Under the pieces are notes generated by a model. The model was not told where the DNA came from and did no database searches. It saw only the letters and a list, made by a program, of their open reading frames with translations. Of a stretch of DNA of 43,140 nt, positions 1-43,140 are shown one piece after another (within the stretch, counting starts at the first letter, position 1; the number at the start of each line of letters is the position of its first letter). Origin of the DNA: Bacillus sp. ISL-55 (lineage in GTDB: Bacteria > Bacillota > Bacilli > Bacillales > Cytobacillaceae). Location of the stretch: assembly GCF_018613155.1 (NCBI RefSeq), contig NZ_JAGGQU010000043.1:1-43140 (forward strand). The letters run 5' to 3'. The position numbers and the translations under genes are program-made.

Positions 1-16
1 TTTTATGTTGCCATAA

Positions 17-154
17 ACAGTAAAGAACGTCTCCTGCTACGAAAGTGCGACTTGCGGACAATTCATCTATCAATTTAATAAAAACATATTGATCATCCAG
101 TTCGACCGTGATGGAAAAACTGTGCAGTATTATGATTTAAGTAAATTGCAATAG
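17..154 (+). pseudogene. C-terminal fragment of an unidentified protein
   Basis: An open frame with no start runs to a TAG at 152-154 and ends in the peptide DGKTVQYYDLSKLQ, directly before a good rho-independent terminator. That suggests it is the 3' end of a gene cut by the window edge. A TAA at 14-16 closes this frame upstream, while the first bases read openly in another frame (FYVAINSKERLL), so a frameshift near position 50 is possible. I do not recognise the family. Confidence 0.3.
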
Positions 155-160
155 AGTAGT

Positions 161-190
161 GGCCGCCATTTGGCGGTCTTTTATTTTGCA
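161..190 (+). terminator. Rho-independent terminator
   Basis: GGCCGCC-ATTT-GGCGGTC hairpin (one G-T pair) followed by TTTTATTTTG. It lies 6 bases after the stop of the left-edge gene fragment. Confidence 0.8.
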
Positions 191-264
191 TTTTCGGATA
201 AAAGAAATGCGATGTATCAATAATAATGGAGGATGTTATTAATCTGCAAAGGAGAATGTGCAGC

Positions 265-909
265 ATGAAAAAATTATTGTTGATGAGTTTTATTTTATTA
301 TTGTCGCTGAATATGATGGCCGGATCATCCCCTGCTTACGCCAAACCACAGCACAAATGTATTACTCAATCTGAGATAAAGTTCGAGAATGATTTCCGGA
401 GACTGTGGGTTGACCATGTATTGTGGACAAGCAACTACATTACAAGTGCCACGACAGCAGGTTCCGAGGATCAAAAAGATGTTCTTGAGCGGCTGCTGAG
501 AAACCAGGAGGATATCGGAAACTCCATCAAACCAGTATACGGAGAGGCAGCTGGAAACAAACTTACAGACTTACTTAAGGAGCATATCGTTATTGCCGGC
601 GGCATTGTTGAAGCAGCTAAAAGTGGTGATAAAGCAAAGCTCGATCAGCTAAACAAAGAATGGTTCAGGAATGCTGATGATATCGCGGCCTTCCTCAGCA
701 AAGCCAACCCAAATCTAAAAAACGAAGATGTAAAAAAGTTACTGTATACACATTTGGAAATGGTGGCAGATGACCTAAATGCAAGCTTGAAAAAAGATTG
801 GCAAGCAAGAATTGTTTCGATCGACGACGGTTTGACTCATATCATCATGATGTCCGATGCCATTTCAGAGGCAGTTGTAAAGCAGTTCCCAGAGAAGTTT
901 AAGAAGTAA
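265..909 (+). CDS. Exported four-helix-bundle-type protein of unknown function
   Basis: The start is ATG 265, preceded by AAAGGAG at 248-254; the open frame reaches back to 226 without a second site. The product is 214 aa. It has a signal peptide (MKKLLLMSFILLLSLNMM, cleavage near SPAYA-K), then an all-helical body without cysteine pairs or a recognisable catalytic motif. Bacillus homologues of this kind, with the WVDHVLWTSNYI signature, are often labelled acetylglutamate kinase in databases. Nothing here supports kinase activity: there is no glycine-rich nucleotide loop. The gene is monocistronic, between a terminator at 161 and a weak hairpin at 921. Export is a firm inference; function is unknown. 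Confidence 0.85.
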   Translation: MKKLLLMSFILLLSLNMMAGSSPAYAKPQHKCITQSEIKFENDFRRLWVDHVLWTSNYITSATTAGSEDQKDVLERLLRNQEDIGNSIKPVYGEAAGNKLTDLLKEHIVIAGGIVEAAKSGDKAKLDQLNKEWFRNADDIAAFLSKANPNLKNEDVKKLLYTHLEMVADDLNASLKKDWQARIVSIDDGLTHIIMMSDAISEAVVKQFPEKFKK

Positions 910-920
910 GAATAAGTTTG

Positions 921-966
921 GGAAGGTTTTTTGGTCAGAACCATGACAATCAAACCTTCCTGTTAT
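921..966 (+). terminator. Probable terminator of the exported-protein gene
   Basis: GGAAGGTTT at 921-929 pairs with AAACCTTCC at 952-960, with a long loop, followed by TGTTATTAT. The weak T tract and large loop keep confidence moderate. Confidence 0.45.
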
Positions 967-1181
967 TATCTAGGTACCGACCAATTCCCACTAACAAGTA
1001 CTTCTTCATTTTAGTAAATCCCCCACTACTCTGCATATTCCTTAAACTTGATGCATGCGCCTTTGTAGCTTTAATAATGTTTTTATATTAGACATATTTT
1101 TAATGCAACCCCATATTAATAGCTAAGTATGTTACAATTTAATGATAGCTTTTTATGTCTATAATACAACGGGGTGCTAAT

Positions 1182-1727
1182 TTGGAATGTGTGCATTTAA
1201 AAGAGGTTACCGAAATTGCAAACCAGGTCAAGGGACATGGGATATATTTTTTCCAAGATCAGGACCGTTATATTTCTAATGTGGTTGACTTTGTCGTTTC
1301 AGGATTAGAACGGGATGAATATTCAATCATTGTAGAAAATGACCGAATAATACCCTTGATACAAAAAAGACTTAAAGACTTATTGGATGAAAGCCGTTTA
1401 GAAAAAGTGAATTTCATCAATAATTATGACTTTTATTATGCCAAGGGAGACTTTAGCGTTAATTCTATTTTTGATTTCCTCCCGAACCTAATCGAAGGTT
1501 ATTCAGAAAACTTAACTGTCCGGAGCTGGGCACATGTAGAATGGCGAGATGAGCCAGCAGTAAGCAAAAAGTTAATGAGTTCTGAAAAAGAAGCTGATGA
1601 AATCGTGACCGAAACAAACCTTCTTTCTATTTGTGCCTACGATTCTGACAGGGTTAGTGAAGAATTAAAACAAAGTCTGCTGGCCTGCCACAACCTTCTT
1701 CTAAATGACAAAGAAAATGGCGTGTAA
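1182..1727 (+). CDS. MEDS-domain protein
   Basis: The 181-aa product carries a MEDS (methanogen/methylotroph DcmR sensory) domain. It opens with the typical HGIYFFQDQDRYISNVVDFV, and a middle RSWAHVEW follows the long helical part. In the family this RecA/KaiC-like fold acts as a sensory or regulatory module, sometimes as a stand-alone protein in bacilli. I place the start at TTG 1182 because GGGGTG lies 5 bases upstream. An in-frame ATG at 1155 has no ribosome binding site. The last codons (ENGV, stop) lie inside a dispersed terminator repeat at 1703-1765, so that element forms the 3' end of the gene. No partner gene is adjacent. Confidence 0.8.
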   Translation: MECVHLKEVTEIANQVKGHGIYFFQDQDRYISNVVDFVVSGLERDEYSIIVENDRIIPLIQKRLKDLLDESRLEKVNFINNYDFYYAKGDFSVNSIFDFLPNLIEGYSENLTVRSWAHVEWRDEPAVSKKLMSSEKEADEIVTETNLLSICAYDSDRVSEELKQSLLACHNLLLNDKENGV

Positions 1728-1765
1728 ACTGACATCAGTTTTGGCACGCCATTTTTTTGATTAAA
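1703..1765 (+). repeat. GGCGTGTAA terminator repeat, copy 1
   Basis: AAATGGCGTG and CACGCCATTT form the stem of a hairpin followed by a T run. Near-identical copies lie at 27063, 37056 and 38353, all downstream of plus-strand genes and in the same sense. This copy overlaps the 3' end and stop codon of the MEDS gene. Confidence 0.8.
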
Positions 1766-1853
1766 GATTAAATACTCGGTAACTTAAAAGTATTGCTTAC
1801 ATTGTCATTTTCTAGTTGTCATCAGAAAGTGATTTTTTATCACTAATGACTCC

Positions 1854-2005
1854 CTACTTTTTTTCGATAAATTGGCCAACCACAGATTTATTAATACCCA
1901 CCTTGACTGCTGTTGATATAACCATATACAGAATAAATAATACAATGAAAAAAAAATAATATTTAAAACCAGAACAAATCCAGGTACACCCATATTTGAA
2001 ATCAT
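1854..2005 (-). pseudogene. Small single-span membrane protein, frameshifted in a T tract
   Basis: As written the frame reads MISNMGVPGFVLVLNIIFF and then runs into an unconvincing hydrophilic tail to 1805. Adding one T to the nine-T run (1948-1956) restores a coherent protein of about 50 aa. Its hydrophobic segment continues as FIVLFILYMVISTAVKVGI and it ends NKSVVGQFIEKK, stop at 1854-1856. That layout, one transmembrane segment plus a short charged GI-x-SxxVGQ-type tail, is common in tiny bacilli proteins. Either the gene is inactivated or the homopolymer was miscounted. It belongs to the run of small minus-strand membrane genes up to 3034. Function is unknown. Confidence 0.55.
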
Positions 2006-2100
2006 ATTCCCACCCCCACTTACAATTATGCTAGCCTTTGAATGGAAATGAGTAGGAAAATATGAAAATTATGGTACAAATTTAATCCTTAATCTTCTCT

Positions 2101-2211
2101 TTAGTTGAAGATATGACCGAAAAATTGTGTGAGCATTGGAATCCCCATGTAACCTATCAAGATACCGACTAATAATACCCAAAAATAACTCCATTTAAGT
2201 AAACTTTTCAT
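2101..2211 (-). CDS. 36-aa membrane peptide
   Basis: This short gene has ATG at 2209-2211, with GGAG seven bases upstream, and TAA at 2101-2103. The product begins MKSLLKWSYFWVLL, is one hydrophobic span flanked by Lys residues, and ends FFGHIFN. It lies between two other small minus-strand genes with similar spacing. The start signal and hydropathy support a real gene, but there is no recognised family. Confidence 0.5.
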   Translation of the reverse strand: MKSLLKWSYFWVLLVGILIGYMGIPMLTQFFGHIFN

Positions 2212-2261
2212 TTTCTTTCTCCATTTCTCGCTTTTCTACTTTCCAATACATTCTAATTACG

Positions 2262-2447
2262 CTAATTCTGAACAAGTCTTTCAAAGATGATTTCATAAGA
2301 CGTGGTCTTTCCATGCCCATTATATTCTAAAGGCAGTACTTGTAATAATCTCCACCCATCAGCTGCATATTCACTAATGGTTTCCCTATGAGTTGCTGAA
2401 GAAAAAAATCCCCCCAGGGAAGTCTCTACAAATATATATTGGTACAT
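2262..2447 (-). CDS. DUF4177 domain protein
   Basis: The 61-aa product matches the DUF4177 pattern: it starts MYQYIFVE, has a central YAADGWRLLQVLPL, then a Gly-rich turn and a terminal YEIIFERL. The start is ATG 2447, with GGAGGTG six bases upstream. The longer in-frame start at 2462 would place that ribosome binding site inside the gene. It is soluble with no signal peptide, unlike its membrane-protein neighbours. The family's biochemical role is unknown. Confidence 0.8.
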   Translation of the reverse strand: MYQYIFVETSLGGFFSSATHRETISEYAADGWRLLQVLPLEYNGHGKTTSYEIIFERLVQN

Positions 2448-2522
2448 TATATGCACCTCCAAATCTTATATTTTTCAATATGACATCTACATCACAAGTC
2501 AAGGATACTGAATAGACAGTCC

Positions 2523-2732
2523 CTATTCTTTGTCCATCTTTTCAACCCTCTGCCGATGATTTAAATCAATAACAATTTCTCCGACACCCATTGCAATTAA
2601 TCCATTCAGCAAAGCAAAAATCAAAAGTGCCATATCTCCGCCACCATCTGTAAAAAGGATGATAATAATCCCCAATACACTAAAGAAAACAAAAGCCATT
2701 CCTAATAAATATAAAGCCCGGCCAACAAACAA
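2523..2732 (-). CDS. Small two-span membrane protein
   Basis: The 69-aa product has hydrophobic spans at about residues 6-27 and 33-52, joined by a short TDGGGD loop, and a charged C-terminus (NHRQRVEKMDKE). It starts at TTG 2730-2732 with GAGGTG seven bases upstream. It sits in the minus-strand cluster of small membrane proteins and resembles the 2834-3034 product in size and topology, including a GGGD loop, so the two may be distant paralogues. Function is unknown. Confidence 0.65.
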   Translation of the reverse strand: MFVGRALYLLGMAFVFFSVLGIIIILFTDGGGDMALLIFALLNGLIAMGVGEIVIDLNHRQRVEKMDKE

Positions 2733-2833
2733 CTTTTTTCACCTCTTCGTCATTCTTTCTCCTCGTTGGTTCAATAAGTTCAACGACGAAGGTTGTAATT
2801 CCTTCATGTCTCCATGCAACCAATTAGAAAAAG

Positions 2834-3034
2834 TCACCGTTTCTTCTTGACCAATTCGATTAAATAAAAGGTCTGTGATATTAGAAATGATAGAAGAATG
2901 ACAATTATTGTTCCTAACGTTAATACCATCTCTTCTGCCGGATCGCCACCACCCATAAAGAATGAAGCAAAAATAAAAAAGAAAATAAGACTTACCATTA
3001 GAGTTAAGAAAAAAACGCTAACATACTTTGACAC
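2834..3034 (-). CDS. Small two-span membrane protein
   Basis: The 66-aa product has two hydrophobic spans (about 5-27 and 36-55), a FMGGGDPAEE loop and a Lys/Arg-rich end (ELVKKKR). The GTG start at 3034 is preceded by an AGGGGGG tract. The loop and topology match the downstream neighbour at 2523-2732. No family is recognised. Confidence 0.6.
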   Translation of the reverse strand: MSKYVSVFFLTLMVSLIFFFIFASFFMGGGDPAEEMVLTLGTIIVILLSFLISQTFYLIELVKKKR

Positions 3035-3174
3035 AATAACCCCCCTAAAAGAAAACGAACTTATATTTATAAAAAACGTTGCGTACTTTTTTTGTACTAA
3101 TCACTACATAGTTATATAAATCAATGGACAGGCATATGGATTAAATGAAACCTCAACAAAAGGAGCCTATAAAA

Positions 3175-3489
3175 TTGAAACGAATAATTGCCTTATCAGG
3201 TCTACTGCTACTCTGTATTTATTTGGTCTATAACAGTCCTCAAATATCCCAGAAATACTCTGACATAGAGTCCTTAGAGACAAATGCCAGAATTGGCACC
3301 ACTGATGACATTCTCGAATCGATCATACCTGAATTTGAATATGTACACGAGAAAGATAAAGACAAAGAAGTGGCTGGTTATATCATTGAAACTCACAGGG
3401 AGTATGAGATTCACAGGGATGAAGATGGTAAGATTTTAAAACAGGTCCCCACCTCAAACTTTGAATATATCAGATATAAAAAATACTAA
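3175..3489 (+). CDS. Membrane-anchored hypothetical protein
   Basis: The start is TTG 3175, with AAAGGAG nine bases upstream. An in-frame ATG at 3145 lacks such a site and would make the Shine-Dalgarno part of the gene. The 104-aa product is an N-terminal signal anchor (KRIIALSGLLLLCIYLVY) followed by about 80 residues of charged extracytoplasmic domain rich in Glu, Asp and Lys. There are no cysteines after the anchor. It is the only plus-strand gene in this small-protein stretch. The family is not recognised. Confidence 0.65.
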   Translation: MKRIIALSGLLLLCIYLVYNSPQISQKYSDIESLETNARIGTTDDILESIIPEFEYVHEKDKDKEVAGYIIETHREYEIHRDEDGKILKQVPTSNFEYIRYKKY

Positions 3490-3519
3490 CTCACTTTGGG
3501 TTCAACTGAAGGCAGCACA

Positions 3520-3660
3520 CTAGTTAAAAATGATGTTATACAAAATAAACGCTATTATAATGCCTATAACAACAAAACCGCCAATTGTTGGACTTCCAAA
3601 AAACGTTCTGTTCCAACCATCTTCAGTATTTTTAATATGATCTTTGTTTTCCTTATTCAT
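3520..3660 (-). CDS. 46-aa membrane protein
   Basis: ATG at 3658-3660 and TAG at 3520-3522 enclose 46 codons. The product has a hydrophilic head (MNKENKDHIKNTEDGWNR), then FFGSPTIGGF and a single hydrophobic C-terminal span. A G-rich stretch (GGGGATAGGGA) precedes the start. The layout, charged head and C-terminal span, recalls the DUF6366 protein at 40286-40498, but sequence identity is not evident. It is convergent with the gene ending at 3489. The competing plus-strand frame over the same bases has no ribosome binding site. Confidence 0.55.
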   Translation of the reverse strand: MNKENKDHIKNTEDGWNRTFFGSPTIGGFVVIGIIIAFILYNIIFN

Positions 3661-3872
3661 GAGTCCCTATCCCCTATATTATAAATAGCTGCCTCACATG
3701 CCAAAACTAACTTTGTTTTACCTAGCCCAAAAGTTTATACAGATTCTCTACCTTTTTTATAGAATCAAAATATAAGAATTTTCAGTTCCAATCATTCTAA
3801 TCACCCACAATAAAATATGTAATATTTTGTATACGATTGAATGGCAAAAAAGTTTCTAAAAATACACAAATG

Positions 3873-3906
3873 AGAGCCTGGCAAAAACCAGGCTCCTCTT
3901 TTTTTA
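3873..3906. terminator. Terminator after the LysE-type gene
   Basis: GAGCCTGG-CAAAA-ACCAGGCTC hairpin with a long T run on the plus side and a weaker T-rich flank on the minus side. It overlaps the end of the minus-strand exporter gene and could work in both directions. Confidence 0.7.
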
Positions 3907-4539
3907 TGAAGCGGTTTTCGTTTTCAGCAGCTGGATGCCCATTCCAATAAAAACAATACCAGTCAAACGGTTTAAGACCGTTCCAACTTTTGCATTTTTC
4001 CTTAGCCTTGTTGTTGCCATCGAGGAAAAATGGGCAGTGAGCATGCACCAGATTCCCCCAGTCAATGTGAATGTCATTCCCAGGATGATGAACGGTATTG
4101 GGCTTGGAGTTCCTGCATCGGCCTGGATGAATTGAGGAAGAAATGCCAGGAAAAACAGAGCCACCTTCGGATTTGTTACATTTGTGATCATGCCTTGAAA
4201 AAAGATCTTTTTATTGCTCTGGATTGGCAGGGATTTCTGTTCATTTGTGTTGCTTTTCGCTATTAACATTTGAATTCCCAGATAAGCCAGGTATATGGCA
4301 CCCGCAATTTTAATTGTTTGAAATAAAAAAGCTGATTGTGTCAATATGACTGATAACCCGAAAGCTGCAAGAAGGGTATGGACAACGATTCCTGAAGAAA
4401 TTCCAAAAGCCGAGTAAATCCCGGCAGCCTTGCCTTGAGATATACTTCTGCTCACGATGTACATTGTATCCGTACCAGGCGTTAGATTAAGCAGGATCGC
4501 TGTTACCAGAAACACTTCGAAATTATTAATACCAAACAT
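3904..4539 (-). CDS. LysE/RhtB-family amino-acid exporter
   Basis: The 211-aa product is a six-span membrane protein of the LysE/RhtB efflux family, which exports amino acids or related small metabolites. The signature LTPGTDTMYIVSRS lies near residues 18-31, followed by the Gly-rich second span. The conserved NPKVALFFLAFLPQF falls in the centre and a further Gly-rich span at the C-terminus. Length is normal. The substrate cannot be read from sequence. The gene is 35 bases from the end of the co-directional aminotransferase gene, so the two are probably cotranscribed. Confidence 0.93.
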   Translation of the reverse strand: MFGINNFEVFLVTAILLNLTPGTDTMYIVSRSISQGKAAGIYSAFGISSGIVVHTLLAAFGLSVILTQSAFLFQTIKIAGAIYLAYLGIQMLIAKSNTNEQKSLPIQSNKKIFFQGMITNVTNPKVALFFLAFLPQFIQADAGTPSPIPFIILGMTFTLTGGIWCMLTAHFSSMATTRLRKNAKVGTVLNRLTGIVFIGMGIQLLKTKTAS

Positions 4540-4573
4540 AATCCATCTTCCTCTGCCGTAAAATAACGTTCAA

Positions 4574-5821
4574 TTAAACAACATTCTGCTGATGCTGCTC
4601 GATGAAAGCTGCTAACGCTTCTTTGAATTGCTCTATTTCTTCCATCGTATTATATGGTGCAAGGCCGATTCGAACCCAACCGCCTGCTGGATAGACATCG
4701 AGAGCCTCAGCCATCGTGGAAGCGTAGAAATCCCCATCTGCGACACACATATTGTATTTTTCCGCTAGCCATGCTGTGACCTCGCGGGAATGGTGACCTT
4801 CTATTGTGAAAGCAAATGTTGGTGTCCTGCGGCCAGAAGCTGCGCGATGTAATGTGACTTCCGGAAGGCTCCTCAAAAAGCTTTCCACTTCAGCTGCAAT
4901 TCCATTTTCATATTCATCGATTGCATGCATTCCGGACAACAACCGTTCCCTTCTCGTTTCTCCATAACCCAATTCTTCAATGAATTGGATTGCTCCCATT
5001 ACCCCGGCAATGCCTTCATGATTTTGAGTTCCGGTTTCGAGCTTGTAAGGGATCTCTACAGGTGCAGGCTTAAGCTTGTAGACAGGAAGTTTTTCAAATA
5101 AACTCTCCCTTACGACAGCAATGCCGACATGTGGGCCGAAAAACTTATAAGCAGAACATAGAAGGATGTCACATCCTAACTCCTGAACATCTATCGATAA
5201 ATGCGGTACTCCATGGACAGCATCTACAACTGACAATGCCCCAACCTCTCTGCCCCGTTTTATTATGGGTTCTAAATCCGTTACAGTTCCAGTTACATTC
5301 GATGACATACCAGCTGCCACCAGCTTTGTTTTTTCCGTGATGAGCTCTTCCAAATCATCTAATTTCAAAGTGAAAGTATCAGGATCCAGTTTAATGAACT
5401 TTACTGTGGCACCACGGTCCCTCGCAAGGGTAATCCATGGATCAACATTGGCACGGTGGTCCAGCTCTGTGACTACAATTTCATCTCCCTCATTGATAAA
5501 AGACGCTAAACTCCGAGCGATAGCAAATGCATGAGTGGTCATGTTCGCACCAAAAGCCACCTCGTTCGCCTGGCAGCCGAGCAAATCAGCGACAGCCTGC
5601 CTGGCTTCGTCCAGCAATGCATCCGTATCAGCGCTGGTATTAAATGTCCCGTGAAGGTTTGCCATTCCATTCCTTATGTACCGATACATCGACTCCAACG
5701 CAAAATCCACCATCTGCGTACCGCCAGGACCATCAAAGTAAACCACCTGTTTGCCATCATCGTTACGGCTTAGGGCAGGAAACCTCTCCCTCACCTGTTC
5801 AATCGGAAACATACTAGCCAA
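4574..5821 (-). CDS. Class V aminotransferase (cysteine desulfurase-like, VC1184 type)
   Basis: The 415-aa product is a PLP-dependent fold-type I enzyme. It has the N-terminal YFDGPGGTQMVD, ELDHRANVDPW, the PLP-binding DAVHGVPH and the Schiff-base lysine in CSAYKFFGPHVG (about K226). The start is TTG 5821, with AAGGAG nine bases upstream; the longer frame to 5854 would contain that site. The catalytic cysteine of true SufS/CsdA desulfurases (RxGHHC) is missing: the region reads NMCVADGDFYAS. The desulfurase label is therefore doubtful, and it fits the desulfurase-like VC1184 subfamily of unknown substrate. It probably shares a transcript with the downstream LysE-type exporter. Confidence 0.88.
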   Translation of the reverse strand: MASMFPIEQVRERFPALSRNDDGKQVVYFDGPGGTQMVDFALESMYRYIRNGMANLHGTFNTSADTDALLDEARQAVADLLGCQANEVAFGANMTTHAFAIARSLASFINEGDEIVVTELDHRANVDPWITLARDRGATVKFIKLDPDTFTLKLDDLEELITEKTKLVAAGMSSNVTGTVTDLEPIIKRGREVGALSVVDAVHGVPHLSIDVQELGCDILLCSAYKFFGPHVGIAVVRESLFEKLPVYKLKPAPVEIPYKLETGTQNHEGIAGVMGAIQFIEELGYGETRRERLLSGMHAIDEYENGIAAEVESFLRSLPEVTLHRAASGRRTPTFAFTIEGHHSREVTAWLAEKYNMCVADGDFYASTMAEALDVYPAGGWVRIGLAPYNTMEEIEQFKEALAAFIEQHQQNVV

Positions 5822-6133
5822 CCCGCACCACTCCTTAATAAAAGATAATCTCATTATGTCATAATTTTCTAAAAACTGCAGTTATAAAATTTCGACAAAC
5901 GAAAGAGCCGACTCTTAAATTGCTCATCTAAAAACAAAAAAACCGCCTCAAATTAGACAAGTTAAATTAATATTTGATTGGGAACTTTTTAAACTATTCA
6001 CTGGTTTGATTTACTTGCATTCTTTACTTCCATAAAAAAAGGCGAATAATCTTGTTCAGCATACCCAACCGTTAGTTATACATAAAGATCTGCACAATAA
6101 CTGCATATTATATAAATGAAATGACAATAAGGG
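5822..6133. other. Intergenic region, mostly unassigned
   Basis: AT-rich and without a credible gene. The minus strand at about 6028-6095 contains AACTAACGG, then TGCTGAACAAG, and the CGCCTTTTTTT run follows. This may be a divergent, oppositely oriented copy of the GCAGGTTAGTT repeat family. No clear terminator hairpin follows the gene ending at 6134. Confidence 0.3.
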
Positions 6134-6418
6134 TTATTTCTTACCTTTTAGTTCTAAAAGTATAGGTGCTATATTCAGTAAGATAGAAACAATTGTCAAA
6201 AACCATAATGCCCTTGCCATACCAGGTACAACATCAGATAAAGCTGACCAATCTTCCCCTATTACCCACCGGGATACGTAACTGTAATCAGCACAAAGTG
6301 TTAAGGCAGTAAATGATAAACCCATCGCCATAGCAAGCTTATAATCCTTCCCTGCATTATACATATAAAGGTTTATAAAAGTTGCTACTATAGCAATGAT
6401 CCCTAATATTACCCACAT
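6134..6418 (-). CDS. Three-span membrane protein
   Basis: The 94-aa product has three hydrophobic segments (about 3-20, 30-47 and 66-88), with a short acidic loop (GEDWSALSD) and a Lys-rich tail (ELKGKK). The start is ATG 6418 (MWVILG) because GGAGG lies seven bases upstream; the earlier ATG at 6436 would place that site inside the gene. No family recognised. It continues the run of small minus-strand membrane proteins. Confidence 0.65.
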   Translation of the reverse strand: MWVILGIIAIVATFINLYMYNAGKDYKLAMAMGLSFTALTLCADYSYVSRWVIGEDWSALSDVVPGMARALWFLTIVSILLNIAPILLELKGKK

Positions 6419-6495
6419 TACTAGACCTCCATTCATTTTTTTTATGTACTATAATAATACTAATGTGCTTCTCTCAATATTTTCATTTCTTTTTT

Positions 6496-6690
6496 TTATT
6501 CTTTTTTTTCTAACTGCTTCACTCTATGTAGTATCTGAAAAAGTATTGTAGTGGTAAAAGAAAATTGAACAATAAACAAAAGTAAATAAATGAATTCAAT
6601 ATTTTCTCCACCAATAATAGACCCAATTCCATATACCAGTACAAAACTTCCAATGCAGGTTATGATGAAAACAAACAACCAATTATCCAT
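6496..6690 (-). CDS. Small two-span membrane protein
   Basis: The 64-aa product has two hydrophobic spans (about 3-26 and 32-53), then a coiled-coil-like basic end (LHRVKQLEKKE). AAGGAG precedes the ATG at a good distance. The gene is 78 bases upstream of the next small membrane gene on the same strand. Function is unknown. Confidence 0.65.
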   Translation of the reverse strand: MDNWLFVFIITCIGSFVLVYGIGSIIGGENIEFIYLLLFIVQFSFTTTILFQILHRVKQLEKKE

Positions 6691-6811
6691 TATCTTTTCT
6701 CCTTCTAAATCTTCTGCTAATTATGATTTTTACATAAGCAATAGAATATCTTTCCGCAAAACTGTCCCTTTACTTCACTAAGCATATGGTTATCGCAATT
6801 CACAAGGCATT

Positions 6812-7129
6812 TTAATCTTCTAAAAAATCATCATAATACTCTTTCGGATTAGCAATATTGTTTTCAATAAAAAATCTAGCCTGATGTTTGAACATATCTA
6901 TATAAGAATCTCTATCCATACTTAAATCTCCCAAATCTTCGACATCTCCTTGGACTTGAACAGTATCTGTTTTCAGGTCAATAAGGACGGTCAAATAAGT
7001 TTTTTCTTTATATTTAACAATACCGATGGCTTGTTGTTTCTCTAAATCTATATGAGGAAACTCGTGTTGTACTCCTGTCGATTTAAAAAGCGTATATCCA
7101 ACATTAGATTTTTCAGCTTTATTATCCAT
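6812..7129 (-). CDS. Hypothetical cytoplasmic protein
   Basis: The 105-aa soluble acidic protein has alternating beta-type stretches (AIGIVKYKEKTYLTVLIDL) and an acidic C-terminus (EYYDDFLED). It has no signal peptide or membrane span. GAGGTG precedes the ATG. Family not recognised. A repeat of the GCAGGTTAGTT family lies just upstream of the start, at 7176-7241. Confidence 0.65.
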   Translation of the reverse strand: MDNKAEKSNVGYTLFKSTGVQHEFPHIDLEKQQAIGIVKYKEKTYLTVLIDLKTDTVQVQGDVEDLGDLSMDRDSYIDMFKHQARFFIENNIANPKEYYDDFLED

Positions 7130-7175
7130 TTTTCACCTCGTATTTTATAATCACCCTATTTATTATCCGTTTGCT

Positions 7176-7241
7176 GATGCTATCCTGTCCCTAGCTGCAC
7201 AAGGAGTAAACAAAAAATGCGTTAACCCTTCAGGGATCAAC
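7176..7241 (-). repeat. GCAGGTTAGTT-family repeat, copy a (degenerate)
   Basis: The plus strand reads GCTATCCTG, then GCACAAGGAGT, and the hairpin GCGTTAACCCTTCAGGGATC. The hairpin-plus-tail layout matches the copies at 27892 and 42787. It sits between two minus-strand genes. Confidence 0.5.
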
Positions 7242-7377
7242 ACACCCATCCCATTCGTTGTCGTCGGTTGTATTTTCATATTTAAATCTAGCTTGATTAT
7301 CTCTAACAAATTATACCAAATACTTCATCTCATTATTATAAATATTTTCACATACCAACACAATAAGCAGCACACAA

Positions 7378-7406
7378 AAGCTCAGAACCTATAGCTCTGA
7401 GCTTTC
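7378..7406 (-). terminator. Terminator of the 7493-7759 gene
   Basis: On the minus strand, AGCTCAGA-GCTATAGGT-TCTGAGCT is followed by TTTGTGTG. It lies about 90 bases after the minus-strand stop codon. Confidence 0.55.
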
Positions 7407-7492
7407 ATTCTAGATCGCTACTTGACTGCTAGATAACATTTTGTAAAAAAACAGTGCCAGCCATTAACCTGTTTAGTACTTCACCGTAAAAA

Positions 7493-7759
7493 TCACTTCT
7501 CAATGGTAACCATTTTATAATAGAGAAATGTAGAACTTACTAATCCGAATCCTAACATAATGCTTCCGCTCACCAGGTAATTATTAATATAGCTTTTAAC
7601 AATTAAATGATAATAGGCTGTATCTGCTCCTCCACGACTGGCTAACCATGCATCCGCATTTGAAGTTCCAAATTTAACGCTGAATGCGATTAAAATAATT
7701 CCCAGCAATACTAATAAGGCACTAATCATCACAAAACCCTGAAATTTTTCCTTTGTCAA
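7493..7759 (-). CDS. Two-span membrane protein
   Basis: The 88-aa product has a first span at about residues 8-29 and a second at about 60-80. They are separated by a 30-residue loop (NADAWLASRGGADTAYYH) likely outside the cell. The TTG start follows GGGGTGG. It resembles small uncharacterised bacilli membrane proteins, with no named family that I can recognise. Confidence 0.6.
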   Translation of the reverse strand: MTKEKFQGFVMISALLVLLGIILIAFSVKFGTSNADAWLASRGGADTAYYHLIVKSYINNYLVSGSIMLGFGLVSSTFLYYKMVTIEK

Positions 7760-7826
7760 TTTATCCCACCCCTACATAATAATTTATCATAAAAATCAGA
7801 TAAATATTTGACTACTTAAAAGAATT

Positions 7827-8278
7827 TTACTTTACCTCAATCACGAATCCGTAAAAAGCATCTCCATGCGATACATGCTCTTCCTTTTCATCCATCCACC
7901 ATACACCATATGAATAATAATAAATCCCTGCCTCAGTCGGGGCAGTAAAGCTGTTATCAGAAACTGTCACTTCCTTTTCCTCATTATCAAGAAATTGAAT
8001 TAAGTGGATTTTATTTGGTTTTGATCATAATCCATGTCAAAAGAAATTGTTTCCCCAGCTTTAACGATAATGGGTTCTTCGCCTTCTAAACGCTCAACCG
8101 GTCCAGCTGTATCGACACATGTAGCTTTCCAGCAATAAGTGCCTAAATCCGTTTCGTATTTTTCATCTCCAATTTCCAGAAAAACTGCAGGTGGCTCAGC
8201 CCCAAACAATCCACCATTAGAACAGCCTGTCAATATTACTAAAAAAAACATGACGACTGCTAATAAATACTTCCACAT
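7827..8278 (-). pseudogene. Lipoprotein gene with a one-base frameshift
   Basis: The open frame begins with a lipoprotein signal (MWKYLLAVVMFFLVILTGC, lipobox LTGC, Cys near 19), with GGGGTG before the ATG. It stops early at 8000 after DMDYDQNQIKST. If one A is added to the AAAA run near 8025, the frame continues as PNKIHLIQF, then a TAPTEAGIYYYSYGVWW region, and ends at TAA 7827-7829. That gives about 150 aa of one continuous extracytoplasmic beta-rich domain. The continuity shows one ancestral gene. Whether the lesion is biological or a homopolymer base-call error cannot be decided here. Family unknown. Confidence 0.7.
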
Positions 8279-8365
8279 ACCAACACCCCTTTTGCAATTA
8301 GACGCAAAAATGATGGAAATGTTTCCTAAGTTTTTTCATCGATTGAAACCTGTAAACCAAAAAAA

Positions 8366-8395
8366 GGTGCTTGACGTCTCAAGCACCCTTTTACT
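8366..8395 (-). terminator. Second of two tandem terminators
   Basis: Nine-base-pair stem GGTGCTTGA-CGTC-TCAAGCACC with a seven-T run on the minus strand (a shorter T run on the plus side). It lies downstream of the DUF3231 gene. Confidence 0.75.
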
Positions 8396-8400
8396 CAACA

Positions 8401-8436
8401 TAAAAAGGCAAGCACAGAACGCGCTTACCTTTTTGC
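8401..8436 (-). terminator. First of two tandem terminators
   Basis: On the minus strand, AAAAGGTAAGC pairs with GCTTGCCTTTTT around a short loop. It is downstream of the DUF3231 gene, which ends at 8642. Confidence 0.65.
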
Positions 8437-8641
8437 CAATGTGAAAAGATTGATTAGGTTAAACTCGGGATCCTTACTAATGACTCTAATCTTCTGTTGA
8501 TCAAAATCATGAAAAACCTTGTTTTAATCAATAAGGTAATGATCGCCTTAACCAAACTGTGAAGAATATTCACTGAAATCCCCCCACATTGAGATTAGTG
8601 TTAAAACTAACACTATTCTTAGTTTGTGCCAGACGCTTATT

Positions 8642-9652
8642 TCAATTCCCTTTTTTGATGATGGCCTCCCGATCCTCCATTTGTGGAGGTTCTTCAAACC
8701 AGCCGTTCTTGATTTTAATTTCAATTCCTTCCTGCGAATAGAAAAAAATATCCTTAGAAACCATAATGGCTTTCATCGATAAATCATTTCTTAAGGTGAA
8801 AAATGCACCGGCACCTGCTCCAACAAGCCCAAAGCCATTCAATAAATATATGCAATGCATCATGAGTTTATCTGAAAACGGCGGAATGGTCGATGTAGTG
8901 ACCGTGCCCCCTAAAGCAGCTGAAGGCTGGAGATCACTCTCACGTAGAACTTCTTCCATGATTCCAATCTGCTTTTTAGCCAGTTCTTTTCCCTTGAGAA
9001 AAAATTTCTTTGCCTCTTTATTCTGGGCACATTGCGCAAAACCGGTAATCAACTGCATGCCGATAATATTGGATTCAAGATTGTGATTAATGATCCCAAT
9101 TTCCAGATCGTTCAATACCCGCTTGTCTCCAAATAGCTTCATGCCCTTCATATACTTCTTGCTCTCGATGATTTCCGTTGTTTTTGGCATGCTCACCTTT
9201 GGCGGCTGTGAGAGAATCCCTTTTTCAAGGAGATAGAATGTTGCCAGTTTATAAATTTTTTGGGTAACCGTCGTAAGCCCCTCATAAATCGTCATCACCC
9301 GATTGTCATAAGACATATTCATATTCAATGTATATAAACCCATGCTCACTTGCTTCAATACACGAACAAACATAATATCAAAGCCATTGTCAAAAAGCTT
9401 TGGGGCATCCAAATGAACGTCCTCTGACGTAAATCCGATTGGCTTTACGATCCCTTGCTCCTTAAAAAGAACTTCCATCTCTTTAACATAGAAATCAAGC
9501 TCCTGCCACAATCCGCCTAAAATATTGCGAGCCTGCTGATCATCAGCTTTTTCAATAAAATATTCTAAAATCCTCATGATCAAGGTTTTCTCCTGATATG
9601 TCTGCCAAAGAGTCCCGACTTCAGATGCACTGATCGGCTTAGTTTGGACCAA
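8642..9652 (-). CDS. DUF3231 family protein
   Basis: The 336-aa product belongs to DUF3231, a family of all-helical bacilli proteins built from two similar halves. The repeated pattern is a helix, then a stretch like FKEQGI or LRESDLQPS, then a helical pair ending in MGLYTLNMNMS or CAQNKEAKKFF. The start is TTG 9650-9652, with AAGGAGG eight bases upstream. It is monocistronic, followed by two tandem terminators. The family is often associated with spores or sporulation in annotation, but this sequence shows no mechanism. Confidence 0.9.
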   Translation of the reverse strand: MVQTKPISASEVGTLWQTYQEKTLIMRILEYFIEKADDQQARNILGGLWQELDFYVKEMEVLFKEQGIVKPIGFTSEDVHLDAPKLFDNGFDIMFVRVLKQVSMGLYTLNMNMSYDNRVMTIYEGLTTVTQKIYKLATFYLLEKGILSQPPKVSMPKTTEIIESKKYMKGMKLFGDKRVLNDLEIGIINHNLESNIIGMQLITGFAQCAQNKEAKKFFLKGKELAKKQIGIMEEVLRESDLQPSAALGGTVTTSTIPPFSDKLMMHCIYLLNGFGLVGAGAGAFFTLRNDLSMKAIMVSKDIFFYSQEGIEIKIKNGWFEEPPQMEDREAIIKKGN

Positions 9653-9815
9653 GTAAATGCCCTCCTTACAATTCCATTTTAATTAATACAATCTCCAAAT
9701 ATTTGGAAATAATGCCTAATCAGACAGAAAAAAAGTAGAGTTAGTCCTTAGGCTTTGACGGTTAAAATCGAGTGGCGTTGCCATGGAACTTGATTACTGT
9801 ACTTACCAGGAGCGT

Positions 9816-9855
9816 AAAAAGACACGCTTCTGCGATAGAAACGTGCCTTTATAGA
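9816..9855 (-). terminator. Terminator of the hydrolase gene
   Basis: On the minus strand, AAAGGCACG pairs with CGTGTCTTT around a loop and TTTTTACG follows. It ends about 10 bases beyond the hydrolase stop at 9866. Confidence 0.7.
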
Positions 9856-9865
9856 GCTGCTGGCT

Positions 9866-10612
9866 TTATTCTAATAAATACGAAATAACCTCTGGTATCC
9901 GCTTTTTAAAGGCTTGATAGTTATGCTCTGCACCATCAATGACTTTCAGTTCTGCTTCGATTCCTTTTTGCCTGATAATCTCGAAGATAGCTTTATTGGT
10001 TTCCAGGAATGGCCCAGAAAGTTTCTCGCCACCTTCATTTGTGCCGCAATCCAAATATACTTTTTCCAGATAAGATAAATCTGCAGTTTTAAACAACTGC
10101 TCAATTTCCTCCTGGTTACGATAAAAACCGGATGAAAGGCCTGCGACTCTTTTAAAAATATGAGGATAAGTGCATGCTGCGTAGGTTGAGATTAACCCGC
10201 CCAAAGAGATTCCTGCCATATAGGTTTCGTTGGGCTCTGTGCAATACTTAGAGTCAATGAATGGTTTCAATTCGTTGACGATGAACTCAACATATTCCTT
10301 GCCTTTTCCTCCTTCAGTACTAGGTTTTCCAAGAAGTTTTGTTGTATATTCTCCGTTTATCCAAGGACAATACTCATTCACTCGCTCCTCTGAGTTCTGA
10401 TCAATGCCCACGACGATGAGGTCAACTTCGTTCTTCTCCAGATAATCGTCCAGTTCAAGCCCCACACCACCAATCGACTCTTCATTTCCAAACACATTCT
10501 GTCCATCATGCATGTATAAAACAGGGTATTTATTGTTTTTTCTTTTCTTCGGCAAATAGACTCTAATTTTCCTTTCCTCTCCAAACATGGACACTGAGAA
10601 ACTTTCTACCAT
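9866..10612 (-). CDS. Alpha/beta-hydrolase esterase (esterase D/Fes-like fold)
   Basis: The 248-aa cytoplasmic protein has the putative-esterase fold. It shows YPVLYMHDGQNVF near residues 29-41 (oxyanion region), nucleophile Ser136 in AGISLGG, an acidic residue probably near D188/E193, and His230 in GAEHNYQAF. This family includes siderophore esterases, S-formylglutathione hydrolase-like and carbohydrate esterases. No siderophore genes are adjacent, so the substrate is open. It has no signal peptide and is monocistronic with its own terminator. Confidence 0.88.
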   Translation of the reverse strand: MVESFSVSMFGEERKIRVYLPKKRKNNKYPVLYMHDGQNVFGNEESIGGVGLELDDYLEKNEVDLIVVGIDQNSEERVNEYCPWINGEYTTKLLGKPSTEGGKGKEYVEFIVNELKPFIDSKYCTEPNETYMAGISLGGLISTYAACTYPHIFKRVAGLSSGFYRNQEEIEQLFKTADLSYLEKVYLDCGTNEGGEKLSGPFLETNKAIFEIIRQKGIEAELKVIDGAEHNYQAFKKRIPEVISYLLE

Positions 10613-10695
10613 ATTTACACACTCTTTTCGATTAATATGATGAAAATTTTACCATATAGTTTGAGACCATACTAGAAAAGTTTGGAAAGAGAGAC

Positions 10696-10720
10696 AAAAA
10701 GCATGGGATATCCCATGCTT
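10696..10720 (-). terminator. Terminator overlapping the DUF4030 stop codon
   Basis: A perfect 22-base palindrome, AAGCATGGGATATCCCATGCTT (10699-10720), is followed on the minus strand by TTTTT. Its first bases are part of the stop codon of the anti-sigma gene. Confidence 0.8.
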
Positions 10721-11834
10721 AGTTGCTAATGACCTTCATCTTTTTCTTATCGCTGCTCAAAATGGCTACTTGGTACTTTTCATTCTGGATGGATTTTAGT
10801 GCTTCCTCTGATTGAAGAAAGTCCTCTACCGTCTTTTCGATATCTTTTACTACTTTGTCAACATCTGGATCTGTTGACTCCAGAAGCAATTGGACAGAGA
10901 TATAAAAATGATCTTTTTTATTATTCGTAAAGCCTACGGAATCGATTTGGAATTCAGGATTTGCTTTCAACCCTAGGGCAATTGAATCAAAAATTTCCAT
11001 GAACTTTCCGCCTCGTTCTTCCAAACCAGGATCATACGTGTAAACCTTCACCTCAATATCACCAAGCTCCCTTTGTTTGAGCTTTTCTTTAATCTCTAGT
11101 TTTATGTTCTTGATGTTAGTGTCGGTGATCGGAAGCTCAAGATTCACCCGCTTCAAGCTTATCCCGCTTGTATGTCTTGGAGAATCATAATTATACTTGC
11201 CCAGTACTTCATATACCGTTTTCTCTATTTTTTCTATTTTTTTATCTATTTCTATCGATTCTTCATCCATCTTGCTCCATTGTTCAGCAGCTTCTGGATT
11301 GTTTGCGACCCTGATTTCATACTCTTCCTCATTCCTTGCTTCCAGGATACCACTGATCATATCTTTTATTGGTGTTTTCGTTTCTTTGAAATATTCCTCG
11401 GTATTAAAAACCATCGCTTCAATATACTTTTCTTTTCTATTAACATGCAAAGCAATATTTTTAAAATCATGCTCCAAGATCGCTTGATTTATTTCATTTT
11501 CAAGGGTTTGCACCTGAATTTTATCTTCAAAAATAAGGTTCAGGTAAGGAATACGTGATGCCACTTGTGCTACGGCTGGTGAAACAAAGGCGGTGCTGAT
11601 GAAAAGTCCAACTGCTGCGGCAGCGGATATTGAGAGAATCGTCACTCTCTTTCGGATGACACCTCTTTGTTGATTCCTTGTGTTTCTTTGAAACTTGTTC
11701 CAGTCGTCATCTACTTGCTTTTCTGCTTCCATGGTGATCGGTTTCTTTGGTATCTCGTCGATCAATCGATAGATACTTTTGGGTACCTCCAGCTGGTCAA
11801 GCGATTCCACCCTGTCCTCGTTGTTAGACCCCAT
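10719..11834 (-). CDS. DUF4030 protein, probable membrane anti-sigma factor
   Basis: The 371-aa product has a cytoplasmic N-terminal region of about 65 residues and one transmembrane span (LSISAAAAVGLFISTAFV). An AVAQVASRIP motif follows, then a long extracytoplasmic domain with charged repeats (EIDKKIEKIEKTV). The architecture is that of an ECF-controlling anti-sigma. Its start overlaps the end of the sigma gene by 11 bases, implying translational coupling. A clear paralogue lies at 38549-39586 beside another sigma gene, sharing SAFVSPAIAQV-type sequence after the span. The signal sensed is unknown, and the anti-sigma role is inferred from context and topology. Confidence 0.85.
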   Translation of the reverse strand: MGSNNEDRVESLDQLEVPKSIYRLIDEIPKKPITMEAEKQVDDDWNKFQRNTRNQQRGVIRKRVTILSISAAAAVGLFISTAFVSPAVAQVASRIPYLNLIFEDKIQVQTLENEINQAILEHDFKNIALHVNRKEKYIEAMVFNTEEYFKETKTPIKDMISGILEARNEEEYEIRVANNPEAAEQWSKMDEESIEIDKKIEKIEKTVYEVLGKYNYDSPRHTSGISLKRVNLELPITDTNIKNIKLEIKEKLKQRELGDIEVKVYTYDPGLEERGGKFMEIFDSIALGLKANPEFQIDSVGFTNNKKDHFYISVQLLLESTDPDVDKVVKDIEKTVEDFLQSEEALKSIQNEKYQVAILSSDKKKMKVISN

Positions 11835-12402
11835 TTACTTTCACCTCCTGTAAAAATTGCTTAGATTCCTGCAGAATTTTCGCTAAGCTCTGTTTCCCTC
11901 GCTTCATCCTTGCTTTTACCGTATTAATATTTTCATTGAGGATTTGCGAGATTTCTTTTACAGACATGTCCTCATAATAATGAAGGAAGAGCGGCAAACT
12001 CTGTTCTCTTTTTAACTTCATCAGGTGGCGTACCATTTCACTCTTACTTTCTTTATGTATAGCGATTTGCTGAGCTGACTCGGAAGTAATTTTCAGTTGA
12101 GCTTCTCTATTTTCATCAAAATCGATGTAAGCCTGGCGATTATTTTTACGGTATATGTCTATCGACCGTGAATACACAAGCGTATAAAACCATGCCTTGA
12201 AATTCGTGATGTCTTTCTGTTTCATAATGCTGACATATGCACCCTCCAGGGCAATCTGCAATGCATCCTCTGCATGCTCCTTTGACCTAAGAATCAAATA
12301 AGCCGATTTAAAAGCTGAAGACATCAATGGCGTTACAAGTATGCTGAATGCCTCATGGTCTCCTCCCCTTATCCTGCCAATCAATTCCTGCTCTTTATTC
12401 AA
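11824..12402 (-). CDS. ECF-type RNA polymerase sigma factor
   Basis: The 192-aa product has sigma-70 region 2 (GDHEAFSILVTPLM, with HAEDALQIALEGAY and FKAWFYTLVYSRSID for -10 recognition). Its region 4 is a helix-turn-helix (FLHYYEDMSVKEISQILNENINTVKARMKRGKQ). The start is TTG 12400-12402, about nine bases after AGGGGG. It heads a two-gene operon with the overlapping DUF4030 anti-sigma. An ECF-like promoter at 12434-12465 suggests that it transcribes its own operon. Related pairs occur at 39546-40100 and, with different partners, 24797-25333. Confidence 0.92.
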   Translation of the reverse strand: MNKEQELIGRIRGGDHEAFSILVTPLMSSAFKSAYLILRSKEHAEDALQIALEGAYVSIMKQKDITNFKAWFYTLVYSRSIDIYRKNNRQAYIDFDENREAQLKITSESAQQIAIHKESKSEMVRHLMKLKREQSLPLFLHYYEDMSVKEISQILNENINTVKARMKRGKQSLAKILQESKQFLQEVKVNGV

Positions 12403-12433
12403 TGAGGAAACCCCCTTTCCATTTGCTACATAA

Positions 12434-12465
12434 GTATAACGAAATGAAGTAAATATTTGGTTGCA
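12434..12465 (-). promoter_or_regulatory. Putative autoregulated ECF promoter
   Basis: On the minus strand, TGCAACC, 17 bp, then CGTTATAC. The AAC element and CGT element are those of bacilli ECF promoters. The other two ECF operons here carry a similar arrangement. No experimental support is visible. Confidence 0.5.
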
Positions 12466-12624
12466 TTTTTTTGAAAAAAACTAGAAAAAAGACTTCAACA
12501 TGGAGTTATTCCCTGAATAGAAAGAGAATTCTCGAAGGATACAGAAAAAAACTTTCTTCAACGCATATTTGAATACCGGAAAAATATATTTAATCTGACT
12601 TTGAGGTTGCTTAGGGGGCATTTT

Positions 12625-13152
12625 ATGAAGAGATTAATCGTGATCATGTTGGTAATTATCATTGTCAGCATTGGATCCTTCTGGACTTTTGACTATGTCA
12701 GTACTGATGGGGACTTCACTAAATGGAGCCATACAACCATGGGCTACGAACATTACGAGGACGGGAAGAAATACTATTTGGGTTATGTTTTTAACTGGGA
12801 AGGTATCGGTAAACCAACCCTAGAAAAAGTGGAATTCATTAAGAAAGACGGAACTATTGTCGCCAAGGACGATGATGAGTTCAAAATTGAACCTTATGTA
12901 GCGGACAATGGAAATATTGGCGGTCTAGATGAAGAATCCCTAGTAGAAGAAGGAATACACGAGGATCTTATTGATGTTAAAAATTATCAAGTAGACAAAG
13001 GTTTTTATTTAATATTAGCTGTGCAATACAATGGCACGACTCCAGAAAATGATATTAATTTATTAAGGATTACCTATAAAAAGTTCGGCGTAACCCAGCA
13101 CCGGGAAATTTCATTCGATGATGGAGTGATTACTGATCCGATGGAAAACTAA
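12625..13152 (+). CDS. Exported or membrane-anchored hypothetical protein
   Basis: The 175-aa product has an N-terminal signal anchor (MKRLIVIMLVIIIVSIGSF), then a beta-rich extracytoplasmic domain. The domain contains GYEHYEDGKKYYLGY and a C-terminal LLRITYKKFGVTQHREISF. The start is ATG 12625 after TTAGGGGG; the upstream in-frame TTG at 12601 has no site. It is divergent from the sigma gene, so both share the 12403-12624 upstream region. Control by that sigma factor is possible but no matching promoter is obvious. Family not recognised. Confidence 0.75.
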   Translation: MKRLIVIMLVIIIVSIGSFWTFDYVSTDGDFTKWSHTTMGYEHYEDGKKYYLGYVFNWEGIGKPTLEKVEFIKKDGTIVAKDDDEFKIEPYVADNGNIGGLDEESLVEEGIHEDLIDVKNYQVDKGFYLILAVQYNGTTPENDINLLRITYKKFGVTQHREISFDDGVITDPMEN

Positions 13153-13228
13153 AGAAAGAATCCTGCATCAGTTTGCTAAAGAGCTTTTTTGCTGATGATA
13201 GGCAACACCATGTATGGGTTCACATTTT

Positions 13229-13417
13229 TGCTGATGGCTGTTCTCGTAAAGATTGTTGTTAAAATCCTAAAGCCGATTTTAACGTAGTGCAAGGCCATTT
13301 TGCAGTCGGAATAAAGTTTGCAGCTCTTTTCTCACAAAAGAGTCAACTTTACCAAGAAAAATGGTCATAAGATCCTATTTTGTAGTCAAATAGCAACAAA
13401 GTTTGAGAAAAGAGCCT
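13229..13417. repeat. 189-bp tandem element, copy 1
   Basis: Begins near GCTGATGGCTGTTCTCGT and ends in GTTTGAGAAAAGAGCC. The next copy follows directly. Ends are imperfect inverted repeats (GGCTGTTCTC and GAGAAAAGAGCC), giving a MITE-like appearance, and it contains internal hairpins such as CTCTTTTCTCACAAAAGAG. It has no coding capacity. Confidence 0.85.
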
Positions 13418-13613
13418 TGCTGAAGGCTGTTCTCGTAAAGATTGTTGTTAAAATCCTAAAGCCGATTTTAACGTAGTGCAAGGCCATTTTGCAGTCGGAA
13501 TAAAGTTTGCATGCTCTTTTCTCACAAAAGAGTCAACTTTACCAAGAAAAATGGTCATAAAATCCTATTTTGTAGTCAAATAGCAACAAAGTTTGAGAAT
13601 AGATCCTTGCTGA
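13418..13613. repeat. 189-bp tandem element, copy 2
   Basis: Nearly identical to copy 1, offset 189 bp. I see one inserted T (GCATGCTC versus GCAGCTC), an A/G change in the AATCC stretch and two changes at the 3' end. The high identity implies recent duplication or gene conversion. Confidence 0.85.
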
Positions 13614-13636
13614 AAATAACGACATGCCATCAAAAT

Positions 13637-13672
13637 GAAAGGCAAGGGAATTTCTCCCTTGCCTTTCTAGAT
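13637..13672 (-). terminator. Terminator of the bacteriocin enzyme operon
   Basis: AAAGGCAAGGGA-GAAAT-TCCCTTGCCTTT stem-loop on the minus strand, followed by CATTTTG, just after the SagB stop. Confidence 0.75.
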
Positions 13673-13682
13673 TTCTGCTTTC

Positions 13683-15239
13683 CTAGCTATGCAAACTCCC
13701 TTTTAACCATTGACGCGGACGATAGGAGCCGATTGGTATCTGGATTAAGGTGGTTGCAACTTTCATTCTATAAAGCTCATCAGCCTTGCTTGTATCGAAC
13801 CCTAACAGTGGATGGCCCCCTAAACCAAGAGCAGACGCAGTTAAAAGTAAATTTTGAACGAGCATTCCCGCTTCCATCTGTAATATCCGGTACCCTCTGT
13901 ATCCTAATTCTTCTCGAAAAAAATCTATATTGCCTGCGACATGCAAGCAGAGTGGTACTTGCATGAGGTTGACGTTGTCAATGGACAACCCTGTCTGTAA
14001 TCGCACACGGTGATCTCCTTGTTGAATTTCTTGTAAAGAATGTTGTAGCTGGTTGTAAAAATAAGCTCCATTTGGAATGCCTTCTACATTATAGAAACAG
14101 CCGTATATCGAAACTCTGGGCCCCTGGCTGCAGTAAAATTCGTCCAGATCATTGCGGTATGAAAAAGTAGACATAGACTCCTTCAGTAGGGAAGCCAGCT
14201 GCTGCTGATTAACCCTGGACAAAACAAAGTCCATTTCAGGTGAGGAACGCTGCTTGCTTATCTCTGCCAAATCAAACACTAATGATTCCGTTTGCGGGAG
14301 ACTGATCTGCAGACTTTCCTCAATGTCTCTAGACGGGTTACAGACCCTGGTAATCGACTCGGTGGATTCAAGTTTCGAAGCTTCATTCAAGGTTATTAAT
14401 TTTGGAAACTGTAATACTTTCTCCGACCTTTCATAACGCTTAAATACAACCGGTTTCAGCTTTCTTTTTAATTCTTCTGACGATATGTTTTTGTGGGAAG
14501 CTGTTCCATTCGCAGTCCAGTTTGTAGTTTCCACTGACAGCGGAATAATCGAATACACACTCTCCTCCTGCTCAGATAACCCGAGAAGATGGTTGATTGC
14601 TGAATCGAGATATTGAAAGTAAACACCTGAAGCGAAACCAAAACGTTTCGCCGTTTCCAGCAGCTGCCCCATCATTACTCCAGCATCCAACCCCTGCAGC
14701 CGGTACGAAAAATTATTATATTTAAAGAAGTTTTTCCAAAACATCGTAGAAATGAATGCAGTCCCAAAGCAAGAAGATATATCGCAACGGTCGCCAATAG
14801 CGGCAGCAATATATGAATCGAAGTTACCAGCCCTCAGCAGAACAAGACAGTGATGGGCCGGGTCATAATGATATACCCCTTCAGGCAGATCCTCTATCTT
14901 TAAATATACATAAAGTTCATTAGGGTATAGACCCCCGCCGGAAGGAGCATACCTTCTAAAGGTATGGGCGGGATCAGCATCATCAGAGAAAAATGACTCA
15001 CTTACTTGGGTAATTCCGTAAACATACCAGAGGAAATGTCCGATCTCCTTGATATTCGGCTTGGATGGCTGCTTGTTTTCTGCCAAGGACAAGGGCACCT
15101 CCCCGGAAAGTGGCACCACTGGCAATCCTTGATAAAGTTTATAAGAAAGAGGAGCGTCCTCCCAGTTTGGTTCCCAGTTTTGCTGATTGGCACGATCGAT
15201 ATTAAACTGAAGATCCGTTAAAAATTGATTAAGATTCAT
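13683..15239 (-). CDS. SagB/ThcOx-family azoline dehydrogenase
   Basis: The 518-aa product is a SagB-type FMN-dependent dehydrogenase, which oxidises thiazolines or oxazolines on a modified peptide to thiazoles or oxazoles. It contains two nitroreductase-fold halves. The first has RRYAPSGGGLYPNELYVY near residues 100-117 and the second a related GPRVSIYGCFYNVEGIPNGAYFY and LGLGGHPLLGF. Length fits the duplicated SagB type of Bacillus. A good ribosome site (AGGAGGCAG region) precedes the ATG, 11 bases after the YcaO stop. It is the last gene of the four-gene bacteriocin locus and ends at a terminator. FMN binding is a family property. Confidence 0.92.
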   Translation of the reverse strand: MNLNQFLTDLQFNIDRANQQNWEPNWEDAPLSYKLYQGLPVVPLSGEVPLSLAENKQPSKPNIKEIGHFLWYVYGITQVSESFFSDDADPAHTFRRYAPSGGGLYPNELYVYLKIEDLPEGVYHYDPAHHCLVLLRAGNFDSYIAAAIGDRCDISSCFGTAFISTMFWKNFFKYNNFSYRLQGLDAGVMMGQLLETAKRFGFASGVYFQYLDSAINHLLGLSEQEESVYSIIPLSVETTNWTANGTASHKNISSEELKRKLKPVVFKRYERSEKVLQFPKLITLNEASKLESTESITRVCNPSRDIEESLQISLPQTESLVFDLAEISKQRSSPEMDFVLSRVNQQQLASLLKESMSTFSYRNDLDEFYCSQGPRVSIYGCFYNVEGIPNGAYFYNQLQHSLQEIQQGDHRVRLQTGLSIDNVNLMQVPLCLHVAGNIDFFREELGYRGYRILQMEAGMLVQNLLLTASALGLGGHPLLGFDTSKADELYRMKVATTLIQIPIGSYRPRQWLKGSLHS

Positions 15240-15250
15240 CCTGCTGCCTC

Positions 15251-17197
15251 CTAAGGGAACGGATGCGGAAAGTGATTTAATTCTTCAAATGACAAAGGTT
15301 CTTTCACATATCCAAGCTTCATTGGGACGTGGAGAACCCGGTCGAGCCCTTTGAGACGGGTCAAATGGTGTCCAAAGGTCATTGGCAGCATCCCCGGTAT
15401 CAATACTTTCACACAATAGAGCCCATTTTTCCTTATTTCAGGAGGAGTCTGGTCGACAACGATGACATTGAGCCCCAATCGCCGAAATTCCTTGAGGATA
15501 TCATTGAGATCTTCCGTCAGGTCTGCATGACGCGACTCATTATTAAAAGCGTCCTGAAAACTCTGTAATGGCCGGTCATCTTCGAGCAGGAAACCTAAGC
15601 GTGCTTCCGCCTGCGGCAATCCGTACAGCATTCCGTGATCATCCATCTCTCGCACTAGTGAATCATCATCAAGCATTTGCATGTATTTTTCCTTGTTGGA
15701 TTCCAGTTTTTCATCGAGATTGAGCATCATGCCGGCGAGCTCCTGAATCGCGCTTTTGGCAGCCTTTACTGGATCAAGATGGGCGCCTGCCGCACAAATA
15801 ATGTTCAATCCATTATCCTTCCTGTTTTTCGCCATCGCCCAGACACTTGGAATACCATGCTCCATGGTGGCATTAAATAAATATAAATCATATCCAGCTA
15901 CAGCCCTCATCCGCTCCGCCATCAAAAGCAGTTCTTCATCTTCAGCCGATTGAAGATCAAGGCGTGGCAGTTTCAGCTTTGAGTACCAGGACAAGAGGAA
16001 GGAATCACGCTCTACCACTTCCATGATGCCGTAGAAAATCGCCTCTTCCCTGCTTCCTCCAAGCGCGCAGCCATTTGACGTTTCATAGACAAATCCTGCT
16101 GACCCGCATCCCAGACTATAATAGGATAGAAGTTCTGGCACGAGAATCGGCCGCTCTTCAATCAGTGAGTAACCCCATACCCAATCCATCTGCCGGTCTG
16201 GGTCAAATTTTCGAAAAGGAAATCCTGGCTTTTCATATTCTTCATCAGCATGGACACCTACTTCCAATGGATTCAAGGCGTGCTGTTCCAGGTTACGGTA
16301 ACTGTCATGAACGGCTGTCCGCTTACCGCGAGGCTGAAGTCCGCAGTGACGCTCAAGCCCCTCCAGAATGGCAGTCAATTCGCTTTCTGCGTAGCATTGT
16401 GTCCTGCCGGCTGTCCCCTCATTTCCCCCTGAAATCATTGGCAGATTGACGCTAGCATCAGCGAAGGGAGTGACCAAATCGTACATTTTACTGTTTAACA
16501 GCCCTGTCCGGTTGTCAAAATAATCGGCAACGAGCACTTCCTTCATCTTATCAAGCGGTGTACATCGGTAGCTGCTGGCACTAATCTTCGGACTTGAATT
16601 TAATGAGATTTTAGCAAGAGAAGCTGAATCGTCTGGAATTGAACTGCAAACCTGGCACGAGGAATCTGCCAGAAACGTATGCCACGATCCATTCAATGTT
16701 TTTAAGTCGGTAAAATGCATCCGTCCTGCGGAAAGGCCCTCCTCGCCCGCAAGTACTCGATCTGCTTCAGTTACAATTATATGAACCATATGCAGAAGGC
16801 CACTTTTAGATGCCCAAGGGTCTGAACTCGTTTCTTTTTCAGACAGCTTTTTCTTCACCTCATTCATTTCGCTCCGTTCCTGCCCCCCCAGCAGTTTCCT
16901 CAGGTCAGCACATTGGGAACATCCTGGTTTGCCTGGCCTGACGAGCGGTCCAATGATTCCTTCTCCAAACGAAATAAAGGCACGGAGCCAGGGACTGCCA
17001 CTCAGTTTTACCGTTTCTTCAGCTTTTTGATGCGCAGTGGGGTTCCAGGAATCATGAAGGACAAGCATCAACTCAGAATTTTCGGGAAGCCCATTCTCAA
17101 AATCTGTCCTTCGGAACACTTGATAGCGTGAGGATAATTCTTCAGCAACCGAGTCTGCGAGCCAGCCTTCCCCGATAATGACTACGAAGGAACTCAA
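15251..17197 (-). CDS. YcaO cyclodehydratase fused to leader-binding domain
   Basis: The 648-aa product has two parts. Residues 1 to about 200 are the ThiF/E1-like domain of TOMM cyclodehydratases, with zinc-ligand pairs C93-x2-C96 (PGCSQC) and C181-x2-C184 (CQVC). The rest is a YcaO domain with ATP-site motifs ESELTAILEGLERHC, SNGCALGGSREEAIFYG and EVVERDSF, and AAKSAIQELAG. It ends in HFPHPFP, the proline-rich tail usual in azoline-forming YcaO enzymes. It ATP-dependently cyclises Cys, Ser or Thr of the precursor. The gene overlaps the upstream maturation gene by 4 bases, so they are coupled. No anomalies seen. Confidence 0.95.
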   Translation of the reverse strand: MSSFVVIIGEGWLADSVAEELSSRYQVFRRTDFENGLPENSELMLVLHDSWNPTAHQKAEETVKLSGSPWLRAFISFGEGIIGPLVRPGKPGCSQCADLRKLLGGQERSEMNEVKKKLSEKETSSDPWASKSGLLHMVHIIVTEADRVLAGEEGLSAGRMHFTDLKTLNGSWHTFLADSSCQVCSSIPDDSASLAKISLNSSPKISASSYRCTPLDKMKEVLVADYFDNRTGLLNSKMYDLVTPFADASVNLPMISGGNEGTAGRTQCYAESELTAILEGLERHCGLQPRGKRTAVHDSYRNLEQHALNPLEVGVHADEEYEKPGFPFRKFDPDRQMDWVWGYSLIEERPILVPELLSYYSLGCGSAGFVYETSNGCALGGSREEAIFYGIMEVVERDSFLLSWYSKLKLPRLDLQSAEDEELLLMAERMRAVAGYDLYLFNATMEHGIPSVWAMAKNRKDNGLNIICAAGAHLDPVKAAKSAIQELAGMMLNLDEKLESNKEKYMQMLDDDSLVREMDDHGMLYGLPQAEARLGFLLEDDRPLQSFQDAFNNESRHADLTEDLNDILKEFRRLGLNVIVVDQTPPEIRKNGLYCVKVLIPGMLPMTFGHHLTRLKGLDRVLHVPMKLGYVKEPLSFEELNHFPHPFP

Positions 17198-19098
17198 CTC
17201 AATCCCTCCTCTCGCAGAGATACACCAAATACGCCTTCTAGTTGCTGACTGAACATCGGTTCAAAGCTTAATTCATACACTGACATTTCGGTTCTGTTCT
17301 GTTTAAGAACTTCAATCGCTGCCTGCAAAGTTTCACGCTGGATCCTTCCTGTGCATTCCGGAATCGGTAAGCTATGTTTCTCACTTTCCGGAAAATAAAC
17401 CTGTGACTCCTGCAGAATTCTAACTCCAGAAGATTCATTTTGAAAATGTGATAATGCATTCTGCAAAGCGCTTCTTAACGCCAAAGTTTTATTCAGCCCT
17501 GCGCTTCCATACCAGCCTTTTTTCGTACCGATCCAGATAACAGGGAAACCGTGGACTTCCTTCCCAACCCCAACTCGCGGTGCTCCCTGTATTGTCGTAA
17601 GAGCCTTTAAATAGAAAGCACATCGCTCGTCTTCAATCAACTGGAGGTCAATAAGAGAAATACACTCTTTCTCGTTGAACTTTCGAGTATCCAATTCCTT
17701 TGTGAGACATTTTTGCAGTCCTCTCCCAACTGCTTCCGCAAAAGATTCACCGGCACCTACACCAAGATTTTGTCCGTTTCCAATCACTTCTGCCATGCGG
17801 TTTGCATATGTTTCAATCCCCGTCAACGCCGCCTCCGTTCTTGCTTCTTCATGTGTGAACCCTGAACAAACCGTTGCGGCCAGTAATTCAGACGGCCCAT
17901 CTGATAGCGGATCTGCTGCCTGGACCCTGCATTGTGCCAAGGGAAGCTGCTTAAGGTCACCCTCCTCCCATTCATGTAATATCCCAGTCTCTTTGGAAGT
18001 CAATAGACTAAAATACTGCAAAAGTTTTTCAGGTTCAACTTTTCTGTAGTTCTGAGCAAGTCGACTTTCAATATCCTCTATCTTTTCGGATGAAAAAACT
18101 TCTGTTACTAGTGGATGTGGTGAAACTAAATGCCAGCTTCCCTCAAGAGTTTCTAAATTCAACAGATAGATCTGGTTTCTTTGTTCAGCAGTCGTGACGC
18201 CCGCAAGTTTTTTATATAATTCAAAGGTAATAACATTTGCCAGTAATGCCCCAGTGGTTGAGGACATAACCGGGTCCTTCTGCTCTTTTACCAAAACAGA
18301 AGAATGCAATCTTCTCCATGCCGACTCCCAGCAAAGCTCTGAATCAGGAGCAAACATTGGACCAGCCATGCCTGTTTGTTTGAACAGTATGGCGGGAATG
18401 AAGGTTTTCCTCTCCTCCCTGCAAATTGATTGTAAAAGCCCCAATTCTTCAACATTGCCATTTTGTGAAACATACAGGACTGAGTCGAAAGGCCTCAGCA
18501 GCCCGCTCCAGTCTCCATCGGTACTTTTAAGCTCCTCGTACTCCACCTCCGAATCAGTTCTACGTGCATGGTTCACGAGCTCAGCCAACCTTTTTCTATT
18601 GGTCGGGATATCATCTGTAATAGAGACATTCAGTTTCTGCAGACCGGATTCCAGCAAAGTTGAAATGAGCGAGTTCAATATGGGACCGGAGCCTACCGCC
18701 AGTACCTTTGCATTGCGGAATGACTGGAATCTTGATGCACCTGAACCAGCCAAATTATCGGCAAACTCAATTTGTGAAGCGAATTTCTTCAGGACTTGCT
18801 CAGATAATTGATGCTTTTCATCCTCGCTCACATCCCTGACAAAACCATTTTCAAGAAGAACTTCAGTAATTTGATAAACTCGCTGCCTGTAAGCTTCAGG
18901 CAGGCCATCGGTTAATTTCCCCAGCGAATACTCCCCGTTAAACATTGGCAGCAGCTTTTCAACCCACTGGTCAATTCCATTGCCTTCAAGACGAAAGGAA
19001 CATGAGTTATTCCTTAAATACACACCACTGTTTGGTTCTGCGAGATAAAATGTATCTCTTTTCACCTTCAATACCATAGAAGGGTCCAGCTTCACCAT
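17194..19098 (-). CDS. Thiazole-containing bacteriocin maturation protein (TIGR03693 type)
   Basis: The 634-aa product matches the putative thiazole-containing bacteriocin maturation protein family found with heterocycloanthracin loci. The N-terminal region has a ThiF-like glycine loop (VLAVGSGPILNSLISTLLESG). The C-terminal half has GIETYANRMAEVIGNGQNLG and ALRSALQNALSHF, resembling a degenerate YcaO-like half. The start is ATG 19098, just after GAGGAG; the longer frame to 19119 would include that site. It is translationally coupled to the YcaO gene downstream. A terminator hairpin (19200-19232) separates it from the precursor gene. Its exact step is not established; it probably works as a partner of the cyclodehydratase. 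Confidence 0.92.
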   Translation of the reverse strand: MVKLDPSMVLKVKRDTFYLAEPNSGVYLRNNSCSFRLEGNGIDQWVEKLLPMFNGEYSLGKLTDGLPEAYRQRVYQITEVLLENGFVRDVSEDEKHQLSEQVLKKFASQIEFADNLAGSGASRFQSFRNAKVLAVGSGPILNSLISTLLESGLQKLNVSITDDIPTNRKRLAELVNHARRTDSEVEYEELKSTDGDWSGLLRPFDSVLYVSQNGNVEELGLLQSICREERKTFIPAILFKQTGMAGPMFAPDSELCWESAWRRLHSSVLVKEQKDPVMSSTTGALLANVITFELYKKLAGVTTAEQRNQIYLLNLETLEGSWHLVSPHPLVTEVFSSEKIEDIESRLAQNYRKVEPEKLLQYFSLLTSKETGILHEWEEGDLKQLPLAQCRVQAADPLSDGPSELLAATVCSGFTHEEARTEAALTGIETYANRMAEVIGNGQNLGVGAGESFAEAVGRGLQKCLTKELDTRKFNEKECISLIDLQLIEDERCAFYLKALTTIQGAPRVGVGKEVHGFPVIWIGTKKGWYGSAGLNKTLALRSALQNALSHFQNESSGVRILQESQVYFPESEKHSLPIPECTGRIQRETLQAAIEVLKQNRTEMSVYELSFEPMFSQQLEGVFGVSLREEGLS

Positions 19099-19199
19099 CT
19101 CACTCCTCCTCAGGCACAAATGCCTTTACTCTCCTTCATTTGACTGTCATTATCATCGTATGTAGTTCAATTTGTCCCTTATGTCATATGAGGAAATAA

Positions 19200-19232
19200 G
19201 AAGCCCCTGCAAAAAACTTTCCACAGGGGCTA
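19200..19232 (-). terminator. Hairpin between precursor and enzyme genes
   Basis: AGCCCCTG pairs with CAGGGGCT around a 14-base loop, then TTCTTATTT on the minus strand. It may attenuate, giving more precursor than enzyme transcript. Confidence 0.65.
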
Positions 19233-19250
19233 AAGTCTGTATTCTCTAAC

Positions 19251-19529
19251 TTAACCGCGATGGCAGCGGCCGCAACCACCACAGCGTCCGCACCCGGCGC
19301 AACGAGCGCATCCTCCACATCCGCCGCAGCCTCCGCAACGGAAACAACCACCGCCGCCAAAGCAGCTAAAGAAACAAGAAAAACCGAAACAACCGCCAAA
19401 ACCACCCAAGCCTAGAAAAATCCGCTCATCCCCTGAATGGTACTGGTTTTGATCCCAGCTAACCGGCTGAGTTGCCTGGAAATCACCAACATTCAGCATT
19501 TGCAGTTCATTTTGAAAATTATTCATCAT
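19251..19529 (-). CDS. Heterocycloanthracin/sonorensin-family bacteriocin precursor
   Basis: The 92-aa precursor has a leader of about 46 residues (MMNNFQNELQMLNVGDFQ and an acidic QNQYHSGDER segment) and a core rich in Cys and Gly. There are 13 cysteines at 47, 52, 56, 62, 65, 68, 71, 74, 77, 80, 83, 86 and 89. The last ten are spaced exactly every third residue (Cys-Xaa-Xaa array), with Gly, Arg and Ala between. These are the expected substrates for thiazole formation by the adjacent YcaO/SagB enzymes. The start is ATG 19529 (GGAGGG eight bases upstream); the frame reaching 19649 has no such site. No Ser or Thr lies in the array, so thiazoles rather than oxazoles are expected there. Confidence 0.95.
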   Translation of the reverse strand: MMNNFQNELQMLNVGDFQATQPVSWDQNQYHSGDERIFLGLGGFGGCFGFSCFFSCFGGGGCFRCGGCGGCGGCARCAGCGRCGGCGRCHRG

Positions 19530-19944
19530 TATTCTTTCCCTCCTCGGATAAATACAGGGCTCCAAAAAACAAGTCACAACCTTGAGCACTACCAGAAATA
19601 TTCTTATATACATGGTACAAACATAATTAATAAGAATACTCTTCATCAATTTATGAAGACGAAACGGCCATTGTCACATATGCAAAAGCCTATTTTAGGA
19701 AATTGAAGGGTACCGCTTAAGCTAAACACTTTTTCCCCTATCTATATCAAGGCAAGGGAGGTATAGAAAACTTCAGTTTTTTTTCGGACATTGCTTAGAA
19801 TCAGAGTCGGACACTTCAGAAACATCCTCCTCATCACATCCTCAATTAAATGCCAAAGCGTGATGGTTTATAAAATATTCTGCAACTTCCATCGCAAAGT
19901 TGTACAATGAACATGTAAACTCAATTGTTTGGGAGGGAATAGCA
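19530..19944. other. Divergent control region of bacteriocin precursor and TIGR00266 genes
   Basis: About 415 bases separate the two start codons. Several AT-rich hexamers could be promoters on either strand, but I cannot single one out. No repeat or operator is evident. The minus strand is open in the precursor frame back to 19649 but lacks start signals. Confidence 0.3.
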
Positions 19945-20736
19945 TTGAGAAACCACGAAATAGATTATAAGATTTACGGCGATGACATGCAGTTTGTTGA
20001 GGTTGAACTGGACCCGAATGAAACGGTGGTCGCTGAAGCTGGCAGTCTGATGATGATGGATCAGCAAATTGAAATGGAAACGATTTTTGGTGATGGTTCA
20101 GGCAGTGGCGGCGGACTTGTCGGCAAGCTTTTTGGTGCTGGGAAACGCCTTTTGACGGGCGAGAGCCTTTTCATGACCACATTTACCAATAATGGCCATG
20201 ATAAAAAGCATGTATCATTCGCCTCTCCTTATCCTGGTAAAATCATTCCGATGAATTTGAGTGAGAATGGCGGCAAGATCATCTGCCAAAAGGACGCTTT
20301 CCTGGCTGCGGCAAAAGGTGTTTCAGTTGGGGTTGAATTCCAAAGGAAGCTAGGTGCAGGTTTCTTCGGTGGAGAAGGCTTCATCATGCAGAAGCTTGAA
20401 GGAGACGGAATGGCATTTGTCCACGCTGGCGGAACGATACATAAAAGAGAGCTTCAACCAGGAGAGGTCATTAAAGTCGATACTGGCTGCCTTGTTGCAA
20501 TGACAAGCAACGTGAATTACGACATCGAAATGGTAAAAGGAATTAAAACAGCCTTATTTGGCGGAGAAGGACTCTTCTTTGCGACACTTAGAGGACCAGG
20601 AACTGTATGGATTCAATCACTTCCATTCAGCCGCCTTGCCAGCAGAGTATTTGCAGCCGCTCCACAAGCCGGAGGACAAAACAAAGGAGAAGGCAGTGTC
20701 CTTGGCGGAGTCTTCAGAATGCTTGACGGTGATTAA
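19945..20736 (+). CDS. TIGR00266/AIM24-family protein
   Basis: The 263-aa product belongs to the TIGR00266/AIM24 family of trimeric beta-rich proteins. It shows VVAEAGSLMMMDQQIEMETIFGDG-type sequence near the start (in two parts), GESLFMTTFTN, GGTIHKRELQPGEVIKVDTGC and the final GPGTVWIQSLP with SRLASRV. The start is TTG 19945, seven bases after GGAGGG; the upstream frame to 19900 is unsupported. Function in bacteria is not settled. Nothing links it to the divergent bacteriocin locus except proximity. Confidence 0.93.
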   Translation: MRNHEIDYKIYGDDMQFVEVELDPNETVVAEAGSLMMMDQQIEMETIFGDGSGSGGGLVGKLFGAGKRLLTGESLFMTTFTNNGHDKKHVSFASPYPGKIIPMNLSENGGKIICQKDAFLAAAKGVSVGVEFQRKLGAGFFGGEGFIMQKLEGDGMAFVHAGGTIHKRELQPGEVIKVDTGCLVAMTSNVNYDIEMVKGIKTALFGGEGLFFATLRGPGTVWIQSLPFSRLASRVFAAAPQAGGQNKGEGSVLGGVFRMLDGD

Positions 20737-20750
20737 TGATGAACAAGTGG

Positions 20751-20784
20751 GGATGGATTCCGAGTCAGGAACCATCCTTTTTTC
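20751..20784 (+). terminator. Terminator of the TIGR00266 gene
   Basis: GGATGGATTCC pairs with GGAACCATCC (one mismatch), then TTTTTT. Confidence 0.8.
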
Positions 20785-20871
20785 ATATGAGAATAATGTA
20801 ATACATGAATCTTTTCCATTCCATAAACGTATTATAGTTAACTAAACTTTCTCTAAGTGAGGTGCTTACGG

Positions 20872-20976
20872 ATGTTCTTAAGGATTTTCCATAAATCAAA
20901 TCGTCCAACGAAAATAGCACTAATAACCGGCACTATTCTTTTACTGGCAGGCGGAATAGCTAGTCTTTATCTTTAA
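20872..20976 (+). CDS. 34-aa membrane peptide
   Basis: ATG 20872 has GAGGTG seven bases upstream and TAA is at 20974-20976. The product has a basic head (MFLRIFHKSNRPTK) and one hydrophobic span with a GGxASLYL end. It is followed by a strong bidirectional terminator at 21000-21036. The good ribosome site and a terminator of its own argue for a real gene. Family unknown. Confidence 0.5.
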   Translation: MFLRIFHKSNRPTKIALITGTILLLAGGIASLYL

Positions 20977-20999
20977 GCTTTTATTATCGACTAAAAATT

Positions 21000-21036
21000 A
21001 AGGCTAAACCAAGTGTTTCCCTGGTTCAGCCTTTTT
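21000..21036. terminator. Bidirectional terminator
   Basis: AAGGCTAAACCAAGTG pairs with a CCCTGGTTCAGCCTT arm, with T tracts on both sides. It serves the 34-aa gene (plus) and the substrate-binding protein gene (minus, ends 21062). Confidence 0.75.
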
Positions 21037-21061
21037 AATTGAACGATTTATCTGCCTTTTC

Positions 21062-22519
21062 CTATTGTAATGGAATATACCCTATCTCCTCAACGAGCTT
21101 CTGCCCCTCAGGACCCTGCATCCATTCAAGCATAGGCTGGACTGATTTTTTCGGGTTTTCCTTTATTGTAATAGCATATAGATTGACGACATATGGATAT
21201 TCACCTGACGCAATATTCTCAGGTGAAGGTTCTACTCCATCCAGTGAGACAAGTTTGATTTTTTCATTCGGATTCATCCCGGTTGTGAAAAATCGGAAAG
21301 AGTATCCTATTGAATTATTGTAGTTGCGGTAGCTGGCAACCTCCTCCATCAGATCACCCATTCCAGCAACTTCTTCTTTCAGCGCTGGCATCAATAGCGT
21401 ATCACCCATGAATTTTTCCATGATTGTCTGGCTGCCCGAGTCCGCTGGCCGCTGGAACGCCATAATCTTGTTATCCTCTCCACCAACATCATTCCAATTG
21501 GTGATTTTACCAGAATAAATGGATTTAATATCCTCGGAAGCCAGGGTTTCAACAGGATTCTTTTCATTCACAAAAAACACAAAGGCTTCCTTACCAATTG
21601 GGGTAAGCACGAGTTCCTTCCCTTTGCTCTCTGCCAGGCTTTGTTGCGAAGCAGAAGGCTGGGCTCCGAAAAAAATATCAACCTCTCCTGATACTAGTCT
21701 TTCAAAAGCATAGATTGTATTCGTGAAACTAACAATCTCCTCGCCTGTAGGGAGATTGTTTTTGTTGCCGATATCCATGTAGGTTGCGTTTGCGAATGCA
21801 GCATAAACGGGATACGCTGCCTCCGCCCCATCCAATATGGGCATTTCGCTTTGAGTTTCCACACTGAAACTCGCAGGATCTTGCAGCATAGGCAGAATGT
21901 TATTCGGGTTCGTCACATAATATGGCTCCAGGTCAACACTCGAAAACCCATTGCCATAATCAAAACCATATGACACTGGGAGGATATGCTTGCTTCGCTC
22001 AATGTGGATTGAACCAATAACAGCCAACAACAGGACAATGATGCCAATCCCCACAGACAGATTCAGCTTCCTGAAAATAACCTTCGACTTCGTCCTCCGT
22101 TCGGATACGATATAGCCGATCAAAAAGAATAAATAATAAGCGAACGGCACAGCAAATATGTAAATAAATTGTCCCATCATCGCGGATATAAACGAATTCG
22201 GTAAAAACGGGAAAAGCGTGAATACGAAAATGGCCCATACCTCATGGCCAAAGAATCCCTTGGAAACTATCATCCCAATAGCAGCAAGAAGCACCGTCAG
22301 CAAAAGCGGTGAATAAATCGGCAAATACCGACCATAAAACGTGGCAGCCTGTGGCCTTTTTCCAAACCGAAACCCTATGATTATAGCAACAATCGAGATA
22401 ATCCCTAGCAGGGCTGGCGGACCGTACTTCTCAATCGGTAAAACCGCAATCCCTATAAAAGATAGAAAAAGAGGCATTAGTACTAGATAAATAATCAAAA
22501 ACCCGGCATCCTTCTTCAT
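21062..22519 (-). CDS. Phosphate-binding-like (PstS-type) domain fused to a multi-span membrane region
   Basis: The 485-aa product has five or six hydrophobic spans in its first 180 residues. A PBP2 PstS-like periplasmic-binding domain follows to the end. Recognisable parts are VSGEVDIFFGAQPS, the VFFVNEKNPVETL hinge, IKSIYSGKITNWNDVGG and FQRPADSGSQTIMEKFMG, which matches the Ser-Gly-rich anion-binding loop of phosphate-binding proteins. Classical PstS is a lipoprotein, so tethering to a multi-span region is unusual. No permease or ATPase gene is adjacent, so it may be a sensor rather than a transporter. Start ATG 22519 follows GGGGG; the in-frame ATG 22534 overlaps that site. Confidence 0.85.
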   Translation of the reverse strand: MKKDAGFLIIYLVLMPLFLSFIGIAVLPIEKYGPPALLGIISIVAIIIGFRFGKRPQAATFYGRYLPIYSPLLLTVLLAAIGMIVSKGFFGHEVWAIFVFTLFPFLPNSFISAMMGQFIYIFAVPFAYYLFFLIGYIVSERRTKSKVIFRKLNLSVGIGIIVLLLAVIGSIHIERSKHILPVSYGFDYGNGFSSVDLEPYYVTNPNNILPMLQDPASFSVETQSEMPILDGAEAAYPVYAAFANATYMDIGNKNNLPTGEEIVSFTNTIYAFERLVSGEVDIFFGAQPSASQQSLAESKGKELVLTPIGKEAFVFFVNEKNPVETLASEDIKSIYSGKITNWNDVGGEDNKIMAFQRPADSGSQTIMEKFMGDTLLMPALKEEVAGMGDLMEEVASYRNYNNSIGYSFRFFTTGMNPNEKIKLVSLDGVEPSPENIASGEYPYVVNLYAITIKENPKKSVQPMLEWMQGPEGQKLVEEIGYIPLQ

Positions 22520-22616
22520 TACAAAGACCCCCATGAATCATTATATTTAGTGTAATTTTACACCAAAAGAATAAATTGGTAAATATATTTTATTAGTATT
22601 TAATTTAAAAATTTAA

Positions 22617-23055
22617 AGGTCAGCTTTGTATTACATTGGTGACCTAAATTTTGAGAAAATAAAGAAACAGGGCGTCAATACAGCGTTTTGGTGACCTAAA
22701 TCTAGAGAATACGGAAAAACAGGTCAACAATACATCCTATCGATGACCTAAATCTCTAAAAATATGAAAAACAGGGCGCCAATGCAGCCTATTGGTGACC
22801 TAAATCTCTAAAAAAATCAAAAACAGGGCGCCAATACAGCCTTTTGGTGACCTAAATCTCTAAAAATATGAAAAACAGGTCAACAATACAGCCTATTGAT
22901 GACCTAAATCCCTAAAAATATTAGAAACAGGGCGTCAATGCAGCCTATTGGTGACCTAAATCCCTAAAAATATTAGAAACAGGGCGTCAATGCAGCCTAT
23001 TGGTAACCCAATCTTCAAAAATACGCAAAAAGAGGTCACCAATAAAAACCTAATT
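22617..23055. repeat. Tandem array of eight 52-bp hairpin repeats
   Basis: Units starting with GGTGACCTAAATC (or GATGACC) begin near 22638, 22690, 22742, 22794, 22847, 22898, 22950 and 23001, a period of 51-53 bases. Each contains an inverted repeat: GGCGCCAATA or GGTCAACAATA, five bases, then TATTGGTGACC. The spacers between the hairpins are also alike (TCTCTAAAAATATGAAAAACA). The array fills the gap between two convergent-to-tandem minus-strand genes and lacks coding potential. Confidence 0.9.
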
Positions 23056-23075
23056 TAAATTGCCCTCAATAACAA

Positions 23076-23105
23076 AAAAGAGAGGAACCAATACAGTTCC
23101 TCCTC
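23076..23105 (-). terminator. Terminator of the sigma/PadR/FtsW operon
   Basis: GAGGAAC-TGTATTG-GTTCCTC stem-loop, then TCTTTTTTG on the minus strand, directly after the last operon gene. Confidence 0.8.
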
Positions 23106-23110
23106 CTTCA

Positions 23111-24382
23111 TCAAGCCGCTCTATTTAGAATTAAATCCTTCCTCCGATAAACACTCAGTACGACTCCGATAATAAACGCATTTAACATCATCGGGATAAA
23201 TCCATAGCTGATGAATGGCAGGGAAATGGATGTCAGTGGAAGCAGGCCAGTCATCATTCCAGTATTATAGATGAATTGTACGAGGAACAATGTCACTCCG
23301 CCCACAAGCAACAGGTTCCCAAACCGAGAGTGGATTTGTGAGGAGATCATAACTATTCTCGCTGCAAACAGTGAGAGAATCACGAATAATCCAATCGCAA
23401 ACATATAACCGTAATGATAGGTGAGATTGACAAACGCATAATCTGTATGTTCGAATGGCAATGATTCACTTTCAACAGCAGAACCAAACCAGCCGGCTGA
23501 AGATAGTCGTTCTTTTAGCTGCAAGTACATATATCCCGAGCTATCCGGGTATTTTTCAGGGTTCATGAATCCTAATATCCTTGCAAGCTGATATTCTTGC
23601 ACAGTGAACCAGGCGAATGCTCCAAATCCGCCTGCTCCAATAACCGACGTGATCGTTATGATGGTTGCAGCTTTTCTGCTAATCGTGCTCCACCACATCA
23701 TCACAAATACCATTACAACATAGATGAAGGAAACGGCCATATTTGGAACCGCCATAAATAGAAGCAGTGGTAACGAAAATAAGAGGAAGTGCTGCCATAG
23801 TTTAATTTTCGGGTTATTGAAAAATGAAGCCCAGCCCAGAAACAAGAATGGCAGTGCGTAGTGGCTTTCAATCTGGAACGAGCCAATCATAAAATATGGC
23901 ACCCCATTTATGAATGTATTTGGGACCGTTAATAGTAAGAATAACAACAAGACTCCGATCGAATAAAATACCCAGCCTTTATTTTCAAATTTTCGATAAT
24001 CAATAAACATCATACCTGCTGCAATTATCAAACCTAATAAAACATGAATAGCTTTCCTCACTAAATACCCATCTGATAATTCATCACCCAATGTGATCAA
24101 CGGAAGGAAGCTTAATGCCATGGTTATCGCTAATAAACCGATCAGCCACCAGTCAATCCTCGGTTTATGGAGTTTGTTCAACTCATGTCCAAGCTTTGAC
24201 GGACTCCCCATTTGGCTAACTGCTTTTTCCTCCGCCTCTCTCTCACTCAATCCTTTACCAACCCATTCTTGCTTGACCTCATTTAAATGATATTCCAACT
24301 CTGATGCCACAAATTTCTTCGCTTCCTTTGAGCGAATTTGATTTGTCACTTCACTTAAAAAATGAACCCATCTATTATTCAT
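23111..24382 (-). CDS. FtsW/RodA/SpoVE-family protein with N-terminal permease-prefix domain
   Basis: The 423-aa product starts with a soluble domain of about 75 residues. It carries ELEYHLNEVKQEWVGKGLS and AEEKAVSQMGSPSKLG, the permease-prefix (HAAS-like) signature often carried by products encoded with PadR regulators. About ten membrane spans of the SEDS family follow, with WFGSAVESESLPFEHTDYAFV, TGLLPLTSISLPFISYGF and a basic end. SEDS proteins polymerise peptidoglycan glycan strands or flip precursors. The acidic HTD element typical of active members is present. It is the third gene of an ECF sigma/PadR operon, which suggests an envelope-stress role rather than housekeeping division. Confidence 0.9.
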   Translation of the reverse strand: MNNRWVHFLSEVTNQIRSKEAKKFVASELEYHLNEVKQEWVGKGLSEREAEEKAVSQMGSPSKLGHELNKLHKPRIDWWLIGLLAITMALSFLPLITLGDELSDGYLVRKAIHVLLGLIIAAGMMFIDYRKFENKGWVFYSIGVLLLFLLLTVPNTFINGVPYFMIGSFQIESHYALPFLFLGWASFFNNPKIKLWQHFLLFSLPLLLFMAVPNMAVSFIYVVMVFVMMWWSTISRKAATIITITSVIGAGGFGAFAWFTVQEYQLARILGFMNPEKYPDSSGYMYLQLKERLSSAGWFGSAVESESLPFEHTDYAFVNLTYHYGYMFAIGLFVILSLFAARIVMISSQIHSRFGNLLLVGGVTLFLVQFIYNTGMMTGLLPLTSISLPFISYGFIPMMLNAFIIGVVLSVYRRKDLILNRAA

Positions 24383-24389
24383 AGTTCTA

Positions 24390-24797
24390 TCACTCCTCCA
24401 GCAATCCTTTTAAGACGATACGGCCTGAAGATAATTCTTTCTCCTGCTTACGAAGATACTTCCTCCCTTTATCGACGATTTGATAAAACTTCGCACCTTC
24501 CTCATTCCAACAGGAAGTAATAAACCGTTTTTGTTCCAGCATGTGCAGTATCGTGTACAGCGAGCCTTCGTTGTCCTCAAACTTACTAAAGCCCCTCGAC
24601 CTTAGCAATCCAGTCAATTCATAGCCTGTCTTTTCATGGAGAAGCAGCTGCAAAATGGCTGCCATGAGCATATCATCAGTTTCATCAGGCAGGTTTATTT
24701 GTTTATGAATTTCATTTCTCATTTTTTCTGAGAAACTTATCTCTTTAAAAGTGGACTTTTCCATGGATTTTCGGAGTTTATTTAGCCGTTCTTCCAT
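24390..24797 (-). CDS. PadR-family transcriptional regulator
   Basis: The 135-aa product has a winged helix typical of PadR: MLMAAILQLLLHEKTGYELTG, a middle with RGFSKFEDNEGSLYTILHMLEQKRFITSCW, and KFYQIVDKGRKYLRKQEKEL. The first 40 residues are extra relative to the minimal family. It overlaps the sigma gene by one base and precedes the FtsW/RodA gene by 7 bases, so all three are cotranscribed. PadR proteins usually repress their own operon, often with a permease-prefix membrane protein as here. Confidence 0.92.
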   Translation of the reverse strand: MEERLNKLRKSMEKSTFKEISFSEKMRNEIHKQINLPDETDDMLMAAILQLLLHEKTGYELTGLLRSRGFSKFEDNEGSLYTILHMLEQKRFITSCWNEEGAKFYQIVDKGRKYLRKQEKELSSGRIVLKGLLEE

Positions 24798-25333
24798 TAT
24801 ATTTCCTCCAATCTTTCTTTCAGGAGTTCTTTCGCACGTTTCAGCCGTGTCTTGATTGTATTTTCTTTAACCTCTGTCACCGCCGATATTTCCTTAATAC
24901 TCATCTCTTCAAAATAAAATAGGTAAATCACTTCGCGATAGTTAACTGGCAGCTCCATGACCGCGGAGGCCAGCTGTCCATCTTCTTCCTCCTGTATGAC
25001 AGTTTCCTCGACACTATCACTCTGCATCGCATCATAAACAGGCTGATAATCGATCGTAAAAACATTCTTGTTGTACCAGCTTTTTAAATAATCCTTGCAG
25101 TGGTTGGAAGCGATTCTCCAAAGCCAGGTCCGGAACTTCGACTTTCCGCTGTATGTATGAAGTGATTTATAACATTTTACGAAAATCTCCTGAGTCAAAT
25201 CCTCAGCGATTTGTTTATTTTTCACATAAGAAAACGTTAGCTGCAGAATCTCTTGACCGTATCTGTCCATGATTTCATTAATTGCCTCTACTGTATTCTC
25301 GATTTCATTCATCTCTGCTGTTATTTCATCCAC
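24797..25333 (-). CDS. ECF-type RNA polymerase sigma factor
   Basis: The 178-aa product has region 2 (LTFSYVKNKQIAEDLTQEIF, KCYKSLHTYSGKSKFRTWLWRIASNHCKDYLK) in two recognisable blocks. Region 4 is YREVIYLFYFEEMSIKEIS and NTIKTRLKRAKELLK. It starts at GTG 25333 after GGGGG. It is first in a sigma/PadR/SEDS operon and has an ECF-like promoter at 25354-25383. No DUF4030-type anti-sigma is next to it, unlike the other two sigma genes; the membrane SEDS protein's soluble prefix could serve that role, which is inference only. Confidence 0.92.
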   Translation of the reverse strand: MDEITAEMNEIENTVEAINEIMDRYGQEILQLTFSYVKNKQIAEDLTQEIFVKCYKSLHTYSGKSKFRTWLWRIASNHCKDYLKSWYNKNVFTIDYQPVYDAMQSDSVEETVIQEEEDGQLASAVMELPVNYREVIYLFYFEEMSIKEISAVTEVKENTIKTRLKRAKELLKERLEEI

Positions 25334-25353
25334 AACCGTTCCCCCTTCATAGT

Positions 25354-25383
25354 TATAGACGACACACTTTCAAAAAGGTTTTG
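25354..25383 (-). promoter_or_regulatory. Putative ECF promoter of the sigma/PadR/SEDS operon
   Basis: On the minus strand, AAAACC, 15 bp, then CGTCTATA. This fits bacilli ECF promoters (AAC and CGTC elements) and lies about 20 bases upstream of the GTG start. Confidence 0.55.
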
Positions 25384-25543
25384 GTAATCTTTTTTTAACA
25401 TCATAAAAACGGGATAAAAGTTCTATTTTTTAAAAATTGAAAATAATATTCGTTTCTCTTCTCTTTCGTCTAGTAAAATAGAAAGTGGATTTAATTCGCG
25501 TGCATATATTATACAGAAATTAATTGTTAGGGAGGCTTTTAAT

Positions 25544-26982
25544 ATGATCAAAGAAGAATGTCAGCAAGCCTATACCCCAGATATAAAAGATCTACATGAT
25601 ATAAGCTTAGCACTGATCAACGCTAAGGATTTTTTCTCCAGTCATACATTGGATGGAAGATTTACATATGCGGCACCTTCTAGTAACACGCTTTTTGGTT
25701 ACACACCCGCCGAGTTGTACGATCAATCCATTTTCAGTTTTTGCCACCCATTGGACCAGGAAAAGTTAGAACATTACTTTTCTTCTTTTCAGTCCGGGGA
25801 AATCCTGTTTCGTTTCAGGAGAAAAGAAGGTGATTATCTTTGGCTGGAATCCAGCTGCACGAAGGGTCCTTCACACACTGAAATTATGCTCATATCAAGA
25901 GATGTAACCCGCCGTGTAAATCGGGAGGAAAAACTGAAAGAACATCAAAAGAGAGATCGGCTATTCCTTGAACATTCGAAGGATACGATGGGGATCATTA
26001 CAAAAAACGGTGTATGGACTTACATTAATGAACAGGGTAAGAAATTGATGGGTGCTACCAGTTTCGATGAAATAGTTGGTACGTCTTTGTATGACTATAC
26101 TGACCCAAAGGACTATAAGTTGCTGCAAGAAAGCCTGGACTCAAGAGACTCCAGTGACCTTGAAATCAGTTTAATCCGGAAAGACAATGATTCAAAGCGT
26201 GCTGAGGTTCAGCTTATCCCGACGGTCTTCAAGAACAGAGACGTTTCCCTTGTTATCATTAAAGATATTACAGAACAAAGGAAAACCGAAGACCAGCTGC
26301 AGGTAGCTGAAAAACTTTCAGTAATCGGACAAATGGCAGCCGGAATCGCCCATGAAATCAGAAACCCATTGACTGCGATAAAAGGATTCACCCAACTTTT
26401 GAGTGAGCATCCGGCAGAAGAAGCCGAAGATTATGCCAAATCATCCTGGACGAGCTCGCCCGCATAGAATCTATAGTTGGCGACTTGTTAGTTCTTGCCA
26501 AGCCTCAGGCTTCCAATCTATCGAATGTAGACTTGATCTCTCTGGTGAACGGCGTTGTGAACTTGCTTAATCCCCAGGCAACGCTTTCGGATGCCTTTAT
26601 TAAAATTAAAACTGATTCACCTAGCATTTACATAGATTGTGAGCCGGATAAAATAAAGCAGGTGTTAATAAATTTAATTCAAAATTCTATAGAGGCTATG
26701 ACAAAAGGCGGAGAAATCCTCGTTGCTATCTCAAAAGAAGCAAATCTAGCTTCAATTCAAGTTATGGACCAAGGAGCAGGAATCCCAGAAGACCGGCTGA
26801 ATAAACTAGGAGAACCATTCTATAGCACAAAGGAAAAAGGAACCGGCCTCGGCCTGATGATTTGCCAGAAAATCATCAAAAACCACTGCGGCAAGATCGA
26901 GTTTTCCAGCATCGTTGATGAAGGAACCACCGTTACAATTACCCTGCCTGTAAATGAGGATTACCAGGTTGACAATGAATAA
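25544..26982 (+). pseudogene. PAS-domain sensor histidine kinase, split by a one-base frameshift
   Basis: The first frame (25544-26467) encodes two PAS domains (SHTLDGRFTYAAPS, then LFLEHSKDTMGIITKNG) and the H-box AAGIAHEIRNPLTAIKGF. It then shifts and stops after DYAKSSWTSSPA. The second frame (to 26982) encodes the rest of the ATPase domain: N-box NLIQNSIEAM, G1 DQGAGIPE, FYSTKEKGTGLGL and a terminal VTITLP. Adding one A to the AAA at about 26440 gives AKIILDELARIESIVGD and one continuous 480-aa kinase of the KinA/KinB sporulation-like class. GGGAGG precedes the ATG. No response regulator is adjacent, so it is an orphan kinase. The break is either a recent inactivation or a base-call error. 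Confidence 0.88.
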
Positions 26983-27062
26983 TCAGCAAAGTAAAAACTA
27001 CTTTCAAGAGAGAATAACCCAAAGTGTGTAAACCATTCATTATTCGATGCAGATTTATAAAT

Positions 27063-27125
27063 AACAATGAAAATGGCGTGTAAACTGACATCAGTTCTAA
27101 CACGCCATTTTTCTGATTTATTGTA
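27063..27125 (+). repeat. GGCGTGTAA terminator repeat, copy 2
   Basis: AATGGCGTGT and ACACGCCATT stem, then TTTTCTGATTTATTGT. Similarity to copy 4 extends downstream through GCACCCGTTACTTTAAGTAC to about 27200. It follows the kinase gene in the same sense. Confidence 0.8.
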
Positions 27126-27254
27126 TTTTCGCATCAGGGAAATAAATAATTCTTATTCAATTTTAGCACCCGTTACTTTAAGTACATCTTTTCACAATCA
27201 CTAATGTCTATTTCCAATAGTCTAATGAACCAGACCTGTGGATTTAATATTACC

Positions 27255-27824
27255 CTATTCGATTTCCTTATTATAAAACTGCATCCTTCTTTCATCGTAA
27301 GTTTTTTCATCCTTAGTACCAAACCCGTAGCCGTCAGAAATAATGGAACTGACTGGGACAAGGAGAGTTAATGCTATTTTCCACTTTCCATCCTCTAAAA
27401 CCATAGCAATCACGAAGTAATTTACACCGTCTATAAAATATTTGTTCTGTGAATACACTTTATAATTCACACCCACATAATACACTTTTGGGCTTTTAAA
27501 TTTCTCCTTATAACGATAGGACAAAAACTGTTTACCATATTCGTAGGGCAGTTCCTTCCACATAACAAGGTGGGCTTCTTTAATGTTTAGCAGTCCTCGT
27601 TTGAACATTTGGTTTTCCTTATCAGCAATAAAGTCCAATAAATCCTTTCTACTATCCTTATCCCACCTAGAAACTGCAACTTCCCATTGGCTTTTATTTA
27701 AATAGTAGAAATAATTTTTGATAACGTTTATTGGAGCTTCCATTTTTGTTTTTTCTCCATTAACCGAAAGATTAAATATTGAAAAGTAAATAGATAAAAT
27801 TAGAACAAAGACTTTTGTTTTCAT
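27255..27824 (-). CDS. Exported hypothetical protein
   Basis: The 189-aa product has a signal peptide (MKTKVFVLILSIYFSIFNLSVNG). A small alpha/beta domain follows with INVIKNYFYYLNKSQWEVA near the start and a final VLEDGKWKIALTL, a pattern reminiscent of NTF2-like (cone-shaped) domains. No lipobox and no cysteines in the mature part. The family is not identified. A GCAGGTTAGTT-family repeat lies 68 bases upstream of the start. Confidence 0.7.
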   Translation of the reverse strand: MKTKVFVLILSIYFSIFNLSVNGEKTKMEAPINVIKNYFYYLNKSQWEVAVSRWDKDSRKDLLDFIADKENQMFKRGLLNIKEAHLVMWKELPYEYGKQFLSYRYKEKFKSPKVYYVGVNYKVYSQNKYFIDGVNYFVIAMVLEDGKWKIALTLLVPVSSIISDGYGFGTKDEKTYDERRMQFYNKEIE

Positions 27825-27891
27825 TTCTTATCGCCACCTAAGACAATTTGTTCTTAGGTTGCCCACCATTGCTGGAAACCAATTCATCTTT

Positions 27892-27962
27892 TACTAACCT
27901 GCTTCGTTTGCTCAATAAGCACACGACCAAATGGCGTTAATCCTTCAAGGATCAACGCATTC
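27892..27962 (-). repeat. GCAGGTTAGTT-family repeat, copy b (most complete)
   Basis: On the minus strand, hairpin GCGTTGATCCTTGAAGGATT with AACGCC, then CTTATTGAGCAAACGAAGC and AGGTTAGT. It lies between two minus-strand genes and in their sense. It is the clearest copy for defining the consensus. Confidence 0.7.
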
Positions 27963-28022
27963 TATAGTGAATAAAAATAATCACTCAAATTCATAATATA
28001 TTCTATTTGTTAAATTTTCTTT

Positions 28023-28538
28023 TCATTCTAATAAAATTTCACAAAAGAAAATTTTAAGATTTTCGTAGGATTTGATAATTTTTTTTGTTCCAAAATCTAT
28101 TTCTAATACTTTCCCTCCAGAATCAATCACATAATAAGTGTTTTTAACAATTGAATCAGCGAAGATGAAATAGGTCTTAGGAGTACGTTTTCTATTGTAT
28201 AAATTCTCCATAGTTTTTAAATCAAAAGCTAAATGAACTTGCTCTTCTATGCTTAAACCTTTATATGTGTCTGCATCTTTTCCCGCGACTCTCAATATAT
28301 CAAATAAATAACAGCCATTATAAAAGGTCAAAAACTTCTTATATTCAGCAGGGAACTCTTGTTTTAAATCTTCTTCAAACTTATTAATATCTTCTTTTGA
28401 TAATGGTGGTTGAAGATGTGTATGCCATCTACCCTCTCCTAAGTGTCCATAAAGAACAGTTTTAGTTCGTAATTTTTTCTTATCTTCTCCATATAATTCA
28501 CTTAGTTCTTTACTTAGAAATTCAAAAATATATATCAC
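28023..28538 (-). CDS. SMI1/KNR4 (SUKH) family protein
   Basis: The 171-aa product has the SUKH-fold pattern: KEDINKFEEDLKQEFPAEYK, FLTFYNGCYLFDILRVAG, and a C-terminal DSIVKNTYYVIDSGGKVLEIDF. SUKH proteins are commonly immunity proteins against polymorphic toxins. No toxin gene is adjacent, so this would be an orphan immunity protein. The start is uncertain: the GTG at 28538 overlaps the only Shine-Dalgarno-like AAGGTG, and a non-standard ATT further in would be better spaced. AT content is higher than in nearby genes, in keeping with horizontal gain. Confidence 0.75.
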   Translation of the reverse strand: MIYIFEFLSKELSELYGEDKKKLRTKTVLYGHLGEGRWHTHLQPPLSKEDINKFEEDLKQEFPAEYKKFLTFYNGCYLFDILRVAGKDADTYKGLSIEEQVHLAFDLKTMENLYNRKRTPKTYFIFADSIVKNTYYVIDSGGKVLEIDFGTKKIIKSYENLKIFFCEILLE

Positions 28539-28997
28539 CTTCGTTTTAGCAATATAAACATATTATTTGTGGTTCTTCTTCAACTATCCTACCTCATCCA
28601 AAATGATTCAACAAAAAGAGGCGTAAATCCTTGTTAGTAATAATGGTTAATAACTGTCTCAGAAAACAAAAGGGCCAAATCGCAGGGAAAGCAATTTGGT
28701 CAACAAACTCATTAACATTTTTATTTGCTACATACCTTACTTTTTACAAGCCAATTTAAATTTTGTGATAGGAGCCGTCCTCCTTATGCATAAGATAGGA
28801 TCCTATATTTGGGAACTCTGTCATTAATTTCTAATGATAAAAAAGTGCATTACTCCTTTTAAGGATTAATGCACGAGGTTAATTAAAATCTAATGATTTA
28901 GTTGTTTTTGTCCAAAGATGAAATTTAGTAAGGAATATAGTTTTTTCACTTATAGAGATTAGAAAAAATTATAGGCTAGTTTTACTTCATTTTTTTC
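28539..28997. other. Intergenic region with repeat and hairpin
   Basis: Holds a degenerate GCAGGTTAGTT-family copy at 28572-28640 and the palindrome GTGCATTAC-TCCTTTTAAGGA-TTAATGCAC at about 28845-28874, which resembles the hairpin half of that family. No gene of believable length. Confidence 0.4.
28572..28640 (-). repeat. GCAGGTTAGTT-family repeat, copy c (degenerate)
   Basis: The plus strand has CTTCAACTATCCTACCTC, then AACAAAAAGAGGCGTAAATCC. It sits between the SUKH start and the STAS gene. Confidence 0.45.
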
Positions 28998-30023
28998 TTA
29001 AACAATCCTGCGCCCGCTTTTACCCAGGGCGTAATATATACCATGCTGCAGGGTTTGCAGGCATTCATATTTTTTCAGGCCTGTCAGTGTTTCGGTTATT
29101 ACCATTGCCAGCTCAGCTGATATCCCTACGAGGATCACCTCTACTCCTAGCAATCTTGCCGCTGAACCTAATTTGTCGATCAACTCGGCAGTGTAAGGAG
29201 AAATCTCCTTATTTAAGCCAGTAAGGTCAAGCAAGACATATCTTGCTTGATATTTTGGCAGATTGTTCAGCGTGTTCATGATCAGATCCTCCGCACGGTC
29301 CTCGTCGTATCTGCCGATCAACGGGACAACGACGATTCCATCAAGCACTGGAATGAGCGGAGATGATAATTCTTTGACCAAGTCCTGGAGCATTTTGGTT
29401 TTTTCCGCTACAAGGGTCTCCAGCTGCTGGATTTGCTTCGCTTCCTGTTTTCTTACCATCTGTCGGATATTTTGCTGAACATTCACGTCAGACGGAAAGT
29501 ATTCTACTATGGTATATGGATTGGAGTCATTTTGGTACTCGACGATTTCATACCAGAAATTCCTCCCGAACAATCCTGTAAAAACACCTGCATAATGTGC
29601 TGGCACGAAAATCCCTTGTTTCTCCTGGGTTCCAAGTTGGTTCATTTTATATTCCCAGTCATCTTTAATATATAAAGTAAAATTCTTCGTATCAACATCC
29701 ATTTTTTCTACTCTTACATAACCCCATCCAGCCGGTACATACGTATCCGAGAGCCATGCCACCACATTGGATGTATTGATTTCCTTCATTTCCCTGAAGC
29801 CTTCGCCAACGATGATTCCCTGCCGGAAACCCGTCGCCTCAAGTACGAGATTCGTTGCCTCTTCACCTGTAATTTCATTAATAGTATCGAAGAAGGTTTT
29901 CATGGCAGACACCCAGAAAAAAACAACGTCTCCTCCTTCAAATAACACTTGTCCTGTAGATAAATCCCACTTCAATTCCACGCCGCCAACAACAAGATCT
30001 TTTTGCATCTCCACTTCGTTCAC
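28998..30023 (-). CDS. RsbR-like STAS-domain regulator
   Basis: The 341-aa product has a C-terminal STAS domain (about residues 220-330: PLIPVLDGIVVVPLIGRYDE, LLDLTGLNKEISPYTAELID, AARLLGVEVILVGISAELA). This is the class of RsbR-type stressosome proteins, which respond to signals through phosphorylation. The N-terminal region (GFRQGIIVGEGFREM, YAGVFTGLFGRNFWYEIVEY) resembles the V4R/XylR-N ligand-binding fold rather than the non-heme globin of classical RsbR. A coiled linker (RKQEAKQIQQLETLVAEKTK) joins them. No RsbS, RsbT or RsbU is adjacent. The V4R-like assignment is tentative. Confidence 0.8.
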   Translation of the reverse strand: MNEVEMQKDLVVGGVELKWDLSTGQVLFEGGDVVFFWVSAMKTFFDTINEITGEEATNLVLEATGFRQGIIVGEGFREMKEINTSNVVAWLSDTYVPAGWGYVRVEKMDVDTKNFTLYIKDDWEYKMNQLGTQEKQGIFVPAHYAGVFTGLFGRNFWYEIVEYQNDSNPYTIVEYFPSDVNVQQNIRQMVRKQEAKQIQQLETLVAEKTKMLQDLVKELSSPLIPVLDGIVVVPLIGRYDEDRAEDLIMNTLNNLPKYQARYVLLDLTGLNKEISPYTAELIDKLGSAARLLGVEVILVGISAELAMVITETLTGLKKYECLQTLQHGIYYALGKSGRRIV

Positions 30024-30176
30024 CTTCTAGTAATTAGTTTATGTAAAAAGTTAATTGAGATTTATTATCAAAATTCGACCTAACACCTTTCAAATCCTGC
30101 CAAATCTGACAATTTTGTTGGCATGCTTTCGGTTACTTACCAACTTAGCTTATTTTATATATCAAAGGGTAAATAA

Positions 30177-30329
30177 TTGATAAAAAAAGTGGGGCGAGAA
30201 TGTAAAGGAACAATCAAAAAAACGCTTCCTTCTCGGAAGTTCTATTCCTTCAGGTGTGACTGTCATTTAAGCATCTACCATAATGCTAAGGTTCAGATTA
30301 AGCTGGAGGAACTCAGGAAGGATGATTAA
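30177..30329 (+). CDS. 50-aa basic protein with paired cysteines
   Basis: TTG 30177 lies about seven bases after AAAGGG and TAA is at 30327-30329. The product begins MIKKVGRECKGTIKK, has SFRCDCHLSIYH, and ends LEELRKDD. Three cysteines and a histidine (C-x(n)-C-D-C-H) could bind metal. It is in an otherwise long intergenic gap between two minus-strand genes. Sequence composition is gene-like, but the family is unknown and expression is unproven. Confidence 0.4.
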   Translation: MIKKVGRECKGTIKKTLPSRKFYSFRCDCHLSIYHNAKVQIKLEELRKDD

Positions 30330-30413
30330 TTCTCTCCCTATCCTTCCTATGTATTGTAAAATGAATTAATTCTCTAGATAAAATGATTCACCTCTCGCAC
30401 CCACGCTGAGATT

Positions 30414-30620
30414 CTACCCGTAGAATCCCACAGCATTCAATACAAAAACACCTGCCAATGTTACACAAGTCCCAGTTAAAGCCGCAATTGCTGCGGTCCT
30501 TATTTTTTTCGATTCGAACCAAACAGTCAAGGAAACGATGATGGTAAAAATGAAACCGAAGAAAATAGAAGCTGCCGGATTCGTCGGACCTAGCCAGTCA
30601 TACCAATTCAAAAAATCCAT
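30414..30620 (-). CDS. Small two-span membrane protein
   Basis: The 68-aa product has an aromatic head (MDFLNWYDWLGPTNPAAS), hydrophobic spans at about 17-35 and 43-64, and a basic ESKKIR linker. AGGAG precedes the ATG. Family not recognised. Confidence 0.65.
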   Translation of the reverse strand: MDFLNWYDWLGPTNPAASIFFGFIFTIIVSLTVWFESKKIRTAAIAALTGTCVTLAGVFVLNAVGFYG

Positions 30621-31282
30621 ATAACAGCACTCCTCCCAATCTTTTACTTCTTATACGATTGAATTACTTATCGGTTTCATTTTTTTAACTTACCATTCCT
30701 TTCGATAGCAGCGGAAAAATTAAAAGGCTGCACGGTAAAAAACTCTGTGCAACCTTATTTACACTAATAAGGACCTGTTTCGCGGCTATTCTTCACTGCA
30801 TCTTTTGTAGCTTCATTTGCAGCTAACGAACCTTGCCCACCCTGTCCATATATGTAAAATTAATGATCAGGTTTACTACCATAATTAATACGGCTTTAAT
30901 AAGTATAATTTTGTATGATTCATTGCCATTCCTCGCATTTATATGTTGAAATCGCAATATCTTCCATTCCATTTAATCAAAATACCCTTAATATCACTAA
31001 ATAAACTGTTCATTTAAAAATAGAATCCTTATTACTCTCAGGTATCCTCTGGTATAGATTCATCTTCTTCGTCACGGCGTTTTTGACGGACACTTTTCTC
31101 CATTTCCAATCGGTTTCTGTCCGTCATGACCACGATGATGGAAACTTTTCTTCTTTCCCCACAGGTTTCTGTCCGTCTTATACCTATAACTGATCATCAT
31201 ATAAGACATATGTTTTCATATTAAATTAATTCGCATGAAACCAAAATAACCCCTAAAACGTATTAAATCTGGAGGTGATCAA
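30621..31282. other. Long intergenic region with gene-like remnants
   Basis: About 660 bases with no intact gene. It contains an imperfect hairpin near 30726-30755, a start-less reading frame at 30764-30856 (separate entry), and a stretch at 31030-31182 where GACGGACA or its complement occurs three times. AT-rich elsewhere. Confidence 0.4.
30764..30856 (-). pseudogene. Start-less fragment resembling a small spore-type protein
   Basis: An open frame reads YGQGGQGSLAANEATKDAV and KNSRETGPY before TAG at 30764-30766. The composition (Gln, Gly, Ala, Asn; no aromatic core) is like small acid-soluble spore-type proteins. It has no start codon: TAA lies 9 codons upstream of QGSL, and the only ATG is out of frame by one base. 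It may be a decayed gene or another one-base error. Assignment is weak. Confidence 0.3.
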
Positions 31283-31513
31283 ATGACATTTAAAAGCTTG
31301 ATTGTTACTCTTGGCACTTTTCTTCTTACTACGGGTATTCTCTACCTGATTGGACATTCTTTTTCGTTAACCTCGTTAATGTTCCAATACGAATTTTCTT
31401 CTGACTCAGATGGTTTCTTCATATCAGGCGGGTCACTGCTGCCTATGATTATAGGCCTCATTGCCAGTTTTCTTGTGGAAAAGATTTATGTTCTCAGACA
31501 TCGGCAAGGATAG
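31283..31513 (+). CDS. Small two-span membrane protein
   Basis: The 76-aa product has spans at about residues 5-25 and 48-68, an intervening loop (FQYEFSSDSDGFF) and a basic end (EKIYVLRHRQG). GGAGGTGATC precedes the ATG at an ideal distance. It is followed by a bidirectional terminator. Function is unknown. Confidence 0.7.
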   Translation: MTFKSLIVTLGTFLLTTGILYLIGHSFSLTSLMFQYEFSSDSDGFFISGGSLLPMIIGLIASFLVEKIYVLRHRQG

Positions 31514-31520
31514 GACAAAA

Positions 31521-31556
31521 AAACGCGCTGACCCCCTAAGGATCAACGCGTTTAAC
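31521..31556. terminator. Bidirectional terminator
   Basis: AAACGCGCTGACCCC pairs with GGATCAACGCGTTT, with A tract before and T tract after. It serves the small membrane gene (plus) and signal peptidase gene (minus). The hairpin resembles that of the GCAGGTTAGTT repeat family. Confidence 0.75.
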
Positions 31557-31565
31557 TGTTCGAAT

Positions 31566-32111
31566 TTATTGACCTAGAATCTTCATTTCTTTTAAAGGAT
31601 AAAAAACAACCTTCGTTGTTCCAACGATACTTTTAATCGGAACCGCCCCAATATGGCGGCTATCCTTACTATTTCTTCGGTTATCCCCCAGCACAAATAT
31701 ATGCCCTTCTGGAACAACCTCACTGCCCACAGGCGTCTCATCTAACGTAAAAGAACCAGTCAGCAGCCCATTGGTGATGAGCTTTTTGCTTTTTTCCAAA
31801 TATGGTTCTTCATAAGGGTTCCCATTTATATAAAGCACATCGTCTTTGTATTCTACCCGGTCACCAGGAAGCCCGATGACCCGCTTGATATAATCCTTGT
31901 CCTCTGTTGCATGGAAAACGACGATATCAAACCGTTTCGGCTGGCCGATTTTTGTAACGAACATCCTCTCCTGGCTATGTAGAGTAGGCTCCATAGAAGC
32001 ACCTTTTACCTCTATGGGAGTCATTAAAAACGATCGAACAACAAAAGCCAGTACAATTGCGATTAGAAATGCCTTTGCCCATTCCCAAATTTCATTTCTT
32101 TCTTTTACCAT
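31566..32111 (-). CDS. lepB: Signal peptidase I
   Basis: The 181-aa type I signal peptidase cleaves Sec and Tat signal peptides at the outer membrane face. It has one N-terminal span (WAKAFLIAIVLAFVVRSFL). The catalytic Ser39 is in GASMEPTL and Lys76 in YIKRVIGLPGD. Box E is GHIFVLGDNRRNSKDSRHIG. This is the single-span Sip type of Gram-positives. The start is ATG 32111, four bases after AAAGGATGTG; ATG 32129 has no site. Bacilli usually have several Sip paralogues, so it need not be essential. Confidence 0.95.
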   Translation of the reverse strand: MVKERNEIWEWAKAFLIAIVLAFVVRSFLMTPIEVKGASMEPTLHSQERMFVTKIGQPKRFDIVVFHATEDKDYIKRVIGLPGDRVEYKDDVLYINGNPYEEPYLEKSKKLITNGLLTGSFTLDETPVGSEVVPEGHIFVLGDNRRNSKDSRHIGAVPIKSIVGTTKVVFYPLKEMKILGQ

Positions 32112-32195
32112 ATGGCACATCCTTTCCAAATTATTCTATTGGATTCTATTTCCACATAGAACATTGGAAATCCTTCTTAATCAAAATCCAAAATA

Positions 32196-32219
32196 AAAAG
32201 AGGCAAAAGCCTCTTTTGG
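32196..32219 (-). terminator. Terminator of the glutaredoxin gene
   Basis: Perfect AAAAGAGGC-AAAA-GCCTCTTTT hairpin 8 bases after the minus-strand stop. Confidence 0.8.
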
Positions 32220-32226
32220 GAAATGA

Positions 32227-32460
32227 TTATTTTTTTATATATTCCATAAGTGTATCCGGGTCAAAACCAAGAACCCAGTTGCCATTAACCTTCGTTTGTG
32301 GCACACCCATCTGTCCAGTTTCTTCAACCAGCTTTTGCGCAGCAGCTTGATCGTATTGTACATTCACTTCTTTGTAGTTTAATCCTTGACCCTCAAGGAA
32401 TTGTTTCATCATTGTGCAGTAAGGTCAAGTGTTCGTAGTGTAAACCGTGATATCGTTCAT
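32227..32460 (-). CDS. Glutaredoxin with in-frame TGA at the first active-site cysteine
   Basis: Reading from ATG 32460 (GAGGAGG upstream) gives MNDITVYTTNT, TGA, PYCTMMKQFLEGQG and then a normal thioredoxin-fold glutaredoxin with GQMGVPQTKVNG and a FDPDTLMEY end, 77 codons. Family members have CPYC here, so the TGA replaces the nucleophilic cysteine (codon 12, 32425-32427). Two readings fit: selenocysteine (U-P-Y-C, known in some bacterial glutaredoxins), or a Cys-to-stop change or base-call error. A hairpin, CCTTGA-GGG-TCAAGG (32384-32398), lies 26 bases after the TGA with guanines in its loop, as in bacterial SECIS elements. A start at 32412 would lose the active site. Translational readthrough is unproven. 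Confidence 0.7.
32384..32398 (-). promoter_or_regulatory. Candidate SECIS-like hairpin
   Basis: Minus-strand CCTTGA-GGG-TCAAGG has a six-pair stem and a G-only loop beginning 32 bases after the in-frame TGA of the glutaredoxin gene. The spacing and loop guanines suit bacterial SECIS. The bases also encode the conserved LEGQG, so the hairpin could be fortuitous. Confidence 0.35.
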
Positions 32461-32681
32461 TTTAAATCCTCCTCGAAATTTTTAATACCCTATAATGTAT
32501 TATCCCGAATTTGCTATATTTTTGCAAAAAAGAAGCACCGGGGATACTTATGTTTTTCCCTATTTTACTTTAAAAAAACAGGAAGGGAGGTATTTTAATA
32601 GTAGGTGGGTAACTAAAAGCAAATTTCTCATTATCAAGATATAATAGAAGAAAACTAACGATTGGAGCGGAGGAAAGATCA

Positions 32682-32837
32682 ATGGAACTTCTCTTCATCC
32701 CAGTTGCTATTGTATTTGCTGCCATGTTCATACATGCTGTTAATGATGTTTCAAAGGTTCGAAAAGAACTGGAACTTGTTAAAAAACAAAATGAAGAAAT
32801 CATAGAGTTATTGAAATCTCACAAGAAAAATATATAG
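32682..32837 (+). CDS. 51-aa membrane-anchored coiled-coil protein
   Basis: ATG 32682 follows GGAGGAAAGATC and TAG is at 32835-32837. The product has an N-terminal span (MELLFIPVAIVFAAMFIHA) and a charged coiled-coil tail (RKELELVKKQNEEIIELL). This layout occurs in several small bacilli proteins. The minus-strand frame over this interval has no ribosome site and is a shadow. It ends 3 bases from the convergent YnfA gene. Confidence 0.65.
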   Translation: MELLFIPVAIVFAAMFIHAVNDVSKVRKELELVKKQNEEIIELLKSHKKNI

Positions 32838-32840
32838 TCT

Positions 32841-33176
32841 TTACTGCCTTGGAGCAAACAGCATAACCGAAACACCGATTATACATATTCCGGCTCCAAC
32901 CCAATCGTAAAAATCAGGAGTTTTTTTATCAACTCCCCACCCCCATAGCACTGACAAAACAATGAATACGCCTCCGTAAGCAGCGTAAACTCTGCCGAAT
33001 GATGGGAAGGATTGAAATGTCGCAATGACGCCATAAATCGCAAGTGCCAGTCCTCCTCCTATTCCCCAATAAAACGGTTTTCCTTCCCTTAGCCATAACC
33101 AGATCAAATATCCTCCGCCAATTTCGGCTATTCCTGCTATAATGAACAACAAAATCGCACTAAATATGACAATCAC
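32841..33176 (-). CDS. YnfA/UPF0060-family membrane protein
   Basis: The 111-aa product has four membrane spans and the conserved UPF0060 elements [36 protein letters not shown] and the C-terminal [12 protein letters not shown]. The family resembles small multidrug transporters; some members are linked to efflux but the physiological role is not established. The annotated start is GTG 33176, with AGGAAG immediately upstream, so an ATT or later start cannot be excluded. Confidence 0.9.
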
Positions 33177-33251
33177 TTCCTAAATTGATAAATGTACTAG
33201 CATTATAACGCTATTTTACGATCATATTAGAAGTTCAACATAATCCATGAC

Positions 33252-33388
33252 CGTTTTATAGCAACTTTTTTATTTTTATAGCGAATTTCTTTTTTTTATA
33301 GCGATTTTCTCGTTTTTATAGCGAAATTTTCATTTTTATAGCGAATTTTACTTTTTTATAGCGATTTTTTTCGTTTTTATAGCGAATT
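33252..33388. repeat. Seven-unit 20-bp tandem array (TTTTTATAGCGAA)
   Basis: The core ATAGCGA(A/T)TTT recurs with unit boundaries near 33260, 33280, 33300, 33320, 33340, 33360 and 33381, a spacing of 20 bases (21 for the last). It lies between the YnfA start and the ATPase gene, so it could affect promoters on either side. Ends where the ATPase leader begins. Confidence 0.85.
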
Positions 33389-33461
33389 GGAAAATCAGCT
33401 TGTTTTTTTCCAGTTTCAATTTGTTAAAATAGAGAAAAAGATACGTCAGGCGGTTGGTTTT

Positions 33462-34208
33462 ATGCTGAATTGGCAATATGTGAGAAGTATCAGTCTAAAG
33501 AGCGAGGAAGTGCCATCATTTCGGGATTATCCGTTTAATCTTCCTAGTTTTAAAGCATTAGATGAATTAACGCTCCACCCAAAGGTCACATTTCTAATTG
33601 GTGAGAACGGGATGGGCAAATCGACTTTACTTGAGGCGATTGCAGTTGGTCTAGGTTTTAATCCTGAAGGAGGTTCGTTTAATTTCAATTTTTCAACCTA
33701 TGACTCCCATTCGGATTTAGGGAATTATTTACGAATTGTAAAAGGAATAGAAAGGCCACAGGACGGATTTTTCCTGCGTGCTGAAAGCTTTTATAATGTC
33801 GCTTCCAATATCGAAGAACTAGATAGCGAAGGACCTGGTCCGAAGGTAATTGATTCATTTGGCGGAGAGTCTTTGCACGAACAATCACATGGCGAGGCAT
33901 TTTTCTCTACATTCCTTCACCGGTTTCGTGGCAATGGCCTGTATATAATGGATGAACCCGAAGCAGCACTCTCGCCGTTGAGGCAAATGTCAATGCTGAC
34001 GCGCATCCATGATCTCGTAAATGATAACTCCCAGCTTATCATTGCCACGCATTCTCCAATCATCATGGCCTATCCTGATGCAGCAATCTATGAATTCAGT
34101 GAAGAAGGCATTTTTAAAAGAAAGCTGGAAGAAACGAATCATTATCGCATCATGAAACAGTTTTTCGAGAATACACCCAGGATGATTCATCATCTATTAA
34201 CTGAATAA
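33462..34208 (+). CDS. AAA-family (ABC-type) ATPase
   Basis: The 248-aa soluble protein has Walker A GENGMGKST (about residues 47-55), an ABC-like signature SHGEAFF, Walker B LYIMDEPEAAL with catalytic Glu near 165, and H-loop ATHSPIIM. It belongs to the single-domain AAA_21-type ATPases that act alone or with nucleases. No nuclease or membrane partner is adjacent. The start is ATG 33462, eight bases after AGGCGG; the frame runs back into the tandem array to a TTG at 33387 without a site. Function is unknown; a DNA-metabolism or defence role is only a possibility. Confidence 0.85.
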   Translation: MLNWQYVRSISLKSEEVPSFRDYPFNLPSFKALDELTLHPKVTFLIGENGMGKSTLLEAIAVGLGFNPEGGSFNFNFSTYDSHSDLGNYLRIVKGIERPQDGFFLRAESFYNVASNIEELDSEGPGPKVIDSFGGESLHEQSHGEAFFSTFLHRFRGNGLYIMDEPEAALSPLRQMSMLTRIHDLVNDNSQLIIATHSPIIMAYPDAAIYEFSEEGIFKRKLEETNHYRIMKQFFENTPRMIHHLLTE

Positions 34209-34232
34209 ATTACAAGAAATGATTATACATAA

Positions 34233-34952
34233 TTAGTATCTATTGATAATCCGCTTAAAAACCCTGGTCACTTTAATTTGATTAGCACGCTCCCATTTAA
34301 TCCATTCCAGGGCAAGTATCGTAATCAAAAGCCAGATCGTACCAGCTAAATGCCCCGCCAGTACATCGCTTGGAAAGTGGGCTCCAAGATAGATTCTAGT
34401 AAATCCGATACACACAACCAGAAAGCCTGCAACTATAGTTGTCATCCATTTAGTGAAAGGCTTTCTCGCAGAACGGACGATAAAATAGGCAATCAATCCA
34501 TAAAAAATCAGCGAACCCATGGAATGTCCGCTAGGAAAGCTGTAGCCAATTGCATCAATCTCTGGATTAATAGAAGGACGCCCTCTTCCAAAAAGCTGTT
34601 TCAACAATTTGGTCAGCGCACCCCCGCCACCGATGGCTATTAATAAAAAAAGAATACCTAATTTATCCTTCGCCTTTACCCATAAGGCAATTATTGCAGC
34701 AAGTGTGCATAACGACAAAAACCATACAGAACCTAGCTCTGTAACAAAAATCATGATCTGGTCCAAAGTAGCGTTTTCGATTAAGTTGATCCTTTGTATG
34801 ATCGCATCATCAATCGCATTGATTTCGTTTTCGAGCATTTCTTCCGCTAATTCCGAAAATATGACGATAAAAAGCACGGACATTGCAGCTCCGACGATCA
34901 TCAGCAAAAACGGAAATCCTGCCTGTTTTATTTCTTCCTTATTTATTTCCAC
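34233..34952 (-). CDS. PAP2-family membrane phosphatase
   Basis: The 239-aa product has about six membrane spans and all three PAP2 motifs: KQLFGRGRP (KxxxxxxRP), the PSGHS motif, and TRIYLGAHFPSD (RxxxxxHxxxD). Such enzymes dephosphorylate lipid phosphates such as undecaprenyl pyrophosphate or phosphatidylglycerophosphate. It starts at GTG 34952, eight bases after GGAGG; the upstream in-frame ATG 34976 would engulf that site. It is divergent from the patatin gene. Confidence 0.92.
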   Translation of the reverse strand: MEINKEEIKQAGFPFLLMIVGAAMSVLFIVIFSELAEEMLENEINAIDDAIIQRINLIENATLDQIMIFVTELGSVWFLSLCTLAAIIALWVKAKDKLGILFLLIAIGGGGALTKLLKQLFGRGRPSINPEIDAIGYSFPSGHSMGSLIFYGLIAYFIVRSARKPFTKWMTTIVAGFLVVCIGFTRIYLGAHFPSDVLAGHLAGTIWLLITILALEWIKWERANQIKVTRVFKRIINRY

Positions 34953-35297
34953 AACACCTACCTCCCTTTCCAACATAAAAAACGGCTGATTTTCCCAATA
35001 TGTAAATCCATAAATTCTTTACAAGATCTGAATCCTAAACCTAACATTTTAACCAAACTATAATAAACTTTTACCCGACATAAATCCAAGTAAACAGCAC
35101 AGCATTGTAGATGACAGCTGGCCATTTATTTTACTAATAAAATTTTATTAAGACTACTATGTTTGCCATTGAGGATGTAATTCCAAATATTACTTTTTTA
35201 CAATCATAACTTGTAAATATTTGCATACTCTGTGATAGACTATTTTTATAGAAAACATCATGAGACTGATAGAAATAGATTTCAAGGGGGAGTAGTC
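34953..35297. other. Divergent promoter region between PAP2 and patatin genes
   Basis: About 345 bases, AT-rich. A sigma-A-like promoter for the patatin gene is listed separately. No repeats or terminators seen. Confidence 0.4.
35221..35249 (+). promoter_or_regulatory. Putative sigma-A promoter of the patatin gene
   Basis: TTGCAT, 17 bp, TTTTAT, about 49 bases before the GTG start at 35298. Both boxes match consensus at four of six positions. Confidence 0.4.
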
Positions 35298-36149
35298 GTG
35301 TATAACAGTGGTTTAATCCTTGAAGGCGGAGGGATGAGAGGTGTCTACACCGCCGGGGTGCTGGAGCATTTTTTAGAAAACGAATTATTTTTTCCGTATG
35401 TCATTGGTGTTTCTGCTGGTGCGTGCCAGGGCTCTTCCTATATTTCCAGGCAGCCTGGACGCAACAAGCAGGTCACCATTGACTATGTTAAACATCAGGA
35501 TTATATTTCTTATAAAAATTTACTATTAAAAAAGGAATTATTCGGGATGGATTTCATTTTTGATAAACTCCCTAATGAGCTTGTTCCATTTGATTTTGAA
35601 ACTTTTAACAGCGCTGCTGAAAAGTTTCTTGTTGGCACGACCGATTGTATCACCGGCGAACCCATTTATTTTGATAAAAATGATGTTCCTAAGGAATTCC
35701 TGAAAATCATCAGAGCGTCCAGTACACTGCCCTTCATGGCGCCGGCCATTGAGTTCCAGGGACGGACACTGATGGATGGCGGGATTGCTGATCCAATTCC
35801 AATTCGGAAAGCAATAGCTGATGGAGTGAGAAAAAACGTAATCGTTCTAACGAAACCAAAAGGATATCGCAAGAAGAAATCATCCCTGTCCTGGCTGCCA
35901 CGATATGTATATAAGGAATACAAAGGGCTGCACACTGCCCTCGAAACTCGCTACAAGCTATATAACGAAACTCTTGACTATATTGAAGAACTCGAAGCAA
36001 AAAAGGAAGTCTTCGTCATTAGACCTTCAAAGAATCTCAAGGTAGGAAGAGTTGAGCGCAATCCCGATAAACTGACTCAATTGTATGACGTTGGATTTGA
36101 AGATGTGAAGGAAAGTTACGGCGAATTGAAAGACTGGCTGGGAGAGTAA
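35298..36149 (+). CDS. Patatin-like phospholipase
   Basis: The 283-aa product is a patatin-family lipid acyl hydrolase. It has the oxyanion loop EGGGMRGVY, nucleophile Ser39 in GVSAG, and the Asp160 of the catalytic dyad in MDGGIADPIP. The C-terminal part continues with a helical AYKE-type region and ends KDWLGE. It starts at GTG 35298, seven bases after GGGGG. The nucleotidyltransferase gene starts one base after this stop, so they are cotranscribed and probably coupled. No signal peptide; likely cytoplasmic or peripheral at the membrane. Confidence 0.93.
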   Translation: MYNSGLILEGGGMRGVYTAGVLEHFLENELFFPYVIGVSAGACQGSSYISRQPGRNKQVTIDYVKHQDYISYKNLLLKKELFGMDFIFDKLPNELVPFDFETFNSAAEKFLVGTTDCITGEPIYFDKNDVPKEFLKIIRASSTLPFMAPAIEFQGRTLMDGGIADPIPIRKAIADGVRKNVIVLTKPKGYRKKKSSLSWLPRYVYKEYKGLHTALETRYKLYNETLDYIEELEAKKEVFVIRPSKNLKVGRVERNPDKLTQLYDVGFEDVKESYGELKDWLGE

Positions 36150-36150
36150 A

Positions 36151-36909
36151 ATGCTGTTAAATGATGCACTTGAAGTTTTATCAAATAGCCTTAAACAAGA
36201 CAAAAGAGTTCAAGCTGTTTTTGTGAAAGGATCTGTTGGGCGCGGCGAGCAAGACGAACATTCAGATTTGGATTTGTATTGCCTTGTTGAAGAGAATGAC
36301 CTTGATGGTTTCCTTCAAAGTCGGATCAATCATCTAGAATCCTATGGAAAATTACTTTTTCATGATGACATTTTTATCGTTGCACCACAGATTCTTGCAG
36401 TATATGAAAATATGCTTCATGTCGATTTATTTACAGTTACAGAGAAGACTTTTATTGAAAAAGACTTCTTTAAAGTCATTTACGACCCAGCTAATCTACT
36501 GGAAAAATTCCAAAGCACTCAAAACCTCAGGTTATCTGCAGATGATTTACAGGATGCAGTCGATGACGTCGCCTGGTTTCTTTTTCAATACAAAAAATCT
36601 GCAGCACGCGGCAATGATTTATGGGCAGTGAATATGCTCAATCAAGTCATGTCACATCTAGCAAAAGTGTTGCTGCATAGATATAAACCTGAACGAGCTC
36701 AATTAGGGTTGAAAACAGCAGAAGCATCATTGCCTAAAGAAGTCATTAAAAATGTCAGCGAAATCCAGGAAAACATCACTCCCCGGAAACATCGGATAGC
36801 TGCTGGGCTTCTTCGTGACCTTTTGAACCAAGAAGCGGAATGGATTCTTAATGAAGTGACTCATCCTGACAAGATTGAACCATTGTGGAATAGGGTTTTG
36901 GAAGAGTAG
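36151..36909 (+). CDS. Nucleotidyltransferase-domain protein
   Basis: The 252-aa product has the Pol-beta-like nucleotidyltransferase signature GSVGRGEQDEHSDLDL (about 27-42), where Asp39 and Asp41 bind metal. A third acidic residue may lie in HVDLFTV. The C-terminal half is helical (QYKKSAARGNDLWAVNMLN), like HEPN/substrate-binding domains of aminoglycoside nucleotidyltransferases. It is coupled to the patatin gene (one-base gap), an uncommon partner. Substrate unknown; small-molecule or protein nucleotidylation both remain possible. Confidence 0.85.
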   Translation: MLLNDALEVLSNSLKQDKRVQAVFVKGSVGRGEQDEHSDLDLYCLVEENDLDGFLQSRINHLESYGKLLFHDDIFIVAPQILAVYENMLHVDLFTVTEKTFIEKDFFKVIYDPANLLEKFQSTQNLRLSADDLQDAVDDVAWFLFQYKKSAARGNDLWAVNMLNQVMSHLAKVLLHRYKPERAQLGLKTAEASLPKEVIKNVSEIQENITPRKHRIAAGLLRDLLNQEAEWILNEVTHPDKIEPLWNRVLEE

Positions 36910-37055
36910 TGTTTGCATTCACGTGCTTCGAATAAGATCCATCACCACCCTTGGCAAATATATTATATTTCCATTCTCATTCGTTTTCATTGAGCCTATG
37001 CCTAAAAGACCATTCCATTCCTGAGATATGCTTCAGAGTGTAGACCCTCCAGTTG

Positions 37056-37118
37056 AAAATGAAAATTGCGTGTAAACTGACACCAGTCTTACACGCCATT
37101 TTTCTGATTTTGTAGTAT
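37056..37118 (+). repeat. GGCGTGTAA terminator repeat, copy 3
   Basis: AATTGCGTGTAAACTGACACC and TTACACGCCATTTTTC arms form the hairpin. It lies about 150 bases after the nucleotidyltransferase stop, in the same sense. Confidence 0.8.
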
Positions 37119-37276
37119 TCGCATTCAATATAAGCTATTGGGAAATCTAAACGAATAGGCAATTAATTCTTTTCTATTCTTGATGGATGGCTGGTCTATC
37201 TAAACCTTTTCGAACCATATGAATTTGAATGGACTCTGCTTTCCTGTATATTAAGGCTAGAAAACAATTAGGAAGG

Positions 37277-38299
37277 ATGATTACTATTTCTATTCAAAAG
37301 CAAATACAGCTTAAAAAGAGACCAACTGGAGTTCCTACTTCTGAACATTTTGAATTTGTGGAAGTTCCTGTAGACTCCCCTGCAAAAGGAGAAGTCCTTT
37401 TGCAAACTATTTATATCTCGGTTGATCCTTATTTAAGAGGCCGCATGAATGACACCAAATCGTATATCCCTCCGTTCAACTTGAACGAGGCGATTTCAAG
37501 TGGCGTAATTGGAAAAGTAGTTGAGACAAAGTCAGACCTTTTTGAAGTTGGCGATTTCGTAATCGGCTCATTAGGCTGGCAGGAATTCTCCATCGCCAAA
37601 GAAAATACTATACGTAAAATTGACCCGATTCTGGCACCAGTATCAGCCTACTTAAGTGTATTGGGCATGACCGGTCTTACGGCGTACTTTGGCTTACTAC
37701 ATATCGGCAAGCCGAAAGAAGGAGAAACCGTTGTTGTATCCGGTGCCGCAGGAGCTGTCGGTTCCATTGTGGGTCAAATCGCAAAAATCAAAGGTGCGAG
37801 GGTTGTTGGTATTGCAGGTTCCGAGGAGAAGGTTCGTTATCTTCTGGATGACCTTGGATTTGATGCAGCAATCAACTATAATACACAGGATGTGGGCTCC
37901 GCTCTAAAAGAAGCATGTCCTGACGGGATCGATGTCTATTTTGAGAACGTAGGCGGAGAGATTTCAGATGCAATTTTCCCGCTCTTGAACAACTTCGCAA
38001 GAATTCCTGTCTGCGGAGCGATCTCAGCTTATAACAAGTCTGAGCCAGATGTAGGGCCCCGGGTGCAAGGGTACTTAATCAAGACAAGTTCGTTGATGCA
38101 AGGTTTCACTGTCGGCAATTACTCCTCCCGTTTTGGCGAGGGAGCGAAAGAATTGGCAAGCTGGCTTTTAGAAGGGAAATTGAAGTATGAAGAAACGGTT
38201 ACAGAAGGCTTTGAAAATACAATAGATGCATTTTTAGATTTGTTCAAAGGCGCAAATCTGGGAAAAGCAATCGTGAAAGTTGCTGATTCTGACAAATAA
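37277..38299 (+). CDS. NADP-dependent MDR-type oxidoreductase (CurA-like)
   Basis: The 340-aa zinc-independent medium-chain dehydrogenase/reductase contains ISVDPYLRGRMNDTKSY. The Rossmann loop is VVVSGAAGAVGSIVGQIAKI, followed by YFENVGGEISDAIFPLLN. These place it with leukotriene B4 12-hydroxydehydrogenase/CurA/YncB-like alkenal reductases. The start is uncertain: ATG 37277 abuts AGGAAGG, so the best-spaced codon is the ATT at 37286 (spacing about six). The product from 37286 would lack only three residues. The gene is followed by terminator repeat copy 4. Confidence 0.9.
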   Translation: MITISIQKQIQLKKRPTGVPTSEHFEFVEVPVDSPAKGEVLLQTIYISVDPYLRGRMNDTKSYIPPFNLNEAISSGVIGKVVETKSDLFEVGDFVIGSLGWQEFSIAKENTIRKIDPILAPVSAYLSVLGMTGLTAYFGLLHIGKPKEGETVVVSGAAGAVGSIVGQIAKIKGARVVGIAGSEEKVRYLLDDLGFDAAINYNTQDVGSALKEACPDGIDVYFENVGGEISDAIFPLLNNFARIPVCGAISAYNKSEPDVGPRVQGYLIKTSSLMQGFTVGNYSSRFGEGAKELASWLLEGKLKYEETVTEGFENTIDAFLDLFKGANLGKAIVKVADSDK

Positions 38300-38352
38300 C
38301 TTGAAATGTGTAGGCGCCATGTCCAATTTCGCCAAGCGCTGGTGCATATCCT

Positions 38353-38425
38353 TAAAATGACAATGAAAATGGCGTGTAAACTAATATCAATTTTAACACG
38401 CCATTTTTCTGATTTATTGTATATT
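38353..38425 (+). repeat. GGCGTGTAA terminator repeat, copy 4
   Basis: AATGGCGTGTAAACT and TTAACACGCCATTTTTC arms. Downstream similarity to copy 2 (GCACCC and TTTAAGTGCAC) extends to about 38495. It follows the oxidoreductase gene in the same sense. Confidence 0.8.
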
Positions 38426-38507
38426 TAGTCCAAAATATAATGGTTTTTATTCAACATACGCACCCTATAGTTTAAGTGCACTTATTCACAAAGTTAATTA
38501 ACAAAAA

Positions 38508-38543
38508 CAAGAGAAGGACGGAATCTAAACCCGCCCTTCTTTC
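38508..38543 (-). terminator. Terminator of the second sigma/anti-sigma operon
   Basis: On the minus strand, AGAAGGGCGGG pairs with CCGTCCTTCT around a short loop, then CTTGTTTTTG. Confidence 0.7.
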
Positions 38544-38548
38544 TCTAT

Positions 38549-39586
38549 TTAATTTACTATTTTATTTTCTTTATTATAGATAGTAATATGGTACGAATCG
38601 TTTCCTACTTTGGTCTTCATATCTTCAGACCGGAGAAAGTCATTTATCACTTTTTCAAGCTGTTTAGCAAAATCCCTAGTATTTTGGGTTTCCCCTGATA
38701 GCGTTATGAACGCCTGAATCTCCGGCTCTGAATGAATTGAATATCCAACCATCCTAACTTTGTAATCCTTTTTACCAAGTATGTCCTCACCAACAAGGTC
38801 CAGAATCCCTCTCCATCTTTCATCCATTTCCAATTCAGCCATATCTATTTTCTTTACCTTTAAATAAACATCACTTATACCATTTTCGCTCAGTACATCT
38901 TTCACGATTTGTTCCATTTCACTAATTCTAGTCTCTGTGTCGGGAATACCAATTTCCAGCTTTTTTGGAAGATCGTATCTCATCTCCAGGACATTATAAC
39001 CCTGTGTATTTAACTTTTCATTAATATCTTCTATAATTCCAGCGTGTTTTAACTCTTTTTCACTGAGCCGCCACTCAATTTCCTTTGGTCTCGAAAGGAC
39101 TACTTTTACTTTATATGCATCATAATTGCTAGAATGTAATATATTCGACGCTATTTGGTTAACATCATTTTTCACTTGATTAAGATATTCCTCTGAACCA
39201 TCTACACTTATCGTAATTACCTTTTCAGGATATGATACACCTGCTGTGACTTTATAACCTTTTGCTATAAGTTCCTCCGATATTTGTTCTATAATATCAG
39301 ACTTATTTCCAAAAATTTGTCCAAAAAAAGGAACTTTAGCTACAACCTGTGCTATAGCAGGTGATACAAATGCTGAACCAATAAATAGAGATAAAACAAG
39401 AACCGCTGCACCACTTAAAGTGAGAACTTTTTTAAAACGAACTGCATAACTCCTTTTAATTATTGTTACACCATAGTTATCTCCCTGATTCAATTCTAAC
39501 CTGGCATAAGTATCTCTTTTAAATTGCTCAATATCAACTTGATGTTTAAAGTAACTTTTTGCTGACTGTAAAACCTTTTCTTCCAT
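38549..39586 (-). CDS. DUF4030 protein, probable membrane anti-sigma factor
   Basis: The 345-aa product parallels that at 10719-11834. It has a cytoplasmic head of about 50 residues and one span (LTLSGAAVLVLSLFIGSAFV). SPAIAQVVAKVPFFGQIFG follows, then a large extracytoplasmic domain with repeated EEL/KGY modules (ELIAKGYKVTAGV). The start is ATG 39586, six bases after GAGGAGG; it overlaps the sigma gene by 41 bases. That strong overlap suggests coupling. Role as anti-sigma is inferred from topology and the pairing. Confidence 0.85.
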   Translation of the reverse strand: MEEKVLQSAKSYFKHQVDIEQFKRDTYARLELNQGDNYGVTIIKRSYAVRFKKVLTLSGAAVLVLSLFIGSAFVSPAIAQVVAKVPFFGQIFGNKSDIIEQISEELIAKGYKVTAGVSYPEKVITISVDGSEEYLNQVKNDVNQIASNILHSSNYDAYKVKVVLSRPKEIEWRLSEKELKHAGIIEDINEKLNTQGYNVLEMRYDLPKKLEIGIPDTETRISEMEQIVKDVLSENGISDVYLKVKKIDMAELEMDERWRGILDLVGEDILGKKDYKVRMVGYSIHSEPEIQAFITLSGETQNTRDFAKQLEKVINDFLRSEDMKTKVGNDSYHITIYNKENKIVN

Positions 39587-40100
39587 AGCCATCCTCCTCA
39601 ATTTTAGTACTTAATAATTTGCGACCACGGGCCAGTCTAGATTTAACTGTCCCAATATTAAGATGTAAAATTTGTGAAATTTGCTGAATGGAAAGTTCCT
39701 CGAAATAGAAAAGAATAATGGGAATACTGTAATGTATCGGGAGATTGTATACAGCATTATGAATTTCCTCTTCCTGAATATCTCTTATGTATAATTCTTC
39801 AGTACTTTCCTGCCGTCTTTCAGGTAAAAAATCCGATATTACTTCTCTCCAGGATTTTCGAAATGAGCTTTTACATTCATTGATAACTATCCTTGCAAGC
39901 CAAGGAAAAGGCCCCTCTTTATTCTTTAAACTCTCCATTGATTTATAAGCCTTAATAAATGCATCTTGTACACAATCCTCTGCTTTAGGCCAATCTTGGA
40001 CATATGTATAAGCGAGTCTAACAAGACGTTGCGTATAGGTATCGATCCACATTTCCAAGACCTCATTCTTATCCAAGAATTTGCCCCCTTTCATCTTCAT
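39546..40100 (-). CDS. ECF-type RNA polymerase sigma factor
   Basis: The 184-aa product has region 2 (RLVRLAYTYVQDWPKAEDCV, DAFIKAYKSM) and region 4 (FYFEELSIQQISQILHLNIG, TVKSRLARGRKLL). The start at 40100 follows GGGGGCAAATTC and is a TTG. It is paired with a DUF4030 anti-sigma like the locus at 11824, but overlap and sequence differ enough to indicate old paralogues rather than a recent duplication. An ECF-like promoter is at 40116-40146. Confidence 0.9.
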   Translation of the reverse strand: MKMKGGKFLDKNEVLEMWIDTYTQRLVRLAYTYVQDWPKAEDCVQDAFIKAYKSMESLKNKEGPFPWLARIVINECKSSFRKSWREVISDFLPERRQESTEELYIRDIQEEEIHNAVYNLPIHYSIPIILFYFEELSIQQISQILHLNIGTVKSRLARGRKLLSTKIEEDGYGRKGFTVSKKLL

Positions 40101-40115
40101 TTTTGGTTTTCAAAT

Positions 40116-40146
40116 GTATGATGCAAGTACTCAAGAAAAGGTTCCA
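40116..40146 (-). promoter_or_regulatory. Putative ECF promoter of the second sigma/DUF4030 operon
   Basis: On the minus strand, TGGAACC, 16 bp, then CATCATAC. The AACC element matches the other two ECF operons here; the -10 element departs from CGT (CAT). Confidence 0.4.
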
Positions 40147-40168
40147 TTTTTTTATCATAATAAAAAAA

Positions 40169-40197
40169 GGACTAAAACCAATTACGTTTAGTCCAAG
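40169..40197 (-). terminator. Terminator of the DUF6366 gene
   Basis: GGACTAAACG-TAATTG-GTTTTAGTCC hairpin and TTTTTTTATT on the minus strand. Confidence 0.75.
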
Positions 40198-40211
40198 CGG
40201 TTCGCTTGTTC

Positions 40212-40250
40212 AATTAACCTGCTGCTTTAGTTCAACAAGAAAAAACTGCG
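40212..40250 (-). repeat. GCAGGTTAGTT-family repeat, copy d
   Basis: The plus strand AATTAACCTGCTGC with TTTAGTTCAACAAG matches the tail half of the family. Located between the DUF6366 gene and the sigma gene. Confidence 0.55.
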
Positions 40251-40285
40251 TGGTTCGGCAGATGGAATTTCGACTCATATACCGG

Positions 40286-40498
40286 TTACTTAAAAAAAGA
40301 AGCAACTATAAACCCTATTATGATTACAAGAATAAGTATCCCTGTTCCTTTCCAACCTAAACTTCCTACTAAATCCACAAGACCTCCGCTGTTTGCTCTA
40401 TTAAAAGCATCGTTCATATTACCAGTTGGGTTGTTTTTCAATTCTTGTTGCCTTAATCTCTCTCTTTTTTGTCCAGGAGTTTCTTTGTTATCTTGCAT
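40286..40498 (-). CDS. DUF6366 family protein
   Basis: The 70-aa product has a charged, helical head (KETPGQKRERLRQQELKNNP, TGNMNDAFNRANSGGLVDLV), a conserved GSLGWKGTG, and one C-terminal span (ILILVIIIGFIVASFF). This is the DUF6366 pattern common in bacilli. GGAGGTG precedes the ATG. It is flanked by repeats d and e and has its own terminator. Function is unknown. Confidence 0.8.
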   Translation of the reverse strand: MQDNKETPGQKRERLRQQELKNNPTGNMNDAFNRANSGGLVDLVGSLGWKGTGILILVIIIGFIVASFFK

Positions 40499-40562
40499 TT
40501 AAACACCTCCAGTAATTTAAACGATCTTTCCTCTTAAATTCTATAAGAAAATCCATTATCCT

Positions 40563-40600
40563 GTTGAACTAACCTGCTGCGTTTGTTTAAGTAGAATGTT
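40563..40600 (-). repeat. GCAGGTTAGTT-family repeat, copy e
   Basis: The plus strand GAACTAACCTGCTGCGTTTG matches the family tail (minus strand CAAACGCAGCAGGTTAGTTC). Located between the HExxH gene and the DUF6366 gene. Confidence 0.6.
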
Positions 40601-40639
40601 TCACAATTGTTGATATTCCTTAGAATCTATAAGTGTTTT

Positions 40640-41479
40640 TTAATATTCCAACCAACTATTAACAACTTCCTCAAAATTGTGATCTTTCCAAGATATAATT
40701 GCGTTCATTTCCCCGACTTGTAAAACTTTTTCTTGAAATAACAGATCCCCCAAAAAGTATGCTAATCGAGGAAAACCAAACGTTTTGCCTCCATTAATGG
40801 AAAACCACTCACGGAAAATTTGCTGCGGAGTACTTTTTGCAAGATCTTTTGCAAACTCAAGTTGAATTTCCTTTTTATGCGCTGATGCAAATTCCAACCA
40901 TTCATCGCCATTATCATCGTAAGAAAAATATACGGAAGAGGACAATCCAGGCGATGTTTTCCTTGAAAAATGTGTAGCTGCCCCTTCTTGAAATAGCCAG
41001 ATAAGAGGATTATTCCACTCCATTTTCGACCATTCATTTCCCGCTTTATCTGAAATGATATTATGAGTAACGTGCCCTAATTCGTGTGCAATAATGGCTT
41101 GCAAATGGCTACTTTCTGGCGATAATTTTTCTAACGCAAAAGTTACATTAGGTATTATTTGTTTGTGTGAATAGGCATTAGAACCAAAACCACCGACAAT
41201 TAAATATATATCAATAGGAAAATTCACTTGATACATACCCAAGTAATTTTGCTCTACTTCTTTTATAATGGTGACAATTTCGTTGTGGATTAACTTGATG
41301 GAAGTCAAGACTTGAGGATACCTTTTTATAGACTGAATATGTCTTTCTTCGGTGTCTTTGCAATGATATAAAAAATACTCTTTGAAAATCCCTGGGAACT
41401 TCATATAGTAGCTCCGCAAGAAATTTATAGAAGGTTGATAGTTATCCAAAAAATACGGTACAGTATCAACTATTTTCAA
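40640..41479 (-). CDS. HExxH zinc-metalloprotease-like protein
   Basis: The 279-aa cytoplasmic protein has a gluzincin-type site HELGH (His132, Glu133, His136) followed about 30 residues later by FQEGAATHFS, where Glu165 would be the third zinc ligand. The remainder shows a beta segment (FPIDIYLIVGGFGSNAYSH) before the helix, as in aminopeptidase-type folds. There is no signal peptide. The start is TTG 41479, seven bases after AGGAGG; the in-frame ATG 41497 lies upstream of that site. Substrate unknown. Confidence 0.82.
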   Translation of the reverse strand: MKIVDTVPYFLDNYQPSINFLRSYYMKFPGIFKEYFLYHCKDTEERHIQSIKRYPQVLTSIKLIHNEIVTIIKEVEQNYLGMYQVNFPIDIYLIVGGFGSNAYSHKQIIPNVTFALEKLSPESSHLQAIIAHELGHVTHNIISDKAGNEWSKMEWNNPLIWLFQEGAATHFSRKTSPGLSSSVYFSYDDNGDEWLEFASAHKKEIQLEFAKDLAKSTPQQIFREWFSINGGKTFGFPRLAYFLGDLLFQEKVLQVGEMNAIISWKDHNFEEVVNSWLEY

Positions 41480-41572
41480 AAAAATCCTCCTATTCATTAA
41501 CTTTTGACATAGCTATCTTCAATTAATAATTAGGCATTTAGGTTAATTTTACCATTATGATGGAAGTTTTTC

Positions 41573-41612
41573 TTAAACTAACCTGCTCCGTTTGTTCAAT
41601 AAGGTTTAGCAA
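41573..41612 (-). repeat. GCAGGTTAGTT-family repeat, copy f
   Basis: The minus strand reads CTTATTGAACAAACGGAGCA followed by GGTTAGTTTAAG. Located between the HExxH gene and the acetyltransferase pseudogene. Confidence 0.65.
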
Positions 41613-41701
41613 TAAAGTACGGAAACCTAATCCTCCATGGTTCTACGACCCCACCAAATTACCAATTAGTTATATTATTCAAGTACTAAAACTACAATAA
41701 G

Positions 41702-42194
41702 TTAAAATTTATAGTACCAAAAAATCGCAATTTCATTTGCTGTTGGAAAGTTAGAATAAAGCATAGTATCAACTGCACCTATTACAAAGTGATTTTTGGC
41801 GTAACATTGGCACGCTGAAACATTAATATCTTGTGTTTCAAGCACTAGACCACTAAAGTTATTCTCCTTTGCCCACTCAATAGCTTTATTTAATAAAGCA
41901 GTTCCAACACCTTTTTTTCTATAATTTGTTGCAACAGCAATGTCCTCAATTAGTGCATAACCATTCCAATTAGAACGAATCTTAATCCTACCGATGCAGT
42001 CGTTTTCATCATACTAAAAATATACAATTTTCCCCTGTTCTTCAATATATCTTGAAATAAGGTTCAGAGAATATCTCCTCTGTATATTTCCAAACATTGT
42101 TTTCAAATGTAGGTATAATTCTCCCCGAAACAACGAAACATTCGTTAGGTTTATTACAATCCTCCATATTAAATTGAGTCATTTCAATTATCAT
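41702..42194 (-). pseudogene. satA: Decayed streptothricin acetyltransferase (SatA-like GNAT)
   Basis: The start is intact (GAAGGAG, ATG 42194; MIIEMTQFNMEDCNKPNECF) and so is a long C-terminal GNAT domain. The latter has YALIEDIAVATNYRKKGVG, LVLETQDINVSAC and YAKNHFVIGAVDTM, ending IFWYYKF with TAA at 41702. Sequence and length match the SatA streptothricin N-acetyltransferases of bacilli. Around 42050-42065 the frame breaks with loss of an acidic stretch, and a TAG interrupts IVYF-YDENDC near 42015 where the family has Tyr. Two independent lesions make this a true pseudogene rather than one read error. Confidence 0.85.
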
Positions 42195-42267
42195 AGCCAT
42201 CTCCTTCAAAACGAGATTATATGGAATACAACTTGTATTATAGCCTTCTATTTACTTCGTCCTTTTT

Positions 42268-42300
42268 CAACTAAACTGCCTCGTTAGTTGAATTAGAATC
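42268..42300 (-). repeat. GCAGGTTAGTT-family repeat, copy g (degenerate)
   Basis: The plus strand CAACTAAACTGCCTCGTTAG resembles the family tail. Located between the SRPBCC gene and the acetyltransferase pseudogene. Confidence 0.45.
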
Positions 42301-42303
42301 AAA

Positions 42304-42759
42304 TTAAACTCTTTTCTCAGCAATCCTTTTTAATTCTGTCGCACGAGTAGCAATAAATTCACTCATATACTTTTTTAAAAACAACGTATCTGCTACAAGT
42401 CCGAAAATACCAAGTGGTGACTTATACTCAAATATATCGGTCATTATAGTTCCATCTGGGTGTTCAATAAATTGGTGGGTATGAACAAAGGATTGAAAAG
42501 CTCCTTTTACCATAACATCCACAAACTTATGAGGTCTTTCCATTATAATAACTTCCGCGGTCAACCTTTGCTTAACGCCAAAGTGAATTGCTTCCCAGGT
42601 AACTACATCACCTAGTTCCAATAACCCCTCAGTAATGCCACCAACAGCTCTTTCCCTGGTTTTAGTAGTAGTTTGTGTATGTATATCTACGTTCCTTGCC
42701 AGGTCAAAACAGAGTTCAATGGGAGCTTTGATAAATTGTTCATTTTTAATAATAGGCAT
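42304..42759 (-). CDS. SRPBCC-family protein
   Basis: The 151-aa product has the START/SRPBCC fold: opening strand EQFIKAPIELCFDLARNVD, middle GLLELGDVVTWEAIHFGVK, then HTHQFIEHPDGTIMTDIFEY and a long C-terminal helix. Such proteins bind hydrophobic ligands or act as cyclase-type enzymes; the specific function cannot be read. GAGGG precedes the ATG. Repeat h lies just upstream. Confidence 0.85.
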   Translation of the reverse strand: MPIIKNEQFIKAPIELCFDLARNVDIHTQTTTKTRERAVGGITEGLLELGDVVTWEAIHFGVKQRLTAEVIIMERPHKFVDVMVKGAFQSFVHTHQFIEHPDGTIMTDIFEYKSPLGIFGLVADTLFLKKYMSEFIATRATELKRIAEKRV

Positions 42760-42786
42760 CCATATCCCTCACTAATAGATCGTTAT

Positions 42787-42858
42787 ACTTCTTCCACTAT
42801 CCTGCATCGTATGTTCAATAAGGAATTCAACAAAAAACGGTGGTAATCCCTCCTTGAT
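42787..42858 (-). repeat. GCAGGTTAGTT-family repeat, copy h
   Basis: The minus strand has a hairpin-like GATCAAGGAGGGATTACCAC, then CTTATTGAACATACGATGCA and GGATAGTGG. It resembles copy b in both halves. Confidence 0.6.
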
Positions 42859-42925
42859 CATCGCACCCTCAACAATAAGGTTCGCGGCGAGAAAGGCATA
42901 AACCTGCTTAAATCAGCAGCAATGT

Positions 42926-43132
42926 TTAATCTCTATTATCTAATAAATTTACACAATCCTCTTCCAAATGTTTGGATGTATTATTTTTCTCATAAAAATC
43001 GATAATATTACCATCCGTCGCCCCCTGCCAATCCCTTTCACAAAACTGAACCACTTCTTTGCTTTTTTTCGAAACCCCATAATAATAATACATATATGGT
43101 TCATCCTTAAATACAACTGTTGTGAGCGTCAA
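42926..43132 (-). CDS. Hypothetical protein, possibly truncated by the window edge
   Basis: A 68-aa frame begins at TTG 43132, eight bases from the window end, and the frame is open to the edge, so the true start may lie outside. The product has an aromatic strand (EPYMYYYYGVSKKSKEVV), FCERDWQGATDGNII and an acidic tail. No family recognised. Followed by repeat h. Confidence 0.5.
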   Translation of the reverse strand: MTLTTVVFKDEPYMYYYYGVSKKSKEVVQFCERDWQGATDGNIIDFYEKNNTSKHLEEDCVNLLDNRD

Positions 43133-43140
43133 GTTAAAAT

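Follow-up and report, generated by a model that had tools for sequence, protein, structure and literature searches.

The DNA analysed here, a stretch of 43,140 nucleotides called the window below, corresponds to contig C38 in a genome of 4.52 Mb (69 contigs, 99.99% complete), which belongs to Mesobacillus as judged by its named relatives. On the minus strand, positions 32227..32460 hold a gene that very likely is a genuine selenoprotein gene, as its sequence and that of its relatives indicate, with a glutaredoxin of 77 residues and a UPYC motif as its predicted product, for which the residue count suggests about 9 kDa. One frame of 78 codons leads from the ATG at 32460 to the TAA at 32227, and its sole internal stop is the TGA at 32425..32427 (minus strand). 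This putative selenocysteine codon specifies the catalytic residue 12 and falls exactly on the first Cys of CPYC; with TGA read as U, the protein begins MNDITVYTTNTUPYCTMMKQF. The read-through protein matches the Pfam family Glutaredoxin (PF00462) with an E-value of 2.3e-18 and 66.6 bits, compared with a gathering cut-off of 22.9, and displays the traits of that family, namely the C/UPYC motif, the VP before strand 3 and the thioredoxin fold. C12, P13, Y14, C15, V53 and P54 are invariant in 26 aligned sequences. The open frame and the Pfam match bear out the original prediction of a well-preserved glutaredoxin in which TGA replaces the first CPYC cysteine, and the signals that it had assigned to the gene are likewise present: a ribosome binding site, GAGGAGG, read from the sequence at 32468..32474, and a terminator-like hairpin with a T tail at 32196..32217, both on the minus strand. 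AGGAGG precedes the start codon in 20 of 21 rows with TGA, and the remaining one (L042) has AGGAG. Since the same genome encodes a full-length Cys paralogue that is 72% identical to the window protein, the Sec form is an addition to the Cys enzyme, not its replacement.

Downstream of the glutaredoxin gene and on the same strand follows a signal peptidase gene; upstream, pointing away, lie a 51-residue frame that also occurs in relatives and then a UPF0060/YnfA gene. In 17 of the 21 loci L024-L044 (not in L040-L043) these neighbours lie no further than 1.5 kb from the TGA gene, and no named TGA locus outside this set has them in that range. The leader (32490-32640) is conserved in much of the genus and includes an inverted repeat, TATCCC...GGGATA, together with two minus-strand promoter candidates: a SigA-like match to consensus, TTGCAA-N17-GATAAT (32499..32527), and a match to the SigB consensus, GTTTTT-N13-GGGAAA (32555..32579). 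SigB-like sites occur upstream of 20 of 39 Sec genes and 13 of 47 Cys genes and in 24 of 3,900 shuffles, with L116 left out for its short flank. As the pattern was chosen after viewing the upstream alignment and the Cys genes share the site, the SigB-like promoter is a lead only. Elsewhere in the window, positions 11824-19649 contain a cluster for a thiazole/oxazole-modified peptide of the heterocycloanthracin/sonorensin type, comprising the peptide precursor (19251-19649), a ThiF-like protein (17194-19119), a SagD-type YcaO protein (15251-17197), a SagB-type dehydrogenase (13683-15239) and an ECF sigma factor (11824-12402).

Selenocysteine machinery of the genome

In line with the original prediction, the genome-wide search for sel genes returned SelA (563 bits, cut-off 268), SelB (364.5 bits, cut-off 242), SelD (394.9 bits, cut-off 125), which carries one TGA of its own, and a tRNA-Sec with the anticodon UCA (58.3 bits), so that selA, selB, selC and selD are all represented. 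Two formate dehydrogenase alpha chains also carry TGA, each within a long open frame. The expectation that selenocysteine is uncommon in Bacillaceae does not hold in this neighbourhood: selA scored over its cut-off in 48 of 61 sampled genomes, 21 of them from the genus of the source genome. It did so in 21 of 21 genomes with the TGA form of the glutaredoxin versus 27 of 40 others (Fisher 0.0024, kinship ignored), and in a second set of 49 genomes in 21 of 21 with TGA versus 9 of 28 with Cys only (Fisher 4.9e-7, kinship ignored). The second set, which shares genomes with the first, covers 49 of 68 loci on named GTDB contigs; the omitted 19 either belong to genus members that the first set already includes or are second loci from the same genomes.

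Two genomes with TGA that were scored as selA-positive give a damaged reading of this gene, by sequence error or decay. In G004 (87% complete) two TGA codons lie inside selA; in the single-contig genome G015 selA is split into two frames (G015:C1:1845480-1846866). G015 retains the Sec glutaredoxin and lacks a second TGA gene described below, a state that possibly reflects an early loss of the Sec trait, or else a sequence error. At L014:1501-2254, the tRNA-Sec is followed after about 60 nt by a match to Rfam STnc490 and then by a 160-residue frame that by eye looks like an IS200-type transposase; the 'sRNA' match may therefore be the end of an insertion element.

The second TGA gene, also glutaredoxin-like, is located at C55:33803-34081 (plus strand) of the source genome and at L074:3804-4082, with TGA at the first active-site position (RPMUTDC). 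This TGA recurs in 19 of 21 genus genomes and in G053 and G036, and G060 holds a relative without the stop. Its hairpin, GCGAAGGA-GUU-UCUUUCGC, has an energy of -9.8 kcal/mol, and the hairpin letters are identical in the G036 copy at 40% protein identity. In none of the 16 NCBIfam models listed does the gene reach the cut-off, and it perhaps represents an unnamed selenoprotein family.

The presence of this machinery bears on the possibility that the window TGA is suppressed as another amino acid, or that the product arises only from the internal ATG at 32412, which does open a 61-residue frame, albeit one without the active site. We consider either very improbable. Suppression is at odds with the sel genes and with the joint occurrence of the TGA form and selA, and an enzyme with a non-native catalytic residue should be inactive. 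The strong purifying selection on codons 2-11 (pN 0.005, pS 0.548) and the ribosome site before the first ATG in 21 of 21 rows speak against an internal start; the part upstream of the TGA is thus very likely translated.

Occurrence of the TGA form in relatives

The TGA form was detected in 21 of 61 related genomes, that is, the source genome, 19 of 20 other members of its genus and G039, which belongs to another family. Within the genus, 20 of 21 genomes carry TGA, and in the exception, G010 (66% complete), no orthologue was found. The comparison of orthologues agrees with what was originally predicted, as none in the genus has TGC or TGT. Across the 68 named loci, codon 12 is TGA in 31, TGT in 24 and TGC in 13, so that an in-frame TGA stands where the homologues of 37 loci encode Cys; TAA or TAG occurs at this codon in none of the 68. 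Records with the TGA form bear the names Mesobacillus, Neobacillus, Bacillus dakarensis, B. suaedaesalsae, Salirhabdus and others, and the form is present in M. selenatarsenatis SF-1 and M. subterraneus DSM 13966. In a scan of 193 genomes from 25 genera of the family, which overlap with the 68 loci, the DNA pattern of the stretch from TGA to hairpin, with up to 3 mismatches allowed, matched 41 genomes from 8 genera. Of these, 39, spread over 7 genera, have TGA, and the other 2, from a single genus, have TGT. A reversed control pattern matched none of the 193. With G039 included, the TGA form is present in at least 8 genera.

This distribution bears on the alternative named alongside the original prediction, a nonsense mutation or base-call error that turned an ordinary CPYC glutaredoxin gene into a pseudogene. 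Such a loss would be tolerable next to the Cys paralogue, but the same TGA in 31 of 68 loci and 39 of 193 family genomes cannot be explained by a single mutation or a base-call error. The absence of TAA and TAG at codon 12 also speaks against a pseudogene, as does a pN/pS of 0.098 in codons 32-76; purifying selection acts on both sides of the TGA. We accord this reading a negligible probability.

Several individual records deserve mention. L118 and L044 (the copy of M. boroniphilus JCM 21738) retain TGA and hairpin and have a frame shift near residue 62. The relative at L052 (G028:C43:290987-291214), 57% identical, has a TAA within its matching part. The glutaredoxins of L090, L131 and L121, from records named Chryseobacterium sp. 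ISL-80 and Pseudomonas sp. ISL-84, group with Mesobacillus and Cytobacillus, and these records are likely misnamed genomes.

The SECIS-type hairpin and its codons

Downstream of the TGA, at 32383..32399 (minus strand), the transcript can form a SECIS-type hairpin, UCCUUGA-GGG-UCAAGGA, with -7.6 kcal/mol for a 27-nt piece. The hairpin and its GGG loop had been predicted, with six pairs and 26 bases downstream; there are in fact seven pairs. Its loop lies 32 nt after the TGA. A 2026 review (PMC13188914) sets rules for bacterial SECIS elements: 3-9 nt in the loop, 4-16 bp in the stem, a G within the first two loop positions, a distance of 16-37 nt from UGA and a minimum free energy of at most -7.5 kcal/mol. 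The window hairpin conforms to them throughout (loop 3, stem 7, G first, 32 nt), narrowly so in its energy (-7.6 for the 27-nt piece versus -7.5 kcal/mol). Under the same rule, stems were also found at the other TGA genes of the genome, with 8 pairs for the second glutaredoxin-like gene, 7 for selD and 7 and 5 for the formate dehydrogenases. An Rfam scan of the window gave no match at gathering scores. In the open stretches of four pieces of the source genome, 1.3% of 19,348 codon positions precede a hairpin with 7 or more Watson-Crick pairs at a permitted distance, and 6.4% do if G-U pairs are allowed; at this chance rate the hairpin of a single genome is ruled out as proof.

The hairpin is kept in 40 of 40 distinct TGA genes (derived from 52 rows, some of which are the same genome twice), and TTGA and TCAAGG of the arms are unchanged in all 40. 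The TTCCTT ahead of the arm letters is kept in 38 of 38. The 3' arm varies once, to a G-U outer pair, and arms this nearly invariant leave no covariation to show. Two loop bases vary, so that the loop reads GGG, GGC or GUC and residue 24 is G, A or S. In L024-L044, 21 of 21 Sec genes reach at least 7 pairs; among 19 Cys paralogues none has 7 pairs and 4 have 6. The joint conservation of TGA and hairpin in the orthologues is what is expected of a selenoprotein gene. The minimum-energy fold of a 61-nt stretch is a different, long-range pairing of the UGA region with the 3' arm of the hairpin (-11.4 kcal/mol). We rejected this fold: it needs the loop GGG and is broken by GGC and GUC, which leave the local hairpin in place, so that the local hairpin is the conserved structure.

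The same region, codons 13-31 (32368..32424, minus strand), is almost devoid of synonymous change. Over 19 Sec genes of the genus, pS is 0.044 here compared with the value given above for codons 2-11 and with 0.476 in codons 32-76, and it is 0.681 in codons 13-31 of 19 Cys paralogues. None of 100,000 position shuffles of the Sec genes attained the observed value, compared with 28% for the Cys genes. For pS and pN, L042 (other family) and L044 (near-end frameshift) were left out of the Sec set and L073 (partial start) out of the Cys set; identical rows were merged for these values as well as for the diversity, tree and promoter counts. Across 38 genes (L133, L044 and L118 left out), synonymous diversity is zero at codons 20-26, even at Leu22, for which six codons exist. 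The Glu23 codon, whose third base supplies the first loop G, is GAG in 40 of 40 genes, unlike codon 47, where GAA is favoured (36 of 40). Judged from the alignments, the conservation of the hairpin is not a matter of chance. That the invariant stretch instead serves an antisense terminator, another RNA signal or codon bias, with the TGA linked to it by accident, has next to no likelihood: the hairpin does score as terminator-like on the plus strand, but the Cys paralogues show neither the constraint nor the seven pairs, TGA and hairpin persist where the window neighbours are gone, and the hairpin is decaying in one relative with TGT.

Predicted chemistry, origin and meaning

We consider it very likely that the gene encodes a selenoprotein glutaredoxin in which SelB with Sec-tRNA(UCA) would decode the UGA at codon 12 as selenocysteine, guided by the hairpin that lies 32 nt downstream. 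The product of 77 residues is predicted to adopt a thioredoxin fold in which helix 1 starts with UPYC; there, the Sec12 selenolate would attack the oxidized substrate and Cys15 would resolve the selenenylsulfide. We infer selenium insertion, catalytic cycle and partner. A structure model built from the 26 aligned sequences (pLDDT 94.5) finds its best fold matches in glutaredoxins and glutaredoxin-like redoxins (cGrx2, BC3987, cGrx1), with NrdH further down. BC3987 of Bacillus cereus (PDB 3zij/3zit), a thioredoxin-like protein, shares the fold at 30-32% identity but has Cys instead of Sec, in a CPPC motif.

In the PDB, the best sequence match (1.3e-13) is cGrx1 of Clostridium (Alkaliphilus) oremlandii (7c10/7c12), which shares the U(C)PxC motif, the fold (39-40% identity in the structural match) and a GFD in the loop after strand 4. 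According to PMC7642778, cGrx1 naturally contains Sec, which was exchanged for Cys to obtain crystals, and the protein is proposed to reduce MsrA. As residue 12 of the window protein aligns with the Sec of cGrx1, its chemistry is likely the same, selenolate attack followed by resolution through the second Cys. The two differ in host, Clostridium as opposed to Bacillaceae; the proposed partner of cGrx1 is a selenoprotein MsrA. In the window protein the binding loop ends in GFDP, as in NrdH-like redoxins, and Bacillaceae use bacillithiol rather than glutathione. These two points favour a thioredoxin-reductase-like reductant or bacillithiol, either of which is more likely than glutathione; reduction by the latter appears unlikely. 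From the SigB-like sites one may guess at a stress-induced role alongside the Cys paralogue.

With regard to curated families, the best NCBIfam model for both the Sec protein (85.5 bits) and the Cys paralogue (83.5) is YruB (TIGR02196), whose cut-off of 88.55 both narrowly miss; the window protein differs from this family by Sec in place of the first Cys. The UXX-star selenoproteins (NF041212, NF041114, NF041211, NF047338) are, by their model names and PMC13188914, likewise small and glutaredoxin-like with Sec in the active site. The window protein is far below their cut-offs (best 47.6 versus 66, NF041212) and, in contrast to them, retains the second Cys in its UxxC. Sec glutaredoxins as such are already known: they appear among the selenoproteins in PMC13188914 and PMC9312934. 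Of a 2006 survey (PMC1794560), the passages on glutaredoxin concern Geobacter, Alkaliphilus and Moorella, and the tables list 3 families with 3 selenoproteins for Bacillales. Among the titles and abstract starts that searches of open-licence PMC papers listed, none reports a Sec glutaredoxin from Mesobacillus, Neobacillus or any other Bacillales. The same literature yielded no paper on selenocysteine in Neobacillus, and the one paper that it yielded on selenoproteins with Mesobacillus deals with Citrobacter isolates. By this search, what is new is the occurrence in Bacillaceae.

Two genomes of another genus (g5), G112 and G115, have TGT in an otherwise Sec-like gene. In G112, which corresponds to L104 (record Niallia endozanthoxylica MER_TA_151), the hairpin is retained at -7.5 kcal/mol; in G115 the first loop G and two of seven pairs are gone (-4.7 kcal/mol). 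Since selB is over its cut-off in both genomes and selA in that of L104, it is the gene that changed and not the machinery. The TGT looks like a later loss, and we infer the order Sec first, then Cys. In a tree on 76 columns, 38 Sec rows form one group with one Cys row (L104) inside, requiring 2 changes; the fork of this group has a support of 89/76, below the starred level, from a bootstrap that had not settled. Without the hairpin-constrained residues 12-31, the tree is unresolved, with 4 changes, 1 of them forced. A single gain of Sec is accordingly likely, and no more than that. Tentatively, and with slightly less than even confidence, we suggest that a duplicated Cys glutaredoxin acquired Sec and SECIS once within Bacillaceae and near kin, was inherited by or spread over at least 8 genera, and is now being lost through TGA to TGT in one further genus, the SECIS being intact to begin with and decaying later, in genomes that contain a second Sec glutaredoxin-like family as well. 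If true, this would provide an orderable series of gain and loss of a selenoprotein.

The window gene would thus stand for a conserved selenoprotein in many soil bacilli, which ordinary gene calling probably misses or labels a pseudogene. It offers a very clean bacterial SECIS, with fixed arms and a loop in three versions, and the Cys relatives with an intact or decaying hairpin make SECIS function and the loss of Sec directly testable, in experiments that are feasible in a culturable Bacillaceae host with the Cys paralogue as control.
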